Shown here: positions 1-64,000 of the stretch, piece by piece
Position numbering within the stretch: the first letter of the stretch is position 1
How the letters are laid out: each line of letters starts with the position of its first letter
Origin: Natrinema mahii
GTDB taxonomy: Archaea > Halobacteriota > Halobacteria > Halobacteriales > Natrialbaceae
Direction of reading: 5' to 3'
Assembly: GCA_000690595.2 (NCBI GenBank)
Contig: JHUT02000003.1
Span: forward strand, 186,001-250,000
Length of the DNA: 64,000 nt
Translations under genes and position numbers: made by a program
The notes under the pieces: model-generated
The model's database searches: none
Seen by the model: only the letters and a program-made list of their open reading frames with translations
What the model was told of the DNA's origin: nothing

Positions 1-440
1 ATCTCGATTCCTTCCTGGGGATCTGTGACTACCTCTCCTTAGTCCACGACTACCGCGCGACCGGCGATCGCTCCTTTCTCGTCCAGGAGTACCTCCCGAA
101 CGCGACCGATTACCGGGTGATGGTCCTCGAGGGCGAGTACGTCGGCGCGGTCGAGCGGCGACTGCCCGACGACGCTGTCGCGGAGGGCCAGTGGAAACAC
201 AACGTCCACCGCGGGGCCGAGGCCACCGGCGTCGACCTCCCCGCGGAGTGGCGCGCCCTCGCCGAATCGGTCGCCACCGAACTCGAGATCCCGTTCCTGG
301 GGGTGGACCTGCTCGAGACCGACGACCGGCTGGTGGTCAACGAGACGAACGCGCGGCCGACGATCGACGCCGAGACGAAGTACGAGCCGGACTTCTACGA
401 CCGGCTCGCGGCCGCGATCCGTGCAGCCGCGAAGCGATGA
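1..440 (+). CDS. RimK-like ATP-grasp ligase, C-terminal part (5' truncated)
   Basis: Only the last ~145 codons are in the window (reading frame from base 3). The visible piece is the C-terminal half of an ATP-grasp domain of the RimK/LysX type. It contains FLVQEYLP, an arginine in DYRVMV that normally contacts the nucleotide phosphates, a WKHNVHRGA stretch, and FLGVDLLE followed by VNETNARPTID, which supplies the metal-binding Glu and Asn. Such enzymes use ATP to join a carboxylate to an amine, for example adding glutamate or building an amino-carrier protein. The substrate cannot be read from this part. The gene ends TGA at 440. Without the N-terminus LysX, a glutamate ligase or another RimK paralogue all remain possible. 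Confidence 0.8.
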   Translation, partial: LDSFLGICDYLSLVHDYRATGDRSFLVQEYLPNATDYRVMVLEGEYVGAVERRLPDDAVAEGQWKHNVHRGAEATGVDLPAEWRALAESVATELEIPFLGVDLLETDDRLVVNETNARPTIDAETKYEPDFYDRLAAAIRAAAKR

Positions 441-521
441 TCACTGCGGCGACGGCTGTTCGCTCGGAACACGGCCGCAACCGAGTTCGACCGCGATCGC
501 GACGCATACGGACCGACCATC

Positions 522-879
522 TGCGGTGGCGCACGCTGTCGGCCGCCTGAGGGCTACCGAAGGCGGCCGTCACTCTCGTGCGAGGGATGAGTGAGCGACT
601 ACGAGGAGCGAACGAATCGGCTGGGGAGGGCGTGATTACCCCGTGTTGCCACGATAGCAGAGTATTGTTGCCGGTCACTCCCGGTTGAACGCGGAACGAA
701 CGGGGCAGCGGCCGCTGACCGAAGTGGAGGTACAGAGCGTCCTGCCATCGTGGCAACAATGACAGCCACACCCTCCCCAGCCGATTCGTTCAGTCGTTTC
801 ACTCCTTCACTCATCCCTCACACGAGATCATCGACTGCCATCGCTGTCGCTCAGGCAGTCGACAGCGCGCGCCACCGCA
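522..879. mobile_element. MITE-like long imperfect palindrome, ~358 bp
   Basis: The left arm begins tgcggtggcgc at 522 and the right arm ends with its exact complement at 869-879. The arms stay alignable inward for about 140 bp each. Matching blocks include ctcgtg/cacgag (575-580 and 821-826), gagggatgagtga, gaacgaatcggctggggag, and ttgccacgat near the centre. There is no transposase and no convincing reading frame inside. No clear target-site duplication flanks the outer ends. This is the form of a non-autonomous inverted-repeat element. It fills most of the 570-bp gap between the ATP-grasp gene and hsp20. Confidence 0.7.
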
Positions 880-1010
880 AAGCGGGTATCGATCCGGCGT
901 GAGCCGGACCCTTTCCCACCCCGTGAACTCCGCGATCAACTTGGAGAGCGACGCCACTCGAAACGCTCAGTGCCAATACCGAAAACGAGGGCGCGACCGC
1001 GACGGCCCGG

Positions 1011-1412
1011 TTACTCGAGGCTGATATCGGAGGACTGTTCGGCCCGATCGAAGACGACCTCGAGGACGCCGTTGTTGTAGGTCGCCGAGGCGGTGTGTTC
1101 GTTGACGCGGGACGGCAGGGAGACGCGCTCGTCGTACTGGCGGTGGTCGCTTTCCGCGGAGATGGTCAGGGTCTCGCCGTCGCACTCGAGTTCGATGTTG
1201 TCCTTCTCGACGCCGGGGAGGTCGGCGACGACGCGGATCTCGTCGTCGGTCTCGTGGATGTCGACGTGGGTGTCCATGCCGAAGCCGTTGTCGACGTCGC
1301 TCGAGGAGTCGAAATCGACGTTTGCGTCCGCGCCGTTCATCATCTCGTTCATCATCCGCTCGATCTCGCGAAACAGGTCGTCGAAGGGTTCGTCGCGGTC
1401 GTCTCGGCGCAT
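1011..1412 (-). CDS. hsp20: Hsp20/alpha-crystallin family small heat shock protein
   Basis: A 133-aa protein that probably acts as an ATP-independent holdase for unfolding proteins in the cytoplasm. The N-terminal ~45 residues are Met- and acid-rich (IERMMNEMMNGADANVDF), as in haloarchaeal Hsp20. They are followed by the alpha-crystallin beta-sandwich: DIHETDDEIRVVADLPGV, the EC-DGETLTISAE strand pair, and the conserved TASATYNNGVLEV segment near the end (A-x-x-x-N-G-V-L). The start is the ATG at 1412 (MRRDDRDEP). The frame stays open to a TTG at 1439, but that codon lies in poor context. The gene stands alone between the palindromic element and gap. Confidence 0.9.
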   Translation of the reverse strand: MRRDDRDEPFDDLFREIERMMNEMMNGADANVDFDSSSDVDNGFGMDTHVDIHETDDEIRVVADLPGVEKDNIELECDGETLTISAESDHRQYDERVSLPSRVNEHTASATYNNGVLEVVFDRAEQSSDISLE

Positions 1413-1569
1413 GTGGCGGTCTAGGGGACCACGTGGCAAAAACTTTCTGTCGTCGCTATAGGAGCGGTGGCCGCATCCGACCGCCGGCGGCCCGACTCGA
1501 CGTCGTCCCGGCGTTCTCGAGGCCTCGAGCCGGCCTCGACGGCAGTTTGAGAATCGCGTTCGATCGCGC

Positions 1570-2583
1570 CTACAGTCCGATACCGAGCGTCTCGTTGGTC
1601 GTTTCGATGCTCTCGGCGGCGTCGGCGCTGCCGGTCACGGCGCGGATCGCGTCGACGTTTTCGGGCACGACGTCGCTCTCTTGGTGGATCCCCTGGAAGA
1701 GATAGAGATCGTCGCCGACGGTCGAGATCGACTCCTCCCAGATGCAGTTCTCCCAGATGTCGCCGCGCGGACGGCCCGCGTCCATCGCGTACTCCTTGAG
1801 TTTCCCGCTGCCATCGATGTCCAGCCGCTCGGGGATGAGGAACAGCCGCGACTCATCCTCGAACAGTTCGCGGACGTCTGCCGCGTCGACTTCCTCCTCG
1901 AGCGTGACGTTGAGGCTGTGCATGTGCATCAGCGTCGCGGGCACCTTCATCCCGAGCGTGTCGATGTCCAGATCGTCGAAGATGGTCTCGACGTCGGGGC
2001 CGTGGTGGGACGGAATGGTGACCGGGTTCGGCAGGATGTCGTTGATCGGACCGCGGGAGGTCTGGCCGGGGTCGCCGCCGCGTCGAACCAGCGTCGCGCG
2101 GACCTTCTCGACGCCGTATTCCTCGCGCAGCGGGGCGATGACCCGCGAGAGGCCGGTCGTGTTACAGGAGACGACGCGGACGTGGTCGGCGTCGGCGGCG
2201 TCCTCGAAGTTCGAGCGTGCGTTGAAGCTCGTCTCGACGAGGTCGGCGTCCTCGCCGCCCTGGTAGAGCGCCGGGGTGTCGTACTCCTCGTAGAGGGCCT
2301 TGTTCTGGGCGCCGATCCCCGACGGCGTGGCGTCGACGACCACGTCGGCCTCGGCCACGAGGTCCTCGACGGGGCCGGCGATCTCGAGGCCGGCCTCGTC
2401 GAACAGGTGTTCGCGCTCCTCGACGGCCGCGTACAGCGAGAATCCCTTCTCGATTGCCGTCTCGGCCTCGAAGTTGGGGCGGGTCTTCGCGACGCCCAGT
2501 ACCTCCATGTCGGGCTGCTGTCGGACCGCGTCCGCGACGCGTTTGCCGATCGTGCCGTAGCCGTTGATCGCGACCTGTTGCAT
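1570..2583 (-). CDS. gap: Type II glyceraldehyde-3-phosphate dehydrogenase (phosphorylating)
   Basis: This 337-aa enzyme interconverts glyceraldehyde-3-phosphate and 1,3-bisphosphoglycerate with NAD(P). In archaea it mainly serves gluconeogenesis; many haloarchaea also have a separate type I enzyme. The N-terminal Rossmann motif is [16 protein letters not shown]. The catalytic cysteine is Cys140 in [10 protein letters not shown], the position and motif of archaeal type II GAPDH, and HHGPDVE lies further on. The start is the ATG at 2583 (MQQVAING), because the conserved N-terminus begins immediately there and the upstream in-frame codons are not GAPDH-like. It is divergent from the aminopeptidase gene at 2795, with a shared ~210-bp promoter region. 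Confidence 0.95.
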
Positions 2584-2794
2584 ATGCTCGGGAGTGGACC
2601 ACCGAGCGGGATAATCGTTTCGAGCCGTCACAGTCGACGTTTACTCGCATCGGAGTTTTCGATCCCTCTCGAGGCCGATCTCGGCGCTCGGACGGCGCGC
2701 TCGAGCGCGGATTCACCGCGTCGGGACCGGACGATTGCATGCCGGCGACGGGCCGAGGGCAAGACATATCGGCCCGCTTACCCCAAGGTAGTGT

Positions 2795-3751
2795 ATGGCA
2801 GCACTTCGAGCGGCGGCGGAGACGGCCGTCCGCCAATGTCTGGCTCTCGACGCGGCGGAGTCGTGTGCGATCGTCACCGACGACAAGCGCGAGCGGATCG
2901 GCGAGGCGCTCTACGAGGTAGCGGCGGAGATCACCGACGACGCGGTGATCGTCCGGTACCCGCCGGGCGACACGCACGGCAGCGAGCCCCCCGAGCCCGT
3001 CGCGGCGGCGATGGCCGGGGCGGACGTGGTTCTGGCACCGACGACCAAGAGCCTGAGCCACACTCGCGCCCGGACCGAGGCCAACGAAGCCGGGGCGCGG
3101 GTCGCGACCCTGCCGGGGATCACCGAAGACGTGTTCACGACGGGACTCGAGGCCGATTACGAGTCGATCGCGGCCCATTGCGAGGGAGTTCACGAGCAGG
3201 TCGCCGCCGCCGACGAGATCCGGGTCACGACCGCGGCCGGGACCGACATCACCTTCGGCGTCGGCGGCCGGGAGTGGCTCGCCGACACCGGGATCGTCCA
3301 CGAGCCCGGTGAGATGTCGAACCTGCCCGCGGGCGAGGTGTTCATCAGCCCCGAAACCGCCGACGGCACCTTCGTCGTCGACGGGACGATGCGCCCGCAC
3401 GGCTTGCTCGCGGACGACCACCAACTCACCTTCGAGGTCGAGGACGGTCTGGTCACGCACATCTCCGACGACGAGATCCGCGAGACAGTCGAGGGCGCGG
3501 CGGAAGAAGTCGGCGACGCCGCCTACAACCTCGCCGAACTCGGCATCGGAACGAACGTCGCGGTCACCGAACTCGTCGGCTCGGTCCTACTGGACGAGAA
3601 GGCGGGCGGGACCGTCCACATCGCGATCGGCGACGACGCGGGGATCGGCGGCGACACGGACGCGCCGATCCACCTCGACGGCATCCTCCGCGAGCCGACC
3701 GTCTACGCCGACGGCGACCCCGTCGACCTGCCGACGCCGACCGACGGCTAA
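2795..3751 (+). CDS. M29-like aminopeptidase (leucyl aminopeptidase/AmpS family)
   Basis: A 318-aa cytoplasmic protein resembling thermophilic metallo-aminopeptidases of family M29, which remove N-terminal residues from peptides. Family-like features are the mid-protein NLPAGEVFISPE segment, the YNLAELGIGTN stretch, and the C-terminal GTVHIAIGDDAGIGGD region, in which members carry metal-ligand His and Asp residues. The protein is shorter than the ~400-aa bacterial enzymes, which fits the compact archaeal branch. The ATG at 2795 directly precedes an alanine-rich helix. It stands alone, divergent from gap and followed by the LURP-one gene. The peptidase activity is inferred; some short relatives lack a full metal site. 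Confidence 0.75.
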   Translation: MAALRAAAETAVRQCLALDAAESCAIVTDDKRERIGEALYEVAAEITDDAVIVRYPPGDTHGSEPPEPVAAAMAGADVVLAPTTKSLSHTRARTEANEAGARVATLPGITEDVFTTGLEADYESIAAHCEGVHEQVAAADEIRVTTAAGTDITFGVGGREWLADTGIVHEPGEMSNLPAGEVFISPETADGTFVVDGTMRPHGLLADDHQLTFEVEDGLVTHISDDEIRETVEGAAEEVGDAAYNLAELGIGTNVAVTELVGSVLLDEKAGGTVHIAIGDDAGIGGDTDAPIHLDGILREPTVYADGDPVDLPTPTDG

Positions 3752-3822
3752 CTGGGTTGTATCCGCGACGGAAGTACGCGAATCTAGTGGCTTCAAGTGT
3801 CGGTCCCGCGTGGGCCCCGGCC

Positions 3823-4404
3823 ATGAGCGACTCTCGAGCGTACGACATCCGTGGGATCGAGCTCACCGACGACCGGTACACGGTCGAGCAGGGGTTCGTC
3901 CGGAACAAGTACCGGGCCGTCGACGGGGCCGGCGACACCGTTCTCAAGGGGAAACAGAAGATGCTGAAGATGAAAGAGGAGTTCCCCTTCGTCGACGGCG
4001 AGGGCAACGAGGTCTTCACCGTGAAGGCCGGCGGGATCATCGACGTCGCGGGCAACTACGTCCTCACCGACGCACAGACCGGCGAGGACCTCGTGATTCT
4101 GGACAACGACTACTCGCTGTTGCAGGACACGTGGACGATCCGCGACGCGACGACCGAGGAGAAACTGGCCGCCATCGATTCCCGCGGCGCGATGGTGACG
4201 CTGGCGCGGGAGTTCGTCCCGTTCGGCGGGCTGATCCCCCACAAGTACGAGATCACCGACCAGTCCGGCGCTCACGTCGGATCGATCGGCGGGCGCATCG
4301 GGCTGCGCGACCGCTACGACATCACTATCGACGACGCGAGTTCGGTGCCGAAAGAGCCCGTCGTGGCCGCGGCGATGGTCATCGACGCGATTCAGGACAA
4401 CTGA
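3823..4404 (+). CDS. LURP-one-related (DUF567) family protein
   Basis: A 193-aa protein of the tubby-like LURP-one fold, a 12-stranded beta barrel around a buried helix. Recognisable parts are YTVEQGFVRNKYRAVDGAGD near the start, then the repeated hydrophobic strand pattern of VLTDAQTGEDLVILDN, and the C-terminal EPVVAAAMVIDAI helix that would fill the barrel. Members may bind phospholipids or act as scaffolds; no catalytic residues are known. The ATG at 3823 (MSDSRAYD) is chosen because upstream codons read through a promoter-like stretch. It is on the same strand as its neighbours but separated by 70 bp on each side, so probably separately transcribed. Confidence 0.8.
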   Translation: MSDSRAYDIRGIELTDDRYTVEQGFVRNKYRAVDGAGDTVLKGKQKMLKMKEEFPFVDGEGNEVFTVKAGGIIDVAGNYVLTDAQTGEDLVILDNDYSLLQDTWTIRDATTEEKLAAIDSRGAMVTLAREFVPFGGLIPHKYEITDQSGAHVGSIGGRIGLRDRYDITIDDASSVPKEPVVAAAMVIDAIQDN

Positions 4405-4471
4405 CGACCGCCGCTCACACGGGCGCGACGGGTTCAATCGCCTTTTCAGTGCGTAGCGTTTAGAGACGGTC

Positions 4472-5125
4472 ATGAGCGAGACACCGGATCGGGTTCCGAC
4501 GCCCTGTCCCTCCTGTTCGCCGGACCTCGAGACGGTCCACGAGGTACTGACGGAAGGCGGCGGCACCTACACCGTTCGTTGCAGCGAGTGCAGTCACGTC
4601 CACAAGGTCCAGCCCGACAGCGAGCGCGAGGTCACGATAGACGTCGTCGTCTCCCAGGGCGGCGAGTCCTTCACCGCGAACGTCACCGCGCCCGAAGACG
4701 AGGACATCGAGGTCGGCGACGAGTTCATTTTGGAGACCGAGGAAGTCCTCTCGACCGTTCGCGTCACCAGCGTCGAACTCGAGGGTCACAAGCGGGTCGA
4801 GGAGGCCCCCGCGGACGAGATCGAGACCGTCTGGACCCGCGAGGTCGACAACGTGGCGGTCAACGTCACCGTCCACCCGCAGGACGGCTCGAAAGACGAC
4901 AGCCGCTCCATTACGGTCCAGGTCCCCGGCGACTACGAGTTCGAGGTCGGCGCGGTCGACTCGTTCGGCGACGACGAGTTCGAGATCGACGCCTTCGTCG
5001 TCCGCGGCGACGCCGAGGGCTACCGCCGGGACCGCTTCGAGGAACCGGGCGACACCGGCTTCGCGAAGGACATCAAGCGCGTCTACGCCTACGACGAGCA
5101 AAGCAGCGCCTGGTCGGCCTGGTAG
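4472..5125 (+). CDS. HVO_0476-family zinc finger protein
   Basis: A 217-aa acidic protein. Its N-terminus carries a zinc ribbon with Cys12/Cys15 (CPSC) and Cys37/Cys40 (CSEC). The remainder is all-beta and repetitive, with two related segments (a VTIDVVVSQGGESF and a VAVNVTVHPQDG block), which suggests a tandem OB- or SH3-like barrel. This matches the haloarchaeal family typified by HVO_0476, whose function is unknown. The ribbon suggests nucleic-acid or protein binding. The gene follows the LURP-one gene after 67 bp and precedes the methyltransferase gene pcm. Confidence 0.85.
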   Translation: MSETPDRVPTPCPSCSPDLETVHEVLTEGGGTYTVRCSECSHVHKVQPDSEREVTIDVVVSQGGESFTANVTAPEDEDIEVGDEFILETEEVLSTVRVTSVELEGHKRVEEAPADEIETVWTREVDNVAVNVTVHPQDGSKDDSRSITVQVPGDYEFEVGAVDSFGDDEFEIDAFVVRGDAEGYRRDRFEEPGDTGFAKDIKRVYAYDEQSSAWSAW

Positions 5126-5288
5126 TCGGACGACGTCGCCGAACCGTCCGGTTCGTGTCGGCTCCCCACTGCTACTTACCGACGATTTCTGCCGCGCGAG
5201 TCACACCCGATCCCGTCAGCCGCGGCTCCGATCGGTGCCGGTACCTGCTACCCGACCGCATACGTGGCCCGAGCCCGTATCCCCGACC

Positions 5289-5918
5289 ATGTCCGACAGC
5301 GACGAGGCCGCCCGTCAGCGGATGCTCGAGACCGTCGCGGCCCGCGTCGACGACGACCGCGTCCTCGCGGCCCTCGAGGCGGTCCCGCGCCACGAGTTCG
5401 TCCCGCCGGACCGCCGGGACAGCGCCTACGCCGACCGACCGCTCCCGATCGGCGACGGGCAGACGATCAGCGCGCCGCATATGGTCGCGATCATGGCCGA
5501 CCTGCTCGCGGTCGAGCCCGGCGACCGGGTCCTCGAGATCGGCACCGGCTGTGGCTATCACGCGGCCGTCACGGCCGAACTGGTTGGCGACGAAAACGTC
5601 TACAGCGTCGAGTACAGCGCCGAACTGGCCGACCGGGCCCGCGAGCGACTCGCCGATCTGGGGTACGACGGCGTCTCGATCCGGGTCGGCGACGGCCGCG
5701 AGGGCTGGCCGGCCCACGCGCCCTACGACGCCGTCTACGTCACCTGTGCCGCCGCCGAGTTCCCGGCTCCAGTCGTCGAGCAGGTCCGGTTCGGCGGACA
5801 GCTGCTGGCCCCCGTCGGCACCGGCCGCCAGACGCTCGTCGACGCGACGAAACGCCCGGACGGCTCGCTCGAGCGGACCGAACGCGGCGGCGTCCGGTTC
5901 GTCGAGATGCGGGGCTAA
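5289..5918 (+). CDS. pcm: Protein-L-isoaspartate O-methyltransferase
   Basis: A 209-aa enzyme that methylates L-isoaspartyl residues with S-adenosylmethionine, starting repair of deamidated proteins. It shows the substrate-side motif PRHEFVPP and the active-site segment GQTISAPHMVAIM. The SAM-binding motif I is EIGTGCGYHAA, residues 83-93, followed by VEYSAELADRARERL and AAAEFPAPVVEQV. Length and motif order are normal for the family. The start is the ATG at 5289 (MSDSDEAARQ), since the preceding 18 in-frame codons are non-conserved. A paralogue follows 61 bp downstream on the same strand, so the two are probably co-transcribed. Confidence 0.95.
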   Translation: MSDSDEAARQRMLETVAARVDDDRVLAALEAVPRHEFVPPDRRDSAYADRPLPIGDGQTISAPHMVAIMADLLAVEPGDRVLEIGTGCGYHAAVTAELVGDENVYSVEYSAELADRARERLADLGYDGVSIRVGDGREGWPAHAPYDAVYVTCAAAEFPAPVVEQVRFGGQLLAPVGTGRQTLVDATKRPDGSLERTERGGVRFVEMRG

Positions 5919-5979
5919 CCGCGTAACGGCGTCCCCGCGCAAGCGCGCCATTCATAACCGCCGCCCCGATAGCTGGCGT

Positions 5980-6750
5980 ATGGACCCCGCGGTACTGCGC
6001 GAGGACATGGTCGACGGCCTCGAGTCCCCGCCCAGGGACGTACTGGGCGACGAGGACGTGGCCGTCGCGATGCGCGACGTCCCGCGCCACGCGTTCGTCG
6101 ACGACGAGCGGACGGCCTACGCCGACCGCGACCACGAGGCGCTTGGCACCCGCGTCCTCGCCCCCAGCACCGTCGCCCGCCTGCTACAGGCGCTGTCTCT
6201 CGAGGCCGACCAGACGGTGTTGATCGTCGGTGCCGGCGTCGGCTACACTGCCGCCGTGACGGCCGAGATCGTCGGCGAGACGAACGTCCACGCCGTCGAC
6301 ATCTCCCGCCCGCTGGTCGTCGAGGCCCGGGGCAACCTCGCCGAGGCCGGCTACGAGGGCGTCCTCGTCGACCGTCGCGACGGCGCGGATGGCCTCCCCG
6401 AGTACGCGCCCTTCGACCGCGTCCTGCTCGAGGCGGCCGCGGTCGATCCGCCCCGCGCGCTGCTCGAGCAACTATCCGATCACGGTCGACTCGTCTTTCC
6501 CCGTGGTACCCAGCAACAGCGCCTCGAGGCCGTCTCGAGCGACGGCGGGATCGACCGGTTCGAGCCGGTTTCGTTCGATCCGCTCCTCGTGGCGGGCGAA
6601 CAGTCCGGCGCGGTCGAGCGCAACCGGACGACCCGCGAGGACCGCGAGCGCGCCCAGCGACGCGCCGAATCACGCCGGGGCTGGGAACACGATTGGATCG
6701 AGTGGGAGGACGCAGGCGACGGGCAGTCACGGCGACGAACGTCCCGTTGA
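5980..6750 (+). CDS. PCMT-family methyltransferase paralogue with altered active site
   Basis: A 256-aa paralogue of the preceding isoaspartyl methyltransferase. It keeps the overall plan: VPRHAFVDDERTAYAD, then the SAM site IVGAGVGYTAAV, and RVLLEAAAVDPPRALLEQL. The segment equivalent to the active-site SAPHMVA is LAPSTVARL, and motif I reads GAGVGY instead of GTGCGY. A charged C-terminal tail of ~45 residues (many Arg and Glu, ending SRRRTSR) has no counterpart in pcm. It probably still binds SAM, but the isoaspartyl substrate specificity is doubtful. The ATG at 5980 gives a start aligned with pcm. The frame is open far upstream, through antisense or overlapping coding sequence, but that extension is not conserved. 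Confidence 0.85.
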   Translation: MDPAVLREDMVDGLESPPRDVLGDEDVAVAMRDVPRHAFVDDERTAYADRDHEALGTRVLAPSTVARLLQALSLEADQTVLIVGAGVGYTAAVTAEIVGETNVHAVDISRPLVVEARGNLAEAGYEGVLVDRRDGADGLPEYAPFDRVLLEAAAVDPPRALLEQLSDHGRLVFPRGTQQQRLEAVSSDGGIDRFEPVSFDPLLVAGEQSGAVERNRTTREDRERAQRRAESRRGWEHDWIEWEDAGDGQSRRRTSR

Positions 6751-6760
6751 CGTCGTTGTC

Positions 6761-6847
6761 CGATAGTAGGCCACTGCCCGTCATTGGACACCTGCTCACA
6801 CGACAGCGTCGCGATCAGTGTGGGACTCGTTTCAGTGGCTACGATAG
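6761..6847. repeat. Short inverted-repeat element, copy 1
   Basis: About 87 bp that matches 7302-7387 along its length, with the shared core tcattg-acacct-ctc-cacga-agcg. Its ends are inverted: gtaggccactg on the left and cagtggctac on the right, with one base inserted on the left. It begins 10 bp after the methyltransferase stop codon. This is the pattern of a very small MITE. It is more diverged internally from perfect symmetry than copy 2. Confidence 0.6.
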
Positions 6848-7301
6848 CGCACGGCCAGTCGCACCGTTTTGCCGGTCGGTTTCGCCACTGCTACCGTTCG
6901 ACGTCGCTGTCGCTGAACGGGACGTGTCGGAAAGGGGGGTGGGGAAGGGGGAAAGGGGGTGGGGGTGGCGACAGTCTGTCTCGTATCGCCACTTACGGAT
7001 ACGTGCCGGTTGGGGTTAAGAATGGCTTCTAATCTATTAGTGCTGCTGCAGTACCGACACTAATCAGTTAGTACCGTATTGGACAATAACCACTGGCAGC
7101 TACTATCCACCGCCGGGTTCGGGCCTCCATCCGATTCGATCGTCGGCACGAACGGCGAGACCCAGCGGTCGCTCTCGAGCGCGAGTTCGGCCATCGGGTG
7201 GGAGATTGGGGGTGGCGACAATCGATTGCGATCGCCGATCGTCGAGACGGTCCGAAATTACGGACGTATAGTCACTATTTGGTGTCGACACCGAACGGCT
7301 A
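6848..7301. other. Gene-free stretch between two inverted-repeat elements
   Basis: No supported gene. Apart from the G-run cluster it holds an AT-richer patch near 7020-7075, with an inverted repeat of the type ctaa-attagtg / cactaat-ttag, which could form a hairpin between the convergent methyltransferase and response-regulator genes. A gggtggcgaca motif occurs twice (about 6963 and 7208). The function is unknown. Confidence 0.5.
6934..6968 (+). other. G-quadruplex-forming G-run cluster
   Basis: Five runs of four to six G residues lie within 35 bases on the plus strand (6934-6939, 6941-6944, 6947-6951, 6955-6959, 6961-6965), separated by one- to three-base spacers. This satisfies the intramolecular G-quadruplex pattern G4+N1-3 four times over. 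It lies ~185 bp downstream of the methyltransferase stop, so it would appear in the 3' part of that transcript, or in the non-coding DNA between convergent genes. No reading frame uses it. Confidence 0.6.
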
Positions 7302-7387
7302 CTATAGTAGCCGCTGAACGTCATTGCACACCTACTCGCACGATAGCGTTGCGATCAGTGTGTCAATCGTTTCAACGGCTACTATAG
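7302..7387. repeat. Short inverted-repeat element, copy 2
   Basis: An 86-bp element bounded by ctatagtagccgctgaacg on the left and its near-complement ending ggctactatag on the right. The left end forms part of a perfect ggctactatagtagcc palindrome. It is about 80% identical to copy 1. Its right end touches the stop codon (7388-7390) of the response-regulator gene, so it sits immediately in the 3' end of that transcript and could serve as a hairpin terminator. Confidence 0.65.
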
Positions 7388-9502
7388 TCAGGTAGAACTC
7401 CCGTCGAACGCCAACGAAACGAGCTTTCGTTCGGCCGCCCGGAGGTGATAGTGGTAGGTCGGCGGCGACACGTCCAGTGCGTCCGCCAGCTCCTCGCCGG
7501 TACTCTCGCGCGGCCACTCGAAGAACCCGCTGTAGTGGGCCGCCTGCAGCGCTTCGAACTGTTTGTCGGTGAGTCGCTCGGCCAGATGCGTATCGAGCTG
7601 TCGCGCCGATATCGTCCCCGTCCGCTCGCGTTTGGCCACCAGCTCCGTCTCGAGATACGCCTCCCCGATCGCCTCGACCAGCGACCGGGTTTCGACCCCC
7701 TGTGGCACCTCGAGGACGAGCGTCGTTGTCCCGCCCTCCGCCGTCGCCATCCGTATCTGTACGTCGTACGTCCGTACAACGTCGAGAAACGGCGTCGACG
7801 CGACCGTGAGTTCGAACAGCCGTTCGTCGTCACCCTCGGAGACGGCCGACAGCGTCTCGACCGACGCCCAGTCGGCCTCGAGGTCGGTCAGCGACGCCGT
7901 TGCCGGCGCGCTGATGAACAGCACGATGCCGTCCTCACCGCGATCGACCACACCCTCGAGCGTGATCGGCCCCGCGCTCGCGGCGTGGTCGGAGAGGCGG
8001 TTGAGCAACAACCGCGAGTCACCGATCGCGAGTTCGAGTTCGAGACGGCTGTCGGTCACCATCGCGCGGGTCCGTTCGACCGACCGGATCGCGTGGCCGA
8101 TCGTCTCCCCGAGTTCGCCGAGGACCTCGCGCTCGCTCTCGCCGACCGAATCGGCTCCCGCGACGTGGACCACCAAGGCGCCGTACCGGCGCTCGTCGGC
8201 GACCAACGGCACGCCGAGGACCGTCTGATAGCCGTAGGTCAACGCCTCCTTGCGCCGCGACTGCCACCCGTCGGCCTCGAGGACGTCCCGGACCGTCCGG
8301 ACGCCGTCGCCCTCGAGGGTCTTCCGGACCAGTCCGATCTCGGGCGCACAGTCGCCGTCGTCGCGGATCCGGTCGATGTAGGCGGCGTCGATGCCGGCCC
8401 AGCCGGTCGGTGCGGGCGGATCGTCGTCGCTCGCGGCGATCCAGGCGAAGCGATACCGGTCCGTCTCGGCGAGCCGCTCGCAGACGGTCGCCTCGATTTC
8501 GTCCCGCGTCGACGCCTGCGCGATCCCGTGATTGATCTCGCGGACGATCTCGTTCGTGTGATTGAGCCGTGTCAGCTCCTCGTTTTGCTGGGTCAGCGTC
8601 CGGTCGTGGTCCCGGAGCAACTGCTCGCGCTCGGCCCGATCCAGCGCGGCCTCCGTGTTGGCTCCCAGGATGTGCAACAGCTCCGTCATCGTCTCGTCGA
8701 CCCCGTCAGCGCCCTCCGTTCCCGCGACTAACACGCCGTGGGTTCCGAGCGGCACGATCGCCTCGCACCGGCTCACCGTCTCGATGCCGTCCCCGCGAGT
8801 GACGTCCTCGTAGCGGGCGCTTTCTCCCTCCGAGAACACCTCCCAAACGGGCCCTTCACCACGCTCGAAGCACGTCTCCGGATCGCCCAACTCCAGCGAC
8901 TGTCCCGTCGACGCCGCGTGCTCGAGGACGCCCGCAGTCGGCTCGAACGCGTAGGCCGCGGCGACGGTCACATCGAGGATCTCGTCGGCCGTCCCGACCG
9001 CCGACTGATAGATCTCGTCTTTGGTTTCCGCGCGCATCAGATCCCGCGTCGTCTCGTGGAGCGTCGTCAGCGTCCGCTCGTACCGGCGCTCGCTCTCCCG
9101 AAGCTCCGTCTCGGTGCGGTACTGGGCCACCGCGTTCGTGATCTGGTTGGCCAACAGGGCGTACTGCTTCTTGCCCGACTCCTTCTGGAGGTACTGCGTG
9201 ACTCCCGCCGCGATCGCCTCGCTGGCGATCTCCTCCGATCCCCGCCCCGTAAAGAGAATAAAGGGGAGCGCCGGATCGTCCTCGCGGACCCGCTCTAACA
9301 GCTCGAGGCCGGTCATCTCCGGCATCTCGTAGTCGCTGACGATACAGTCGACGGTCCCCCGCTCGATGAACTCCAGCGCCTCCCGGCCGTTCGTTGCCGC
9401 CTCGGCGACGATCGACTCGCGTTCGCGCTCGAGCATCTCGCCGGCGAGGTCCGCGAAGCCGGGTTCGTTGTCGACGACGAGTACGGTGATCGGGTTCGTC
9501 AT
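7388..9502 (-). CDS. Response regulator with GAF-type sensors and Bat-like HTH output
   Basis: A 704-aa one-protein signalling regulator. Residues 1-~120 are a receiver domain, with the phospho-acceptor Asp57 in VSDYEMP and the later LPFILFTGRGSEEIA. Two GAF-like sensor domains follow (about 150-310 and 340-500), separated by a helical linker (RAEREQLLRDHDRTLTQQNE). A bacterio-opsin-activator type region comes next, ending in the HTH_10 helix-turn-helix LTDKQFEALQAAHYSGFFEW...DVSPPTYHYHLRAAERK. It probably receives phosphate from a partner kinase and senses a small ligand to control transcription. The start is the ATG at 9502 (MTNPITVLVVD), because the receiver's first strand begins there. 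No kinase is adjacent, so it is an orphan regulator. Confidence 0.9.
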   Translation of the reverse strand: MTNPITVLVVDNEPGFADLAGEMLERERESIVAEAATNGREALEFIERGTVDCIVSDYEMPEMTGLELLERVREDDPALPFILFTGRGSEEIASEAIAAGVTQYLQKESGKKQYALLANQITNAVAQYRTETELRESERRYERTLTTLHETTRDLMRAETKDEIYQSAVGTADEILDVTVAAAYAFEPTAGVLEHAASTGQSLELGDPETCFERGEGPVWEVFSEGESARYEDVTRGDGIETVSRCEAIVPLGTHGVLVAGTEGADGVDETMTELLHILGANTEAALDRAEREQLLRDHDRTLTQQNEELTRLNHTNEIVREINHGIAQASTRDEIEATVCERLAETDRYRFAWIAASDDDPPAPTGWAGIDAAYIDRIRDDGDCAPEIGLVRKTLEGDGVRTVRDVLEADGWQSRRKEALTYGYQTVLGVPLVADERRYGALVVHVAGADSVGESEREVLGELGETIGHAIRSVERTRAMVTDSRLELELAIGDSRLLLNRLSDHAASAGPITLEGVVDRGEDGIVLFISAPATASLTDLEADWASVETLSAVSEGDDERLFELTVASTPFLDVVRTYDVQIRMATAEGGTTTLVLEVPQGVETRSLVEAIGEAYLETELVAKRERTGTISARQLDTHLAERLTDKQFEALQAAHYSGFFEWPRESTGEELADALDVSPPTYHYHLRAAERKLVSLAFDGSST

Positions 9503-9613
9503 TGCCTTGAACGCTACTCCTCGTTTTCCGACGTATTGGTGAGTGGGGACTAAACGATTAGCATTCCGTTCGGGCCGACTCGAATTATCTAGTGTCCGCA
9601 TCGGTCGCGGGAG

Positions 9614-10027
9614 TCACGGCAGCCCCCCATCGAACTCGTACTCCGAAGCCCAGTTGATCGCAGGGTGATCGATCTCACCGTCGAACCGCAGCTCCATCTT
9701 CTGTGCCGTCGCTTCGGCCGCGTCGATGCAGTAGAATCGTTCGTTCTCGGGATAATAGACGAGGAACGCGTCGACCGAATCGTGATACGTCGTCTCGTGG
9801 TACTGTCCGTCCCGCGTCGTCTGGGAGTGCGTGTTGAATCGCAGCGTTTCCGGCTTGTTCGACCAGCCGGTCTTACATTGAATCCGCGTGAGTTCGGAGC
9901 CGTCGTCGGCGATGAGGTCGTACTTGTCGTTATCGCCGAACGGAATCGAGACGCTGTACCCGTGGACGACGAGCGTCGCGATAGCTCTCGCTTCGGTCTC
10001 GTCGCCGACCGCTTTCGAGTTTCGCAT
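9614..10027 (-). CDS. PD-(D/E)XK nuclease-like protein (group I intron-type PDDEXK)
   Basis: A 137-aa protein resembling the PD-(D/E)XK endonucleases found with group I introns. The likely metal-binding residues are the Glu in GDETEARAIA, the Asp in NDKYDLIADDG, and the Q-C-K triad in TRIQCKTGW. The order E, D, Q-x-K and the spacing are those of the family. The start is taken as the ATG at 10027 (MRNSKAVGDETEA); an in-frame ATG at 10141 would add 38 basic, poorly structured residues. It could be a stand-alone homing-type or restriction-like nuclease. It lies 225 bp from a duplicated tRNA-Asp. No intron or methyltransferase is visible nearby. Confidence 0.7.
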   Translation of the reverse strand: MRNSKAVGDETEARAIATLVVHGYSVSIPFGDNDKYDLIADDGSELTRIQCKTGWSNKPETLRFNTHSQTTRDGQYHETTYHDSVDAFLVYYPENERFYCIDAAEATAQKMELRFDGEIDHPAINWASEYEFDGGLP

Positions 10028-10162
10028 GCCGCGATTCGCCGCCCGTTGGCAGAAAAACGATCGGGCGGGACACCTCACCTCGGAACGTCGCTCGTTTTCG
10101 TCCCTAAGCCGACCGTCGGTGACGTATCGAATACACACCATGCAGTGTTTCAGAGTTGATTG

Positions 10163-10359
10163 TCGAAGAAGACGCTCGAGTGCCGCTGTTCCGATCCCGG
10201 ACTACTCGCAGGCAGTAAACTGACTGCTGGTGGGAGTTGAAGTCGGAAAAGCGCCCGAGGCGGGATTTGAACCCGCGTCACAACCGTGACAGGGTTGTAT
10301 GATGGGCCACTACACCACCCGGGCTCGCAACTCTTCATTTCGCGGTTACAGTATTAAGG
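10163..10359. repeat. Tandem segmental duplication, copy 1 (carries tRNA-Asp)
   Basis: About 197 bp repeated at 10602-10796 with a period of 437-439 bp and only a few substitutions or small indels. It includes the tRNA gene, ~90 bp of its 3' flank and ~35 bp of its 5' flank with the TATA-like attaagg complement. The intervening ~240 bp are not duplicated. Confidence 0.85.
10252..10324 (-). tRNA. tRNA-Asp(GUC), copy 1
   Basis: A 73-nt cloverleaf on the minus strand. The acceptor stem is GCCCGGG paired with CUCGGGC and G73. The anticodon stem CAACC/GGUUG encloses loop CUGUCAC, giving anticodon GUC (Asp). The T arm is GCGGG-UUCAAAU-CCCGC. No CCA is encoded and there is no intron. The TATA-like cttaatact lies ~28 bp upstream (10351-10359 on the plus strand), as expected for a strongly expressed archaeal tRNA. 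Confidence 0.97.
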
Positions 10360-10601
10360 GTTTTGTTCCCCGACCGTTTTCGATACTGGCTGACACGTTA
10401 TTCTCGGGTCCCGTAACAGCGTATCGTATCGTCTCTATACTGGGTCCGCCGGTGGCAACTGTGACACGGTGCAGTTACTCGAGTGAGCGTTCGATCCGTT
10501 GACCCGTCTCGTTGTGGTCCCCCATCGCGACGTTCTCCGCTTACGGCGTCGGGGTCGTATTTGCGTGATACGGAGTGCTACACATTGCTGTCGGTTAGTT
10601 T

Positions 10602-10796
10602 TCGAAAAACGCCCGAGTACCGCTGTTCCGATCCCGGACTACTCGCAGGCAGTAAACTGACCGCTGGTGGGAGTTGAAGTCGGAAAAGCGCCCGAGGCGG
10701 GATTTGAACCCGCGTCACAACCGTGACAGGGTTGTATGATGGGCCACTACACCACCCGGGCTCGCAACTCTTCGTTTCGCGGTTACAGTATTAAGG
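10602..10796. repeat. Tandem segmental duplication, copy 2 (carries tRNA-Asp)
   Basis: Second copy of the ~195-bp unit at 10163-10359. The tRNA part is identical; the flanks differ by isolated substitutions (for example tgactg to tgaccg and ttcat to ttcgt) and a two-base deletion at the left end. Homology ends just beyond the TATA-like element. Confidence 0.85.
10689..10761 (-). tRNA. tRNA-Asp(GUC), copy 2
   Basis: Identical over all 73 nt to the copy at 10252-10324, with anticodon GUC and its own TATA-like element at about 10788-10796 in reverse orientation. Both copies therefore look functional. The sequence identity against diverged flanks points to recent duplication or ongoing gene conversion. 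Confidence 0.97.
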
Positions 10797-11078
10797 CTTT
10801 TCAATCGAACCCCGTATGGTACGGTCAATCGAGCCACGACCGTCGCCTCGAGCGCCCCCTCTCGCCCGTATCGTGGCACCGAATCACACGACCCACAAGG
10901 AATATAACTGAGAACCGGCTACTCTCGAGTGTGATCGTTCGCTCCGGTCAGGTTCGCCCGGCCGGGTAGCCCTGCTTGTGCCCCGAGTTAGTAACCGTTA
11001 AATGGTTCCCGCCGCTATCTGCCTGTAGTATCTCGTGACAGCCGCTTCTCTCCCGATAGCAGACACGCACACCCACAC
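10762..11078. promoter_or_regulatory. Upstream region of the RNA polymerase operon
   Basis: A 317-bp gene-free stretch. The part nearest rpoH contains gttaaatgg (about 10997-11005), a reasonable TATA element that would place the transcription start near 11025-11030 and leave a ~50-nt leader. An earlier AT-rich patch (gaatataactg, about 10901-10911) is a second promoter candidate. Nothing else is recognised here. Confidence 0.45.
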
Positions 11079-11306
11079 ATGGTAGACGTAAGCCAACACG
11101 AACTCGTTCCGGAGCATACCGTCCTCGAGGACGACGAACTCGAGGAAGTGCTGACGGAATACAACATCGATCGTACAGATCTGCCGAAAATAAAGCGCAA
11201 CGACGCCGCGCTCCCCGACGACGCGGAGGTCGGCGACGTCATCCAGATCGTACGCGACTCGCGTACGACCGACCAGTCAGTCGTATACCGACTCGTGGTG
11301 GAATAA
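11079..11306 (+). CDS. rpoH: DNA-directed RNA polymerase subunit H (Rpo5)
   Basis: A 75-aa archaeal RNA polymerase subunit H, equivalent to the C-terminal domain of eukaryotic Rpb5, which helps form the downstream DNA-binding jaw. It shows the family core [19 protein letters not shown], then the conserved [14 protein letters not shown] and the final [13 protein letters not shown]...YRLVV. The length is standard for archaea. It is the first gene of the polymerase operon; its TAA (11304-11306) is followed immediately by the ATG of rpoB2 with no spacer, implying translational coupling. Confidence 0.98.
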
Positions 11307-12887
11307 ATGGCAATGGAACTCAACCGCGACAAACGACGAGAGATCTCGCGCGAATACTTCTCGAAGGAACGGATCGCCGAACATCACTACCGCTCGTTCA
11401 ACGCCTTCCTCAACCGGGGGATGCAGGAGGTCGTCGACGAGAAGGCGACGATCGACACGGACATCGGTGACAAGGAAGGCGAGGAGCCGGTCCACGTCGA
11501 ACTGGGCGACGTTCGCGTTGTCACGCCCCGCGTCCGCGAGGCCGACGGCTCCGAGGAACTGCTGTACCCACAGGAGGCCCGTCTCCGGAACATCACCTAC
11601 TCCGCGCCCGTCTTCATGGAGATGTCGATCGTCAAGGGCGAGGAGGGCGACCAGCGGGTCGTCGACTCCACGGAGACGAAGATCGGTCGGATGCCGATCA
11701 TGGTCGGCTCCGAGAAGTGTAACATCGCCGGCTTCTCCGACGAGGAACTGATCGAGATCGGCGAAGACCCCGCCGACCCCGGCGGCTACTTCATCGTCAA
11801 CGGCTCCGAACGGGTCCTGATGACCAGCGAGGACCTCGCGCCGAACAAGATCCTCGCCGAATACGACACCAAGTACGGCGACGAGATTCAGGTCGCCAAG
11901 ACGTTCTCCCAGCGCCGCGGCTACCGCGCCCTGGTGCTGTGTGAACGAACGCGTGACGGCCTGCTCGAGGTATCCTTCCCCTCGGTCTCGGGCTCGATCA
12001 ACTTCGTCACGCTCGTGCGCGCCCTCGGGCTCGAGTCGGACGAGGAAATCGTCCACAAGGTCTCGAACGACCCCGAGGTCGTCAAGTACATGCTGGAGAA
12101 CTTAGAGGAAGCGGAGGTCCAGACCGAGGAGGAAGCCATCGAGGAACTGGGCAAACGCGTCGCCTCCGGCCAGGGCAAAAACTACCAGCTCAAGCGCGCG
12201 AACTACGTCATCGATCGCTATCTCCTGCCGCATCTCCACGAGGACGGCGTCGACGAGGAGGACGTCCGCATCAACAAGGCCCACTACCTCTGTCGGATGG
12301 CCGAAGCCTGCTTCGAACTCGCCTTGGGCCGGCGCGAGTCCGACGACAAGGACCACTACGCGAACAAGCGACTGAAGGTCAGCGGCGACCTGATGAAGGA
12401 CCTGTTCCGGACCGCGCTGAACAAGCTGGCCCGGGACGTGAAGTATCAGCTCGAGCGCGCGAACATGCGCAACCGGCAGCTCTCGGTCAACACGGTCGTC
12501 CGCTCGGACGTCCTGACCGAACGCCTCGAACACCCGATCGCGACGGGCAACTGGGTCGGCGGCCGCTCGGGCGTCTCCCAGCTGGTCGACCGAACCGACT
12601 TCATGGGCGTTCTCTCGCACCTGCGTCGGCTCCGCAGTCCGCTCTCGCGCTCGCAGCCACACTTCGAGGCGCGGGACCTGCACGCGACCCAGTGGGGTCG
12701 CATCGGTCCCTCCGAGACGCCGGAGGGTCCCAACTGTGGACTGGTGAAGAACTTCGCCCAGTCGATGGAGCTGTCCCAGAACGTCGAGGACGAACAGGAA
12801 CTCAAACGCGAACTGGCATCCATGGGGGTCGAGGGCATTCCCGGCCTCGAGGGTATCGAACGAACGGCGGCCTCAGGGGACGACTAA
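11307..12887 (+). CDS. rpoB2: DNA-directed RNA polymerase subunit B'' (N-terminal half of B)
   Basis: 526 aa, corresponding to the N-terminal part of the beta/Rpb2 subunit, which is split in haloarchaea and methanogens. It includes the protrusion, lobe and fork regions, with GGYFIVNGSERVLMTSEDLAPN and the fork segment LSHLRRLRSPLSRSQPHFEARDLH...WGRIGPSETPEGPNCGLV. The last motif lies at the split point, as expected. The start at 11307 abuts the rpoH stop; a second in-frame ATG is two codons later. It is followed by rpoB1 after 3 bp in the same operon. Confidence 0.98.
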   Translation: MAMELNRDKRREISREYFSKERIAEHHYRSFNAFLNRGMQEVVDEKATIDTDIGDKEGEEPVHVELGDVRVVTPRVREADGSEELLYPQEARLRNITYSAPVFMEMSIVKGEEGDQRVVDSTETKIGRMPIMVGSEKCNIAGFSDEELIEIGEDPADPGGYFIVNGSERVLMTSEDLAPNKILAEYDTKYGDEIQVAKTFSQRRGYRALVLCERTRDGLLEVSFPSVSGSINFVTLVRALGLESDEEIVHKVSNDPEVVKYMLENLEEAEVQTEEEAIEELGKRVASGQGKNYQLKRANYVIDRYLLPHLHEDGVDEEDVRINKAHYLCRMAEACFELALGRRESDDKDHYANKRLKVSGDLMKDLFRTALNKLARDVKYQLERANMRNRQLSVNTVVRSDVLTERLEHPIATGNWVGGRSGVSQLVDRTDFMGVLSHLRRLRSPLSRSQPHFEARDLHATQWGRIGPSETPEGPNCGLVKNFAQSMELSQNVEDEQELKRELASMGVEGIPGLEGIERTAASGDD

Positions 12888-12890
12888 ATC

Positions 12891-14720
12891 ATGAGCAGCC
12901 AAGAACGAGAGGCGAAAGTCTACGTCAACGGATCGCTGGTGGGGACCCACCCCGATCCGCACGAACTCGCAGAACAGATCCGGGAAGCACGACGCATCGG
13001 CGACGTCTCCGAGATGGTCAACGTCTCAGTCAAAGATCGCACCCGCGAAGTGATCGTCAACGCCGACGCCGGCCGCGCGCGACGACCGCTCCTGGTCGTC
13101 GAGGACGGCGAGCCGCGCATCTCCGACCAGGAGATCGAGGCGCTCCGGGAGGGTGACCTCGAGTTCGAGGACCTGGTCGATCACGGCTACATCGAGTTCA
13201 TCGACGCCGAGGAGGAAGAGGACATCCTCGTCGCCGTCGACGAGGACGATCTGACCGAGAACCACACCCACCTCGAGATCGACCCGTCGCTGATCTTCTC
13301 GATCGGTGCGGGGATGATTCCCTACCCCGAACACAACGCCAGCCCCCGCATTACGATGGGGGCGGGGATGATCAAGCAGTCGCTGGGACTGCCGAGCGCG
13401 AACTACCGGATCCGCCCGGACACGCGCCAGCACCTGCTGCATTACCCGCAGCTCTCGATGGTCAAGACCCAGACGACCGAGCAGATCGGCTACGACGAGC
13501 GGCCCGCCGCCCAGAACTTCGTCGTCGCCGTGATGAGCTACGAGGGATTCAACATCGAGGACGCGCTGGTCATGAACAAGGCCAGCGTCGAGCGCGCGCT
13601 CGCTCGCTCTCACTTCTTCCGGACGTACGAGGGCGAGGAACGCCGGTATCCGGGCGGTCAGGAGGACCGCTTCGAGATCCCCTCCCAGGACGTCCGCGGT
13701 GCCCGCGGCGAGGAAGCGTATAACCACCTCGACGAGGACGGCCTCGTGAACCCCGAAACGGAGGTCGACGAGAACTCCGTCCTGCTCGGGAAGACGAGCC
13801 CGCCGCGATTCCTCGAGGAGCCCGACGACATGGGCGGACTCTCGCCCCAGAAGCGGCGCGAGACCTCCGTCACCATGCGCTCGGGCGAGTCGGGCATCGT
13901 CGACACCGTCACGCTCATGGAGGGCGAGGACGGCTCGAAGCTCTCGAAGGTCTCGGTACGCGACGAGCGGATCCCCGAACTCGGGGACAAGTTCGCATCG
14001 CGACACGGCCAGAAGGGTGTCGTCGGCCACCTCGCGCCCCAGGAGGACATGCCCTTCACCGAGGAAGGGGTCGTTCCCGACCTCGTCCTGAACCCCCACG
14101 CGCTGCCGTCGCGGATGACCGTCGGTCACATCCTCGAGATGATCGGCGGCAAGCTCGGCTCGATGGAAGGCCGGCGCGTCGACGGGACGCCGTTCCTCGG
14201 CGAGGATAAGGACGAGCTCCGCGAGGGGCTCGAGGAGGCCGGCTTCGATTCCGCCGGCAAGGAGACGATGTACTCGGGCATCACGGGCGAGAAGATCGAG
14301 GCCGAGATCTTCGTCGGCGTGATCTTCTACCAGAAGCTCTACCACATGGTCTCGAACAAGCTGCACGCCCGCTCTCGCGGGCCGGTGCAGGTACTGACCC
14401 GACAGCCCACCGAGGGGCGGGCCCGCGAGGGCGGGCTCCGTATCGGGGAGATGGAACGCGACGTGTTCATCGGCCACGGGGCCGCGATGACGCTGAAAGA
14501 ACGGCTGCTCGACGAATCCGACCGCGAGTTCATCCACGTCTGTGCGAACTGCGGGATGAGCGCGGTCGAGAACGTCGAACAACGGCGTGTCTACTGTCCG
14601 AACTGCGACGAGGAGACCGATATCCACGAAATCGAGATGAGCTACGCGTTCAAGCTCCTCTTGGACGAGATGAAGGCGCTGGGTATCGCACCGCGACTCG
14701 AACTGGAGGACGCCGTCTAA
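12891..14720 (+). CDS. rpoB1: DNA-directed RNA polymerase subunit B' (C-terminal half of B)
   Basis: 609 aa, the C-terminal half of the split B subunit. It carries the hybrid-binding and wall domains ([32 protein letters not shown]), the switch region [13 protein letters not shown], and the anchor/clamp segment with a zinc site at Cys551/Cys554 and Cys569/Cys572. [14 protein letters not shown] is the expected C-terminal clamp motif. Together with B'' it completes one catalytic half of RNA polymerase. The ATG at 12891 is 3 bp after rpoB2; rpoA1 starts 3 bp after its stop. Confidence 0.98.
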
Positions 14721-14723
14721 CCC

Positions 14724-17651
14724 ATGCAAGACACGACACCCAAAGACATCGGAGCGATCACCTTCGGGCTCATGGAGCCCGAGGAGTACCGGGAGATGAG
14801 TGCGACGAAGATCATCACCGCCGACACCTACGACGACGACGGCTTCCCCATCGACATGGGGCTGATGGACCCCCGTCTCGGCGTCATCGACCCCGGCCTC
14901 GAGTGCAAGACCTGCGGGAAGCACTCCGGGTCCTGTAACGGCCACTTCGGTCACATCGAACTGGCCGCGCCGGTGATCCACGTCGGCTTCACGAAGCTCA
15001 TCCGACGGCTCCTGCGTGGCACCTGCCGGGAGTGTTCCCGCCTGCTGCTGACCGAGGACGAGCGCGACGAGTTCCACGACCAGCTCGACGAATCGCGGAA
15101 GCTGAGCCGGGACTTAAACGACGTGACGAAGGCCGCCATTCGGCAGGCCCGCAAGAAGGACCGATGTCCGTTCTGCGGCGAGATCCAGTACGACATCGAC
15201 CACGAGAAGCCCACGACCTACTACGAGGTCCAGCAGGTCCTGACCAGCGAGTACTCCCAACGCATCGCCGGCGCGATGCAGGGCGATGAGGAGGAAGGCA
15301 TCGAGCGAACGACGCCGGACGAACTCGCCGAGCAGACCGAGATCGAGCTGACTCGAGTCAACGAGATCCTCTCGGGCTCGTTCCGTCCCCGGGAGAGCCA
15401 GCGCAAGGCCATCGAGAAGGCCCTGGACATCGACCTGACCGAGGAGGACACGAACAAGCTGATGCCGAGCGATATCCGGGACTGGTTCGAAGCGATCCCG
15501 GACGAGGACATGGAGGTACTGGGGATCAACCCCGAGCGCTCCCGGCCCGAGTGGATGATCCTCACCGTCCTCCCCGTGCCGCCGGTCACCGCGCGGCCGT
15601 CGATCACGCTCGATAACGGCCAGCGCTCCGAAGACGACCTCACGCACAAGCTGGTCGACATCATCCGGATCAACCAGCGGTTCATGGAGAACCGCGAGGC
15701 CGGTGCGCCCCAGCTGATCATCGAGGACCTCTGGGAGCTATTGCAGTACCACGTCACGACGTTCATGGACAACGAGATCTCGGGGACGCCGCCGGCGCGA
15801 CACCGCTCCGGTCGTCCCCTCAAGACCCTCTCCCAGCGGCTCAAGGGCAAGGAGGGTCGCTTCCGCGGCTCGCTGTCCGGGAAGCGCGTGAACTTCTCGG
15901 CCCGTACCGTGATCTCGCCGGACCCGACCCTCTCGCTCAACGAGGTCGGCGTCCCCGATCGCGTGGCCAAGGAGATGACCCAGACGATGAACGTCACCGA
16001 GCGGAACCTCGAGGACGCCCGGCGGTTCGTCTCGAACGGGCCGGAGGGTCACCCCGGCGCGAACTACGTCCGACGGCCGGACGGTCGCCGGCTGAAGGTG
16101 ACCGAGAAGAACTGCGAGCAACTCGCCGAGAAGGTCGAGGCCGGCTGGGAAGTGAATCGGCACCTCATCGACGGCGACATCGTCATCTTCAACCGCCAGC
16201 CGTCGCTGCACCGGATGTCGATCATGGCCCACGAGGTCGTTGTCATGCCGTACAAGACCTTCCGGCTCAACACCGTCGTCTGTCCGCCCTATAACGCCGA
16301 CTTCGACGGCGACGAGATGAACATGCACGCGCTGCAAAACGAGGAGGCCCGCGCCGAGGCGCGCGTCCTCATGCGCGTCCAGGAACAGATGCTCTCGCCC
16401 CGGTTCGGCGAGAACATCATCGGGGCGATTCAGGACCACATCAGTGGGATGTACCTCCTGACCCACGACAACCCCCGATTCAACGAGACGCAGGCGTTGG
16501 ACCTGCTGCGTGCCACCCGGATCGACGAACTGCCCGAGCCGAGCGGCGTCGACGACGAGGGCGAGCCGTTCTGGACCGGTCACGACGTCTTCTCGGAACT
16601 GCTGCCCGACGACCTCGATCTTGAGTTCACCGGCACCGTCGGCGACGAGGTCGTCGTCGAGGACGGCCAGTTGCTCAAGGGGACCATCGCCGAGGACGAA
16701 GTCGGCGAGTTCGGTGGCGAGATCGTCGACACCATCACGAAGGTCTACGGCAACACCCGCGCCCGGATCTTCGTCAACGAAGTCTCGACGCTGGCGATGC
16801 GTGCGATCATGCACTTCGGGTTCTCGATCGGGATCGACGACGAGACCATCCCCGATGAGGCCGAGTCCCGCATCGACGAGACCATCGCGGACGCTAACGA
16901 CCGCGTCGAGGAACTGATCGAGGCCTACGAGCGCAACGAACTCGAGAGCCTCCCCGGTCGGACGATCGACGAGACCCTCGAGATGAAGATCATGCAGACG
17001 CTCTCGCGTGCGCGTGACAACGCGGGGAACATCGCGGACGAACACTTCCAAGACGACAACCCCGCAGTCGTCATGGCAAACTCCGGTGCGCGTGGGTCGA
17101 TGCTCAACCTGACCCAGATGGCCGGTGCCGTCGGTCAGCAGGCCGTTCGGGGCGAGCGGATCAACCGCGGTTACGAGGACCGCACCCTCTCGCACTACGA
17201 ACCGAACGACCTCTCGGCCGAGGCCCACGGCTTCGTCGAGAACTCCTACACCAGCGGGCTCACCCCTCGAGAGTTCTTCTTCCACGCGATGGGTGGCCGC
17301 GAGGGCCTGGTCGACACCGCAGTCCGGACCTCGAAGTCCGGCTACCTGCAGCGGCGGCTGATCAACGCCCTCTCGGAACTCGAGACGCAGTACGATGGGA
17401 CGGTCCGGGACACCTCGGATACGATCGTCCAGTTCGAGTTCGGTGAGGACGGCACCTCGCCGGTCAAGGTCTCCTCCGACGAGGACAACGACATCGACGT
17501 CGAGTCGATCGCCAGCCGCGTCCTCGATTCGGAGTTCGACTCCGAGGAAGACCGCGAGGAGTTCCTCGGCTCCAAGCCGCGCCCGACGAACCTCTCGGAA
17601 CACGCCGACGACCGACTGACCGAGGGCACGGAGGTGAGCTCCGATGACTAA
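14724..17651 (+). CDS. rpoA1: DNA-directed RNA polymerase subunit A' (N-terminal half of A)
   Basis: 975 aa, the N-terminal part of the largest subunit, with the catalytic centre. The Mg-binding triad is Asp526, Asp528 and Asp530 in [13 protein letters not shown]. Zinc-binding Cys/His clusters lie near the start ([17 protein letters not shown]) and at ~135-155 (the CRECSRL and CPFCGE elements). The bridge-helix and trigger-loop region appears as [31 protein letters not shown], written here only by its ends GFVENSY and REGLVDTA. No intein interrupts it. Its stop overlaps the start of rpoA2 by 8 bp. Confidence 0.98.
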
Positions 17652-18840
17652 CGTCGAGTACGACGTCGACGACGACACCATCGCGGTCGTCGAGGACACC
17701 GACCTCCCGCGGCGACTCAAGGACAACGTCTACGAGACCCTCGAGGACCGCGGCGACGCGACCGTCGAGGACGCCGACGAACTGGCGAAGGCCGTTGAGG
17801 CCCGGTATCTCGACACCCGTGTCGACCCGCTCGACCCCGTCGGGACGGTCTCGGCCCAGTCGATCGGCGAACCCGGGACCCAGCTGACGATGAACACGTT
17901 CCACTACGCGGGGGTCGCCGAAATCGACGTGACCCAGGGACTGCCCCGGCTGATCGAGCTGGTCGACGCCCGGAAGACCCCGGACACGCCGATGATGACC
18001 GTCTACCTCGAGGGCGAGTACGCCACCGAGCGTGAGAAGGCCCACGAGGTCGTCTGGAATATCGAGGCGACGCAGATCCTCGCCCTGGGTGACGTCTCGA
18101 CGAACGTCGCGGATATGCGCGTCCAGATCTCGCTCAACGAGGACACCCTCCGAGAGCGGATGATCACGCCCGAGGAAGTCGCCGAGATCATCGAGGACTC
18201 GCTTGGCGTCAAGACGGTCCAGCAGGGTACCGAGATCCAGTTCGGTCCCGAGGAACCGTCCTACCGGGACCTCCTTCAGCTCGTCGAGGAACTGCGTGAC
18301 ATCACGTTCAAGGGTATCGAGGAAATCTCCCGCGTCGTCATCCGCCGCGAGGAACTGGACAACGGCAACGAGGAGTTCGTCCTCTACACCGAGGGATCGG
18401 CCTTCGGGGACGTCCTCGAGATCGAGGGCGTCGACGCCTCGCGAACGACGTGTAACAACATCCACGAGATCCACCGGAACCTCGGCATCGAGGCGGCCCG
18501 CGAAGCCATCATCGAGGAGACGAACAACACGCTGGCCGAACAGGGTCTCGACGACGTGAACGTTCGCCACCTGATGCTGGTCGCGGACATCATGACCAAT
18601 CGCGGCGAGATCGAGTCGATCGGTCGCCACGGCATCTCGGGCTCGAAGGAGTCCGTCCTGGCCCGCGCGGCGTTCGAGGTGACGGTCAACCACCTGCTCA
18701 ACGCCGCGATCCACGGCGAGGTCGACGATCTCGATGGCGTCACGGAGAACGTCATCGTCGGCAAGCCGATCAAGCTCGGCACCGGCGACGTCGATCTCCG
18801 GATGGGGTCGACGACCTCCGGCAGCGGTCAGGCTGACTGA
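17644..18840 (+). CDS. rpoA2: DNA-directed RNA polymerase subunit A'' (C-terminal half of A)
   Basis: 398 aa, the C-terminal part of the largest RNA polymerase subunit. It contains the trigger-loop end and jaw: [39 protein letters not shown], and the C-terminal clamp segment [19 protein letters not shown]. The length is normal for archaeal A''. Its ATG lies inside the last codons of rpoA1 (8-bp overlap), which suggests coupled translation so that A' and A'' are made in equal amounts. The nusA gene begins 3 bp after its stop. Confidence 0.98.
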
Positions 18841-18843
18841 TCG

Positions 18844-19269
18844 ATGGGCGTCACGCTCGACGACGACGCCCGACAGTATCTGGCGGCCTTCGAGGACGTG
18901 ACCGGCGTCGACGGGCGGGACTGTCTCGTCACCGACGGCGGTGACAGCCTCCTCATCGTCGTCGAACGCGGCGGCATGGGCGAGGCGATCGGTCCCGACG
19001 GCACCACTGTCAAGCGGTTCGAGGACCGCGTCGACGCGCAGGTCCGCCTCGTCGAAGACGCCGACGACGCAGCGGCGTTCGTCGCGAACGCGCTCGCGCC
19101 GGCGGCGGTCTACAACGTCACGATCAGCGAAAACGACGATACCGTCGCCTACGTCGAGGTCGCGGAAGCGGACCACGGCGTCGCGATCGGCACGAACGGC
19201 CGCACGATCGACGCCGCCCGCACCCTCGCGAAGCGCCACTTCGGGATCGACGACGTTCAGCTGTTGTAG
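18844..19269 (+). CDS. nusA: NusA-like transcription termination/antitermination factor
   Basis: A 141-aa archaeal NusA, consisting only of the two KH RNA-binding domains; the bacterial N-terminal polymerase-binding and S1 domains are absent, as usual in archaea. The KH GxxG motifs are in GEAIGPDGTTVKRFE (first domain) and GVAIGTNGRTIDAARTL (second domain). It is the last gene of the tight polymerase operon, starting 3 bp after rpoA2. In many archaea rpsL follows directly; here 2.9 kb of other DNA intervenes. Confidence 0.95.
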   Translation: MGVTLDDDARQYLAAFEDVTGVDGRDCLVTDGGDSLLIVVERGGMGEAIGPDGTTVKRFEDRVDAQVRLVEDADDAAAFVANALAPAAVYNVTISENDDTVAYVEVAEADHGVAIGTNGRTIDAARTLAKRHFGIDDVQLL

Positions 19270-19588
19270 CCCCGTTTTCTCCCTTCTCGCTCGAGTCGAG
19301 CGACGCGATCCCCGCGTCGAGGGCCGGTCGATTCGGTTCCCGACGACGGTCGCGATGGGGCCGTGTCACTAATCACCGACACTCCCAGGACGGTCGTGAG
19401 TATCCCGGCAGCGACTGTTATAACCGTCTCAGTCGGTGCCGGTCGCGCCAAAGCCACGGCCAGCGTTGCTGCAGGCGTCCCCGCTTCTTCCCGTGGCGCC
19501 GGGATCGTCCGGATCTCAGTCGAGGAGTCCGCGATCGTGAATTACAGACCCAAATGAATAAGCCGGCCCCACCGATAGGCAGACTCAC
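19270..19588. promoter_or_regulatory. Intergenic region with aldehyde dehydrogenase promoter
   Basis: A 319-bp gene-free stretch downstream of nusA. The TATA-like gaataag (about 19555-19561) lies ~30 bp before the ATG of the aldehyde dehydrogenase, suggesting a nearly leaderless transcript. A short open frame with a transmembrane-like segment exists on the minus strand but overlaps the end of nusA and is not supported. Confidence 0.4.
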
Positions 19589-21100
19589 ATGACGACTACG
19601 AGTGCGAAATCCGCCGACGAGATCGCCGTCGACGACCTCGAGATCGCGCCGGAAACCGGATGGAACGCGCTGTATCTCGACGGGGAGTGGGTTCCCGCGG
19701 GTGACCGTGACCTGATCGACATCGAAAACCCCGCGACGCGGACGCGCCTGACGACGGTCCCCGAAGGGACCGAGGACGACGTCGACGAGGCGTACGCGAT
19801 CGCGGAGGACGCGCAAGCGGCGTGGGCAGAGCGGCCGCCCCAGGAGCGCGCCGGGATCGTGTCCGAGGCCTGTCGGTTGCTGGGCGAGTACGCCGACGAC
19901 CTCGCGACGCTGTTCGCGCTCGAGTGTGGCGGCGTCGAGCTGAAAGCGGACTTCGAGACCCAACTCGCACAGGGGACGATGGAGGTCGGTGCCGGGCTGG
20001 CGATGCGCGACGGCGGTCGCCGCAAGGACTCGGTCACGCCGGGCAAAGAGAACCTGCTCGTGCGCGAACCGGCCGGCGTCGTCGGCGTCATCACGCCGTG
20101 GAACTTCCCGCTGTATCTCTCCAGTCGGGTCGTCGCACCCGCCATCGCGCTCGGCAACAGCGTGGTGTTAAAACCCGACGAACACACCCCGATAACGGGC
20201 GGCCTCGTCCTCGCGAAGGTCTTCGAAGAGGCCGGCCTCCCGGCGGGCGTCCTGAACGTCGTCCCCGGCTACGGCCACGAGATCGGCGACCACTTCTCGG
20301 GGCACTCGGTGCCGTCGGTGATGTCGTTTACCGGCTCCTCGGAAGTCGGGCGCGGCGTCGGCCAGCGCGCCGTCGGTGCGTACACGGAACCCGCACTCGA
20401 GCTGGGCGGCAACAACGCCCACATCGTCCTCGAGGACGCCGACCTCGAGCGGGCGATCGACGCCGGCGCGTTCGGATCGTTCACCCATCAGGGACAGGAG
20501 TGTATTTCGATCAACCGCCATCTGGTCCACGAATCGCTGTACGACGAGTACGTGGCGGGGCTGGCCGACCGCGCCGAGCAACTCCCCATCGGCGATCCGC
20601 TCGAGGAGGGGACCCTCGTCGGCCCGGTCATCAACGAGAGCCAGCGTGACAAGATCGTCGGCTTCCTCGAGGAGTCGGTCGAGCGCGGTGCGACGGTCGA
20701 GGCCGGCGGCGACTACGAGGGACTGTTCGTCGAGCCGACGGTGCTGTCGGATGTCACCAGCGACATGCCAGTCGCCTGTAACGAACACTTCGGCCCGGTC
20801 GCACCGGTTGTTCCCTTCGAAACCGACGAGGAAGCGATTCGGATCGCCAACGACACCGAGTACGGGCTGTCGGGATCGGTTCACTCGGCGGACGTCGCCC
20901 GAGCGCGTGACGTGGCCGACGCGATGGAGACGGGCATGGTCCACATCAACGACCAGCCGTTGAACGACGAACCGCACGTCGCGTTCGGCGGTGTTGGCGC
21001 ATCGGGCATGGGACGGTACAACGACGAGTGGATCTTAGAAACCCTGACGACGGTGAAGTGGATCTCGGTTCAGCGCGAACCGAGAGAGTATCCGTACTGA
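19589..21100 (+). CDS. Aldehyde dehydrogenase family protein (NAD(P)-dependent)
   Basis: A 503-aa cytoplasmic enzyme that would oxidise an aldehyde to the acid with NAD(P). The family signature is complete: VITPWNFPL, the Rossmann segment VVLKPDEHTPITGG, FTGSSEVGRGVG, general base Glu271 in LELGGNN, and nucleophile Cys305 in GQECISINRH. A paralogue at 51875-53392 has the same domain plan and almost the same C-terminus (KWISVQREPREYP). The substrate is unknown; benzaldehyde/vanillin-type and semialdehyde-type enzymes share this architecture. It sits between nusA and rpsL, convergent with the V4R-like gene, and interrupts the usual str gene order. Confidence 0.9.
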   Translation: MTTTSAKSADEIAVDDLEIAPETGWNALYLDGEWVPAGDRDLIDIENPATRTRLTTVPEGTEDDVDEAYAIAEDAQAAWAERPPQERAGIVSEACRLLGEYADDLATLFALECGGVELKADFETQLAQGTMEVGAGLAMRDGGRRKDSVTPGKENLLVREPAGVVGVITPWNFPLYLSSRVVAPAIALGNSVVLKPDEHTPITGGLVLAKVFEEAGLPAGVLNVVPGYGHEIGDHFSGHSVPSVMSFTGSSEVGRGVGQRAVGAYTEPALELGGNNAHIVLEDADLERAIDAGAFGSFTHQGQECISINRHLVHESLYDEYVAGLADRAEQLPIGDPLEEGTLVGPVINESQRDKIVGFLEESVERGATVEAGGDYEGLFVEPTVLSDVTSDMPVACNEHFGPVAPVVPFETDEEAIRIANDTEYGLSGSVHSADVARARDVADAMETGMVHINDQPLNDEPHVAFGGVGASGMGRYNDEWILETLTTVKWISVQREPREYPY

Positions 21101-21170
21101 GGCGCGTCCCGTTCCGGAACAGGTGCGTTCGGGTCGAACGGCTACGCGGTCGGTCGGGACGCGAGACCGC

Positions 21171-21806
21171 TCAGAGCCATTCGACGCGATACTCACAGCG
21201 GTGATCGCCGTCCGATCGACACTGATCGCCGACTTCCTCGACCTGTACGGGGTTGTCGGCGAACTTCTTCGCGACGCCCTTGATGAGCCCCTTATCGAAT
21301 TCGCACGGGTAGGGGTTCTCACAGATCATCACGCCCTCGTTCGCTCCCTCCTGTCGGAACTCGTAGGAGCCGATCTCGCTGCCGCGGTGGTTCTGATGGT
21401 AGGCCGTCTCGATCGCCGGTAAGGCGTTCTCGACTTCGGTGAGGTCCGGCGGAAACTCGACGTGTTCGGGGACGTTCTGGCCCATGTTCCGCATCCTGAC
21501 GTCGCCGTACTCATCGCGCATATCGTACAGCATGGCAAGCGGGATCTGGAGCGGATACCACTCGTCGGGCTCGATGTCCTCGAGTCCGTATTCGGCGAGT
21601 TTGGACGTGACCTGTTTCCCCACGAACGACGAGATCGATTCGCCGGCAGCGATATACGACAGGGGACTCCGCCCGATCACTTCCGCGTCCTCGAGTGATG
21701 CATCGAATCCGATTCGATCGTCCACTGCCTGCAGTTCGTCGCTGGACTGTGACTCCTCGTCGGCGCTCCCGACGAGTCGCTTGATCCAACTGTTCAGTGT
21801 CGCCAT
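21171..21806 (-). CDS. V4R-like small-ligand-binding domain protein
   Basis: A 211-aa soluble protein. After a variable N-terminal ~50 residues it has an alpha/beta region ending in a C-x-x-x-GD-x-x-C pattern (QCRSDGDHRCEYRVEW), characteristic of the V4R domain. That fold is related to 4-vinyl reductase subunits and to heme/NO-binding sensors. Two further cysteines lie in MICENPYPCEFDKG, so a bound metal or heme-like ligand is plausible. The start is the ATG at 21806. It is convergent with the aldehyde dehydrogenase (70 bp between stops). A sensory or ligand-carrier role is inferred; no output domain is fused to it. Confidence 0.6.
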   Translation of the reverse strand: MATLNSWIKRLVGSADEESQSSDELQAVDDRIGFDASLEDAEVIGRSPLSYIAAGESISSFVGKQVTSKLAEYGLEDIEPDEWYPLQIPLAMLYDMRDEYGDVRMRNMGQNVPEHVEFPPDLTEVENALPAIETAYHQNHRGSEIGSYEFRQEGANEGVMICENPYPCEFDKGLIKGVAKKFADNPVQVEEVGDQCRSDGDHRCEYRVEWL

Positions 21807-22231
21807 AACGAGTACAGAACAGCCCTAACCTACCAAATACCTTTAGCTATCGATCCGGTAAGATTATATGTCACGGGTAGTGCGTCACGATCGCAGACGC
21901 GAGTCGCTTCGCGGTCGCTCCGGATACCGGCCGTCGGATGGGTCGCGGTGATAGACGCCACGCCAAACCCGATCGTGTTCGAGACGGCAGTCGAGCCACG
22001 ACTCGACGAGCATCGAGTCGCACGAGGCGTCGATCGCCGGACCTGATCGGGGACGGCCTGTCTTCGCGAACGCAAACGCGACTGATCCGAACGCGACCGA
22101 TCCGACGCCAGCGACCGCCTCCGGCGACGAAACGCGCTGAAATCGCTTCGTTCCCCCTCGTCGCCGATTCTCGAGCCGTAACGCCGCGCGGAAACGGGTC
22201 GCTTAAGTGCCTTCGTCGGATAGCGACGCCC
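21807..22231. promoter_or_regulatory. Intergenic region upstream of rpsL
   Basis: 425 bp between the divergent V4R-like gene and rpsL, with no supported gene. Just before rpsL, cttaagt at 22202-22208 lies ~24 bp upstream of the ATG, consistent with a TATA element and a leaderless rpsL-rpsG transcript. Near 21855-21872 the AT-rich agattatatg may serve the minus-strand gene. Confidence 0.45.
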
Positions 22232-22660
22232 ATGGCAAACGGCAAATACGCCGCGCGCAAGCTCAAGAAGGACCGCCAGAATCAGCGGTGGTCCGACTCG
22301 GACTACGCGCGCCGCGCCCGTGGACTTCGCGAGAAGTCCGACCCCCTCGAGGGCGCACCTCAGGCCCGCGGTATCGTACTCGAAAAGGTCGGCATCGAGG
22401 CCAAACAGCCCAACTCGGCGATCCGGAAATGCGTCCGGGTCCAGCTGATCAAGAACGGCAAGCAAGTCACCGCGTTCTGTCCCGGTGACGGCGCGATCAG
22501 CTTCATCGACGAACACGACGAAGTCACCATCGCCGGGATCGGTGGGGCCAAGGGTCGTGCGATGGGCGACCTCTCCGGCGTCAACTACAAGGTCGACAAG
22601 GTCAACGGCGTCGCACTGAAGGAACTCGTTCGCGGGAACGCGGAGAAACCGGTGCGATAA
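22232..22660 (+). CDS. rpsL: 30S ribosomal protein S12
   Basis: A 142-aa ribosomal protein of the decoding site (uS12). The archaeal N-terminus [19 protein letters not shown] is present. The conserved core [20 protein letters not shown] contains the lysines and prolines that touch the A-site, and the FCPGDGAI and [15 protein letters not shown] motifs follow. The ATG at 22232 sits ~24 bp after a TATA-like cttaagt, so the gene starts a new transcript separate from the polymerase operon. rpsG follows 2 bp after its stop. Confidence 0.98.
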
Positions 22661-22662
22661 CC

Positions 22663-23271
22663 ATGGCGGCAGAAGACCAACCCGACCCTGACGCGCCGGC
22701 CGGCGGCGCGGACGTTTCGGCCAAGCTGTTCGGCGAATGGGAGATCGGCGAAATCGAGTACGCCGACCCCTCGACCGAACGCTACATCACGGTGTCGCCC
22801 GTCGCTCACACCGCGGGTCGCCACGCCAGCAAGCAGTTCAAAAAGTCCGAGATTTCGATCGTCGAGCGCTTTATCAACCGCTTGATGCAGACCGAGGAGA
22901 ACACGGGCAAGAAACAGCAGGTCCTCAACTACGTCAGCGACGCGTTCGACATCGTCCACGAACGCACCGAGGAGAACCCGATTCAGATCCTCGTGACCGC
23001 CGTCGAGAACGCGGCCCCGCGCGAGGAAACCGTCCGCCTGAAATACGGCGGGATCTCGGTCCCGAAGGCCGTCGACGTCGCGCCCCAGCGCCGCGTCGAC
23101 CAGGCCCTGAAGTTCCTCGCCGAGGGCGTCTACAACGACTCGTTCAAGACGACCACTGACGTCGAGGAGGCCATCGCCAACCAGCTCATCGGCGCGTCCA
23201 ACTACGACGTCGGCACCTACGCCGTCAGCCAGAAAGAAGAGAAAGAGCGCGTCGCGGCAGCCGCACGCTAA
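22663..23271 (+). CDS. rpsG: 30S ribosomal protein S7
   Basis: A 202-aa uS7 that organises the 3' domain of 16S rRNA and forms part of the E-site. It has the archaeal N-terminal extension (about 35 acidic residues), then the SPVAHTAGRHASKQF and IVERFINRLMQTEENTGKK regions, VENAAPREETVRLKYGG, and the C-terminal NQLIGASNYDVGTYAVSQKE. It begins 2 bp after rpsL and is surely co-transcribed. In most archaea fusA follows closely; here 4.4 kb of other genes intervene. Confidence 0.98.
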   Translation: MAAEDQPDPDAPAGGADVSAKLFGEWEIGEIEYADPSTERYITVSPVAHTAGRHASKQFKKSEISIVERFINRLMQTEENTGKKQQVLNYVSDAFDIVHERTEENPIQILVTAVENAAPREETVRLKYGGISVPKAVDVAPQRRVDQALKFLAEGVYNDSFKTTTDVEEAIANQLIGASNYDVGTYAVSQKEEKERVAAAAR

Positions 23272-23399
23272 CGCGTTGTCCCGTCGCTTTTCGGTTTTCT
23301 TTGAGCCCGGTAGCTTCGGCTCCCGGTATCGAGATCCGTTGAGTTCGTCCGACCGTTCGTTCACTCCGTATTCTCTCGAGACGATCCCCAATTGGTATT

Positions 23400-23465
23400 A
23401 TTTCCCCAATATGTGTTATCTTAAAATAACTTTATTACGCGGGGCAACTACAGTTCGAGTGTACC
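23400..23465 (+). promoter_or_regulatory. AT-rich promoter of the DUF7503 peptide gene
   Basis: Between 23396 and 23440 the base composition becomes strongly AT-rich (ttatttcccc, then cttaaaataactttatta), in contrast to the GC-rich flanks. A TATA-like cttaaaata at about 23420-23428 would give a start of transcription near 23450, about 15 nt before the ATG at 23466. Confidence 0.55.
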
Positions 23466-23594
23466 ATGACGGATGTTACACAGCACCTCAAGAATCACCC
23501 GCGACTGATCGGCGCACTGTTCATGATCCTGTTGCTACTCGGACAGGCGGGCAACGTCGCAGCAACGAACGCGAGCCGCTTCGTCGGTCCCTAA
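23466..23594 (+). CDS. DUF7503-type small membrane peptide (42 aa)
   Basis: A 42-codon gene: an N-terminal TDVTQHLKNHPRLIG segment, one hydrophobic helix (ALFMILLLLGQAGNVAA), and a short polar tail ending RFVGP. This matches the haloarchaeal DUF7503 pattern of peptides with an H-PRLIG motif and a single transmembrane helix followed by a glycine-proline end. The function is unknown. It has its own AT-rich promoter. It is convergent with the CHAT protease gene (98 bp between ends), whose other neighbour encodes a DUF7504 protein. The strong promoter, clean start and family resemblance make it real despite its size. Confidence 0.8.
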   Translation: MTDVTQHLKNHPRLIGALFMILLLLGQAGNVAATNASRFVGP

Positions 23595-23691
23595 ACTCCG
23601 GACCGGAGTCCGCGGACCGAGACCTGGTTTCGTGTGCCAGTGCCGACCGCCGTCGTTGATCGACCGCGGAGCGCAGTGATTGGGTCCTCCT

Positions 23692-25773
23692 TCACGGCTC
23701 GAGTCCGTCATCGACGAGATCGGTACTCCACCGGACGTCTCCGTCCCGTATGACGGGGAACAACGCCTCGTCGAAAAACGCCTCGAGTTCCGACTGCGTC
23801 ACCGACATTGGTCCCGTCTCTCCGGGGATAACGAAATACGAATCGACCGCGTCGATATGTGGAGAGAGGACGCTTCCGTGTCGGCCGTTTGCCGCCGTGT
23901 ACGCGACGATATTCGCCGTGAGCGTGTCGCCGTCCTCGGATACCAGACAGACGTTCGGGATCCGCGTTTCGGACTGTGCGATCGTCGTTCTTCCATCGCC
24001 GACCAACTGGTACTGTTGGCCGACGACGTTTTGCTGTCGGGCGATGTCCAGCGTGCTGTAGAGGGAGAACCCGAGATTCAACAGGCGGGAGACGAGGACG
24101 CCGACGCTGACTGCGCCGCTGTTGACGACGTCACTGAGCGTGACGATCCCGCCGATACTCCCCCGTTCGACCAGATGCAGCCCCTGCTCGTGGGACCGGC
24201 ACGCGTTTAATAAGAACGCCTGTATTCCGACGGAATCCACGTCTGTGGCATCTACCTTCCCGTCCGAGCAGTGAAACCCCTCGTCATCGATATGCCCGAT
24301 GTAGTGGAAGAAGTCGCTGTCTTTGGCGAGCACGGCCGCGAGGTCGTCCGTCGAGAGATCGTAGTGGACCGTCGTCTCGAACGGGAGCTCCGCACGGGTC
24401 CCGTAGGCCCCGTTGACGCCGTCGAGTTCCTCGCGCATAGCCGGATCGTTACAGACGACCTCGATTTCGATGGGACCGTCTTTCGGCGTCCGACCGATAT
24501 CGTTCCGGTAGGCCGTGACGGACGTGGTGCTGACGATCTCCGCGTCGTCGATACCGGTCCACGATTGCTCGATCGTCGGCGCGTCCGACTGGTTCGTTGC
24601 CGTCTCGAGGCCGGCGTTCCCACGGACGGGTCCGGGCTGTGCGCTTCGCACGAAATCGTCCCGCGTGAACGCTTCGATCGCCCGCTCCGCGACCGGCTCC
24701 GGCCCCGTCCGTGCTCGGTCGCGTTCCCCCGTCGTGACGACCGCGAGATCGTAGGCGAGAAACGGAAGAAACGGCACGTGATCGGCGGTCGGCTCGAGCC
24801 GTGTCTCGAACTGCCAGTCGGGGAGATGGGGGTCCAGTTTCTCGGCGGGGCTCTCGAGATAGCTCTCGAGTCGGTCGGCCAACGATCGGTCGTACGCGTC
24901 CGCGATGTCGAAGTCGATCACCGGTTCGATCGATCGTCGTTCGCGCGACGGGAGGGGGGTGTTCCCCTCGGTCCTGACGATGCAATCGAGGAAGAACGTC
25001 CGTTTCAGTACCCGCTTGACTGCCGTCTCGAACCCACTCGATCCGTCGAGCGAATGCGTATATCCGTTCTCGGTGACGATCCGCGGACTCGATCCGGGAA
25101 CGACCGCCGCATCGAGATAGTACGCAAGCGGTGCGACGGCGAACACGTGTCGAAGCGTCGCGGGAACCGCGATCCGAACGCTGTGGTCCCGATCGAGAGG
25201 GTCGGGTATCCGGAGGTCGCTACCGAGTTCGAGACGCGGTGGATGCCCCCGAAGCGTCGGATACGCCCGCTCCGGTGACGTCGTCTTCAACTCCGATCCG
25301 AACGCCGACACTGCGGCCATCAGGTCGGGTGGAGCCGTCGTCGTCGTGATCGTTCTCGCCGGGCGCTTGTGTAACGATCTGGCACCGAGGACGACGGTCG
25401 TCTCCTCACCGAAGTTGAGGTACGTCTGCTCCCCGTCGGAAAACACCTGTACGGAACCGGTGACACGGGCGTACACCTTCAACGGACCGGAGAGATCGAG
25501 CGTATACTCGTCCGGCGGGAATCCCGTCTGCTCGGTCGGGCTCACCTCGGCGAGCAGCAGTCCGTCCGAGTCCCGAACGAGGACCGTCTCGGTCTTCGGT
25601 AACGCGATCGAATCAGTGGTCACCGTCACTGCGGACCCGATCGGAAAGTCGATCCGCTCGGTGTCCGCCACCGACGGAGCGACCGGACTCCCGGTCTCGA
25701 GGTGATAGCGGTGTCGCTCGATCGGATCGATGATCTCCACGCCGCGTTGTGTCGACTCGAATTTCGGTTTCAT
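23692..25773 (-). CDS. CHAT-domain caspase-like protease
   Basis: A 694-aa protein. The C-terminal ~300 residues are a CHAT (caspase HetF-associated) peptidase domain, with catalytic His494 in HYIGHIDDEGF and Cys525 in LLNACRSHEQG. GSIGGIVTLSDVVNSGAVSVG follows, with the usual fold elements. The N-terminal ~390 residues contain beta-rich segments and no TPR repeats, unlike many bacterial CHAT proteins. CHAT enzymes are cysteine proteases, in several systems activated to cleave partners in cell-death or defence responses. The start is the ATG at 25773 (MKPKFES); the frame is open upstream but overlaps the DUF7504 gene. It lies 71 bp behind that gene and is probably in one transcript with it. 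Confidence 0.85.
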   Translation of the reverse strand: MKPKFESTQRGVEIIDPIERHRYHLETGSPVAPSVADTERIDFPIGSAVTVTTDSIALPKTETVLVRDSDGLLLAEVSPTEQTGFPPDEYTLDLSGPLKVYARVTGSVQVFSDGEQTYLNFGEETTVVLGARSLHKRPARTITTTTAPPDLMAAVSAFGSELKTTSPERAYPTLRGHPPRLELGSDLRIPDPLDRDHSVRIAVPATLRHVFAVAPLAYYLDAAVVPGSSPRIVTENGYTHSLDGSSGFETAVKRVLKRTFFLDCIVRTEGNTPLPSRERRSIEPVIDFDIADAYDRSLADRLESYLESPAEKLDPHLPDWQFETRLEPTADHVPFLPFLAYDLAVVTTGERDRARTGPEPVAERAIEAFTRDDFVRSAQPGPVRGNAGLETATNQSDAPTIEQSWTGIDDAEIVSTTSVTAYRNDIGRTPKDGPIEIEVVCNDPAMREELDGVNGAYGTRAELPFETTVHYDLSTDDLAAVLAKDSDFFHYIGHIDDEGFHCSDGKVDATDVDSVGIQAFLLNACRSHEQGLHLVERGSIGGIVTLSDVVNSGAVSVGVLVSRLLNLGFSLYSTLDIARQQNVVGQQYQLVGDGRTTIAQSETRIPNVCLVSEDGDTLTANIVAYTAANGRHGSVLSPHIDAVDSYFVIPGETGPMSVTQSELEAFFDEALFPVIRDGDVRWSTDLVDDGLEP

Positions 25774-25844
25774 TGGAACGGTAGCTCGTGCGATTGCCCG
25801 CCCCTCGACGGGGTCGTCGCTCGTGACTTGCCTTCCCCGAGCCG

Positions 25845-26543
25845 TTACCCGGGACCGACAGAGAGCCAGCCGGAGCTGCGGTCGCCGTCCTCGATCGTCC
25901 ATCGCTCCTGGTAATCGCCGTTTTGCTCGCGGAGTTCGACGATGACATCGAAAAGCGGCGAGAGGGTCTGGACGATCCTGGCGTCGCGCTCGACCGGCAG
26001 GTGGGAGTGGGCCATCCCGTCGACGTCCCGCGTTCGCCCGTTAATGAGATGGAGGAACTTGAACACCCGCTGGCGGCCGTACTCCTCGAGCAACGGGAGC
26101 AGTGAATCGATCCCCAACCTCACTTCGGCGGGCTCGAGCGTTGTGGTGTCGGTTTCGAAGTTCTCGATCGCCCGCTCGATGGCGATCCCGAGGTCGGCGA
26201 GCGACTCCGCCTCGATCGGTTCCGGCCCGACCGACGGTGTCTCCCCCGGCTCGGCCGTTGTGGCGTTGCGAGCCTGCGAGTCGTAAGCGATGAGCGAGAG
26301 GGCCGCCGACCCGGTCTCGTCGACGTGGTGTGTGACGTGGTGTGGGCCCGCCGCCGTCGAGACGAGGATGCGTCGCCGGGTCCGATCGGCACCACAGCCG
26401 AGCAACCGCCGACAGGCGTCCCGGCACTGCTCGGGTCGAACGGAGCCGACGACGAGGACGCTTACCCCCTGGCGTTTCAACCGCGCTAGCTCGTCGGAGA
26501 ACCCCCCGTCAGTGGCACCCCCGCGGTCCGTTCCCGAGAACAT
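25845..26543 (-). CDS. DUF7504-type protein, degenerate KaiC/RecA-like fold
   Basis: A 232-aa protein with a RecA/KaiC-like order of strands. The first strand and loop SVLVVGSVRPEQCRDAC stand where a Walker A motif would be, but G-x-x-x-x-GK[ST] is absent. The late strand RLGIDSLLPLLEEYG resembles a Walker B/KaiC segment, and FKFLHLINGRTRDVDGMAHSHL follows. This matches haloarchaeal DUF7504 proteins. It likely no longer hydrolyses ATP and may act as an adaptor. The start is the ATG at 26543; a GTG at 26558 is also in frame. TATA-like tttattg lies ~30 bp upstream (about 26576-26582). It is first in the two-gene unit with the CHAT protease. Confidence 0.7.
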   Translation of the reverse strand: MFSGTDRGGATDGGFSDELARLKRQGVSVLVVGSVRPEQCRDACRRLLGCGADRTRRRILVSTAAGPHHVTHHVDETGSAALSLIAYDSQARNATTAEPGETPSVGPEPIEAESLADLGIAIERAIENFETDTTTLEPAEVRLGIDSLLPLLEEYGRQRVFKFLHLINGRTRDVDGMAHSHLPVERDARIVQTLSPLFDVIVELREQNGDYQERWTIEDGDRSSGWLSVGPG

Positions 26544-26673
26544 TCCTCTATGTTCCACCGGTTCTGTTCATCAAACAATAAACGTTCGGGTCGAACAGTA
26601 GGCGGGTTCGGGGAGGGGTGTCACGTCATGTGCCGTGGGCGTCGATGTCAGATCCCGTCCGTCACGACGGAAC

Positions 26674-27429
26674 TCAATCGGCTGCGGGGCCGTCACCGCC
26701 GACGTACGACCGGGTCGCATCGACCAGGGCCTGTCGGTAGGTACTCGCGTCGGTCTCCTGCCCGAGTTCCCGGAACCGCCGTTTGAACTCCTTGAAGTCG
26801 ATGTCCGGGGCGTCCATCGCGGCCGCGTGTGCGAGGTCGTAGAGGCGGTGGTCCCTGTCGACGAGGTCGTGTCGCTCCGCGAGCGCGAGCGCGAAAGCCG
26901 CGTTCACCGCCGTAATCTCGGGGTCGGCGCTGGCGGACAGCCGCTCGAGGCCGGGACGCGGCGGCGTTTCGGGGCGGTCGGCGACCGCCGCGGCCAGGCT
27001 CGACTCGAGAAACGACAGCAGTTTCTCGCCGGGACCGACCGAGAGAGTGATGTCGTCGGCGTAGATGTCTTTCATGTGGTTGGCGATCTGGTAGCAGTGC
27101 GAGAGCTTGCGGCGCTCGACGCTCTTGCCGGCCAGCGCCAGGTAGAGCACCTCCTCGGTCGACTGGGTGTGTGAGGGGTGGTCCTGTTCGTGACGCGCCA
27201 TGTGGGCGAACTCGTGGAGGGCGAGCTCGCGGGCCATCGCGCTCGAGGCGGCCTGTCGCGAGATGTTCAGGACGTGGTGGTCGTCGTAGTGGGCGGCCCA
27301 GGTCCGTTCGTCGGGGTCGTCCCGGAGCTGGACGTGGACCGGCAGCGAGAGGTCGTGTTCGGTTTCGAAGCGGTCTCGGGCACTGAGGAATGGAGAGGTC
27401 GGGCCCGGTCCCTGCACGCGAATATCCAT
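26674..27429 (-). CDS. DUF5781-type zincin-like protein
   Basis: A 251-aa soluble protein with a zinc-metalloprotease signature. HEFAH (His72, His76) lies in the helix ELALHEFAHMARHEQ, followed by a Glu-containing helix (STEEVLYLAL) that could give the third ligand. It begins MDIRVQG and resembles the haloarchaeal DUF5781 family. Whether it cleaves proteins is untested; the HExxH helix and following helix make a gluzincin-like fold likely. The start is the ATG at 27429; the preceding in-frame residues are arginine-rich and not conserved-looking. It lies between the DUF7504 gene and fusA, 130 bp from the former on the same strand. Confidence 0.75.
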   Translation of the reverse strand: MDIRVQGPGPTSPFLSARDRFETEHDLSLPVHVQLRDDPDERTWAAHYDDHHVLNISRQAASSAMARELALHEFAHMARHEQDHPSHTQSTEEVLYLALAGKSVERRKLSHCYQIANHMKDIYADDITLSVGPGEKLLSFLESSLAAAVADRPETPPRPGLERLSASADPEITAVNAAFALALAERHDLVDRDHRLYDLAHAAAMDAPDIDFKEFKRRFRELGQETDASTYRQALVDATRSYVGGDGPAAD

Positions 27430-27632
27430 GTGTGGTACTACCAAGAGCCGACGGGATTTGACTCTTTTGTGCGTTCGCGCGGAGCGGACGTGCTGGCCCG
27501 GCATCGGTACAATAATGCGAGTGATTCACTCACTCAAATTGGATATTCCAGCGTTCGAACCGGGAACGACGGCGGATTCCGGCGCCGACGAAACACTACC
27601 CTTTTGACCCCACTGGCGGTAATGGGGGGTAT

Positions 27633-29819
27633 ATGGGCCGACGCAAGAAGATCGTCCAAGAGTGTGAACGGCTGATGGACGAACCGGAGAACATCCGGAA
27701 CATCGCCATCGCCGCTCACGTCGACCACGGGAAAACGACGCTTACCGACAACCTGCTGGCCGGTGCCGGCATGATCTCCGACGACACCGCCGGGGAACAG
27801 CTGGCGATGGACACGGAGGAAGACGAGCAGGAACGTGGGATCACCATCGACGCGGCCAACGTCTCGATGACACACGAGTACGAGGATGAGAACCACCTCA
27901 TCAACCTCATCGACACGCCGGGCCACGTCGACTTCGGTGGCGACGTCACCCGCGCGATGCGGGCCGTCGACGGTGCCCTCGTGGTCGTCGACGCCGTCGA
28001 AGGGGCCATGCCCCAGACCGAGACGGTGCTGCGACAGGCACTGCGAGAGGGCGTCAAGCCGACGCTGTTCATCAACAAGGTCGACCGCCTGATTTCCGAG
28101 CTACAGGAGGGTCCCGAGGAGATGCAACAGCGGCTTCTCTCGGTCATCCACGACGTCAACGAACTCATCCGCGGCATGACCGAGGAGATGGACGACATCG
28201 AAGACTGGACTGTCTCCGTCGAAGAGGGAACCGTCGGGTTCGGCTCCGCACTGTACAAGTGGGGCGTCTCCATGCCGTCGATGCAGCGTACCGGCATGGA
28301 CTTCGGCGAGATCATGGAACTCGAGCGCTCGGACAAGCGCCAAGAACTCCACGAGCGGACGCCGCTGTCGGACGTCGTCCTCGACATGGTCTGTGAGCAC
28401 TTCCCGAATCCGCTCGACGCCCAGCCCCGTCGTATCCCGCGCATCTGGCGCGGCGACGACGAGAGCGACCTCTCGGAGTCGATGCGCCTCGTCGACGAGG
28501 ACGGCGACGTCGTCCTGATGGTCACCGACATCGGGATCGACCCCCACGCCGGCGAGATTGCCGCGGGACGGGTCTTCTCGGGTACCCTCGAGAAGGGCCA
28601 GGAGCTGTACGTCTCCGGGACCGCCGGCAAGAACCGCATCCAGTCGGTCGGGATCTACATGGGCGGTGAACGCGAGGAAGTCGACGAGGTACCCGCCGGG
28701 AACATCGCCGCCGTCACCGGTCTCAAAGACGCCATCGCCGGCTCGACCGTCTCGAGCACGGAGATGACGCCCTTCGAGTCGATCGAACACATCTCCGAGC
28801 CGGTCATTACGAAGAGCGTCGAGGCCCAGAACATGGACGACCTGCCGAAGCTGATCGAGACGCTCCGACAGGTCTCCAAGGAGGACCCGACGATCCAGAT
28901 CGACATCAACGAGGACACCGGCGAACACCTGATCTCCGGGCAGGGTGAACTCCACCTCGAGGTCATCACCCAGCGCATCGAGAAGAACCAGGGCATTCCG
29001 GTCAACACCGGTGAGCCGATCGTCGTCTACCGCGAGCAGCCCCAGGGGCCCAGCGACGAAGTCGAGGGCATCTCGCCGAACCGGCACAACCGCTTCTACA
29101 TCTCCATCGACCCGATGACGGACGACCTCGTCGAGACCATCAAACGCGGCGAGGCCTCGATGGACATGCCCGAGCAGGAACGCCGCGAGGCCCTGCAGGA
29201 GGCCGGCATGGACAAGGACACGTCCCAGAACGTCGAACACATCCACGGGACGAACGTCCTCATCGACGACACGAAGGGTATCCAGCACTTGAACGAGACG
29301 ATGGAACTGGTCATCGAGGGGCTCGAGGAGGCCCTCGATAACGGCCCGCTGGCTAACGAGCCCGTTCAGGGGACGCTCATCCGCCTGCACGACGCCAAGC
29401 TCCACGAGGACACCATCCACCGCGGTCCGGCACAGGTCATCCCCGCGACCCGCGAGGCCGTCCACAAGGCGCTGATCGACGGCAAGATCAAGATGCTCGA
29501 GCCGATGCAGGACGTCCGCATCGACGTGCCCAACGACCACATGGGCGCGGCCTCGGGCGAGATTCAGGGCCGTCGTGGCCGCGTCGACGACATGTACCAG
29601 GAAGGCGATCTGATGGTCGTCGAGGGCATCGCGCCCGTCGGCGAAATGATCGGCTTCGCCTCGGACATCCGCTCCGCGACCGAGGGACGGGCCTCCTGGA
29701 ACACCGAGAACGCCGGCTTCGAGGTCATGTCCGACTCGCTCCAGCGCGACAAGATCATGGAGATCCGCGAGCGCAAGGGGATGAAGCTCGAGCTGCCGCC
29801 GAGCATCGACTACATATAA
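27633..29819 (+). CDS. fusA: Elongation factor 2 (translation GTPase)
   Basis: A 728-aa EF-2, the GTPase that drives tRNA and mRNA translocation on the ribosome. G1 is [10 protein letters not shown] (from residue 28). G2/G3 follow as ERGITIDA and [12 protein letters not shown], and NKVDR is G4. The diphthamide-site histidine is His596 in [12 protein letters not shown]. The length and the archaeal C-terminal [12 protein letters not shown] are typical. The start is the ATG at 27633. The usual partner genes tuf and rpsJ do not follow; instead a 486-bp gap and an exported repeat protein gene come next. Confidence 0.98.
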
Positions 29820-30305
29820 CGGCGGTCTCCCCAGTTCGAGACGCACGGCTTCGCATCCACCGACACTGATCGGACGCGTTCGTTTCTCTCCGGTCATCCT
29901 TCGCTTTCGATCGACCGCGAGTGGAGACGCTCTCACGGCTCGTCGACACTCGGTATCCCAGTTTCGCCCGCCGCTCCCACGAACCCCGTCGTGACGTGGA
30001 ACCGCTTGGCGACTCTCGAGGATCGGAATGTCGCCGTATCGCAGCCGTCGATTCGCCAGTACCCGTTCTCGCCTCACCGCCAACCAACGTTATTGAACGG
30101 CTACAAGATTTAATAAATCTAAGAATAGTTGAAAATTATTTGTAATTTATAATAGAAAATATTTATCACTGGGGGCATAGTTTGTTGCGCCACTCACACG
30201 CAAATAAGTCGTGTTGCGAACGCGGTCGGTCGGCGCAGGTAACCGACGAGTGGCGATGCTGTGAGTCCGCCAGCGCCGGGCGTCGTACGGCGTCAGAGAT
30301 CAGAT
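29820..30305. promoter_or_regulatory. Intergenic gap with an AT-rich island
   Basis: 486 bp with no supported gene. From about 30095 to 30175 the sequence becomes very AT-rich (runs such as atttaataaatc, gaaaattatttg and aaatatttatc), a sharp drop from the surrounding GC. TATA candidates at 30107-30113 and 30163-30170 would serve the exported repeat protein gene and leave a long leader of over 100 nt; caaataag (30200-30207) is a third candidate. Confidence 0.5.
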
Positions 30306-31829
30306 ATGAATCGACGCAAGTTCATCGCGAGTACGGGCGGTATCGGCACAGCAGCTATCGGCACAACAGTAGTGCTATCGGGTTCAGCGGCAGCAGAAAT
30401 CGGTGACTATCGGTTCACCGGGACCAGCATCAGCGGGGAAAGTGACGACGGGTCCGTCTCGGACATCCGTGCGGGAGCGACCAACGTCACCTTCCAGTAC
30501 GAAGGGCTGGACGAAGACCCAGGGGAAGCGACGGTCGAACTCCAGGTGGTCCACGGCGGCGAAGCGGCGACGATCGACGAGGCGACGACCGCGGTCAGCG
30601 GCACCAGCCAGTCGGACGTTTCCCTCGGGGAGTCCCTCTCGGGGAGCGTCCTCGATCACGGCGGTCTCTCGGCGTCGGATTTCCGAGCCGAGGAGGACGG
30701 TAGTGTGACGGAAAAGAACGTTGTCCTCCGTCTCAAGATCACCGTCAACGACGTCAGCGGCTCGAGCGAGACGGACCTAAACGTCGTCATGCGAAACGCG
30801 GCTGCAGACGCCGGCATCGGCGGCGAAGCCGACGGCGAAGTCGTCACGGAGGAAGAAGAAGACGACCCCGGCGAGGACGGTCCCGTCGAGAAGATCAACG
30901 CCATCGTCGAGGACATCAACGCACAACTCGAGAACGTCGAGCCGGTCGGGACGATCGACGACACCGACGACGAGACGATCGGCGCGCTCATCGAGGAGAT
31001 CTTCACGCAGGTCACGGCCGAGATCGAAGCGCAGGCCGGCGTCGAGTACGACGTCAGCACGCCCGCGGAGGCACGAGAGGCGGCCGAGGAGGCCTCGCTC
31101 CCGCCGATCGCGGACGCGCTGAACAACGCAGCCGACGCCGTCGAGGAGATCGCGGCCATCGCCGACTACACCATCGACGACGGTGATGACGGTGACGACG
31201 ACCCGGTCGCGGAGATCAACTCGATCGTCGAGGACATCAACGCACAACTCGAGAACGTCGAGCCGGTCGGGACGATCGACAGCATCGACGACGAGACGAT
31301 CGGCGCGCTCATCGAGGAGATCTTCACGCAGGTCACGGCCGAGATCGAAGCGCAGGCCGGCGCCGAGTACGACGTCAGCACGCCCGCGGAGGCACGAGAG
31401 GCGGCCGAGGAGGCCTCGCTCCCGCCGATCGCGGACGCGCTGAACAACGCGGCCGACGCCGTCGAGGAGATCGCGGCCATCGCCGACTACACCATCGACG
31501 ACGGCGGCGACGGCGACGATGAGAACGGCGATAGCGAAACGGTCGCGGAGATCAACTCGATCGTCGAGGACATCAACGCACAACTCGAGAACGTCGAGCC
31601 GGTCGGGACGATCGATAACGCCGACGCCGAGACGATCGACGCCCTCGCGGAGGAGATCTTCACGCAGGTCACGGCCGAGATCGAGGCCCAGGCCGGCGTC
31701 GAGTACGACGTGAGTACCGTCGAAGAGGCCCGTGCAGCCGCCGAAGACGCTACGCTGCCGCCGATCGCGGACGCGCTGAACAACGCGGCCGACGCCGTCG
31801 AGGACATCCGGAACTTGGCCGACAAGTAG
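30306..31829 (+). CDS. Tat-exported protein with three ~107-residue repeats
   Basis: A 507-aa very acidic exported protein. The N-terminus MNRRKFIASTGGIGTA carries a twin-arginine motif and an alanine-rich cleavage region (SGSAAAE). Residues ~35-190 form a beta-rich domain. Residues 194-300, 301-412 and 413-507 are three tandem copies of one unit beginning V-x-[KE]-IN-[AS]-IVEDINAQLENVEPVGT and ending in alternating DD/DG linkers. Each unit is predicted helical (Ala/Glu/Leu-rich). The DNA of the repeats is nearly identical, so the array expanded recently or is being homogenised. The start ATG at 30306 sets the Tat motif at residue 3. The function is unknown; a surface or matrix role is inferred. 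Confidence 0.85.
   Translation: MNRRKFIASTGGIGTAAIGTTVVLSGSAAAEIGDYRFTGTSISGESDDGSVSDIRAGATNVTFQYEGLDEDPGEATVELQVVHGGEAATIDEATTAVSGTSQSDVSLGESLSGSVLDHGGLSASDFRAEEDGSVTEKNVVLRLKITVNDVSGSSETDLNVVMRNAAADAGIGGEADGEVVTEEEEDDPGEDGPVEKINAIVEDINAQLENVEPVGTIDDTDDETIGALIEEIFTQVTAEIEAQAGVEYDVSTPAEAREAAEEASLPPIADALNNAADAVEEIAAIADYTIDDGDDGDDDPVAEINSIVEDINAQLENVEPVGTIDSIDDETIGALIEEIFTQVTAEIEAQAGAEYDVSTPAEAREAAEEASLPPIADALNNAADAVEEIAAIADYTIDDGGDGDDENGDSETVAEINSIVEDINAQLENVEPVGTIDNADAETIDALAEEIFTQVTAEIEAQAGVEYDVSTVEEARAAAEDATLPPIADALNNAADAVEDIRNLADK
30885..31826 (+). repeat. In-frame tandem DNA repeats inside the exported protein gene
   Basis: Units start at 30885, 31206 and 31542, with spacings of 321 and 336 bp; the third unit is shortened and lacks the acidic linker. 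Units 1 and 2 are nearly identical at DNA level over ~300 bp, whereas unit 3 is more diverged, especially in its last third. All lengths are multiples of three, so the frame is kept. Confidence 0.9.
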
Positions 31830-32100
31830 TGGCTTCGGCATCGCTGTGGCCGACTGATCCGGGGGCAGCAAGCCGGCCATCGACGGTGATCCCGTCGCGG
31901 TAACACCCCCGAACCGGCTGCCACCGCGCGTTCACGGCGCTCGGTGATGGTCGGCTGACGGCACTGACGAGAACCGACAGCAATTATTTATCGCTTCCGT
32001 TACAGCGGTACTCCGTCCCCAGACGTACCGATTCCGGACTCGAGACCCCTCTCCGAACGGGCCGTCGCTGGCTCCCGGATCCGGGAGAAACGGCGGCGCG

Positions 32101-33480
32101 CTACTCTCGCTCGCCGGCACCCAATGCCGACTCGCCGACCTTCTCGTGGCCCTCGATGACCTCTTTACCGCCCATGTACGGCCGCAGGGGCTCGGGGATC
32201 GTGACGGTGCCGTCCTCGTTCTGATAGTACTCGAGGATCGCGACCATGACCCGCGGAATCGCCAGTCCGGAGGCGTTCAGCGTGTGCAGGTATTCGGCCG
32301 ACTCGTGGCGCTCGGGCCGGTAGCGCAGGCCGGCCCGGCGCGCCTGGAAGTCCTCGAAGTTCGATGCGCTCGAGACCTCGAGCCAGCGCCCGCCTTCTTC
32401 GGGGCCGTCGTCCATGTCGTCGCCGGGGGCCCAGACCTCGATGTCGTAGGTCTTGGCGGAGGCGAAGGTCAGGTCGCCGGTACAGAGCTCGAGGATGCGG
32501 TAGGGAAGCTCGAGCCGGCGCAGGACCTCCTCGGCCTCGTCGAGCAGGTCCTCGAGGCGGTCGTAGCTGTCCTCGGGCTCGACGAAGTTGACGAGTTCGA
32601 CCTTGTTGAACTGGTGGACCCGGACGATCCCCCGCGTTTCGGTGCCGTGTTCGCCGGCTTCACGCCGGAAGTTCGGGGTGTAGGCCTGGTGTTTCAGCGG
32701 GAGGTCGTCGTCCAGCAGGATCTCGTCGGCGTACATGTTGGTGACCGGGACCTCCGCGGTGGGACAGAGCCAGAGGTCGTCGTCGTCGTAGGCCTCCTCG
32801 TTGCTGCCGCCCAGTCGGTAGGCGTCGTCGGCGAACTTCGGCAGCTGGCCGGTCCCCCGCATCGACGCGCTCGTGACCGGGACCGGCGGGAAGACGTCGA
32901 CGTAGCCCTGCTCGCGGTGAATGTCCATCATGAACTGGATCAGGGCGTGTTCGAGCTGTGCGCCCTCGCCTTTGAGGAAGTAGAAGCCGGCACCGGTCGT
33001 CTTGGCGGCCCGTTCCTCGTCGATGATGTCGAGTTCCTCGCCGAGTTCGTAGTGGGGGGTGACCTCCTCGGGGAGGTCGTGGTCCTCGTCGAAGCCCCAG
33101 CGGCGGTCCTCGACGTTGTGGCGCTCGTCGACGCCCAGCGGGACGCTCTCGTCGGGGAGCTGGGGGACCTCGAGCAGCCGCTCTTGGAGTTCGTCCTGCA
33201 GTTCGATGGCCTCGTCCTCGACGTCCTCGATCTCGGCTTTGAGGTCCTGGGAGCGCTCGATGGCCGCCTCCCGTTTCTCGTCCTCGCCGTCGGCGACGAG
33301 CTGTCCGATCTTCTTGGTAATCTGGTTGCGCTCGTGGCGCAGGTCGTCGCCGCGGGCCTTCAGCTCCCGCCAGCGTTCGTCCAGCTCGAGTATCTCGTCG
33401 ACGTCCACGTCGGCCCCGCGGTCGTCGAGGGCGTCGCGTACCTCGTCTGGGTTCTCGCGCAGATAGGTCCGGTCGAGCAT
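32101..33480 (-). CDS. serS: Serine--tRNA ligase
   Basis: A 459-aa class II aminoacyl-tRNA synthetase that charges tRNA-Ser. Residues ~25-110 form the long antiparallel coiled-coil arm that grips the tRNA (rich in Glu/Lys heptads: RWRELKARGDDLRHE). Catalytic motif 2 is FRREAGEHGTETRG and motif 3 includes SASNFEDFQARR and RVMVAILE. This is the ordinary bacterial/eukaryal-like form, not the rare methanogen type. The start ATG at 33480 (MLDRTYLRENPDEV) matches the family N-terminus exactly. It stands alone, divergent from the PhoU/TrkA_C gene. Confidence 0.97.
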   Translation of the reverse strand: MLDRTYLRENPDEVRDALDDRGADVDVDEILELDERWRELKARGDDLRHERNQITKKIGQLVADGEDEKREAAIERSQDLKAEIEDVEDEAIELQDELQERLLEVPQLPDESVPLGVDERHNVEDRRWGFDEDHDLPEEVTPHYELGEELDIIDEERAAKTTGAGFYFLKGEGAQLEHALIQFMMDIHREQGYVDVFPPVPVTSASMRGTGQLPKFADDAYRLGGSNEEAYDDDDLWLCPTAEVPVTNMYADEILLDDDLPLKHQAYTPNFRREAGEHGTETRGIVRVHQFNKVELVNFVEPEDSYDRLEDLLDEAEEVLRRLELPYRILELCTGDLTFASAKTYDIEVWAPGDDMDDGPEEGGRWLEVSSASNFEDFQARRAGLRYRPERHESAEYLHTLNASGLAIPRVMVAILEYYQNEDGTVTIPEPLRPYMGGKEVIEGHEKVGESALGAGERE

Positions 33481-33592
33481 TGCCCGTTCGTTCTCTGCGC
33501 CCGGGCAAAACCGTGTCGGAAGCCCGGCTCACCGTCGGCGGTCCGGGACCGGCGGGAAACGCTTTTTTCGTCGGCGAGTCGACTCTCGAGGT

Positions 33593-34801
33593 ATGGACCC
33601 GCTCGAGGGCGAGACGTCGTCGGCGTCGATCGAGTACGAGCCCGTCAGCGTCAAGGACGTCCTCGTCGAGATGAAAGACACCGCGGAGCTGTTGATCGAC
33701 CTCTCGTACTCGGCGGTTCTCCACCGCAGCGAGGAACTCGCGACGGAGGTCCTCCGGCTCGAGGAACGGATGGACGTCCTCGAGATGCGAGCCCGAATGA
33801 GCCTGCTGATGGCCGCCCGGAAGCCGGCCGATGCCGAACAGCTCGCGCCGGTGCTTGGCATCGTCGGGGCCGCCGACGAGATCAGCGATGCCGCCGGCGA
33901 CATCGCGAAGATCGTCCTCGAGGACATGGGGTTGCCCGAGGCGATGCGGGCGGCCCTGCCCGACGCCGCCGAGGCGCTGCTCCGGGGCGTCGTCGCGGCC
34001 GACTCGCCCTACGCCGGTCGCACCCTCGAGGACATCGACCTCGAGTCCGAGACGGGGGTCCGGGCCATCGCGCTCCGGCGGGGCAACGAGTGGCTGCTCA
34101 ATCCGGGGCCGACGACGCGGATCGAGGCCGACGATGTCGCCTTTCTCCGGGGGCCCGAGTCGGCGATCGGCGATGTCTGTGAGATCCTGACCGGGGAGGC
34201 CTACGAAGCGCCGACGGTCGAGAGCCCCGACATCGACGACTTGGAGCGGGCGGTGGACACGATCATCCACATGAAGGACTTCTCGGAGCTGGCGGTCGAT
34301 CTGGCCTACAGCAGCGTGCTGTTCGACAGCGAGGAGTTGGCCGAGGAGGTCCGCAACTTGGAGGTCGAGGTCGACGCGATGCAGTCGCGGTTCGAGGCCT
34401 GGACGCTGCGGGCGGCCGCGGACGCGACGGACCCGGTCGTGTTGCGCGGGCTGATCCAGCTGGGCAGCAGCACCGAGCGGATCAGCGACACCGCGATCGA
34501 GATCAGCGAGGGCGTCCTGCGCGACATCGACGTCCACCCGGTCGTCCAGCTGGCGGTCCAGGAGAGCGACGAGATCATCGCCCGCATCCCGGTCGAGCCG
34601 GGCAGCGACCTCGACGGGACCGCGGTGACCGAGGGCGTCCCCGACGCGGACTCGACGATGTCGGTAATCGCTATCCGCCGGCCGGACGAGGGCTGGCTGC
34701 TGGTGGCCGACGCCGACGCCGAACTGCGCGGCGGCGACGTGTTGATCGCGAAGGGGACCCGGACGGCCGCGGCGGCGTTTCGGGACTTGGCGACCGCGTA
34801 G
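33593..34801 (+). CDS. PhoU/TrkA_C-domain protein, likely cation-transport regulator
   Basis: A 402-aa cytoplasmic protein made of two similar halves. Each has a PhoU-like three-helix bundle (VKDVLVEMKDTAELLIDLSY and IIHMKDFSELAVDLAYSS) followed by a TrkA_C/RCK_C beta domain (VRAIALRRGNEWLLNPGP and MSVIAIRRPDEGWLLV). This matches the COG3273 type, often encoded near MgtE or K+ channels, and it probably senses nucleotide or cation state. It is convergent with the split MgtE gene pair (163 bp between ends), which supports a role in divalent cation or potassium control. The start at 33593 is an ATG ~110 bp after the divergent serS start. Confidence 0.85.
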   Translation: MDPLEGETSSASIEYEPVSVKDVLVEMKDTAELLIDLSYSAVLHRSEELATEVLRLEERMDVLEMRARMSLLMAARKPADAEQLAPVLGIVGAADEISDAAGDIAKIVLEDMGLPEAMRAALPDAAEALLRGVVAADSPYAGRTLEDIDLESETGVRAIALRRGNEWLLNPGPTTRIEADDVAFLRGPESAIGDVCEILTGEAYEAPTVESPDIDDLERAVDTIIHMKDFSELAVDLAYSSVLFDSEELAEEVRNLEVEVDAMQSRFEAWTLRAAADATDPVVLRGLIQLGSSTERISDTAIEISEGVLRDIDVHPVVQLAVQESDEIIARIPVEPGSDLDGTAVTEGVPDADSTMSVIAIRRPDEGWLLVADADAELRGGDVLIAKGTRTAAAAFRDLATA

Positions 34802-34963
34802 CCGCACCGAGTGCGAGGCCGCTGGCCCGTCAGCCCGTTCGGCGTTTACGTAGTTCTGGTCACAAGATGAAGATACGACGGGAGAACGGGTCCTTCTCGA
34901 GTCGACTGTGACCGGCGAGACGCCAGTCCGGCGTTCGAGCCTCGAGTTCCGTTCGGGATGGTC

Positions 34964-35545
34964 TCAGTTCAGGACGACGATCGCGACCCCCGAGAGGACG
35001 ACCACGCCGAGGATGTCACAGACGTTCGTGACGACCGGGATCGTCGTGTCGTCGGGATCCAGCCCCTGTGTGTAGGAGACGTAGGTCGCGAGGACGCTGA
35101 GGACGATCGCGAGCCCGGCCAGTATCATGCCGCTGACGACCGAGATGAGCATGAGATCGACCAGCGCCATCGGTTCGGCGACGAGCTGGCCGACGAGCCA
35201 GGCGACGATCCCCAGCGCGGTGAAGATCGTCGCCGCGAGCCCGAGGATCGCCAGCACGTTCGTCCACAGCACCTCGTCGCGGGGGTCGAACTCGAGCAGG
35301 CCCAGATGGAGCCGCGTCGAGAGCCGCGAGGAGAGGATCGCGCCGAGGTTGCCGCCCATGCCGATCATCACGGGGACCAGCACGAGCAGGGTGGGGTTCG
35401 CGAGGTAGGTCGCCTCGAGTTCCTCGAGGACGTAGCCCGACCCCATCTCGAGGATCGAGAGGGCAATCAGGATGGGAAACATCGTGGCGACGATGCTGCG
35501 GATCGACCAGGTGTCGGTCGGCTCGTCGGGATCGGTCGCGGCCAT
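34964..35545 (-). CDS. MgtE/SLC41-like Mg2+ transporter membrane half (second gene)
   Basis: A 193-aa membrane protein made only of the MgtE integral-membrane domain: about five helices, beginning after a short charged N-terminus (MAATDPDEPTDTW). The conserved pore segment PVMIGMGGNLGAILSSRLST lies in helix 2, and VVTNVCDILGVVVL is the C-terminal helix with the Asp used in the ion path. The cytoplasmic N- and CBS-domains of bacterial MgtE are absent. Its ATG overlaps the TGA of the upstream paralogue by one base, so the two are co-translated and probably form a heteromer. Confidence 0.85.
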   Translation of the reverse strand: MAATDPDEPTDTWSIRSIVATMFPILIALSILEMGSGYVLEELEATYLANPTLLVLVPVMIGMGGNLGAILSSRLSTRLHLGLLEFDPRDEVLWTNVLAILGLAATIFTALGIVAWLVGQLVAEPMALVDLMLISVVSGMILAGLAIVLSVLATYVSYTQGLDPDDTTIPVVTNVCDILGVVVLSGVAIVVLN

Positions 35546-36120
35546 CAGAAGATCACCCCGACGACGGTGATCGCGACGAACAGGAAGACGACGCCGAAGA
35601 TGTCGCCGAGCGTGGTGACGATCGGCCCGATCAGGTTGTCGGGGTCGAGTCCGTACTCGTAGCTGGCAAACACCAGTGCCAGCATGCCGAAGATCAGCGT
35701 GAACGAGGTCAACACGCCCGAGACCAGCATGATGCCGACGAGTTCGATCAACCGCGCCGATTCGCGACTCAGGACCTGCAGGAGGCCCCACGAGAGGACG
35801 GCGATGAACACCGAGATGCCGATGCCGTTGACGAAGGAGGCGGCGACGGCGTTGACGAGCCGCCGGTCCCACGAGAACTCCGGATCGATCATCCCCTGAT
35901 GGAGGCCACTCGAGATGCGCGCCCCGAGCGCGCCGTAGACGTTCCCCCGGGTCGCGAGGAAGGCGGGGAGCAACAGCAGGAGGCCGGGGAACCGCTCGAA
36001 CCCCGCGGTCATCCCGTCCGAGCCGAGGACTGAGCCGGCAAAGACCCCGCCGGCGAGGCTGACCACGAGGATCGGCAGTGACTCGCGGTAGATGCGCCAC
36101 GCGTCTTGGCGAGCCGCCAT
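35545..36120 (-). CDS. MgtE/SLC41-like Mg2+ transporter membrane half (first gene)
   Basis: A 191-aa paralogue of the following gene, with the same five-helix MgtE domain: PAFLATRGNVYGALGARISSGL in place of the pore segment and PIVTTLGDIFGVVFLFVAI at the C-terminus. No regulatory domain is fused. The ATG at 36120 starts the pair. Half-size MgtE proteins in tandem are known in SLC41-like systems, where two membrane domains pair to make one pore; here the two halves have diverged, suggesting an obligate heterodimer. The nearby PhoU/TrkA_C gene may supply the missing regulation. Confidence 0.85.
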   Translation of the reverse strand: MAARQDAWRIYRESLPILVVSLAGGVFAGSVLGSDGMTAGFERFPGLLLLLPAFLATRGNVYGALGARISSGLHQGMIDPEFSWDRRLVNAVAASFVNGIGISVFIAVLSWGLLQVLSRESARLIELVGIMLVSGVLTSFTLIFGMLALVFASYEYGLDPDNLIGPIVTTLGDIFGVVFLFVAITVVGVIF

Positions 36121-36263
36121 AGCGACCTCTAACGCAGGCCGGACATATACTTACCACGGGTCGAACCCGAGCGGATCGCGCGAAACCATGGGGACCGATA
36201 CCGCACCTGAGCGATCGCTAACGTGTTTCGACCGGGCCGGCACGGCGTCCGGAGCCGGACGCC

Positions 36264-36689
36264 TCAGAGGGCGGCGACGAGCCCCCACGCGAGGCCGATC
36301 GCGGCGAGCGAGCCGGCGAGACTGACCGCGGCGTTGCCGATCGCGAGGGCGCGGTCGCCGCGTTCGTACAGCCGGAGGGTTTCGACGGAAAAGGAGGAAA
36401 ACGTCGTGAACGAGCCACAGATCCCGGTTGCGACGAGGTGCAGCGTCGCCTCGCTCGCGCCCGCGAAGACGACCAGCCCGAGGGCGAAGCTCCCGAGGAC
36501 GTTGACGACGACCGTCGCCAGCGGGAACCGATCGCGCTCGAGGCGGCTCGAGACCCACTGGCCGACCCAGTAGCGCCCGATCGCGCCGATCGCGCCGCCG
36601 GTGCCGACGACGTGGGCCGGCTCGGGGTCGACGGTGATCGCGCGGGCGAGCGCCTCGAGCAGCGGGGCGCTCGGCAGTGCCGGGCTCAC
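36264..36689 (-). CDS. crcB: CrcB/Fluc fluoride channel subunit (second)
   Basis: A 141-aa four-helix membrane protein of the CrcB/Fluc family, fluoride-selective channels that protect enzymes from F-. It shows GGAIGAIGRYWVGQWV, the pore asparagine in ATVVVNVLGSFALGLV, and the central break GICGSFTTFSSFSVETL with the characteristic Phe/Ser/Thr pattern. The start is a GTG at 36689 that overlaps the TGA of the upstream crcB copy (GTGA). Fluc channels are dual-topology dimers; two adjacent diverged copies, as here, usually form a heterodimer with fixed opposite orientations. Confidence 0.92.
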   Translation of the reverse strand: MSPALPSAPLLEALARAITVDPEPAHVVGTGGAIGAIGRYWVGQWVSSRLERDRFPLATVVVNVLGSFALGLVVFAGASEATLHLVATGICGSFTTFSSFSVETLRLYERGDRALAIGNAAVSLAGSLAAIGLAWGLVAAL

Positions 36690-37093
36690 GTCGTTTCACC
36701 ACCGACGGGTCGGGGACCGCCGAGGCGACGCGCGAGCGCGCGGCCCGTGAGCACCCCAACCAGTCCGAGGCCGTAGTTGGCGGCGACGACGCCCAGCAGG
36801 GCGAGCGGCGACGACGCGAGCGCGGCCTGTAACGCGAACGTGCTGTAGGTCGACAGCGAGGAGAGGAAGCCGGTCGTGAGGACGAGTCGCGCCCGCGACG
36901 ACAGCCGGCCGGCGGCCTCGGCCTCGTAGACGACGACGGCGAGGACCGCACTGGCGACCGCGTTGACGAGGACGATCGACGCTACGTCCGGGAGCGACTC
37001 CATCGCGAAGAACCGGAGGTTCGAGCCGGCGAAGCCGCCGATCGCGATCAGCGCGAGCGTCTCGAGTCGAACGAGGGGATGTGGGTCTGCCAT
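36686..37093 (-). CDS. crcB: CrcB/Fluc fluoride channel subunit (first)
   Basis: A 135-aa CrcB paralogue with four helices: GGFAGSNLRFFAMESL near the start, the pore asparagine in SIVLVNAVASAVL, then TTGFLSSLSTYSTFALQAA and a last helix LGLVGVLTGRALA. It begins at the ATG at 37093 and overlaps the next crcB by 4 bases, so both are read from one message. A fluoride-riboswitch-like element lies just upstream (37136-37199), giving an obvious regulatory input. Confidence 0.92.
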   Translation of the reverse strand: MADPHPLVRLETLALIAIGGFAGSNLRFFAMESLPDVASIVLVNAVASAVLAVVVYEAEAAGRLSSRARLVLTTGFLSSLSTYSTFALQAALASSPLALLGVVAANYGLGLVGVLTGRALARRLGGPRPVGGETT

Positions 37094-37135
37094 GGCTGGT
37101 GGTGGCAGGGACCGTCAGCCGACCGTCGCCCGCCA

Positions 37136-37199
37136 CGCGGGGCGTCACGGCCCCGGGGCGACGATCGGCAGTTGGGTCAGGCGGGCCCCATCGCCCGGA
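37136..37199 (-). promoter_or_regulatory. Fluoride riboswitch (crcB motif) candidate
   Basis: On the minus strand, 43-106 nt before the crcB start. The RNA begins GGGCGATGGGGCCCGCC, which matches the start of the fluoride aptamer, and is followed by AACTGCC and then, after a variable loop, GTGACGCCCCGC. The loop bases GGGGC can pair with GCCCC in the 3' part to form the aptamer pseudoknot; the known Thermotoga aptamer has AGGCC pairing with GGCCU at the same places. The join before UGACG differs by one or two bases from consensus. Confidence 0.7.
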
Positions 37200-37302
37200 T
37201 ACGACGCCGTTCGCACAGGCGCGAAATGAACGTTGCGAACGCCGCAGGTCGCGGCAAGCGGGGAGGGAAAGACCCAAGGTTAGACTGCCTCTAAACCGAG
37301 CC

Positions 37303-38214
37303 ATGGCCGGAGACGTCCCCTCGGACGGGGATCGGAGCGCGTTCGCGCGAGCGTCGTGGGCGAACGTCCTCGGCAACGTCGTGAAGATCGTCGCCGAGGG
37401 GAGCGCGGGGCTGGCCTTCGGCAGCGTCGCCCTGCTCGCCGACGCGGCCCACTCGCTGGCGGATCTGGTCGCCAGCGTCGTCGTCCTCGTTTGGGGACGG
37501 AGTTCCTTCGACGAGCCGGACACGACCCATCCGCACGGCCACGACCGGATCGAGCCGCTGACGGCGCTTTTCGTCGGGGCGGTCATTGCCCTGCTCGGGC
37601 TGAACCTCCTCTACCGATCCCTCGAGGGGCTCGTGGCCGGCCCCGACATCGAGTTCAGCGCCCTGTTGCTCGCGGCGCTTGGCTTCTCGATCGCCGACAT
37701 GTATCTGGTCTATCGCTACACCGTCCGGATCAACGATCGCCTCCAGTCGACTGCGCTCGCCGCGCTCGCGAAGGACTGTCTGAACGACATCTACACCTCG
37801 ATCGCCGCCATCGTCGGCGTCCTCGGTGTGCTGGTGAATTACCCGATCCTCGACCCGATCGCCGGCGGCCTCGTCAGCCTGCTCGTCGTCTATCAGGGCG
37901 TCGAGATCGGCCGGGAGAACATCGACTACCTGATCGGTGCCGCCCCCGGGCCGGAGAAACGGGGCGAGATCACGGCCGCTCTCCGTCGCCACCCGGCCGT
38001 CGAGGGCGTCCACGACCTGACCGTCTTCTACGACGGCACCGTCCTCGAGGTCGAGGTCCACGCCGAGGTCGACGGCGACATGCCGTTCCGGGAGGCCCAC
38101 GACATCGAGTCGGAACTGGTCGATCGTCTGCGGGGACTCGAGGACGTCGGCGACGCGCACGTCCACCTCGACCCCTCGGGGATCGGTGAGTGGAAAGAGT
38201 CGGCCGACGGGTGA
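37303..38214 (+). CDS. Cation diffusion facilitator (CDF) family transporter
   Basis: A 303-aa inner-membrane exporter of divalent metals (Zn, Mn, Co or Fe type) in exchange for protons. Six helices are predicted. The helix-2 metal motif is SVALLADAAHSLADL, the loop HPHGHDRIEPL precedes helix 3, and the helix-5 motif ALAALAKDCLNDIYTS supplies further ligands. The C-terminal ~85 residues are the cytoplasmic metallochaperone-like domain ending DAHVHLDPSG. The start is the ATG at 37303; upstream ATGs in frame would read through the crcB control region. It is divergent from the fluoride channel genes. Confidence 0.92.
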   Translation: MAGDVPSDGDRSAFARASWANVLGNVVKIVAEGSAGLAFGSVALLADAAHSLADLVASVVVLVWGRSSFDEPDTTHPHGHDRIEPLTALFVGAVIALLGLNLLYRSLEGLVAGPDIEFSALLLAALGFSIADMYLVYRYTVRINDRLQSTALAALAKDCLNDIYTSIAAIVGVLGVLVNYPILDPIAGGLVSLLVVYQGVEIGRENIDYLIGAAPGPEKRGEITAALRRHPAVEGVHDLTVFYDGTVLEVEVHAEVDGDMPFREAHDIESELVDRLRGLEDVGDAHVHLDPSGIGEWKESADG

Positions 38215-38228
38215 CGCGGCGGCTCACG

Positions 38229-39380
38229 CTACGGCGACCGGTCGGCTGCGTCCCCAGCGGCCGTCGCCCGCTGTAAGGTTACCGCGAAGACGCTGCCGTC
38301 CGGGCCGGTCTCGCGGAGTTCGACGCTGCCCCCGTACCTGTTCGCGAGGATCCGTGAGAGGTAGAGCCCGAGCCCGTGGTTGGTCGATCTGCGTTCGAAC
38401 AGCGTTTCCCTGTCGGCTTCGGCGATCCCCGGGCCGTCGTCTGCGACCCTGACGACGACGGATCTCGGCGTCGTCTCGGCAGTGACCCGAACGCGGGCCT
38501 CGCCCTCGTTGTGTTCGACCGCGTTCTCGAGGATGTTCTTGAAGATCCACTCGACGCCTTCGTTGGCACTGACGCGGGCGGTGTCCGGCAGGTCGGCCTC
38601 GATGTCGGCGTCGTCGAACCGGGCGCGACACGCGGCCAGTTGCGCCTCGAGTACCGCGACGAGATCGACCGCGGTCCCGCTCTGTGGCCCCCGATTCGCG
38701 TCCAGCATCGCCCGGACGTCCTCGATGACGCCGACGAGATCGTCGCTCTCGTGTTCGATCGTCTCGAGGCGGTCGTGAACGTCCTCGCGATCACATTCCG
38801 ACCGCAGGAGCGTCGCGTGGCCCCCGATGATCTGCGAGGAGTTGAGGACCTCGTGTCGCAACAGATCGTTCAGATACGCAAGCAGCTCGCGTTCGTCCTC
38901 GAGTTGCCGGGCGCGGACCGTAGCGGCCGTGGCCTCGACCTCCCGCTGGATGGCCCGCGCTTCGACGTAGCCGACGGCGAACCCGCCGACGGCACCCGTG
39001 TTGAGCGCGAAGTGGGCCCAGGTGGTGTTGCCAGCCACCGAGTCGGCGGGAAAGAAGACGATCGACAGCATGTTGACCGCCAGAAAGCCGACCGCGCCGC
39101 CGAAACACCACTTGCAGATCCGGGCGTACCGGCTCTCGTCGATATCGCTTTCCGCGAGCCTGTGGCCGCCCCAGCCCAGTCCGACGGCGGGGATCCCGAT
39201 CGAGAGCAGGCTGGTCAGGTAGGCCGTCGCGCCGAGTACGTCCGCGAAGGCGAGCCACCAGCCGACGAGGCCGGCGATCGAGAGCCCGCCGAACGCGCTG
39301 ATGAGGTGTGGCAGCGACGACCGCTCGAGCCACGGCGGGGCGGCGACGGATCGGCTCGAGTTTGGCGCGTCCTGGCTCAT
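38229..39380 (-). CDS. Membrane-bound sensor histidine kinase
   Basis: A 383-aa kinase. Residues ~20-150 hold four hydrophobic segments (LISAFGGLSIAGLVGWWLAF, then three more). A short helical linker leads to the H-box, with His176 in LLRHEVLNSSQII. The N-box NILENAVEHNEG, G1 box VADDGPGIAEADR and G2 NHGLGLYLSR form the ATPase. No extracytoplasmic sensor domain is present, so it probably senses the membrane or ions through its helices. No receiver gene is adjacent. The start is the ATG at 39380 (MSQDAPNSS); the frame is open further up but has no good start. Confidence 0.93.
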   Translation of the reverse strand: MSQDAPNSSRSVAAPPWLERSSLPHLISAFGGLSIAGLVGWWLAFADVLGATAYLTSLLSIGIPAVGLGWGGHRLAESDIDESRYARICKWCFGGAVGFLAVNMLSIVFFPADSVAGNTTWAHFALNTGAVGGFAVGYVEARAIQREVEATAATVRARQLEDERELLAYLNDLLRHEVLNSSQIIGGHATLLRSECDREDVHDRLETIEHESDDLVGVIEDVRAMLDANRGPQSGTAVDLVAVLEAQLAACRARFDDADIEADLPDTARVSANEGVEWIFKNILENAVEHNEGEARVRVTAETTPRSVVVRVADDGPGIAEADRETLFERRSTNHGLGLYLSRILANRYGGSVELRETGPDGSVFAVTLQRATAAGDAADRSP

Positions 39381-39524
39381 GTCGGCTCCGGGGACGGTGT
39401 CGCTTCGTGGACGGGACGAACCATGTACGCTGTGCAAGAGAGCGCGGTGTCAAATCTGTACCGGCTCTCGGCCCGGGGTCGCCGCGACGCGAGCTTTTAT
39501 CGGGTCCGATGACGGTTTTTCGGT

Positions 39525-40445
39525 ATGGCAATCGGAGACGTTCGCGAAGTTACTGCCGGCGACTGTTCGGACCTCTACTACCTCGATACGGGAATGTACG
39601 AGACGAGCGGCTACGGTGCCGTCTACATCCTCGACGACGACCGGCCGGCCGTCGTCGACACGGGCATCGGTACGAACTACGACCTGCTTCGCGAGGCGCT
39701 CGCCGAGGTCGGTATCGACCGCGAGGACCTCGCAGTCATCGCGCTGACACACGTCCATCTCGATCACGCCGGCGGGGCCGGCTTCCTCGCCGCCGACTGC
39801 CCGAACGCCGATGTCTACGTCCCCTCGCTGGGTGCCGATCACATCGCCGACCCCTCCCGACTGGTCGCGGGGACGAAGGCAGCCGTCGGCGACCAGTGGG
39901 ACCATTACGTCGAACCCGAGCCCGTCCCCGAGGACCGGATCGTCGCGATCGAGGGCGGCGACAGCATCGATCTCGGGACACACGAGCTCCGCGCCCACGC
40001 GGCCCCCGGCCACGCTCCCCATCAGGTCGTCTACGAGGACCCCGAAAACGACGCGGTCTTCGTCGCCGACGCCGCCGGCATCTGGGTCCCCGACGTCGAA
40101 CGAATCAGGCCGACCTCGCCGCCCTCGAACTTCGACCTCGAGCAGTGTCTCGCCGACGTCGAGACGCTGCAGGACCGCGACCCCGACGTCTTGCTGTACC
40201 CGCACTTCGGTCCCCGACACGTCGGCGACGACGCCGACCGGGCCCTCGACGAGTATGCGGTCGTCCTCGAGGAGTGGGTCGACCGGGTCGCCGACAAACG
40301 CCGCGACCTCGCGGACGACGAAGCGGTCCTCGAGTACTTCGCCGAGGAGGCCGAACTGGCCGATGTCTGGGGCAAGGAGAAAGCCAGCGAGGAGGCGAAA
40401 CTGAACACGCGGGGCGTGTTGGGCTATCTCGACCACCGGGAGTGA
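39525..40445 (+). CDS. MBL-fold metallo-hydrolase
   Basis: A 306-aa metallo-beta-lactamase fold enzyme. The metal-binding motif HxHxDH is THVHLDHAGG (His76, His78, Asp80, His81). Other ligands are expected at HAAPGHAPHQV, VADAAGIW and the later LLYPHFGPRHVGDD. The C-terminal ~70 residues form a charged helical region (WVDRVADKRRDLADDE). The family covers glyoxalase II-like thioester and other hydrolases, so the exact substrate is open. The ATG at 39525 is preceded by a ~140-bp region from the divergent kinase gene. Confidence 0.93.
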   Translation: MAIGDVREVTAGDCSDLYYLDTGMYETSGYGAVYILDDDRPAVVDTGIGTNYDLLREALAEVGIDREDLAVIALTHVHLDHAGGAGFLAADCPNADVYVPSLGADHIADPSRLVAGTKAAVGDQWDHYVEPEPVPEDRIVAIEGGDSIDLGTHELRAHAAPGHAPHQVVYEDPENDAVFVADAAGIWVPDVERIRPTSPPSNFDLEQCLADVETLQDRDPDVLLYPHFGPRHVGDDADRALDEYAVVLEEWVDRVADKRRDLADDEAVLEYFAEEAELADVWGKEKASEEAKLNTRGVLGYLDHRE

Positions 40446-40593
40446 CCGGGCGGGTCGCAGCCGCGACGGCTCCGCTCCGTCGCTCGGAGCCGGTTTCGAA
40501 ACCAACGTCCGGTTCGTTCGGTTAAGCGCTCGGTTTCGGGGCGCTCGTCGGCTCTCTCCCGCACAGCGGCGACGGGCGATAAACGTAGTGATG

Positions 40594-40622
40594 GATGAAA
40601 CAAGTTTCATCACGTTTTATCG
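40594..40622 (+). promoter_or_regulatory. Palindromic operator fused to the promoter of the acyl-CoA ligase gene
   Basis: A perfect inverted repeat gatgaaac-aa-gtttcatc (40594-40611) is followed after two bases by the TATA-like gttttatc (40614-40621). The ATG at 40647 lies ~26 bp behind the TATA, so the transcript would be leaderless. The palindrome occupies the place of the BRE, where a bound regulator would block TFB or recruit it. Confidence 0.65.
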
Positions 40623-40646
40623 CACGGGAGCAACTCTCACACACAT

Positions 40647-42605
40647 ATGAACTGGCGGGACGCGGAACGAGAGTACGAGGACGAGGTCATCGGCGAGACG
40701 AATCTCGCGCGCATGTTCGAGGACGCGGCCGACCGCTACGCGAACCGACCGGCCCAACAGTACAAGGGCGGCATCTACGATCGGTCGCTGACGGACGACG
40801 TCGTCCCCGCCGCGACGCCCGGCGAGTTCCGGCCCCTCTCCTACGCCGAGATGCGCGACATCGTTCGCAACCTCTCGGCCGGCTTTCGCGAACTGGGGGT
40901 CGAGGCGGGCGATCGGGTCGGCATCTTCTCGAACACGCGCATGGAGTGGGCCCAGTCGGACTTCGCCCTACTGTCGGCCGGCGCGGCCGTCACGACGGTC
41001 TATACGAGTTCCTCGCCCGATCAGGTCGCGTACCTGCTCGACGACCCCGACGCCGACGGCGTCGTCGTCGAGAACGAGGCGTTGCTCGAGCACGTCCTCG
41101 CGGTCGAGGACGACCTCGACCTCGAGTTCATCGTCACTATGGACGAGGTCGACGGCTACGACGATCGCGACGACGTGCTGACGCTGGGCGAGGTCTACGA
41201 CCGCGGCGAGGACGCCTTCGACCTCGAGGCTTACCAGGACCGCATCGACGCGATCGACCTCGACGATCTGGCGAGCCTGATCTACACCAGCGGGACGACG
41301 GGCAAACCCAAGGGCGTCCAGCTGACCCACTGGAACTTCCGATCGAACGTCAACGCCTCCCGGAAGCGGTTCGGTCCGCGGCCGGACAAGGCCGACGACG
41401 TGCCCGTCCTCGACGAGGAGTCGGTGGCGATGTCGTACCTGCCGCTGGCTCACGTCTTCGAGCGGACGGCGGGGCACTTCGCCCTGTTCGCCGGCGGCAC
41501 CTGTATCGCCTACGCGGAGAGCCCGGACACGCTCCAGGAGGACTTCAGCACCGTCCGGCCGACGACGGCGACGAGCGTTCCCCGCGTCTACGAGAAGATC
41601 TACGACGGCATCCGCGAGGAGGCAAGCGACTCGAGCGTCTCCCGCCGGATCTTCGAGTGGGCAACCGACGTCGGCGTCGCGTACCAGCGGGCGGAGTCGC
41701 CGGGACCGTTCCTGAAAGCCAAGCAGGCCCTGGCCGACAAGCTCGTGTTCTCGACGGTTCGGGACGCGCTGGGCGGGAACATCGAGATCCTGATCAGCGG
41801 CGGCGGGAGCCTCTCGCCGGAGCTATGTCGGCTCTATCATGCGATGGGACTGCCCATCTTCGAGGGGTACGGGCTGACCGAGACCTCGCCTATCGTCGCG
41901 ACGAACCCGCCCGAGGAGGCGAAGATCGGGACCATCGGGCCGACGCTGTCCAACGTCGAGGTGAAAATCGACGAGACCGTCGCCGATCAGGACGCCTTCA
42001 CCGACGACGCCGGCGAGGTCGGCGAACTCCTCGTGAACGGCCCCAACGTCACGCAGGGCTACTGGAACAAGCCCGGCGCGACCGAGGGCGCGTTCACCGA
42101 GGACGACGACGGCACGCGCTGGTTCCGCACCGGCGACATCATCCACCTGCGTCCCGACGGCTACCTCGAGTTCCGCGACCGCGCGAAACAGATCATCGTC
42201 CTCTCGACGGGGAAAAACGTCGCGCCCGGCCCGCTTGAGGACGCCTTCGCGGCCAGCGAGATCGTCGAGCAGGCGATGGTCGTCGGCGACGGCGAGAAGT
42301 TCATCGGTGCCCTGCTGGTCCCGAACACGAACCACGTCCGCGAGTGGGCCGACGCGGAGGGGATCGACCTGCCCGACGACCCGCAGGCGATGTGTGACGA
42401 CGACCGCGTCCGCGACCACATTCAGGAAGAGGTCGACCGCATCAACGAGAACTTCGAGAAACACGAGACGATCAAGCAGTTCGAACTCGTACCCCAGGAG
42501 TTCACCGAGGAAAACGACATGCTCACGCCGACGATGAAAAAGAAGCGACGGGTCATCCTCGAGCGGTTCGAGGACCGAGTCGACCGGATCTACGAGGACG
42601 CCTAG
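40647..42605 (+). CDS. Long-chain acyl-CoA synthetase-like AMP-dependent ligase
   Basis: A 652-aa enzyme of the acyl-adenylate-forming family, which activates a fatty acid with ATP and joins it to CoA. The P-loop-like motif is IYTSGTTGKPKGVQ (about residues 212-225). The YGLTETSPI motif, GGGSLSPELC and the hinge/catalytic part DYxxR-equivalent WFRTGDIIHLRPDGYLEF, then KNVAPGPLE, follow in the usual order. The length and insertions fit the long-chain FadD-like (COG1022) group. A palindromic operator overlaps its promoter. The protein starts at an ATG ~26 bp after a TATA element. It is the only gene in its unit. Confidence 0.93.
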   Translation: MNWRDAEREYEDEVIGETNLARMFEDAADRYANRPAQQYKGGIYDRSLTDDVVPAATPGEFRPLSYAEMRDIVRNLSAGFRELGVEAGDRVGIFSNTRMEWAQSDFALLSAGAAVTTVYTSSSPDQVAYLLDDPDADGVVVENEALLEHVLAVEDDLDLEFIVTMDEVDGYDDRDDVLTLGEVYDRGEDAFDLEAYQDRIDAIDLDDLASLIYTSGTTGKPKGVQLTHWNFRSNVNASRKRFGPRPDKADDVPVLDEESVAMSYLPLAHVFERTAGHFALFAGGTCIAYAESPDTLQEDFSTVRPTTATSVPRVYEKIYDGIREEASDSSVSRRIFEWATDVGVAYQRAESPGPFLKAKQALADKLVFSTVRDALGGNIEILISGGGSLSPELCRLYHAMGLPIFEGYGLTETSPIVATNPPEEAKIGTIGPTLSNVEVKIDETVADQDAFTDDAGEVGELLVNGPNVTQGYWNKPGATEGAFTEDDDGTRWFRTGDIIHLRPDGYLEFRDRAKQIIVLSTGKNVAPGPLEDAFAASEIVEQAMVVGDGEKFIGALLVPNTNHVREWADAEGIDLPDDPQAMCDDDRVRDHIQEEVDRINENFEKHETIKQFELVPQEFTEENDMLTPTMKKKRRVILERFEDRVDRIYEDA

Positions 42606-42772
42606 ATCGAGCTGCGAGTCGTGCGAATCCCGTCGGCGACTTCCGGCTTCTCCTTCCGATTTTAATCCGGGCAGATGACAGGAGTTAACCTCGTGGACTC
42701 CCTCGACTCGGTACGAATGGGCGACCCAGCGGTACCTGCATCCAGACCGTTTGCGGACCGACAGTCGCGACT

Positions 42773-44653
42773 ATGACGGCGGCCGAAGGCGGGAATCTAC
42801 TGGTACTGATCGCCACGATCGTCGGTCTCGGCGTCATCTCGCAGCTCCTGTCGGCCCGGTTTCGGGTCCCGAGCGTCCTCTTTCTCATCGTCTCCGGCGT
42901 CGCTATCGGACCGGAAGGGTTCGGCCTGTTGACCCTCGAGTCGTTCGGCGAGAGCGGACTCTCGACGATCGTCGGGCTCTCGGTGGCCATCATCGTCTTC
43001 GAGGGCGCGTTCCACCTCAAGGCCGAGAAGATACGTGAAGCACCGGCAGCCGTGATCCGACTGACGACGGTCGGTGCGGCGATCGCCTTTCTTGGCACCG
43101 CCGGTGCGGTCCGTTTTTTCCTCGGGGCGAACTGGGACATCGCGCTGTTGATCGGCGCACTCTTGGTCGCGACGGGGCCGACGGTCGTCACGCCGATCCT
43201 GAAGGTCGTCCCCGTCCGCGACCGGGTCGCGGCGACCCTCGAGACTGAGGGGATCGTCAACGACGTGACGGCGGCGATTCTCGCGGTCGTGCTGTTCAAG
43301 TCGATGACCATCAGGGAGATCCACGCGGACATCTACCTGCAACTGTTCGCCGAGCGACTCGGAACGGGGCTGCTCGTCGGCGTCGTCGTCGCCGCGGTCG
43401 TCTGGGCGGTGTTACAGTACGTCGATATCTCGCCCGACGACGCGCCGCGGAACGCACGGCTGCTGACGTTAGCGGGGGCGATCGTCGCCTTCGGGACGGC
43501 CGATTACGTCTTCGCCGAGGCGGGCGTCGCGGCCGCGGCGACGGCCGGCCTGATCCTCGGCAACGCCAACCTCCCCTACGAGGAGGAGATCGAGGCGTTC
43601 AAAGGCGATATCACCCTGCTGGTTCTCTCCTTTGTCTTTATCACCCTCGCGGCGCTGCTCGAGTTCGATCAGCTGTTCGCGCTCGGGCTCGGGGGCGTGG
43701 CCGTCGTGGCGGTCATCATGCTCGTCCTGCGACCGTTCCTGGTCTTTCTCTCGACGCGGGGCGGCCGGTTTACGTTCAACGAGCGGGTCTTCATGAGCGC
43801 CGTCGGCCCGCGGGGGATCATTCCGGCGTCGGTCGCGACCCTGTTCGCGATCCGACTGCAGACCGACGCAGCGCCGACGAACCCGGCCGGTGCGGACCTG
43901 CTCGTGGGGACGGTCTTTCTCGTCATCCTCGTGACCGTCGTCCTCGAGGGGGGGCTGGCCAGACAGATCGCGGAGACACTCGACGTGATACCCATGCGTG
44001 TACTCATCATCGGCGGCGGCCGCGTCGGTCGCTCGCTGGCAGAACGGCTCGAAGCGCGCGGCGAAAACGTGGTGCTGATCGAGGCGGACAAGACGGTCCT
44101 CGAGGAGCTTCGCAACGACGGGTTCACCGCCCGCGCGGGCGACGGTACCGACACCGAGGTGTTACGCGAGGCGGGCGTGGACAACGCCAAGACGGTCGTC
44201 GCGGCGACCGGCGACGACGACGCGAACCTCCTCGTGGCCCAACTCGCGAAGTCGAACTTCGACGTCGAGAACGTGATCGCTCGGGCGAACAACCCGTCGA
44301 ACGCGTCGGCGTTCGAGGACCTCGGCGTCCGGACGATCTCGGCGGCCGAGTCGACCGCGTGGGCGATCGACAACCGGATCGAGCGGCCCGCGCTCTCGGA
44401 CTGGATGTCCGAACTCGGTCGCTCCGGCGACGTACAGGAGGTCGAGATCACCGACGGGAACCTCGTCGGCGAACAGATCGTCGATGTCGGGGGCGAACTC
44501 CCGAACGGCGTCCTCATCGCGCTCGTGAGCCGGGACGGGAGCAGCGAGGTGCCGACCCCCGATGTCGAACTGCAGGCGGGGGACCACATCACGCTCATCG
44601 GCCGCACCGAGGCCGTTCAGGAGGCGATCGACCAGTGTGGAAAACCGGTCTAA
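42773..44653 (+). CDS. CPA-family Na+/H+ antiporter with C-terminal RCK (TrkA_N/TrkA_C) domains
   Basis: A 626-aa fusion. Residues 1-~400 are 12-13 helices of a monovalent cation/proton antiporter, with the membrane segment TEGIVNDVTAAILAVVLF that holds the conserved transport Asp (an ND pair). Residues ~405-530 are a Rossmann NAD-binding RCK domain starting RVLIIGGGRVGRSLAERLE, and ~550-626 a TrkA_C domain (PNGVLIALVSRDG, then AGDHITLIG). Such transporters are gated by nucleotides or nucleotide second messengers. It helps set sodium or potassium against proton balance, a central task in a halophile. The start is the ATG at 42773; the next gene is convergent. Confidence 0.93.
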   Translation: MTAAEGGNLLVLIATIVGLGVISQLLSARFRVPSVLFLIVSGVAIGPEGFGLLTLESFGESGLSTIVGLSVAIIVFEGAFHLKAEKIREAPAAVIRLTTVGAAIAFLGTAGAVRFFLGANWDIALLIGALLVATGPTVVTPILKVVPVRDRVAATLETEGIVNDVTAAILAVVLFKSMTIREIHADIYLQLFAERLGTGLLVGVVVAAVVWAVLQYVDISPDDAPRNARLLTLAGAIVAFGTADYVFAEAGVAAAATAGLILGNANLPYEEEIEAFKGDITLLVLSFVFITLAALLEFDQLFALGLGGVAVVAVIMLVLRPFLVFLSTRGGRFTFNERVFMSAVGPRGIIPASVATLFAIRLQTDAAPTNPAGADLLVGTVFLVILVTVVLEGGLARQIAETLDVIPMRVLIIGGGRVGRSLAERLEARGENVVLIEADKTVLEELRNDGFTARAGDGTDTEVLREAGVDNAKTVVAATGDDDANLLVAQLAKSNFDVENVIARANNPSNASAFEDLGVRTISAAESTAWAIDNRIERPALSDWMSELGRSGDVQEVEITDGNLVGEQIVDVGGELPNGVLIALVSRDGSSEVPTPDVELQAGDHITLIGRTEAVQEAIDQCGKPV

Positions 44654-44683
44654 CGCCCGGCTTCTCGCGGACGGACTGACTGA

Positions 44684-45097
44684 TCAGGTCGCGACGAGGC
44701 CGACGGCGACGACCGCGAGGACCAGCCCGGCGACGTTCGTCGCGCTGAGCTGTGCCCCGAAGTAGAAGACACCGACGACGGCCGGGATCACGAAGTAGAG
44801 CGCGGCGATCGCGGAGACGATCGCCATGTTGCCCCGGGCGAGGCCGGCGTAGAAGCAGATGGAGGCACCCGCGAGGAACGCGCCGGAGACGAGGGCGGCG
44901 GCGACGTCGACGCGGGTGCCGGAGACGGGACGGCGCAGCGAGAGGACGTAGCCGCCGGCGATGACGAGACTCGCGACGTAGGAGAGGAAGACGGCGTTGA
45001 CCGGCGAGAGCGAGCGGGTCGCGACGCCGCCGGCCACCGCCCAGCCGCCATAGAGGAGCAACGCGCCCAGCGCGAACAGGATCGACGTACTGACCAT
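44684..45097 (-). CDS. EamA/DMT-type half transporter
   Basis: A 137-aa membrane protein with about four to five hydrophobic helices, equal to one EamA domain of drug/metabolite transporters. Parts are LLYGGWAVAGGVATRSLSPVNAV, then a charged loop (RRPVSG), and NMAIVSAIAALYFVIPAVVG, which is the conserved EamA C-terminal helix with Pro. Full DMT transporters have two such domains; this half-size form would work as a dimer. It starts at the ATG at 45097 and is tail-to-tail with the antiporter gene. Confidence 0.85.
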   Translation of the reverse strand: MVSTSILFALGALLLYGGWAVAGGVATRSLSPVNAVFLSYVASLVIAGGYVLSLRRPVSGTRVDVAAALVSGAFLAGASICFYAGLARGNMAIVSAIAALYFVIPAVVGVFYFGAQLSATNVAGLVLAVVAVGLVAT

Positions 45098-45148
45098 GCG
45101 GCCGGCTTCGCCGTGATTCGGAAAAACGTTGCGTTCGCGCCGACTGTC

Positions 45149-45772
45149 TTACGCGTCGTCGCGATCGTCTCCGCGACGATCGGGAGCGTCTAGCGGCCGA
45201 TGCTCGGCTTCGCCGGGCAGGATATCGCCCAGCGAGCCGCCAAGCGCCATCGCGGTGAAGACGACCGACACCTGACAGCAGTTCACCCACGGCTCGTCCC
45301 ACGTGACCCGTCCCCACAGCGTCATCAGCCCGGCAGCGGTCGCGAACGCGATGAGCAGTACCCAGACCGGGCGACGCGGGACGACCCCGAAGTAGGGATC
45401 GTGGATCTGAACCTCCCTGAAATCGGCGACGTAGAGGATGCCGACGACGAGCCCGACGGTGAACAGGAGGTTCGCCACCAGCAGCGCCGGACGGGTCGCG
45501 AGGAACGCGCCGATCCCGAAGACGCCGTCCTCGACCAGCATCGGGAGCCCGATGACGACGCTGCCGACGAACGCCTCGGCCTTGTCCTTCCGAGTGAACT
45601 TGGTGATGGCCTTGCCGACCGCCGCGTTGTGCGAGAGTCGGTCCAGTAGCCGCATCGTCCGCCGTACCTCCGTCCGCTCGTCGGCCGTGTCGACGGTCTC
45701 CTCGAGCGTCTCGAGTTGCTCGTAGACGTCGTCGATGGTCGCGCCCGCGAGCGGTTCGTCCGGCTGGGACAT
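45149..45772 (-). CDS. DUF2391-type integral membrane protein
   Basis: A 207-aa membrane protein. The N-terminal ~60 residues are soluble and helical (DDVYEQLETLEETVDTADER), followed by five or so hydrophobic segments: FVGSVVIGLPMLVEDGVFGIGAFLA, then LLVANLLFTVGLVVGILYVA, a VWVLLIAFATAAGLMTLW helix, and NCCQVSVVFTAMALGGSLGDIL. This is typical of the DUF2391 family of unknown function. The start is the ATG at 45772 (MSQPDEP), preferred over the longer frame. It is on the same strand as the EamA-like gene and 51 bp upstream of it, so the two may be co-transcribed. Confidence 0.75.
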   Translation of the reverse strand: MSQPDEPLAGATIDDVYEQLETLEETVDTADERTEVRRTMRLLDRLSHNAAVGKAITKFTRKDKAEAFVGSVVIGLPMLVEDGVFGIGAFLATRPALLVANLLFTVGLVVGILYVADFREVQIHDPYFGVVPRRPVWVLLIAFATAAGLMTLWGRVTWDEPWVNCCQVSVVFTAMALGGSLGDILPGEAEHRPLDAPDRRGDDRDDA

Positions 45773-45917
45773 ACCGGGGCCAGACACCGCGAGTAAATAA
45801 AGCCGGTCCGACTCGGGGGTCGCCGGCCCGAACGCGGCCGCCACCCGAACGGCTCGCCGTCGAATCCCGCCCGAAAAACCGATACCGTTTTGCGGCCGTG
45901 TCCATCACTGTGGTACT

Positions 45918-47648
45918 ATGAAACATGTACGGGGACCGCTGTGTTCGATCGACGTCGGGGAACGAACCGTCGAGACCGAGGACATCGACGACGTCCTCGA
46001 GTCGTACGTCGGCGGTCGGGCGCTCGGAACGAAACTCGCCCACGAGCGGATCCCGTTCGACGTCGATCCGCTCGGGCCCGACAACCGACTGTTCTTCGCG
46101 ACCGGGCCGCTCCAGCACTCGACGATGAGCTTCACCGGGCGGACGTCGGCGACGGCCGTCTCGCCGCTGACCGACGGGCTGCTCTCCTCGAACGCCGGCG
46201 GGTTCGTCTCGCGGAATTTTACGGGGACCGGCTATAGCGCCGTCGAGATCACCGGTGCGAGCGACGACCTCGTCGTCGTCCACGTCACCGACGGCGTCGA
46301 CGAGTCACACTCGTCGGGCAGCGAGACGGAGTCTCGCCCGCGCGTCGAGTTCGAGACCGTCCCCGACCTCGAGGGGGCGACCGTTCCCGAGACCTGTGAG
46401 TACCTCGAGGACGAACACGACCTCGGGCCGGAACACACCGCCGTCATCGGGCCGGCCGGCGAGAACGAGGTCCGCTTTGCCTCGGTCATGACCTCCGAGG
46501 AGCGGGCCTTCGGTCGCGGCGGGCTCGGTGCGGTGCTTGGGTCGAAAAACGTCAAGGCGATCACCTTCGACGGCGACTCGACCCGCGAGGTCGAGATCCC
46601 GGCCGTCCAGATGGAGATCCACGGCGAGGCCGCCCAGGCCGACCACCCGATGAAGGCACAGGGGACCACCTCGGTCGCCGAGTACGCCAACATGGTCGAA
46701 GCCCTCTCGAGTTACTACTTCGAGGACCTCTCCTTTGAGGGAATCGAGGGAATCAGCGGCGACCGCGTCGAGGAGAAGAAATACAAGAAAGGCACCTGCT
46801 CGTCGTGTGCCTTCGCCTGCAAGCTGCCGACCCGCGACGAGGAATCGGGCCTCGAGACGGAGGGCCCCGAGTTCGAGACGCTGATGGCATTCGGCTCGAA
46901 CTCGGGCGTCGACGACATCGTCGACGTGATGCAATCGAACAAGCTGTGTGACGTCTACGGGCTCGACACCATCTCGACGGGCGACACCATCGCGGCCTAC
47001 CTCAAGAGCGAAGACGAGTTCGGTAACGTCGACCTCATCCACGACCTCGTCGAGAAGATCGCCCACCGCGAGGGCGTCGGCGACACGCTCGCTGAGGGCG
47101 TCGACCGGATCCACGACGACCTCGGCGTCGAGAACTGGTCGGTCAAGGGCATGGAATTTGCCGCCCACGACGGCCGCACGTTGAACGGACAGGGGCTGGC
47201 CTTCGCCACCTCGAACCGCGGCGCCGACCACATGTACGCCGAGTTCTACCCCTACGAGTACCCGCTGGTCGGCGAGGAAGACGCGTTCCAGAAGGCGGGC
47301 CTCGAGGGCAAGCCGCCCAAACTCGTCGAACTCGAGAACCTAAACGCCGTCAAGGACAGCGCGATCTTCTGTAAGTTCTCCCGGGACTTCCTGACCGAGG
47401 AGCGCATCGAGACGCTGCTCGACGCCGACTACGACGACCTGCTCGCCCTCGGCGGCGAGGTCGTCGCGATGGAACGGCACTTCAACAACCAGCGCGGCTT
47501 CGACCGCGGCGACGACCGACTGCCCTACGAACTGCCCGACTTCGAGCAGGGCCTCGAGGAGTACTACGCCGAGCGCGGCTGGAACGACGACGGCACCGTC
47601 CCCGACACGAAAGTCGCAGGAGACGGTGCGGCACCGGCCGACGACTGA
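45918..47648 (+). CDS. aor: Aldehyde:ferredoxin oxidoreductase (tungstopterin)
   Basis: A 576-aa enzyme that oxidises aldehydes to acids using tungsten bis-pterin and passes electrons to ferredoxin. The 4Fe-4S ligands are Cys294, Cys297 and Cys301 (CSSCAFAC) plus Cys485 in AIFCKFS. Pterin-contact motifs are YVGGRALGTKLA near the N-terminus, GFGRGGLGAVLGSKNVKAI (here RAFGRGGLGAVLGSKNVKA) and GAEMTGH-like elements in the middle. The length is normal. Most haloarchaea are aerobic, so a tungsten enzyme here suggests anaerobic or detoxifying metabolism. It is divergent from the DUF2391 gene and followed by the convergent TraB gene. Confidence 0.9.
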   Translation: MKHVRGPLCSIDVGERTVETEDIDDVLESYVGGRALGTKLAHERIPFDVDPLGPDNRLFFATGPLQHSTMSFTGRTSATAVSPLTDGLLSSNAGGFVSRNFTGTGYSAVEITGASDDLVVVHVTDGVDESHSSGSETESRPRVEFETVPDLEGATVPETCEYLEDEHDLGPEHTAVIGPAGENEVRFASVMTSEERAFGRGGLGAVLGSKNVKAITFDGDSTREVEIPAVQMEIHGEAAQADHPMKAQGTTSVAEYANMVEALSSYYFEDLSFEGIEGISGDRVEEKKYKKGTCSSCAFACKLPTRDEESGLETEGPEFETLMAFGSNSGVDDIVDVMQSNKLCDVYGLDTISTGDTIAAYLKSEDEFGNVDLIHDLVEKIAHREGVGDTLAEGVDRIHDDLGVENWSVKGMEFAAHDGRTLNGQGLAFATSNRGADHMYAEFYPYEYPLVGEEDAFQKAGLEGKPPKLVELENLNAVKDSAIFCKFSRDFLTEERIETLLDADYDDLLALGGEVVAMERHFNNQRGFDRGDDRLPYELPDFEQGLEEYYAERGWNDDGTVPDTKVAGDGAAPADD

Positions 47649-47693
47649 TCGCGACTCGATTCTTCTCGATCGCCGCGAGCGACTCGCGCTCGC

Positions 47694-48452
47694 TCACTCG
47701 ATTGGAATTCGCGTTACCGTCCGCGCGGGCGTTCTGATCGGGACCGACTCGGCCCGTTCGGCGGCGTTGCGCTCGCCCTCGAGCGTCGCGAGCCGCCGCT
47801 CGAGCCCGTTGTGGTGGCCCGCGCCGACGACCGCGACGACGTCGTGGCCCTCACGACGGAGCGCGTGCAGTCGCCGCGCCATCGCCCGGTCCCGGCTGTC
47901 GATCAGCACCGCCGCCACGTCGGGGAACAGCCGCCGCAGGTGATCGATCGCCGGCTGGACGTCGTCGCCGTGTGAAATCTCCGCGACGGGCTGCTCGAGC
48001 AGCGCCAACTGGTCGGCGTACGCGTCCGGTCCCAGCGACTGCGCACGGAGCATACTTCGAGGGATCGTCAACGGCCCGACGCGACGGGCGAGTTCCCGCA
48101 GGGTCTCCGCCACCGGATCGTCGATCAGCGCGACGTCGGTTCCGCGCTCGGCGGCCGTCTCGATGGCGGCCTCCATATCGGTGTAGTCGGGATCGAGTCC
48201 GGCGAGGCGAACGACCGTCCGCTGGAACGCACGCACCGCGCTGTAGGCAGCCGCGGCCGGCGGCGACAGTTCGCGGCTCAGTTCGGCGAAGTCCGGCCCG
48301 CTATCGGCCTCGAGGCGCTCGAAACGCGACTCGTCGAGTTCGACGGCCACGAGGTCCGGCTCGACCGCGCGAATCCGTTCGCGGACCCGCCGGCAATGGG
48401 CCGGCGAGAAGTGGACGCTGGGGACGAGGGTGACTGTGCCGTGGTCGGACAT
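47694..48452 (-). CDS. TraB/GumN-family protein
   Basis: A 252-aa protein of the TraB family, with PSVHFSPAHCRRVRERI (in the family often a HxS/T motif at the start), PDLVAVELDESRFERLE, VDVALIDDPVAETLR and DRAMARRLHALRREGHDVVAVVGAGHHNGLERRL. The family includes enterococcal TraB, a pheromone shut-down factor, and GumN-like proteins; a metal-dependent hydrolase (Tiki-like) fold is proposed. The start is the ATG at 48452 (MSDHGTVTLV). It is convergent with the aor gene, with 46 bp between. No membrane helices of the longer archaeal TraB are visible, so this is a soluble short form. Confidence 0.8.
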   Translation of the reverse strand: MSDHGTVTLVPSVHFSPAHCRRVRERIRAVEPDLVAVELDESRFERLEADSGPDFAELSRELSPPAAAAYSAVRAFQRTVVRLAGLDPDYTDMEAAIETAAERGTDVALIDDPVAETLRELARRVGPLTIPRSMLRAQSLGPDAYADQLALLEQPVAEISHGDDVQPAIDHLRRLFPDVAAVLIDSRDRAMARRLHALRREGHDVVAVVGAGHHNGLERRLATLEGERNAAERAESVPIRTPARTVTRIPIE

Positions 48453-48499
48453 CCCCTGTGCGTTCACCGCCCAGCGGCTTGAAGCCACGACCCCGCCCG

Positions 48500-48817
48500 C
48501 TACTCGTCGTCGGTTTCCTCGAGTTCCGGCTCGAGGCGGTCGTCACCGCGTGATGGCAGCGACGTGTCGTCGGCTCGCGAGGGGTGGATGTTGACGTTGT
48601 GTCCCCGATAAGGGTCGCTCTCGGGGTCGTAGGAGAGTTCGCTGCGCTCGAAGATGTAAATGAAAAACCCGATCAGCGGGATACAGAAGGTGATCGCCGC
48701 CCACTTCCACTGGGGCTCGAGACCCACCCGACCGGCGTCCCAGTAGGCGAGCGCGGTGAGCCCGAGATGCCAGGCCAGCGGGATGCCGACGATGATCGCG
48801 AGGAGGCCGATGCGCAT
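48500..48817 (-). CDS. Small membrane protein, two helices plus acidic tail
   Basis: A 105-aa protein with two transmembrane helices: IGLLAIIVGIPLAWHLGLTAL and AITFCIPLIGFFIYIFE. A polar, acidic 45-residue tail follows (LPSRGDDRLEPELEETDDE). The WKWAAITF...GFFIYIFER pattern resembles the PLDc_N (phospholipase D nuclease N-terminal) membrane segment common in archaea and bacteria, but no catalytic domain follows. The start is the ATG at 48817. It precedes the TraB gene on the same strand by 47 bp. No specific function can be assigned. Confidence 0.75.
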   Translation of the reverse strand: MRIGLLAIIVGIPLAWHLGLTALAYWDAGRVGLEPQWKWAAITFCIPLIGFFIYIFERSELSYDPESDPYRGHNVNIHPSRADDTSLPSRGDDRLEPELEETDDE

Positions 48818-48904
48818 ACGCGGGTTACGGACTCGAGGCTACTAAACGACCCGCCACCTGACGGTGGCTCGAGGATGGGCGGCGGAGAGCCGACGGACAT
48901 GCTG

Positions 48905-49126
48905 TTAGCTCGCGTACTCCCCCCATCGCCCGAACGCGCACTCGAGGCCGAACATGACGACCGCCATCGTGAGCGCTTGAACGAGGAGGAGTTCCCGACT
49001 CAACAGGAAGCCGGTTGCGAGGACGCCGATACCAGTTATTAGCCCCAACACGGCCGCGTACCGTCTGCGAGAGAGTCCCCGTAGCCACGTATCGCTGCGT
49101 TTGTAGAGACGTTTCACACTACTCAT
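48905..49126 (-). CDS. Small membrane protein, ~73 aa
   Basis: A 73-aa protein: a basic N-terminus (SSVKRLYKRSDTWLRGLSRR), one helix (AAVLGLITGIGVLATGFLL) and a second one (LLLVQALTMAVVMFGLECAFG). No family is recognised. The start is the ATG at 49126, which follows an AT-rich catatgtcc region; an earlier in-frame start would add 33 unlikely residues. It lies between the previous membrane gene and thiolase on the same strand. A membrane-associated role is the only thing that can be said. Confidence 0.6.
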   Translation of the reverse strand: MSSVKRLYKRSDTWLRGLSRRRYAAVLGLITGIGVLATGFLLSRELLLVQALTMAVVMFGLECAFGRWGEYAS

Positions 49127-49244
49127 ATGTCCCCAAAACGACTCGAGCGTGAATATCCTATCGGAGCAACAGTATTTTTTGTCTCGGACGATGCTCCCGC
49201 GTCGCCCTCGCAAAACCTGGACCAAAAGGCCCGGTTTCCGCTGC

Positions 49245-50381
49245 TTAGTTCACGTCGAATTCGATCGCCGCGCCCTGGCCGAAGCCGACACACAGCGTCG
49301 CCAGCCCGAGGCCGCCGCCGCGCTTCTGGAGTTCGTGGATCAGCGTCACCGGCAGGCGCGCGCCCGAGGCCCCCAGCGGGTGGCCCAGCGCGATCGCTCC
49401 CCCGTTGACGTTGAAGATGTCGGGGTCGATGCCGAGTTCGTCACGGGAGTACAGCGACTGGCTCGCGAAGGCCTCGTTGAGCTCCACGAGGTCGTACTCG
49501 TCGATGTCACGGCCGTTTCGCTCGAGCAGGCCCCGCGTCGCGGGTACCGGACCGATCCCCATGACGGTCGGGTCGACGCCGGCGACGTTGTTCCGGCCGA
49601 CTTCGGCCATGATCTCGAGGTCGTGTTCCTCGGCGAAGGCCTCGCTGGTGACCAGCAGGGCGGCTGCGCCGTCGGAGATCTGGGAGGCGTTACCAGGCGT
49701 GACGGAGCCGTCCTCCTTGAAGACGGTCGGGAGTTCGGCGAGTTTCTCGGGGGTCGTTCCCGGACGGATGCCCTCGTCTTCCTCGACGGTGCCGTCCTCG
49801 GTCTCGATCGGGACGATCTCGTCGTCGAAGCGGCCTTCCTCGGTCGCCTCGGTGGCGCGTTGCTGGCTGCGGGCGGCGTACTCGTCCTGCTCTTCGCGGC
49901 TGACGCCGTACTCCTCGGCGACTTTCTCGGCGGTCATCCCCATCTGGAGATCCCCGAGGTCGTACAGCTCGGAGATCTTCGGGTGAATGTGGCCGTAGCT
50001 CTCGCCCATCGCGACGCGGCTCATGCTCTCGACGCCGCCGGCGATGATGGCGTCGCGGTTACCGGCCGCGATGGCATCGGAGGCGGAGATGACCGACTGC
50101 ATCGAGGAGGCACACCAGCGGTTGATGGTCGTCGCCGGCACCGACTCGCCGAGTTCCGAGAGCAGGGCGATGACGCGGGCGAGGTTGTTGTCCTGCTCCT
50201 CGCGCTGCTGGGCACAGCCCCACATCAGATCGTCGATCTCCTCGCCGGAGAGGCCGGTTTCGGCCAGAATCTCGTCGATCAGTGGCACCGAGAGGTCCTC
50301 GCTGCGCACGTCCGCGTACACGCCGTCTTCTTTCCCCTGTGGCGTCCGTACTGCCTTGACTACGACTGGCGTCTGTGACAT
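49245..50381 (-). CDS. Acetyl-CoA acetyltransferase (thiolase)
   Basis: A 378-aa thiolase of the degradative/biosynthetic superfamily. The acyl-holding Cys90 is in NRWCASSMQ, the histidine of the GGAIALGHPLGASGARL loop activates it, and the second cysteine is in ATLCVGFGQG. The substrate-loop motif VELNEAFASQ is intact. It either cleaves acetoacetyl-CoA or longer 3-ketoacyl-CoA, or condenses acetyl-CoA for the mevalonate and PHA pathways; the sequence alone does not decide. The start is the ATG at 50381 (MSQTPVVVKAVRTPQG). It stands alone, divergent from DUF5806. Confidence 0.93.
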   Translation of the reverse strand: MSQTPVVVKAVRTPQGKEDGVYADVRSEDLSVPLIDEILAETGLSGEEIDDLMWGCAQQREEQDNNLARVIALLSELGESVPATTINRWCASSMQSVISASDAIAAGNRDAIIAGGVESMSRVAMGESYGHIHPKISELYDLGDLQMGMTAEKVAEEYGVSREEQDEYAARSQQRATEATEEGRFDDEIVPIETEDGTVEEDEGIRPGTTPEKLAELPTVFKEDGSVTPGNASQISDGAAALLVTSEAFAEEHDLEIMAEVGRNNVAGVDPTVMGIGPVPATRGLLERNGRDIDEYDLVELNEAFASQSLYSRDELGIDPDIFNVNGGAIALGHPLGASGARLPVTLIHELQKRGGGLGLATLCVGFGQGAAIEFDVN

Positions 50382-50588
50382 ATACTACCGCATGCCCCTC
50401 ACGGACTTAAATCCGGTCGAACTCCGGCTGGCGGGAAAAGTGTTTACGGGCCGAGTTGCGGGCTCCCGGCCGACCGTCGTCGCCGCCCCCACGGCCCGCC
50501 GGGGTCGACGACGGGGTTCGATCCCGCCGCTCTCGAGCCGGTCGGCTCGAGAACAACCCTTATCTCGGATAGCTGGTAATACGCGGGC

Positions 50589-51266
50589 ATGGACGAGGAC
50601 GGACTGGACGCGTCTCGATTCGAGGGCGACGACGCCGCGTCGGATCCCGACCCCGAACCAGCTGGGACGGCCGACGAGGGAGACAGCGACGGCGGCTCGA
50701 TGCCGGGCGTGCCGGACCCCGAGCCACAGGACACCGACGTTCCGGAGGACGTCCAGAAGTACGCCCGGTTCACGAAGATGGACGGCGCGCAGTACGACCG
50801 GGTCAACGAGTTCCTCCGGGACCGCACGTACATCACCGCCCGCGAGTGGGCCATCGCGCGGCTCTGTTCGGACTTCCGGACCGAAACCGGCGTCGAGATG
50901 ACGAAAATCGGGGAGAACCTGCCCGAACTGGTCCCCTTCATGACGGACACCTACACGCCGCAGGCGGTCAATCAGGCCCGCTCCTCCTTCGAAGACAAGG
51001 TCCGCACGGCCGGGGCGACCTTCCTCTACGGCGCGATGTGCGACTTCTTCACGGCCGAGGAACTCGACGACGTGATGTACGAGGCTACCGAAGTCGCCAA
51101 GTTCCTCCTCGAGGTCGAGGGCGTCGACCTCTCGGTCGAGGAGGAACTCGAGGCCGAGGAACGTATCTCGAGTGTCATGCGGGAGGTCCGCGAGGCCAGC
51201 GAAGAACTGCGCGCAGCGGACCTCGCCGAGAGCGAGGCGGAGGCGGCGAGCGACGGAAAACCGTAA
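50589..51266 (+). CDS. DUF5806-type protein
   Basis: A 225-aa acidic protein. The first ~50 residues are low-complexity acidic (DDAASDPDPEPAGTADEGDS). The core begins PEDVQKYARFTKMDGAQYDRVNEFLRDRTYITAREW and continues through TPQAVNQARSSFEDKVRTAG to VDLSVEEELEAEERISSVMREV; only helices are predicted. This fits the haloarchaeal DUF5806 family, with no known function. The start is the ATG at 50589. It is followed after 25 bp by a small membrane-protein gene, so the two may be co-transcribed. Confidence 0.75.
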   Translation: MDEDGLDASRFEGDDAASDPDPEPAGTADEGDSDGGSMPGVPDPEPQDTDVPEDVQKYARFTKMDGAQYDRVNEFLRDRTYITAREWAIARLCSDFRTETGVEMTKIGENLPELVPFMTDTYTPQAVNQARSSFEDKVRTAGATFLYGAMCDFFTAEELDDVMYEATEVAKFLLEVEGVDLSVEEELEAEERISSVMREVREASEELRAADLAESEAEAASDGKP

Positions 51267-51291
51267 GACGTGGTAGTGAGTCGGCACGGAC

Positions 51292-51714
51292 ATGAACGAT
51301 TCCCGTGACGGGCGGTCGGCCGACGACGGCGGACGCTCGCCCGCGCTGATCGGTGCCGGCATCGGCGTCCTCGAGCTGCCGGTGTTTGGCTATCTCGGGC
51401 TCGTACTGTTCGGTCAACCGATCTTCGGCGCGTTCGTCGGGCTCGTGATAGGGCTCGGAACGTACCTCTCTTTTCCCGCCCTCGTGGCGGACGACGACCC
51501 GAGTGACATCGAGCCGACGCCGGAATCCGTCGGCGACCGGCTCCGCCGGTTCCACCGGACGGCGGCCGGGCTCGCGCTCCCACCGGCGGGGATCCTGTTG
51601 TTCGCGTGGCGGTTCGTCAACGAGAACGTTCTGGTCGGGGTCCTCGCGACGGCCCTGATCGGCCTGGCGATCTACGCCCCGCTCGCGGTGTTGCTGCCGC
51701 GACGGCGTTCCTGA
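51292..51714 (+). CDS. Four-helix membrane protein, unknown
   Basis: A 140-aa protein: a polar N-terminus (NDSRDGRSADDGGRS), two helices (LIGAGIGVLELPVFGYLGLVLF and PIFGAFVGLVIGLGTYLSFPALV), a charged loop, then two more (TAAGLALPPAGILLFAW and NVLVGVLATALIGLAIYAPLAVLL). No catalytic motif is visible. It lies 25 bp after the DUF5806 gene. No family is recognised with confidence. Confidence 0.7.
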   Translation: MNDSRDGRSADDGGRSPALIGAGIGVLELPVFGYLGLVLFGQPIFGAFVGLVIGLGTYLSFPALVADDDPSDIEPTPESVGDRLRRFHRTAAGLALPPAGILLFAWRFVNENVLVGVLATALIGLAIYAPLAVLLPRRRS

Positions 51715-51874
51715 TCCGGTCTGCCGGCACTGTTTCCCGGAGCGACCGCAGGACGGCTCGTGGTCGCTCCGGAACTGACTGCCAGCGGTCCGTCTGACGG
51801 CGCGGCCAGCGGCCGCCCCCTCGTTGCGCTTGCGCGTCCGCTACTTATCCCCGCTCGAGGGCTATGTCGTTCGC

Positions 51875-53392
51875 ATGACGGAGCTTCCACTGGCACCCGA
51901 AGATGGCTGGGAATCGCTCTATCTCGCGGGCGATTGGACCGACAGCGCGGGACGAAGTCCCGCGAGCAGTCGGACGCAGTCCGACGACGGCGGCGATCGC
52001 GACGCGATCACCGTCGAGAACCCCTACACGCGCGAGGCGATCGCGTCCGTCCCGGCGGGGACCGAGGACGACGTCGACCGGGCCTACGAGACCGCCGCGT
52101 CGGCACAGGAGACGTGGGCCCAGCAACCGCCGCAGGCCCGCGCGGGCGTGATCAACGCGGCCGTCGAGTTCGTCGGCGACCACCGCGAGGCGATCGCCGA
52201 CCTCCTGGCCCGCGAGTCGGGGAGTACGCGGGTCAAAGCCGAGGCCGAATTGGAGACCGCGATCGGGATGATGCAACAGGCGGCCAGCTACCCGTTCCGG
52301 ATGGCCGGCCAGCATGCGGACTCGATCACGCCGGGCAAGGAAAACGTCGCCGAGCGAGTGCCGGTCGGCGTCGTCGGCGTCATCTCGCCGTGGAACTTCC
52401 CGCTGCATCTCTCGATGCGGGCGGTCGCGCCGGCGATCGCGGCCGGGAACGCGGTCGTCCTCAAGCCCGCCTCGAACACGCCGATCACGGGCGGGCTGTT
52501 GCTCGCGCGGATCTTCGAGGCCGCGGGCGTCCCCGAGGGGGTCCTCAGCGTCGTCCCCGGCCGCGGCTCCGAGATCGGCGACGCGGTCGCCGGCCACGAG
52601 GTCCCCCGGACCATCGCCTTCACCGGCTCGACCGAGATCGGACAGGGAGTCGCCGCCACGGCGGCCCGCAACTGCGCCTTGCCCGCCATGGAACTCGGCG
52701 GGAACAACGTCCACGTCGTCACCGACGAGGCCGACCTCGAGCGGGCCGTCGACGGCGGCGTCTTCGGTTCCTTTCTGCACCAAGGCCAGATCTGTATCTC
52801 CATCAACCGCCACCTGGTCCACGAGGACGTCTACGACGAGTACGTCGACGCGCTGGCCGACCGGGCCGCGTCGCTGCCGACCGGCGATCCGACCGACGAC
52901 GACACCGTCATCGGTCCCATCATCGACGAGGGCCAGCGCGACCAGATCCTCGAGTACATCGACGACTCGGTCGACGCGGGCGCGACCCTCGAGACCGGCG
53001 GCGACCACGATGGACTCGTCGTCGAACCCACGGTCCTCTCCGACGCCGACAACGACATGGCCGCGGCCTGTAACGAACACTTCGGCCCCGTCGCGCCCGT
53101 GATCCCCTACGCGAGCGACGACGAGGCCATCGAACTGGCAAACGACACGATCCACGGCCTCTCGGGCTCGGTCCACAGCGAGACCATCGAACGGGCTCGC
53201 CGGATCGCGGACGGGATCGAGACGGGGATGATCCACATCAACGACCAGCCGGTCAACGACGAGCCACACGTCCCCTTCGGCGGGATGAAGCAATCCGGCA
53301 TGGGTCGGTACAACGGCGAGCAGATCCTCGAGGAGGTGACGACGACGAAGTGGATCTCGGTCCAGCACGAGCCCCGAGAGTACCCGTTCTGA
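51875..53392 (+). CDS. Aldehyde dehydrogenase family protein, second copy
   Basis: A 505-aa enzyme with the same plan as the aldehyde dehydrogenase at 19589: NFPLHLSMRAVAPAI, KPASNTPITGG, FTGSTEIGQGVA, Glu273 in MELGGNN, Cys307 in GQICISINRH. The C-terminal KWISVQHEPREYPF is nearly the same as in its paralogue. It differs in having a 20-residue insertion after position 20 (SAGRSPASSRTQSDDGGD). The ATG at 51875 is ~30 bp after a TATA-like cttatcc. The substrate is unknown. It is followed by a lipoprotein gene. Confidence 0.9.
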   Translation: MTELPLAPEDGWESLYLAGDWTDSAGRSPASSRTQSDDGGDRDAITVENPYTREAIASVPAGTEDDVDRAYETAASAQETWAQQPPQARAGVINAAVEFVGDHREAIADLLARESGSTRVKAEAELETAIGMMQQAASYPFRMAGQHADSITPGKENVAERVPVGVVGVISPWNFPLHLSMRAVAPAIAAGNAVVLKPASNTPITGGLLLARIFEAAGVPEGVLSVVPGRGSEIGDAVAGHEVPRTIAFTGSTEIGQGVAATAARNCALPAMELGGNNVHVVTDEADLERAVDGGVFGSFLHQGQICISINRHLVHEDVYDEYVDALADRAASLPTGDPTDDDTVIGPIIDEGQRDQILEYIDDSVDAGATLETGGDHDGLVVEPTVLSDADNDMAAACNEHFGPVAPVIPYASDDEAIELANDTIHGLSGSVHSETIERARRIADGIETGMIHINDQPVNDEPHVPFGGMKQSGMGRYNGEQILEEVTTTKWISVQHEPREYPF

Positions 53393-53452
53393 GGCCCGCG
53401 CGGCCGCGGAACCGTAATTCTTATCCTAATATCAGGTCACCAACCAGTAGGC

Positions 53453-54361
53453 ATGGATCGCCGAACCTACTTGGTCACCGCTGGCAGCGGCGCATCGGCC
53501 CTCCTCGCGGGCTGTCTGAGCGACGACTCGAGCGACACCGAACCCGACGGCGACGACGAAACGGATCCCGCCGGCGACGAGTCCGGAACCGACAGCGAGC
53601 CGAACCCGGACCCGGTCATCGAGTCGTACCTCGAGGCGGCTCAGGCCGAAGACCCCGACGCGATGGCCGCGGTCGTCCACAGCGCGAGCCCGTTACAGGG
53701 GCTGCTCACCGATCCGGAGTGGGAGTTCGAATCGAGCGGCACCGCCGATCTCGACGCCCTCGAGACCGAGGTCGTGACGGCCGACGGCTCCGTCGACGAC
53801 GTCCGCGAACTGGAGGGTGCCGAGTTCTGGTTCTCGGAGTCCGACCTCGAGGCCGAGATCGACGACGCGGAGATCATGCTGGTCCGCGCCGAACTGGACG
53901 GTGCGGCCGCCGGCGACGGTCCCGGCGTCTACGCGCTCGTGACCGAGGGCGACGAGTGGAAGATCTTCTGGGTCGAGAGCGGGGACGACACGCCCGACGA
54001 CCCCGAAGACGCGTTCGAGCCGGAGATCATCGACACCGACGACGCCGTCGTCGAGCGGATCGAGTGGGGTGTCGACGCGGTGGACGCCCCCGATGGATCC
54101 GACGTCGAAACCGGATACTACGCCCGCGTCCACCTCACCGATGAACCCGGCCGTGAAGCCGACCTGATCCGCATCGAGTCGACGATCGCCAGCTCTACGT
54201 TCGAGTTCTACGGCGAGAGTAAAGACGAGCCATCGACCTCGTGGGCGGGGTCCTGGGCGAACGTGCAACTCGATTCCGACGGCGATCAGATCGTCGTGAC
54301 CGCCGTCCGCGGGGACACCGAGACGGTCGTCCACCGGGAACACTACGAGCCGTCGGACTGA
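53453..54361 (+). CDS. Tat-exported lipoprotein of unknown function
   Basis: A 302-aa protein. Its N-terminus has a twin-arginine motif (DRRTYLVTAGSGAS) followed by the lipobox LLAGC with lipidated Cys21. Next is a long acidic linker (DDSSDTEPDGDDETDPAGDE) and a folded part with VIESYLEAAQAEDPDAMAAVVHS, reminiscent of SnoaL/NTF2-like domains, and a beta-rich C-terminus ending VTAVRGDTETVVHREHYE. It would be anchored outside the membrane. TATA-like ttcttatcc lies ~30 bp before the ATG. No specific role can be assigned. Confidence 0.85.
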   Translation: MDRRTYLVTAGSGASALLAGCLSDDSSDTEPDGDDETDPAGDESGTDSEPNPDPVIESYLEAAQAEDPDAMAAVVHSASPLQGLLTDPEWEFESSGTADLDALETEVVTADGSVDDVRELEGAEFWFSESDLEAEIDDAEIMLVRAELDGAAAGDGPGVYALVTEGDEWKIFWVESGDDTPDDPEDAFEPEIIDTDDAVVERIEWGVDAVDAPDGSDVETGYYARVHLTDEPGREADLIRIESTIASSTFEFYGESKDEPSTSWAGSWANVQLDSDGDQIVVTAVRGDTETVVHREHYEPSD

Positions 54362-54439
54362 TCCCGTCGATCTGGATCGCGAATTTCGGCTCGAGGAATT
54401 CGAGTATGCACTCGTCACGAACACCTCGTGAGTGACGAG

Positions 54440-54528
54440 TGCGAGGGTTGGGATTTGAACCACGGGAAGACGGTCGTTCACTCCGTTCGCGCGGCGACTT
54501 CCCTGATTCAAATCCAAGACCGCAGTCG
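54440..54528. repeat. tRNA-Leu-derived 3' fragment and inverted hairpin
   Basis: Bases 54440-54461 are identical to 54555-54576, the 3' 22 nt (T-arm half and acceptor) of the intact tRNA-Leu gene. From there ggatttgaaccacgggaag is inverted by cttccctgattcaaatcc at 54508-54525, giving a hairpin of about 80 bp built from tRNA-like sequence. It lies between the lipoprotein gene and the tRNA, and no gene covers it. Confidence 0.65.
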
Positions 54529-54554
54529 CTGCTCGCGGATTGCTCGCAGCGACA

Positions 54555-54638
54555 TGCGAGGGTTGGGATTTGAACCCAAGGACTCCTACGAGAGCGGGTC
54601 TTAAGCCCACCGCCGTTGGCCTGCTTGGCTACCCTCGC
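54555..54638 (-). tRNA. tRNA-Leu(UAA)
   Basis: An 84-nt tRNA on the minus strand. The acceptor stem is GCGAGGG with CCCTCGC and A73. The anticodon loop CUUAAGA gives UAA (Leu). The long variable arm (GCTCTCGTAGGAGTC) is typical of class II tRNA, and the T arm TGGGTTCAAATCCCA is complete. No intron. Fragments of the same gene flank it on both sides. Confidence 0.96.
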
Positions 54639-54868
54639 ACAGAAGCGCACTTGAGCGTAGTGCCCCCGCTGGAATGTGCGTTTCGATGTTCGTGTCGCGA
54701 GCGAACGACGTGAGCGAGCGGGTCGAGGAACCCCCTGCGGGGGTGACGACGACTTTTGGTGGAGCTTTTGCCAGTGAAGCGAGCGAAGCGCGGCGCTTGC
54801 GCCGCGCGAAACGAACGGGTGAAACCCGTGAGTGTGCGAGCGAAACGCAGCAAAAGGTCCCGGCGTGA
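54639..54868. other. Gene-free spacer with GC-rich hairpins
   Basis: Between the tRNA and its 5' fragment. It contains a perfect 9-bp hairpin (54786-54805, arms gcgcggcgc and gcgccgcgc), a cgggtgaaacccg repeat, and cttttgg / caaaagg segments typical of small haloarchaeal inverted-repeat elements. No open frame is supported; the long frames here are antisense noise. Confidence 0.5.
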
Positions 54869-54955
54869 TAAGCCCACCGCCGTTGGCCTGCTTGGCTACC
54901 CTCGCACAGAAGCGCACTCGGTGGTTGTTCCGGGGTGAGGATGTGCGTTTCGGTG
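54869..54955 (-). pseudogene. 5' fragment of tRNA-Leu(UAA) with its upstream flank
   Basis: Bases 54869-54905 are identical to 54602-54638, the 5' 37 nt of tRNA-Leu up to the anticodon loop; the match then breaks off. Homology continues upstream through the next ~13 bp and, less well, to about 54955, where gtgcgtttcg occurs in both. The fragment cannot fold into a tRNA. Confidence 0.8.
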
Positions 54956-54985
54956 TGTCGGTGGGGTCTGACCTCGAGCCGCGAC

Positions 54986-55327
54986 CTACCAGTCGACGCT
55001 CAACGTGCCGTCGCCGTGAGGATCGGGCGCGATCTCCTCGTCGGTCCGGCGGTCGACGACGTGGATACAGCCGTCGTCTTTCTTGGCCGGACAGACCTCC
55101 GCGGCGCGGACGTTGTGGTCCAGTTCGTCCTCGCCGATGAAGTACTCCTCGGGCTGGGCCATCCCGGAGGCGATCGACATCTCCCAGTTGTCGCTGACTT
55201 CGGCGCACTTGCCCGCGCCGAAGCATTTGTTGGCCTCGAAGATGATCTTGTAGGGCTTCTCGTCGACCGGGGGCGCGTCGCCGGAACCGACGTCGCTGGC
55301 CTGCTGGATACCGCCGTCATCGCTCAT
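54986..55327 (-). CDS. Ferredoxin-like [3Fe-4S]-type protein
   Basis: A 113-aa soluble electron carrier. Cluster ligands follow the single-cluster pattern: Cys in NKCFGAGKCAEV (C-x5-C) and a third in the EVCPAKKDDGC segment near residue 90. This spacing lacks one cysteine of a classical 4Fe-4S site, which suggests a [3Fe-4S] or low-potential single-cluster ferredoxin, of the type seen with P450 or oxygenase partners. The acidic N-terminus (GSGDAPPVDEKPY) is halophilic. The start is the ATG at 55327; the longer frame would add 67 residues of non-coding character. It has no obvious partner gene next to it. Confidence 0.8.
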   Translation of the reverse strand: MSDDGGIQQASDVGSGDAPPVDEKPYKIIFEANKCFGAGKCAEVSDNWEMSIASGMAQPEEYFIGEDELDHNVRAAEVCPAKKDDGCIHVVDRRTDEEIAPDPHGDGTLSVDW

Positions 55328-55587
55328 GTGTCCCCGTTCGAGCGAGCGGCCTTTCGCGTTACGGTTGGCGCGAGCGACGCGATCGATCCGGCCGTTGCAC
55401 AACGGCGCGATCCGGGAGCGATTCGGCCGTTGGTCACCGTCACCCTGCCGCTCGAGATGTGAACCACCGTCCACATCGAGGTCCTCTCGAGAGTCGTCGG
55501 CCCTAGTCGTACGCGTCCCGCTGACCACGCTTTGACAGTTACTGATTCGGCGCTCTCAAATAGCATTGAACTGGTAGGTATCGTATT

Positions 55588-55870
55588 TCATAGCGCAGCT
55601 GGTAATTCGACGACGACGGTTCCGTCCGTCTCGTCTCGAAATCGGATGCCGGATCGGTGGCGTACAGCGTCGAGTCACGGGCCAGAACCGACGGAAAACG
55701 CGGTGTCATCGATGTTCCGCTCCCCTGAGAGGCCGGAGAACACTCGAGTTCCAGCCGTCGTCTCGCGTCGAAACGCGCTGCAAGCGGACGGAGACGGTCG
55801 TCTCTGGATCGAAAGCAGCGTGCTGCCAATCGCACTGCTCGTCGGGTTGGGTCGCGGTTTCGACCCGAGC
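55588..55870 (-). pseudogene. Decayed HalOD1-like output-domain gene
   Basis: On the minus strand three pieces of plausible protein lie in different frames: DPETTVSVRLQRVSTRDDG (about 55770-55830), PLSGERNIDDTAFSV (about 55690-55730) and RFRDETDGTVVVELPAAL up to a TGA at 55588. In order they resemble the haloarchaeal HalOD1 output domain (TVSVR helix, PL-x-x-x-ID, final beta hairpin). Two frame changes and an internal stop separate them. No intact frame exists, so this is at best a remnant. Confidence 0.35.
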
Positions 55871-56124
55871 GACGTGAGTACCGGTTCCCGTTCGTGGGGT
55901 CGGCGATCGGCTTCCTGTCCCCCGTTGTGAACGGGTAGCCGAGTCCGACTGCCATTGAATGCTCTCTTATAGAAACACTATATGAATGTGATATTTGTCC
56001 GACTACGGTCGGCGACGTAACCACAGCGACGCGCACGGTATCCGTTCTCGCTCACAAACTCGGTACCGGAAGCCGTCGCTGAGCGTCACGATCCCGATTA
56101 CAAACATATGAGTGTAACACTCTG
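55871..56124. other. Gene-free stretch upstream of the decayed gene
   Basis: Together with 55328-55587 this makes an ~800-bp region without an intact gene. It holds the remnant described above and an AT-rich patch near 55965-55995 (ctcttatagaaac, then ctatatgaatg) that may be a leftover promoter for the decayed gene. Nothing else is recognised. Confidence 0.4.
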
Positions 56125-56901
56125 TCAGAACAGCGTCGCCTCGAGCGAACTGATTTCGGTCTCCAGCAGCCGTGCGATCTCCTCGATCGCCGACTCGTCG
56201 GTGGCCATTCGATACGTCGGGCCGCCGATCGAGAACGCCCCGAGGACCTCGCCGTCGGGGCTCGTTACGGCCGCGCCGACGGACCGATAGCCGGCGAGCA
56301 GTTCCTCGTCGTTGACCGCGTATCCGCGACGCCGGATCGCCTCGAGTTCGTCGAACAGGTCGGACTCGTCGGTGACGGTGTGGTCGGTCGTCGCCGGGAG
56401 CCCCCACCGACCGAGGATCTCGCGGACGCGCGATTCGGACAGCGACGCCAGCAGGGCCTTTCCGGAGGCGCAGTTGTGCATGTAGAACCGGTTGCCCGCC
56501 CGGAACGGACTGGACTCCGACAGGCCTCGCCGGGACGGCTCTCCGATCGCGTACTCGAGGGAGTACGCGCGGCCGTTCTCCTCGACGATGAAGTCGGCCT
56601 CGTGGCCGGTCGTCTTGGCGAGGGTGTAGACGTGCCGCCGCGCCGTCGCGTACAGCGGGTTTCGTTCGCGTGCGTGTTCGCCGAACGAGAGAAACTCGAG
56701 GCCGACGTGGACGGTATCGCCGTCCCGGACGAGAAACCCCTCGTCGATCAGCGTATGGAGGTGGTTGTGGACGGTGCTTTTCGCCAGCTCGAGGCGGTCG
56801 GCCAGTTCGCTCAGCGTGGCACCGTCGCTGTCGCGGACCGCGCGAACGAGTGCGAGCGACGTTTGCGTCGTCTTGACCGGTCGGGGGCGATCGTCGGTCA
56901 T
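56125..56901 (-). CDS. IclR-family transcriptional regulator
   Basis: A 258-aa regulator: an N-terminal winged helix (TLSELADRLELAKSTVHNHL, residues ~29-50) and a C-terminal IclR effector domain (FIVEENGRAYSLEYAIGE, then HNCASGKALLASLSE and YAVNDEELLAGYRSVGAAVTSPDGE). IclR proteins bind a small metabolite and repress or activate nearby catabolic genes. The start is the ATG at 56901. A perfect 12-bp inverted repeat enclosing a TATA element lies 70-100 bp upstream, so autoregulation is likely. Confidence 0.92.
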   Translation of the reverse strand: MTDDRPRPVKTTQTSLALVRAVRDSDGATLSELADRLELAKSTVHNHLHTLIDEGFLVRDGDTVHVGLEFLSFGEHARERNPLYATARRHVYTLAKTTGHEADFIVEENGRAYSLEYAIGEPSRRGLSESSPFRAGNRFYMHNCASGKALLASLSESRVREILGRWGLPATTDHTVTDESDLFDELEAIRRRGYAVNDEELLAGYRSVGAAVTSPDGEVLGAFSIGGPTYRMATDESAIEEIARLLETEISSLEATLF

Positions 56902-56969
56902 CGTTCGACGCCGTCGTGTCGTCCGTGCATAGTCGTTCGGAATGCGTGAATCGATTTCTGTAACGTTCG

Positions 56970-57000
56970 TTGAACATCCAGTTTATATCTGGATGTTCAA
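56970..57000. promoter_or_regulatory. IclR-type operator enclosing a TATA box
   Basis: A perfect inverted repeat: ttgaacatccag (56970-56981) and ctggatgttcaa (56989-57000), separated by the 7-bp spacer tttatat. The spacer reads as a TATA box on either strand. On the minus strand it is well placed for the iclR gene (start codon 68 bp beyond). A dimeric repressor bound here would cover the TATA. Confidence 0.8.
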
Positions 57001-57297
57001 TAGTGTAATATGGGTGTTCGGGAATCCGTGCCCACCGTCTATATATGCGTACTATTACCACGACCGTTCGGTCGGCGTCGGTGGCCGTGACGCGGCGCTC
57101 GTCGATGACTGTCCGTTCGAAACGCGTGAACGGTTGGCGACGAAGAGGGTTCGATCGAGCGAGTCCGTCCGTTGGACGCCGCGTGGGTTCGGCGTCGATC
57201 GCTCGCTGTTCACGCGTTCGGAACGAGTCCCCCGTCGACGACAGCGGACGGGTCCACGCTGTTGTCCGGTTTCGGATGGGAACCCGGTCGGTCGGCG
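57001..57297. other. Gene-free stretch upstream of the iclR operator
   Basis: About 300 bp with no supported gene. It includes an AT-richer tract (gtctatatatgcg, about 57031-57043) that could be a promoter on the plus strand, but no credible reading frame follows it. The rest is GC-rich and arginine-coding in all frames, typical of non-coding haloarchaeal DNA. Confidence 0.4.
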
Positions 57298-57396
57298 CTA
57301 ATCGGCGCCGCAGTGGTTCGTCCACCCGCAGTGCTGGCACCACTCGGCCGGCGCGTCGGTCGGTCGCCCACAGAGCGGACAGTTCGCCTCAGTCAT
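57298..57396 (-). CDS. 32-aa zinc-ribbon microprotein
   Basis: A 32-codon gene with two CxxC knuckles: CPLC and CQHC (ANCPLCGRPTD and EWCQHCGWTN), plus a last Cys near the end. The pattern is that of the small CPxCG-type zinc-finger proteins numerous in haloarchaea, about 30-70 aa, some of which affect biofilm, motility or metabolism. Its ATG (57396) lies inside the last codons of the upstream aldehyde dehydrogenase (8-bp overlap), so it is co-transcribed and translationally coupled. No function can be given beyond likely zinc binding. Confidence 0.8.
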   Translation of the reverse strand: MTEANCPLCGRPTDAPAEWCQHCGWTNHCGAD

Positions 57397-58924
57397 CGTC
57401 GGTCGTAATGTCTGCGGACAGTCCCTGGGCCATCTCGATGTCTTTCGAGTTGTTCAGCGTCCAGGCGGTGCGCTCGGTGACGGCCTCGATCACTTCGCGC
57501 CCGCTCGGGTAGCCGTTCCCGGACTTGTTGACGCCGCCGAATGGCAGGTGAACCTCCGCGCCGATACACGGCAGGTTCCCGTACGCGAGTCCGACCTCGG
57601 CGTTGTCGCGGTAGTAGTTGATCTCGCGGTAGTCCTCGGAGATGATCGCTCCCGCGAGCCCGTACTCGGTGTCGTTGTGGATCTCGACGCCGTCCTCGAT
57701 GTCACCCGAGTACGTCATGAGCGCGACGTGGGGGCCGAAGACCTCCTCTTGTGTACACCGGAGGTCGGCCTCTGGGTCGGCCTCGTAGACGAACGGGCCG
57801 ATCCAGTGGCCGTCCTCGTGGCCGTCGGGCACCTCCGCGTCGTCCAGTTCGTCGCGGTCGACGAGGACGTTCACGTCCTCGCTTCGCGCGAGTTCGTTGT
57901 ACTCGAGGACCTTCTCCTTGTGCTCGCCCTCGACGAGCGGTCCCATGAAGGTGTCCTCGGCCAGCGGATCGCCGACCGCGATGTTCTCGGCTACCTCGAC
58001 GAACCGTTCCTTGAACTCGTCGTAGACGTCCTCGTGGACGATCAGCCGTTCGGCGGAGACACAGCGCTGACCGGTGGTCTTGAACGAACTCATGACCGCC
58101 GAGTGAACGGCCGTATCGAGGTCGGCCTCGTCGCTGATGACGACGGCGTTCTTGCCGCCCATCTCGCAGGCCGCGAGCTTGCCGGGCTGTTCGGCGACGG
58201 TCTTGGCGACTTCCTGACCGACCTCGGCCGAGCCGGTAAAGAGGACGGTGTCGACGCGCGGGTCGTCGACGATCGAGGCCCCGGCGTCGCCGAAGCCCTG
58301 CACCATGTTGAACACCCCGTCGGGGATGCCGCTCTCCTCGAACATCTCGGCGATGATCTGGCCGCACCACGGGGTCTGCTCGGCGGGCTTCCAGACGACA
58401 GTGTTGCCCTCGACCAGCGAGACGGCCATGTGCCAGAACGGGATCGCGACGGGGAAGTTCCAGGGCGTGATACAGCCGACGACGCCCCGAGGCTTGCGCC
58501 GCATGTACGCGTCCTTGCTCCCGATTTCGGAGGGGACGACGTCACCGTGTGGGTGCCGGGCGTTGCCCGCGGCCCACTCGACCATGTGTGCGGCCTCGAC
58601 GACGTCGGCTTTCCCCTCGGAAATTTCCTTGCCACACTCCTTGGTGACGATCTCCCCGAGTTCGTCCGTTCGCTCGCGCAGTTCGTGGTAGATGTCCCAG
58701 AGGAACTCCGCGCGGTCGATGTACGACAGGTCGCGCCACTCTTCCTGTGCCGCCTCCGCGGCCTCGAGGGCGCGATCGACGTCGGCCTCCGTTCCGCGGT
58801 GGAAGGTTCGTAGCGTCTCGCCGGTCGCAGGGTTCTCGCTCGCGAAGGTTTCCTCGCCCTCGCCGTCCGTCCATTCGCCGTCGATGTAGTGTCGGTCGGG
58901 TCGGTCTGTCGTCTGCTGGCTCAT
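57389..58924 (-). CDS. Aldehyde dehydrogenase, P5C/semialdehyde dehydrogenase-like
   Basis: A 511-aa NAD(P)-dependent aldehyde dehydrogenase: TPWNFPVAIPFWHMAV, Glu254 in CEMGGKNA, Cys288 in GQRCVSAERL and GNLPCIGAEVHLPFGGVNKSGNG at the end. The RCVSAERL and the TEVHLPFGG-like pattern fits semialdehyde dehydrogenases such as delta-1-pyrroline-5-carboxylate or aminoadipate-semialdehyde dehydrogenase. The neighbouring SSS symporter and Bat-type regulator support a role in proline (or related amino acid) use. No proline dehydrogenase lies in the window. The start is the ATG at 58924. The microprotein gene overlaps its end. Confidence 0.85.
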   Translation of the reverse strand: MSQQTTDRPDRHYIDGEWTDGEGEETFASENPATGETLRTFHRGTEADVDRALEAAEAAQEEWRDLSYIDRAEFLWDIYHELRERTDELGEIVTKECGKEISEGKADVVEAAHMVEWAAGNARHPHGDVVPSEIGSKDAYMRRKPRGVVGCITPWNFPVAIPFWHMAVSLVEGNTVVWKPAEQTPWCGQIIAEMFEESGIPDGVFNMVQGFGDAGASIVDDPRVDTVLFTGSAEVGQEVAKTVAEQPGKLAACEMGGKNAVVISDEADLDTAVHSAVMSSFKTTGQRCVSAERLIVHEDVYDEFKERFVEVAENIAVGDPLAEDTFMGPLVEGEHKEKVLEYNELARSEDVNVLVDRDELDDAEVPDGHEDGHWIGPFVYEADPEADLRCTQEEVFGPHVALMTYSGDIEDGVEIHNDTEYGLAGAIISEDYREINYYRDNAEVGLAYGNLPCIGAEVHLPFGGVNKSGNGYPSGREVIEAVTERTAWTLNNSKDIEMAQGLSADITTDDD

Positions 58925-59081
58925 ACGGTACGGATGACGGATCACGGCGGAATAACCACGGCCTCCCATGGTCGGGCTCTGCTCCCGACGACGATCGCCG
59001 ACGGAGACCCCCGCTCGCTCCCCGCTTTGACTATCCGCTCGAGACGGGCACAGTGCGAGTCCGCGATCGGACCGTGGTATC

Positions 59082-59106
59082 GATATTCAGTATGTTTATG
59101 GTCCTC
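59082..59106 (+). promoter_or_regulatory. Promoter of the Bat-type regulator, shared motif
   Basis: cagtatgtttatggtcc (about 59086-59102) shares tatgtttatg with the promoter of the symporter unit at 59971-59980. gtttatg is TATA-like and lies ~40 bp before the ATG at 59136. Confidence 0.5.
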
Positions 59107-59135
59107 ACGGCAAACTGTTCGAGTAGAACCGATCC

Positions 59136-59864
59136 ATGAGCAGCACGAGTTCGACCACGACCACGACAGGGACGGCCGACGGGACGCGACTTACGCTCGA
59201 GATTTGGCATCCGGACTGCTGGGGCCTGCAGGCGACCGAGGCGGTCGACGCCGGCCTGCTCGTCCACACCGTCCATCGAACCGTCGAGGAGGCGGTCAAG
59301 GGTCACTTCACCGTCTACGCCGACACGACGGCACAACTCGACGAGTTCGTCGCGTTCGCGGACGAGTCCCCGCTGACGCACTCGACGGTCGAACTCGGAC
59401 AGCGACCCACGACGGCACCGAACCCGGGGAACGCCACGCGCGAACTGTTCGTCGAGTACGAGCCCGAACACAGCATCAGCGACACGCTCGTCTCGCATGG
59501 CTTCATCCACGACGCGTCGGTGCGCGTCGAGGGCGGCGTCGAACACTGGCCGGTCTTCGTCGCCGGCGGCCGCGACGAGATCCGGCAGCGACTCGAGGCC
59601 ATCCGGGCCGAGACGGACGCGGAGATTTCGATCAGTCGGGTCGCCACGCCCGACGGCGGTTCGTCGGAGACCGCCGACCGGACTGATCGCCTCACGCCGC
59701 GCCAGCGCGAGGCGTTCGAACTCGCGTGCGAGCGGAACTACTACGCGTGGCCCCGCGAGATCAGCACGCGCGAACTCGCGGACGAACTCGGCGTCTCGAA
59801 GACGACGCTGCTCGAACACCTCCGGACGGCCGAAGCGAAACTGCTCAACCCCGACGGCGTCTGA
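59136..59864 (+). CDS. Bat-type HTH regulator of the put-like island
   Basis: A 242-aa one-domain regulator. Residues ~20-175 form a sensor-like N-terminal domain (LEIWHPDCWGLQATEAVDAG). The C-terminal ~60 residues hold the HTH_10 region: LTPRQREAFELACERNYYAW, then REISTRELADELGVSKTTLLEHLRTAE. Similar regulators control bacterio-opsin and proline-utilisation genes in haloarchaea. The gene is divergent from the aldehyde dehydrogenase (212 bp) and 140 bp upstream of the symporter unit, and its promoter resembles that unit's. The ATG is at 59136. Confidence 0.85.
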   Translation: MSSTSSTTTTTGTADGTRLTLEIWHPDCWGLQATEAVDAGLLVHTVHRTVEEAVKGHFTVYADTTAQLDEFVAFADESPLTHSTVELGQRPTTAPNPGNATRELFVEYEPEHSISDTLVSHGFIHDASVRVEGGVEHWPVFVAGGRDEIRQRLEAIRAETDAEISISRVATPDGGSSETADRTDRLTPRQREAFELACERNYYAWPREISTRELADELGVSKTTLLEHLRTAEAKLLNPDGV

Positions 59865-59964
59865 CCGAACTGTGAGTCTCTCACCGACGCGGCACGGTGA
59901 CTGATCGCGTTCGCGTCGAACGTCCGATCGTTCCGTTTTGGGGTGCTCGCTATCAAAGGTGGCA

Positions 59965-59992
59965 ATCCGGTATGTTTATGTGTGGGTGGTAA
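59965..59992 (+). promoter_or_regulatory. Promoter of the symporter unit, shared motif
   Basis: ccggtatgtttatgtgtggg with TATA-like gtttatg (about 59973-59980) lies 25-30 bp before the start codon at 60005. It shares the ten-base core with the regulator promoter, suggesting one transcription factor or common basal elements. Confidence 0.5.
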
Positions 59993-60004
59993 GCACACGT
60001 CACT

Positions 60005-60151
60005 ATGCCCGAGAGTGGCTCAGTCGAATTGATCTGGTTATTCGGACCGTTCGTCCTGTACTTGGCAATGCTCGTCGTCTACTACGTCTGGGAAGGAAAG
60101 CGAGAGAAACGACTCCGAGAGCGCTACGAGGAGGCAAAGCATGGCCAGTGA
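60005..60151 (+). CDS. Symporter small accessory peptide (48 aa)
   Basis: A 48-aa peptide: short N-terminus, one hydrophobic helix (IWLFGPFVLYLAMLVVYYVWEG) and a charged, basic C-terminal tail (KREKRLRERYEEAKHGQ). It resembles the one-helix accessory proteins encoded immediately upstream of sodium:solute symporters. Its stop overlaps the start of the symporter gene by 11 bp (60141-60151), so translation is coupled. It probably assists insertion or stability of the symporter. The start is the ATG at 60005, ~28 bp after a TATA-like gtttatg. Confidence 0.8.
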   Translation: MPESGSVELIWLFGPFVLYLAMLVVYYVWEGKREKRLRERYEEAKHGQ

Positions 60152-61828
60152 GGGGTTGGCCGGCTCGGCCGGGAGTTGGGTACTCGGAACGTTTGCCGTC
60201 TATCTGCTCGTGCTCCTCGGTATCGGACTGTACTCCTCGCGGCTCATGGACTCCGTCGACGACTACGTCATCGGCGGCCGGAGCGTCGGCCCGGTCGTCA
60301 CCGGCTTCTCCGAACGCGCCTCCGAGATGAGCGGCTGGCTCACGCTCGGCGTCCCGAGCGACGCGTTCGGGACCGGCGTGATGGCCTTCTACAACGGCCT
60401 CGGGATGATCCCCGCCGACCTGTTCGCGTGGGCCGGTATCGCCAAGCGCCTCCGGAAGTACACGGAGATCGTGAAAGCGGTCACGCTGCCGACTTTCTTC
60501 GAGACGCGTCTCCAGGACGACACCGGCTACGTCAAGGGCGTCTCCGCGTTCGTACTGATGCTCTTCGAAGGCGGATACGTCGGCGCACAGATCGTCGCCG
60601 CCGGGACGCTGCTGGAGGTCCTCACCGGCGTCTCGTCGCTTGTCGGGATCCTCGTCGGCGGCGTCATCGTCGTCGGCTACACCATGCTCGGCGGTTACTT
60701 CGCCGTCGCGTGGTCCGACTACGTGCAGGGCGCGATCATCCTGGCCGCGTTCATCGTCCTGCCGATCATCGCCTTTACCAACTACGGGCTTCCGTTCGGC
60801 GAACTCGCGTCCGCCGGGAGTTCGTACACGAGCGTCACGGCCGGCATGACCGGCTGGGCCGCGATCTTCGGGATCATCAGCTACGCCGCCATCGGGCTCG
60901 GCATCCCCGGGAACCCCCACGTGATGGTCCGGTTCATGGGGATCGACGAGGTCGAGAACATCCGTCTGGCCGCGCTGGTCGCCCAGCTGTTCATGTTCGT
61001 CCCTACATCGGCGCCGGCTTCGTCGGGCTGTACGCGCTGGTCGCCTTCGGTCAGGGCGGCATCGAGGACCCGAACAACGTCATGCCGTTGCTCACCCTCG
61101 AGTTCTTCCCCGGTGCGATCGCGGGGATCATTCTGGCGGCCGCCCTCGCCGCGATGATGTCCAGCGCGGACTCGCAACTGCTCGTCGCGACGAGCGCCAT
61201 CGTCGAGGACGTCTACCACGGCTACGTCAACCCGGACGCGAGTCAGGAGCGGCTCGTTCGCTACTCCCAGTACGTCACGCTCGGGCTCGGCGCGGCGAGC
61301 GTCGCGTTCGCCTTCCTCGCACAGAACACGCCGATCTACACGCTCGTCCTCGACTACGCGTGGGGTGGCCTCGGCGCGGCCATCGGCCCGACGCTCATCG
61401 CGGCCGTGTGGTGGAAACGGGTCACCGCGACGGGCTCCGTCGCGAGCATGATCGTCGGCACCACGACGATGATCCTCTGGACGCAGCTATCGACCCTCCT
61501 CGAACTGGTCGGCCTCATGGGGACCATCGAGGGCTCGGCGTTTCTCACCGGGCTGGTCGGGGTCTACGGCCTCTTCCCCGCGTTCATCCTCTCGACGGTG
61601 ACGCTCATCGTCGTCTCGCTGCTGACGACGCCGCCCGAGGGCGTCGACGACCACTTCGATTCCTTCAACAAACCGCTCTCGGCGCTCTCGAGCGCCGACG
61701 ATCCGACCGGGACTCCCGACTACGTGACCGACGGCGGCCGCGACGTCGGTCCCAAGGCCGTCACGGAGACCGACAACATCCGCGCCCACGTGCGGGCCAG
61801 CGAGTACTGGGACGAGGGTGAGGAGTAA
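60141..61828 (+). pseudogene. putP: SSS-family Na+:solute (proline-type) symporter, frameshifted
   Basis: The sequence encodes a complete ~560-aa sodium:solute symporter in two frames. Frame 1 (60141 to about 61002) gives helices 1-8 with ASEMSGWLTLGVPSDAFG and WSDYVQGAIILAAFIVLP. Frame 2 (about 61003-61828) continues exactly with YIGAGFVGLYALVAFGQGGIE, SSADSQLLVATSAIVEDVYHGY and the rest. The break is in a CCC run at 61001-61003; one extra C would restore the frame. So it is a single-base deletion or a sequencing error. The gene ends TAA, immediately followed by the ATG of the next gene, as in a working operon. The likely substrate is proline. Confidence 0.9.
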
Positions 61829-62341
61829 ATGAGCGACGCGCGTCGACAGCCGGTCGAGCCCGCGACGCTCACGGGCGAGTCGCGCGAACGCGCGACCCTC
61901 ACCGTCATCGAACCGACGGTGACGCGCGAGGACGTCGACTCGAGCGGTCGCGTCGGCGCGGTCGCGTACCCGTATCGGATCTACGACGCCGTCGCGACCA
62001 TCGAACGACCGCTGCTTTCGGACCGCGACGTCGAGTACGTCGTCAGCGTCGACCGCTCTCGCCGGCTCGCGGTTCGGGCCGACGTGTTTCCCGAGACCGT
62101 CACGGAACCCGTCGACGACGTCCTCGTCGTCCCGTCCGAACTCTCCGACGCGCAGGTCCGCGACAAGGCCGAAAACGCGGTGTTCACGTGGACGCTCCGG
62201 AAAGTCGCCGTCGGCTCCGCGCCGGACCTGACCGTCGAACGGTCGGTCGACGCCCACAAGCTGTTCTGGATCGCGTCCCGACCCGACGGGGACGTCATCG
62301 TCGATAGCGTCCGCGGCACTGAGATGCCGCTGACGGACTGA
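61829..62341 (+). CDS. Conserved-looking protein coupled to the symporter
   Basis: A 170-aa soluble protein with no recognised domain. It begins MSDARRQPVEPATL and contains a two-part beta-rich pattern (VVSVDRSRRLAVRADVF, DDVLVVPSELSDAQV) and a C-terminal HKLFWIASRPDGDVIVDSVRG. Its ATG follows the symporter TAA directly (no spacer), so it is translationally coupled and likely works with it. It could be a substrate-binding or regulatory partner; the sequence does not tell. Confidence 0.7.
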   Translation: MSDARRQPVEPATLTGESRERATLTVIEPTVTREDVDSSGRVGAVAYPYRIYDAVATIERPLLSDRDVEYVVSVDRSRRLAVRADVFPETVTEPVDDVLVVPSELSDAQVRDKAENAVFTWTLRKVAVGSAPDLTVERSVDAHKLFWIASRPDGDVIVDSVRGTEMPLTD

Positions 62342-62970
62342 GCAACGGGACGTCCGACCACGCCACGCCCGCGCGGCGCTCGTCGCCGACGAACCCGGCC
62401 GGCCGAGAGCCGAGCACCGATCCCGGCCGCCGGTTCGTCACGTAAACGTCTCGCATCCGCGTCTATTTCTGAACGTTGGTATTTACCGGTCGTGGCGGCC
62501 GAACCAGCGAGACGCGGCGGCCGATCGCGAATCACCCGTGAGGCCGGTGCTGAGAGCGTGAACCTGCACTGTCTCCCTCGAACGACGTTCCGTTCGATTG
62601 CTCGGGGTGCAGACGAAAGCCGGAGGCCGCATCTCGGAACGGACTGAATAGCTACCGTCTCTCTCCGATCAGCCCTCGAGAGACCTGTTTTCCCCCGACT
62701 GAACGGTCCGCTTTCGATGAACGGGCGGAACACATCGGTCGAGTCGATATCTGCCTCCGTCGGACACCGCCGAACGATCTGTGAGCTCCAGAAATGAAAT
62801 ATACATGGTAGTATGACGGAACCATCTCTCAGCGTATGGGTCTGGTGATGGCTGGTTGCCAAACGCTCGCCTCGCCTCGTTCGGGCGGCACTGGCCGTCG
62901 AACGCGACCGAGTTCGCTCGTCGGTGACGAACCGCTCGGGAACCCCGACCGTTCTCGAAGCGGGACTCGG
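62342..62970. other. Gene-free stretch
   Basis: About 630 bp between convergent genes, with no supported gene on either strand. A TATA-like gaaatatac lies at about 62797-62805, but no credible reading frame follows. Long minus-strand frames here are arginine-rich noise. Confidence 0.5.
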
Positions 62971-63921
62971 CTACGTCGGGACGTCCGCCGCTTTCGGCTC
63001 CGGCAGGTCGTAGGTGACGTCGGTCAGCTCACTCGAGACGCGCCAGAGCCGTCGAGCGGTGTCTTCGTCGTAGGAGCGGTCCGAGGAGGCCTGGCGTTCG
63101 GGCGTGCCGCGCATGTTCATGAGGCCGCCGGGGCCGTAGTAGGCACCGCCCTCGGCCTCGGGCGCGGTGGCGGCGTACAGGGTCGGGAGCGCACCCATCG
63201 CGGCCGATTGAGCCGCGACGGTGTTCAGCACCGTCATCGCGGCCTTGCGGAGCCGGCTGCCGCTCTGTTCGGGGCCGCGCAGCTGTAACTGGGTGTTCGC
63301 GTAGCCGGGATGGACCGCCACGCTCGCCGCGTTCGCGTCGGCGGTGAGCAGCCGGCGCTCGAGTTCGTAGGCAAAGAGGACATTCGCCAGCTTCGACTGG
63401 GCGTAGGCGTCCCACTTGTCGTAGTCGTCCTCGTGCTGGAGGTCGTCGAAGTCGATCCGGCCGCGCTCGTGGACGCCGCTCGAGACGGTGACGATCCGCG
63501 AGTCGGGCTCTTCGTGGATGTGAAGGTTCTCGAGCAAGAGCCCGGTCAGCGCGAAGTGACCGAGGTGGTTGACGCCGAACTGGGTCTCGAAGCCGTCCGC
63601 GGTCTCCGAGCGCGGGATCGCCATGACCCCGGCGTTGTTGACGAGGACGTCGATCTCCGCCTCGAGTCGGGCCGCGAAGTCGCGAACGGACGCGAGATCG
63701 CCCAGGTCGCAGGCCTCGACGCGGAGGTCGGCACCGGGGATCTCCCCGCGGATATCGTCGGCCGCGTCCGCGCCGCGTTCGGCGCTGCGACAGGCCATGA
63801 TCACCCTCGCACCGTTGCGCGCGAGTTCGCGCGTGGCCTCGAGACCGATGCCGCTGTTCGCGCCGGTGATGACGATCGTCCGTCCGCTCTGGTCGGGGAT
63901 GTCGTCGGCTGTCCAGCCCAT
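62971..63921 (-). CDS. Short-chain dehydrogenase/reductase (retinol dehydrogenase-like)
   Basis: A 316-aa SDR with the classical motifs: cofactor-binding TGANSGIG (residues 19-26), NNAGVMA, and catalytic Tyr173 and Lys177 in YAQSKLANV, with Ser in VTVSSGVHERG. A long C-terminal part (EAEGGAYYGPGGLMNMRG) is shared with retinol dehydrogenase/WWOX-like SDRs common in haloarchaea. It reduces or oxidises a hydrophobic carbonyl with NADP; the substrate is unknown. The start is the ATG at 63921 (MGWTADDIP), preferred because the motif spacing is then normal. The remaining 79 bp of the window upstream hold no gene. Confidence 0.92.
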   Translation of the reverse strand: MGWTADDIPDQSGRTIVITGANSGIGLEATRELARNGARVIMACRSAERGADAADDIRGEIPGADLRVEACDLGDLASVRDFAARLEAEIDVLVNNAGVMAIPRSETADGFETQFGVNHLGHFALTGLLLENLHIHEEPDSRIVTVSSGVHERGRIDFDDLQHEDDYDKWDAYAQSKLANVLFAYELERRLLTADANAASVAVHPGYANTQLQLRGPEQSGSRLRKAAMTVLNTVAAQSAAMGALPTLYAATAPEAEGGAYYGPGGLMNMRGTPERQASSDRSYDEDTARRLWRVSSELTDVTYDLPEPKAADVPT

Positions 63922-64000
63922 GGTGGTCGTACGGGCTGGCGGCCCTAAAACGGACGCGTCGGTCACGCTTCGATTCCGTGCGATGTCTACGTCGTGCGTG

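Follow-up and report, generated by a model that had tools for sequence, protein, structure and literature searches.

Among prokaryotes, CHAT proteases represent the relatives of caspases and separase; to our knowledge, the way in which they are switched on is understood in only a few CRISPR-linked cases. In Natrinema mahii such a protease is encoded between a gene for a very small peptide and a gene for a RecA-like protein, and the question raised by this locus is what these neighbours do for the protease. The window analysed here, a 64,000-nucleotide stretch of contig JHUT02000003.1, had been interpreted from its letters alone as carrying a DUF7503-like peptide, a CHAT protease and a DUF7504-like protein; the three genes are real, and all three ORFs lie where that sequence-only reading placed them. 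The answer that we favour, at about even odds (roughly 0.5), is a two-gene module in which the phi-x-Gly-Pro C-terminal tail of the peptide is a ligand or docking element of CHAT, the third gene being optional. The tail had escaped the sequence-only reading. The features are as follows.

23431–23437, plus strand: TATA-like TTTATTA at −35 to −29 of the peptide ATG, a leaderless-type promoter judged from sequence
23466–23594, plus strand: DUF7503 peptide gene, 42 aa, MTDVTQHLKNHPRLIGALFMILLLLGQAGNVAATNASRFVGP, convergent to CHAT; PF24335, E 3e-19 over residues 1–42
23466–23564, plus strand: Sec-signal-like part, residues 1–33, with HPR(13), a hydrophobic core and VAA at −3/−1; layout as in 72/72 peptides, cleavage predicted
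23565–23591, plus strand: C-terminal tail TNASRFVGP, 9 aa, with a Gly-Pro end; tail length and GP conserved in DUF7503 peptides
23692–25773, minus strand: CHAT-fold cysteine protease gene, 693 aa (AlphaFold2, Foldseek and PF12770 matches of relatives; start from homology)
23695–24576, minus strand: C-terminal CHAT (caspase-like) domain, residues ~400–693, boundary approximate (AlphaFold2; Foldseek to SAVED-CHAT and separase)
24199–24201, minus strand: catalytic Cys525 codon, conserved as His494
24292–24294, minus strand: catalytic His494 codon, intact in 88/88 DUF7503-linked and 47/48 other-peptide CHATs
24724–25773, minus strand: N-terminal domains, residues 1–350, from model secondary structure; candidate peptide-recognition part
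25237–25272, minus strand: N-terminal signature motif ERAYPTLRGHPP, residues 168–179; E168, R169 and R175–P179 invariant in 65 sequences
25845–26540, minus strand: DUF7504 accessory protein with RecA/KaiC fold, lacking Walker A (PF24336; AlphaFold2; Foldseek to KaiC)

The protease and its upstream neighbour

The listed CHAT ORF encodes 736 aa (23692–25902, minus strand). Homology places the start at M44 (window position 25773), which gives a protein of 693 aa and removes any overlap with DUF7504. Searches of this ORF against Pfam, NCBIfam and PADLOC returned no match of its own, the PF12770 profile matched neither the window protein nor anything else in its genome, and a PDB sequence search with the protein or its profile gave nothing useful; PF12770 does match 18 of 65 relatives at E ≤ 0.1 (best 1.7e-4). 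The AlphaFold2 model (pLDDT 86, pTM 0.86) retrieved SAVED-CHAT (E 4e-7), separase (2e-5) and gingipain (2e-4) with Foldseek, as well as the bacterial complex 7x8a, and on this model the window protein is a CHAT protein of the caspase-haemoglobinase fold. The His494/Cys525 dyad reported earlier is intact in the 693-aa numbering, and both residues are kept in 159 of 169 CHAT homologues, all 88 DUF7503-linked ones included. No signal sequence or membrane segment was seen in the protein, which looks from its sequence like an active-type, cytoplasmic cysteine protease. As had been proposed, the N-terminus lacks TPRs: there is no Pfam TPR, and in the model the first 350 residues form a beta-rich domain and, after it, an alpha/beta one.

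The DUF7504 ORF (25845–26558, minus strand) matches PF24336 above the cut-off (E 2e-56, 192 bits). Its AlphaFold2 model (pLDDT 87) finds KaiC with Foldseek at E about 2e-7, and VVGSVRPEQ occupies the place where GxxxxGK[ST] would be expected; Walker A is absent from all 35 aligned sequences, so that the description of a RecA/KaiC-like protein without a P-loop is confirmed. It adjoins CHAT on the upstream side in 41 of 77 loci and has about five copies per genome, which argues that CHAT and the peptide form the core unit and that DUF7504 is accessory; a role as an essential part is ruled out by the same adjacency count. Where it is missing, the upstream genes have no family in common. DUF7504 would be an optional partner, KaiC-like and without the usual ATP-binding loop, of some copies.

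The position between rps7 and DUF5781/aEF-2 had been recognised correctly and is common to 15 of 80 named loci, all in Natrialbaceae-type genomes, but the module also lies outside the str cluster. The CHAT–peptide unit is widespread among haloarchaea, mostly on chromosomes and often as several paralogues. Present in 54 of 61 relatives and frequently multicopy, it resembles a housekeeping family rather than a defence island of patchy occurrence. These observations bear on the possibility that the locus serves conflict or cell death, with CHAT cleaving or freeing a membrane peptide (or the peptide restraining CHAT) and the cell being killed or arrested after a trigger sensed by DUF7504, on the pattern of Craspase–Csx30 or protease–gasdermin systems. 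Structural relatives of the protease do work in CRISPR-linked proteolysis, and the hydrophobic core of DUF7503 could sit in a membrane. Nevertheless, we consider this role unlikely, given the wide multicopy distribution, the use of soluble peptides in place of DUF7503 at other copies and the lack of DUF7504 at almost half of the loci. Moreover, PADLOC gave no defence-system match for the locus, and phages and viral contigs yielded no CHAT homologue, hence no link to viruses.

A convergent peptide tied to CHAT

The window peptide matches DUF7503 over its full length (68.7 bits against a Pfam cut-off of 27), as the sequence-only reading had supposed. In a first sample, DUF7503 lies convergent to and directly 3' of CHAT in 64 of 65 cases, the remaining one being at a contig end; a second sample, which overlaps the first, gave 58 of 59 convergent, and none of 245 sampled genomes without CHAT carries DUF7503. 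A convergent ORF ending in GP* near the stop accompanies 68 of 85 CHAT genes, compared with 6 of 499 other genes used as a control. Both coding and linkage are therefore far beyond chance. The checks that had been suggested for the locus turned out favourably: CHAT and DUF7503 are obligately linked, at closer range than the five genes allowed for, and the dyad is kept in every DUF7503-linked homologue. Peptides occur only beside CHATs with an intact dyad: all ten dyad-dead homologues, representing only ~3 losses on the tree, are without a credible peptide, in a comparison that did not count as peptides three (L123, L189 and L191) of the 48 'other GP' ORFs, which resemble chance ORF ends. Roughly a dozen intact-dyad copies have no peptide nearby, which counts against the module reading, and the rest of the fetched regions offered no convincing one for them.

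In most loci the two stop codons are only 0–100 bp apart, so that the two transcripts would overlap at their 3' ends, as expected of a type I-like antisense arrangement in which convergent transcription is what counts and the peptide itself is irrelevant. However, an AT-rich block at −40 to −28 in 85 DUF7503 upstream regions indicates that the peptide genes have conserved promoters with a TATA box of their own, and what selection preserves is the amino-acid sequence of the tail, synonymous change being free (see below). We regard the antisense explanation as extremely improbable, and conservation of the tail as RNA only is ruled out by codon variation.

Every typical DUF7503 has one hydrophobic helix, with which it might anchor CHAT to the membrane or direct its localisation. 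Against this, the helix is gone and the tail kept at L035, L082, L096, L103 and L163, and the peptides of a second CHAT clade never had a helix, leaving such a function very unlikely. Since the helix is lost at several loci, and since the unrelated peptide of the second clade shares the tail type, neither 'membrane anchor' nor 'hydrophobic toxin', both raised earlier alongside a substrate role, holds as the general role; a membrane helix is not what defines the peptide.

The Gly-Pro tail

Gly-Pro ends 77 of 88 DUF7503 peptides, with every Gly and Pro codon in use. The other 11 end differently (GTIS, GTIR, CTID, GT and others), so GP is not strictly required. The second clade, which lacks DUF7503 and includes a paralogue in the N. 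mahii genome itself, has CHAT facing an unrelated, unannotated small ORF (class B) that ends in RVSTYGGP, or elsewhere in SPYTGP or SAYTGP; these precursors have neither signal peptide nor helix. The same two residues close a decayed DUF7503 (...NGGLFTGP) and precursors in Haloplanus (...GNGGAVSGPYNADGNGGAVSGP) and Halococcus (...ACTYSGP). Over the last nine codons of the second-clade ORF, protein identity is 97%, and synonymous change amounts to 41% against 3% for nonsynonymous change, whereas the 25 codons upstream of the tail show 26% identity and 74% nonsynonymous change. Only the tail of this ORF is under strong purifying selection.

We propose that the convergent small gene encodes a dedicated partner of CHAT, the working part of which would be a free C-terminal tail of ~8 residues with a hydrophobic/aromatic-x-Gly-Pro end. 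CHAT would recognise this tail, most likely through its conserved N-terminal part, and the tail would gate or occupy the protease. The computations establish the pairing, the orientation, the intact dyad, the folds and the selection on the tail, whereas binding to CHAT, gating, the direction of control, secretion and the targets are inferred. Covariation of tail residues with CHAT columns falls short of significance and is a lead only: residue 174, in the conserved PTLRGHPP motif, changes in four of eight independent lineage pairs that lose the tail GP and never in the reverse direction (p 0.125 by independent pairs, for a column picked from many). YxGP-ended proteins as general CHAT targets were discarded, as the window genome has 10 such sites against 13 for a reversed-pattern control, mostly chance ORF ends with the exception of the class B peptide. 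DUF7503 would carry the tail behind a Sec-signal-like helix, and the supply of free cytoplasmic tail would therefore depend on export and signal-peptide cleavage; in other copies the tail may be placed on soluble precursors. DUF7503 looks built for export and CHAT looks cytoplasmic, a point against the module reading.

Export would also permit intercellular signalling, in which DUF7503 is cut after VAA and a Gly-Pro peptide of 7–10 residues is taken up to control CHAT as a receptor-protease, in the manner of RRNPPA quorum sensing. The 72 distinct DUF7503 peptides all have an n/h/c signal layout (R/K before the core, a small residue at −3, A/G at −1) and a short tail of near-constant length, 7–10 aa, and the residues before GP diverge together with the CHAT lineage. 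The tandemly repeated tail of L082, the tandemly duplicated peptide gene of L129 and the peptide-less CHATs are reminiscent of the chatterers and eavesdroppers of RRNPPA systems (PMC9765709). On the other hand, a signal peptide is missing from class B precursors, the receptor does not belong to the TPR proteins and the loci have no linked importer. In addition, the density signal of Haloferax volcanii, the only one studied in haloarchaea, survives proteinase K treatment and was taken to be a small molecule (PMC12240190). That quorum-sensing paper has no overlap with the locus, and a link to DdfA/CirA, where the disk-forming signal is proteinase K-resistant, was rejected. We hold this export-and-uptake scheme to be possible but doubtful. 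Only tentatively, then, do we suggest that short Gly-Pro-ended peptides, released by signal peptidase from DUF7503 or produced as soluble precursors, may be archaeal signals and specific ligands of paired CHAT receptor-proteases.

For a broadly conserved archaeal CHAT group, often with several members per genome, the probable control element comes as a gene of its own, the product of which has a short and clearly delimited C-terminal tail. Synthetic 8-mers, used in haloarchaea amenable to genetics, would thus allow direct tests of activation, substrate and specificity. Exported peptides, if that is what they are, could be a first peptide signalling route in archaea; a true signal would mean a communication or surveillance system with a caspase-like protease as receptor.

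Comparison with known systems

We found no described system that joins CHAT to a Gly-Pro-tailed convergent peptide, and the haloarchaeal pair has the look of a control module, made of protease and peptide, that is so far undescribed. The peptide and the upstream protein of the window belong to Pfam DUF7503 (PF24335) and DUF7504 (PF24336), entries without a function, neither of which is named in the literature searched; the GP-tailed class B peptides were placed in no family here. The CRISPR CHATs (SAVED-CHAT and TPR-CHAT/Craspase) are the best structural matches and share the C-terminal CHAT fold with its His/Cys dyad, but the N-terminal region here is different, with no SAVED or TPR domain in the window CHAT and no cas genes among the inspected neighbours, and the partner is a dedicated convergent peptide of 30–60 aa, not a large substrate such as Csx30. 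The size of that partner also separates the module from protease–gasdermin systems, in which the protease cleaves a gasdermin. The orientation also fits type I toxin–antitoxin loci, where antisense RNA silences the gene of a small, toxic hydrophobic peptide; here, however, the opposite gene encodes a conserved protease, and many partners are not hydrophobic.

RRNPPA systems (Rap-Phr, PlcR-PapR, AimR) are alike in their small adjacent gene with a conserved module at the very C-terminus, in the Sec-like signal (DUF7503 form only), in occasional repeated modules and in peptide-less receptors. An adjacent small propeptide with a Sec signal and a C-terminal mature part, one of the marks of RRNPPA signalling, describes DUF7503; class B lacks the signal. 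The present module differs in being archaeal, in its CHAT receptor without TPRs, in its convergent genes and fixed Gly-Pro end, and in having a second class without signal peptide. DegS is activated by a free C-terminal tail, the OMP YxF-COOH of stress-exposed porins. It is a PDZ-domain serine protease of unrelated origin, and its tail does not come from a dedicated neighbour gene, but the logic proposed here is alike: control of a protease through a short, free C-terminal motif.

The locus and its CHAT-fold protein

Three ORFs sit between rps7 and DUF5781/aEF-2 in the window:

22663-23271: rps7, flanking the three-gene locus
23466-23594 (+): peptide ORF, assigned by Pfam to DUF7503 (PF24335)
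23692-25902 (-) as listed, start by homology at 25773: large ORF, CHAT-fold protein
25845-26558 (-): ORF assigned by Pfam to DUF7504 (PF24336)

Comparison with homologues placed the start of the large ORF at its M44 (window 25773), and the protein therefore comprises 693 amino acids and does not overlap DUF7504. The Pfam search assigned it no family, and the CHAT profile PF12770 matches 18 of its 65 relatives. AlphaFold2 gave a confident model (pLDDT 85.7, pTM 0.86), and the best solved structures found by Foldseek were SAVED-CHAT (4e-7), separase, the bacterial complex 7x8a, which we take to be of the Craspase type, and gingipain. In an alignment of 65 sequences, the catalytic dyad (H494, C525) and the N-terminal motif E-R-(S/A)-Y-P-T-L-R-G-H-P-P are invariant or nearly so. 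The product of the large ORF is a CHAT-fold protein with predicted protease activity. Its N-terminal half is distinctive in the model, being β-rich plus α/β and containing no TPR. Homologues are present on 25 haloarchaeal plasmid records, and none was found in the phage and virus sequences searched. Three annotated plasmid records label the gene ‘hypothetical’ or ‘caspase family protein’; at most one of them lists a gene at the peptide position, and the gene table of that plasmid is incomplete.

DUF7504 lies upstream of, adjacent to and on the same strand as the CHAT gene in 41 of the 77 loci with enough sequence; elsewhere unrelated genes occupy the upstream position. Genomes have about five copies of DUF7504 each; even so, this adjacency is well above chance, yet DUF7504 is accessory. 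Its model has a KaiC/RecA fold (Foldseek E about 2e-7), KaiC also being weakly matched by sequence, and a VVGSVxxxx-type stretch occupies the place of Walker A. A role as a non-ATP-binding adaptor of some CHAT copies is plausible.

Two neighbours were also noted. DUF5781 (26674-27504, -), next to aEF-2, carries an HEFAH (HExxH) motif and weakly matches IrrE/M78 peptidases (E 4e-4), and is probably a zinc metalloprotease-like member of the str cluster. A V4R-domain protein (21171-21806, -) upstream of the ribosomal cluster occurs near only 2 of 80 CHAT loci.

Linkage of CHAT genes to convergent peptide genes

In 61 related genomes we counted 132 CHAT-like and 65 DUF7503 genes. Of the DUF7503 genes, 64 converge on a CHAT gene and lie immediately 3′ of it (median gap 88 bp, maximum 285); the remaining copy is at a contig end. 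A phylum-wide draw of 295 genomes, which overlaps this sample, gave the same arrangement for 58 of 59 DUF7503 genes, with 36 matches from genomes outside the first sample; the exception (genome G322) is a same-strand copy 1.4 kb downstream. DUF7503 was present in 44 of the 50 genomes with CHAT versus 0 of 245 others. Counts throughout are not phylogenetically independent. Convergent ORFs of at least 20 codons ending in Gly-Pro-stop, placed −30 to +350 bp from the stop, accompany 68/85 CHAT genes versus 6/499 other long ORFs in the same loci (Fisher p 5e-65), and 55/85 versus 1/499 within 40 bp (p 5e-54), both p values ignoring relatedness.

Copy number varies on both sides. One locus (L129, G143:C1:484000-491000) has two nearly identical DUF7503 genes in tandem next to one CHAT gene. 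In the str cluster of Natronorubrum, Natronococcus, Haloterrigena and relatives (L036-L047), tandem CHAT pairs are found in the order CHAT1, convergent DUF7503, codirectional CHAT2; CHAT2 retains the dyad and has no peptide of its own.

Constant tails and the catalytic dyad

The DUF7503 consensus is M[ST][DE]...YLxx[NH]P[RK]MxG[VA]LFTxxLLL[ST]QAGxxAA, followed by a tail of 7-10 residues ending in Gly-Pro. Among named loci (80, recruited via conserved CHAT motifs), R/K precedes the hydrophobic core, position −3 is small and position −1 is A/G in all 72 distinct peptides, a layout that, as read from sequence, is that of a Sec signal peptide. Gly-Pro ends 77/88 DUF7503 peptides, with every Gly and Pro codon (four of each) in use. 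Decay or replacement of the hydrophobic part leaves the tail in place:

L035 and L164: ...AANGGLFTGP
L163: ...NGGLFTGP
L096 and L103: ...GASACTYSGP
L082 (tandem copy): ...ADGNGGAVSGPYNADGNGGAVSGP

L035, L163 and L164 are Natrinema-group genes in which the core is lost or scrambled, NGGLFTGP is kept and the adjoining CHAT gene is intact. A minority of DUF7503 peptides end in GTIS, GTIR, GAIR or CTID (L100, L107, L110, L057 and others), and their CHAT partners are often altered at residue 173 or 174 of PTLRGHPP.

DUF7503 is absent from a paralogous clade of CHAT genes whose products share about 37% identity with the window protein; the window genome carries a member at G000:C2:212351-214483. Instead, genes of this clade face a small GP-tailed ORF (class B) in 30/30 fetched loci (L133-L162) and in several other genera. 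These ORFs end in RxKRVSTYGGP, RISSYGGP, ISTYSGP, SPYTGP or SAYTGP and are preceded by a TATA-box of their own, around −38 to −27. Across 29 genes, the final nine codons encode residues that are 97% identical, with 41% synonymous and 3% nonsynonymous codon differences; for codons −14 to −38 the corresponding values are 26% identity and 74% nonsynonymous. The alignment was ungapped and anchored at the C-terminus, and may understate upstream similarity. Strong constraint is limited to the C-terminal octapeptide. Y-x-G-P-stop sites in the window genome show no excess over the reversed pattern (10 versus 13); the proteome at large therefore does not share the tail as a general feature. Two small zinc-type ORFs of the window genome, paralogues with CxCG/CPxC motifs (L212 and L213, contigs C1 and C10), end in TYRGP and VYRGP; no CHAT gene was seen downstream of them.

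On the CHAT tree, the two main groups consist of DUF7503-linked and class-B-linked genes, respectively; basal groups and non-haloarchaeal relatives gave no convincing peptide. Both dyad residues are kept in 88/88 DUF7503-linked, 47/48 other-peptide and 25/33 peptide-less genes. The partner ORF of the single other-peptide exception (L191) is spurious, and 11 of the 33 peptide-less genes are second members of tandem pairs beside a DUF7503. The dyad was lost about three times, each time in genes without a credible peptide, a confinement that is suggestive, about three events being below a testable number. Eight paralogues with neither dyad nor peptide (L131, L166, L167, L168, L172, L175, L177, L181) are apparent pseudo-protease branches. 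The distant homologues from phylum members outside haloarchaea (L122-L125) have no DUF7503 and no convincing GP-tailed peptide, and L124 lacks the dyad.

A proposed docking model and known systems

With variable precursor scaffolds, a constant tail and peptides confined to CHATs whose dyad is intact, the parsimonious interpretation is docking of the tail on the CHAT protein, whose proteolysis it would govern or feed; this and our other functional statements rest on sequence and predicted structure. The N-terminal ERxYPTLRGHPP motif is a candidate recognition site. Its residue 174 changes in 4/8 independent pairs where tails leave GP and never the reverse (p 0.125), which, for a residue picked out of many columns, is a lead only. 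Plausible cuts at RxKR ahead of VSTYGGP in class B and at the VAA site of DUF7503 might free a 7-10-mer.

The components fall within known fold families. None of the PADLOC models covers any part of the CHAT/DUF7503/DUF7504 locus, and the open-access literature searched mentions neither DUF7503 nor DUF7504 and does not link haloarchaea with CHAT domains. We could find there no described system with this pairing, convergent layout and Gly-Pro tail logic. In working logic there is a likeness to the RRNPPA quorum-sensing propeptides, which also combine a C-terminal module, a Sec signal, repeated copies and peptide-less receptors (PMC9765709); the CHAT-peptide module falls outside that family because its receptor is not a TPR protein.
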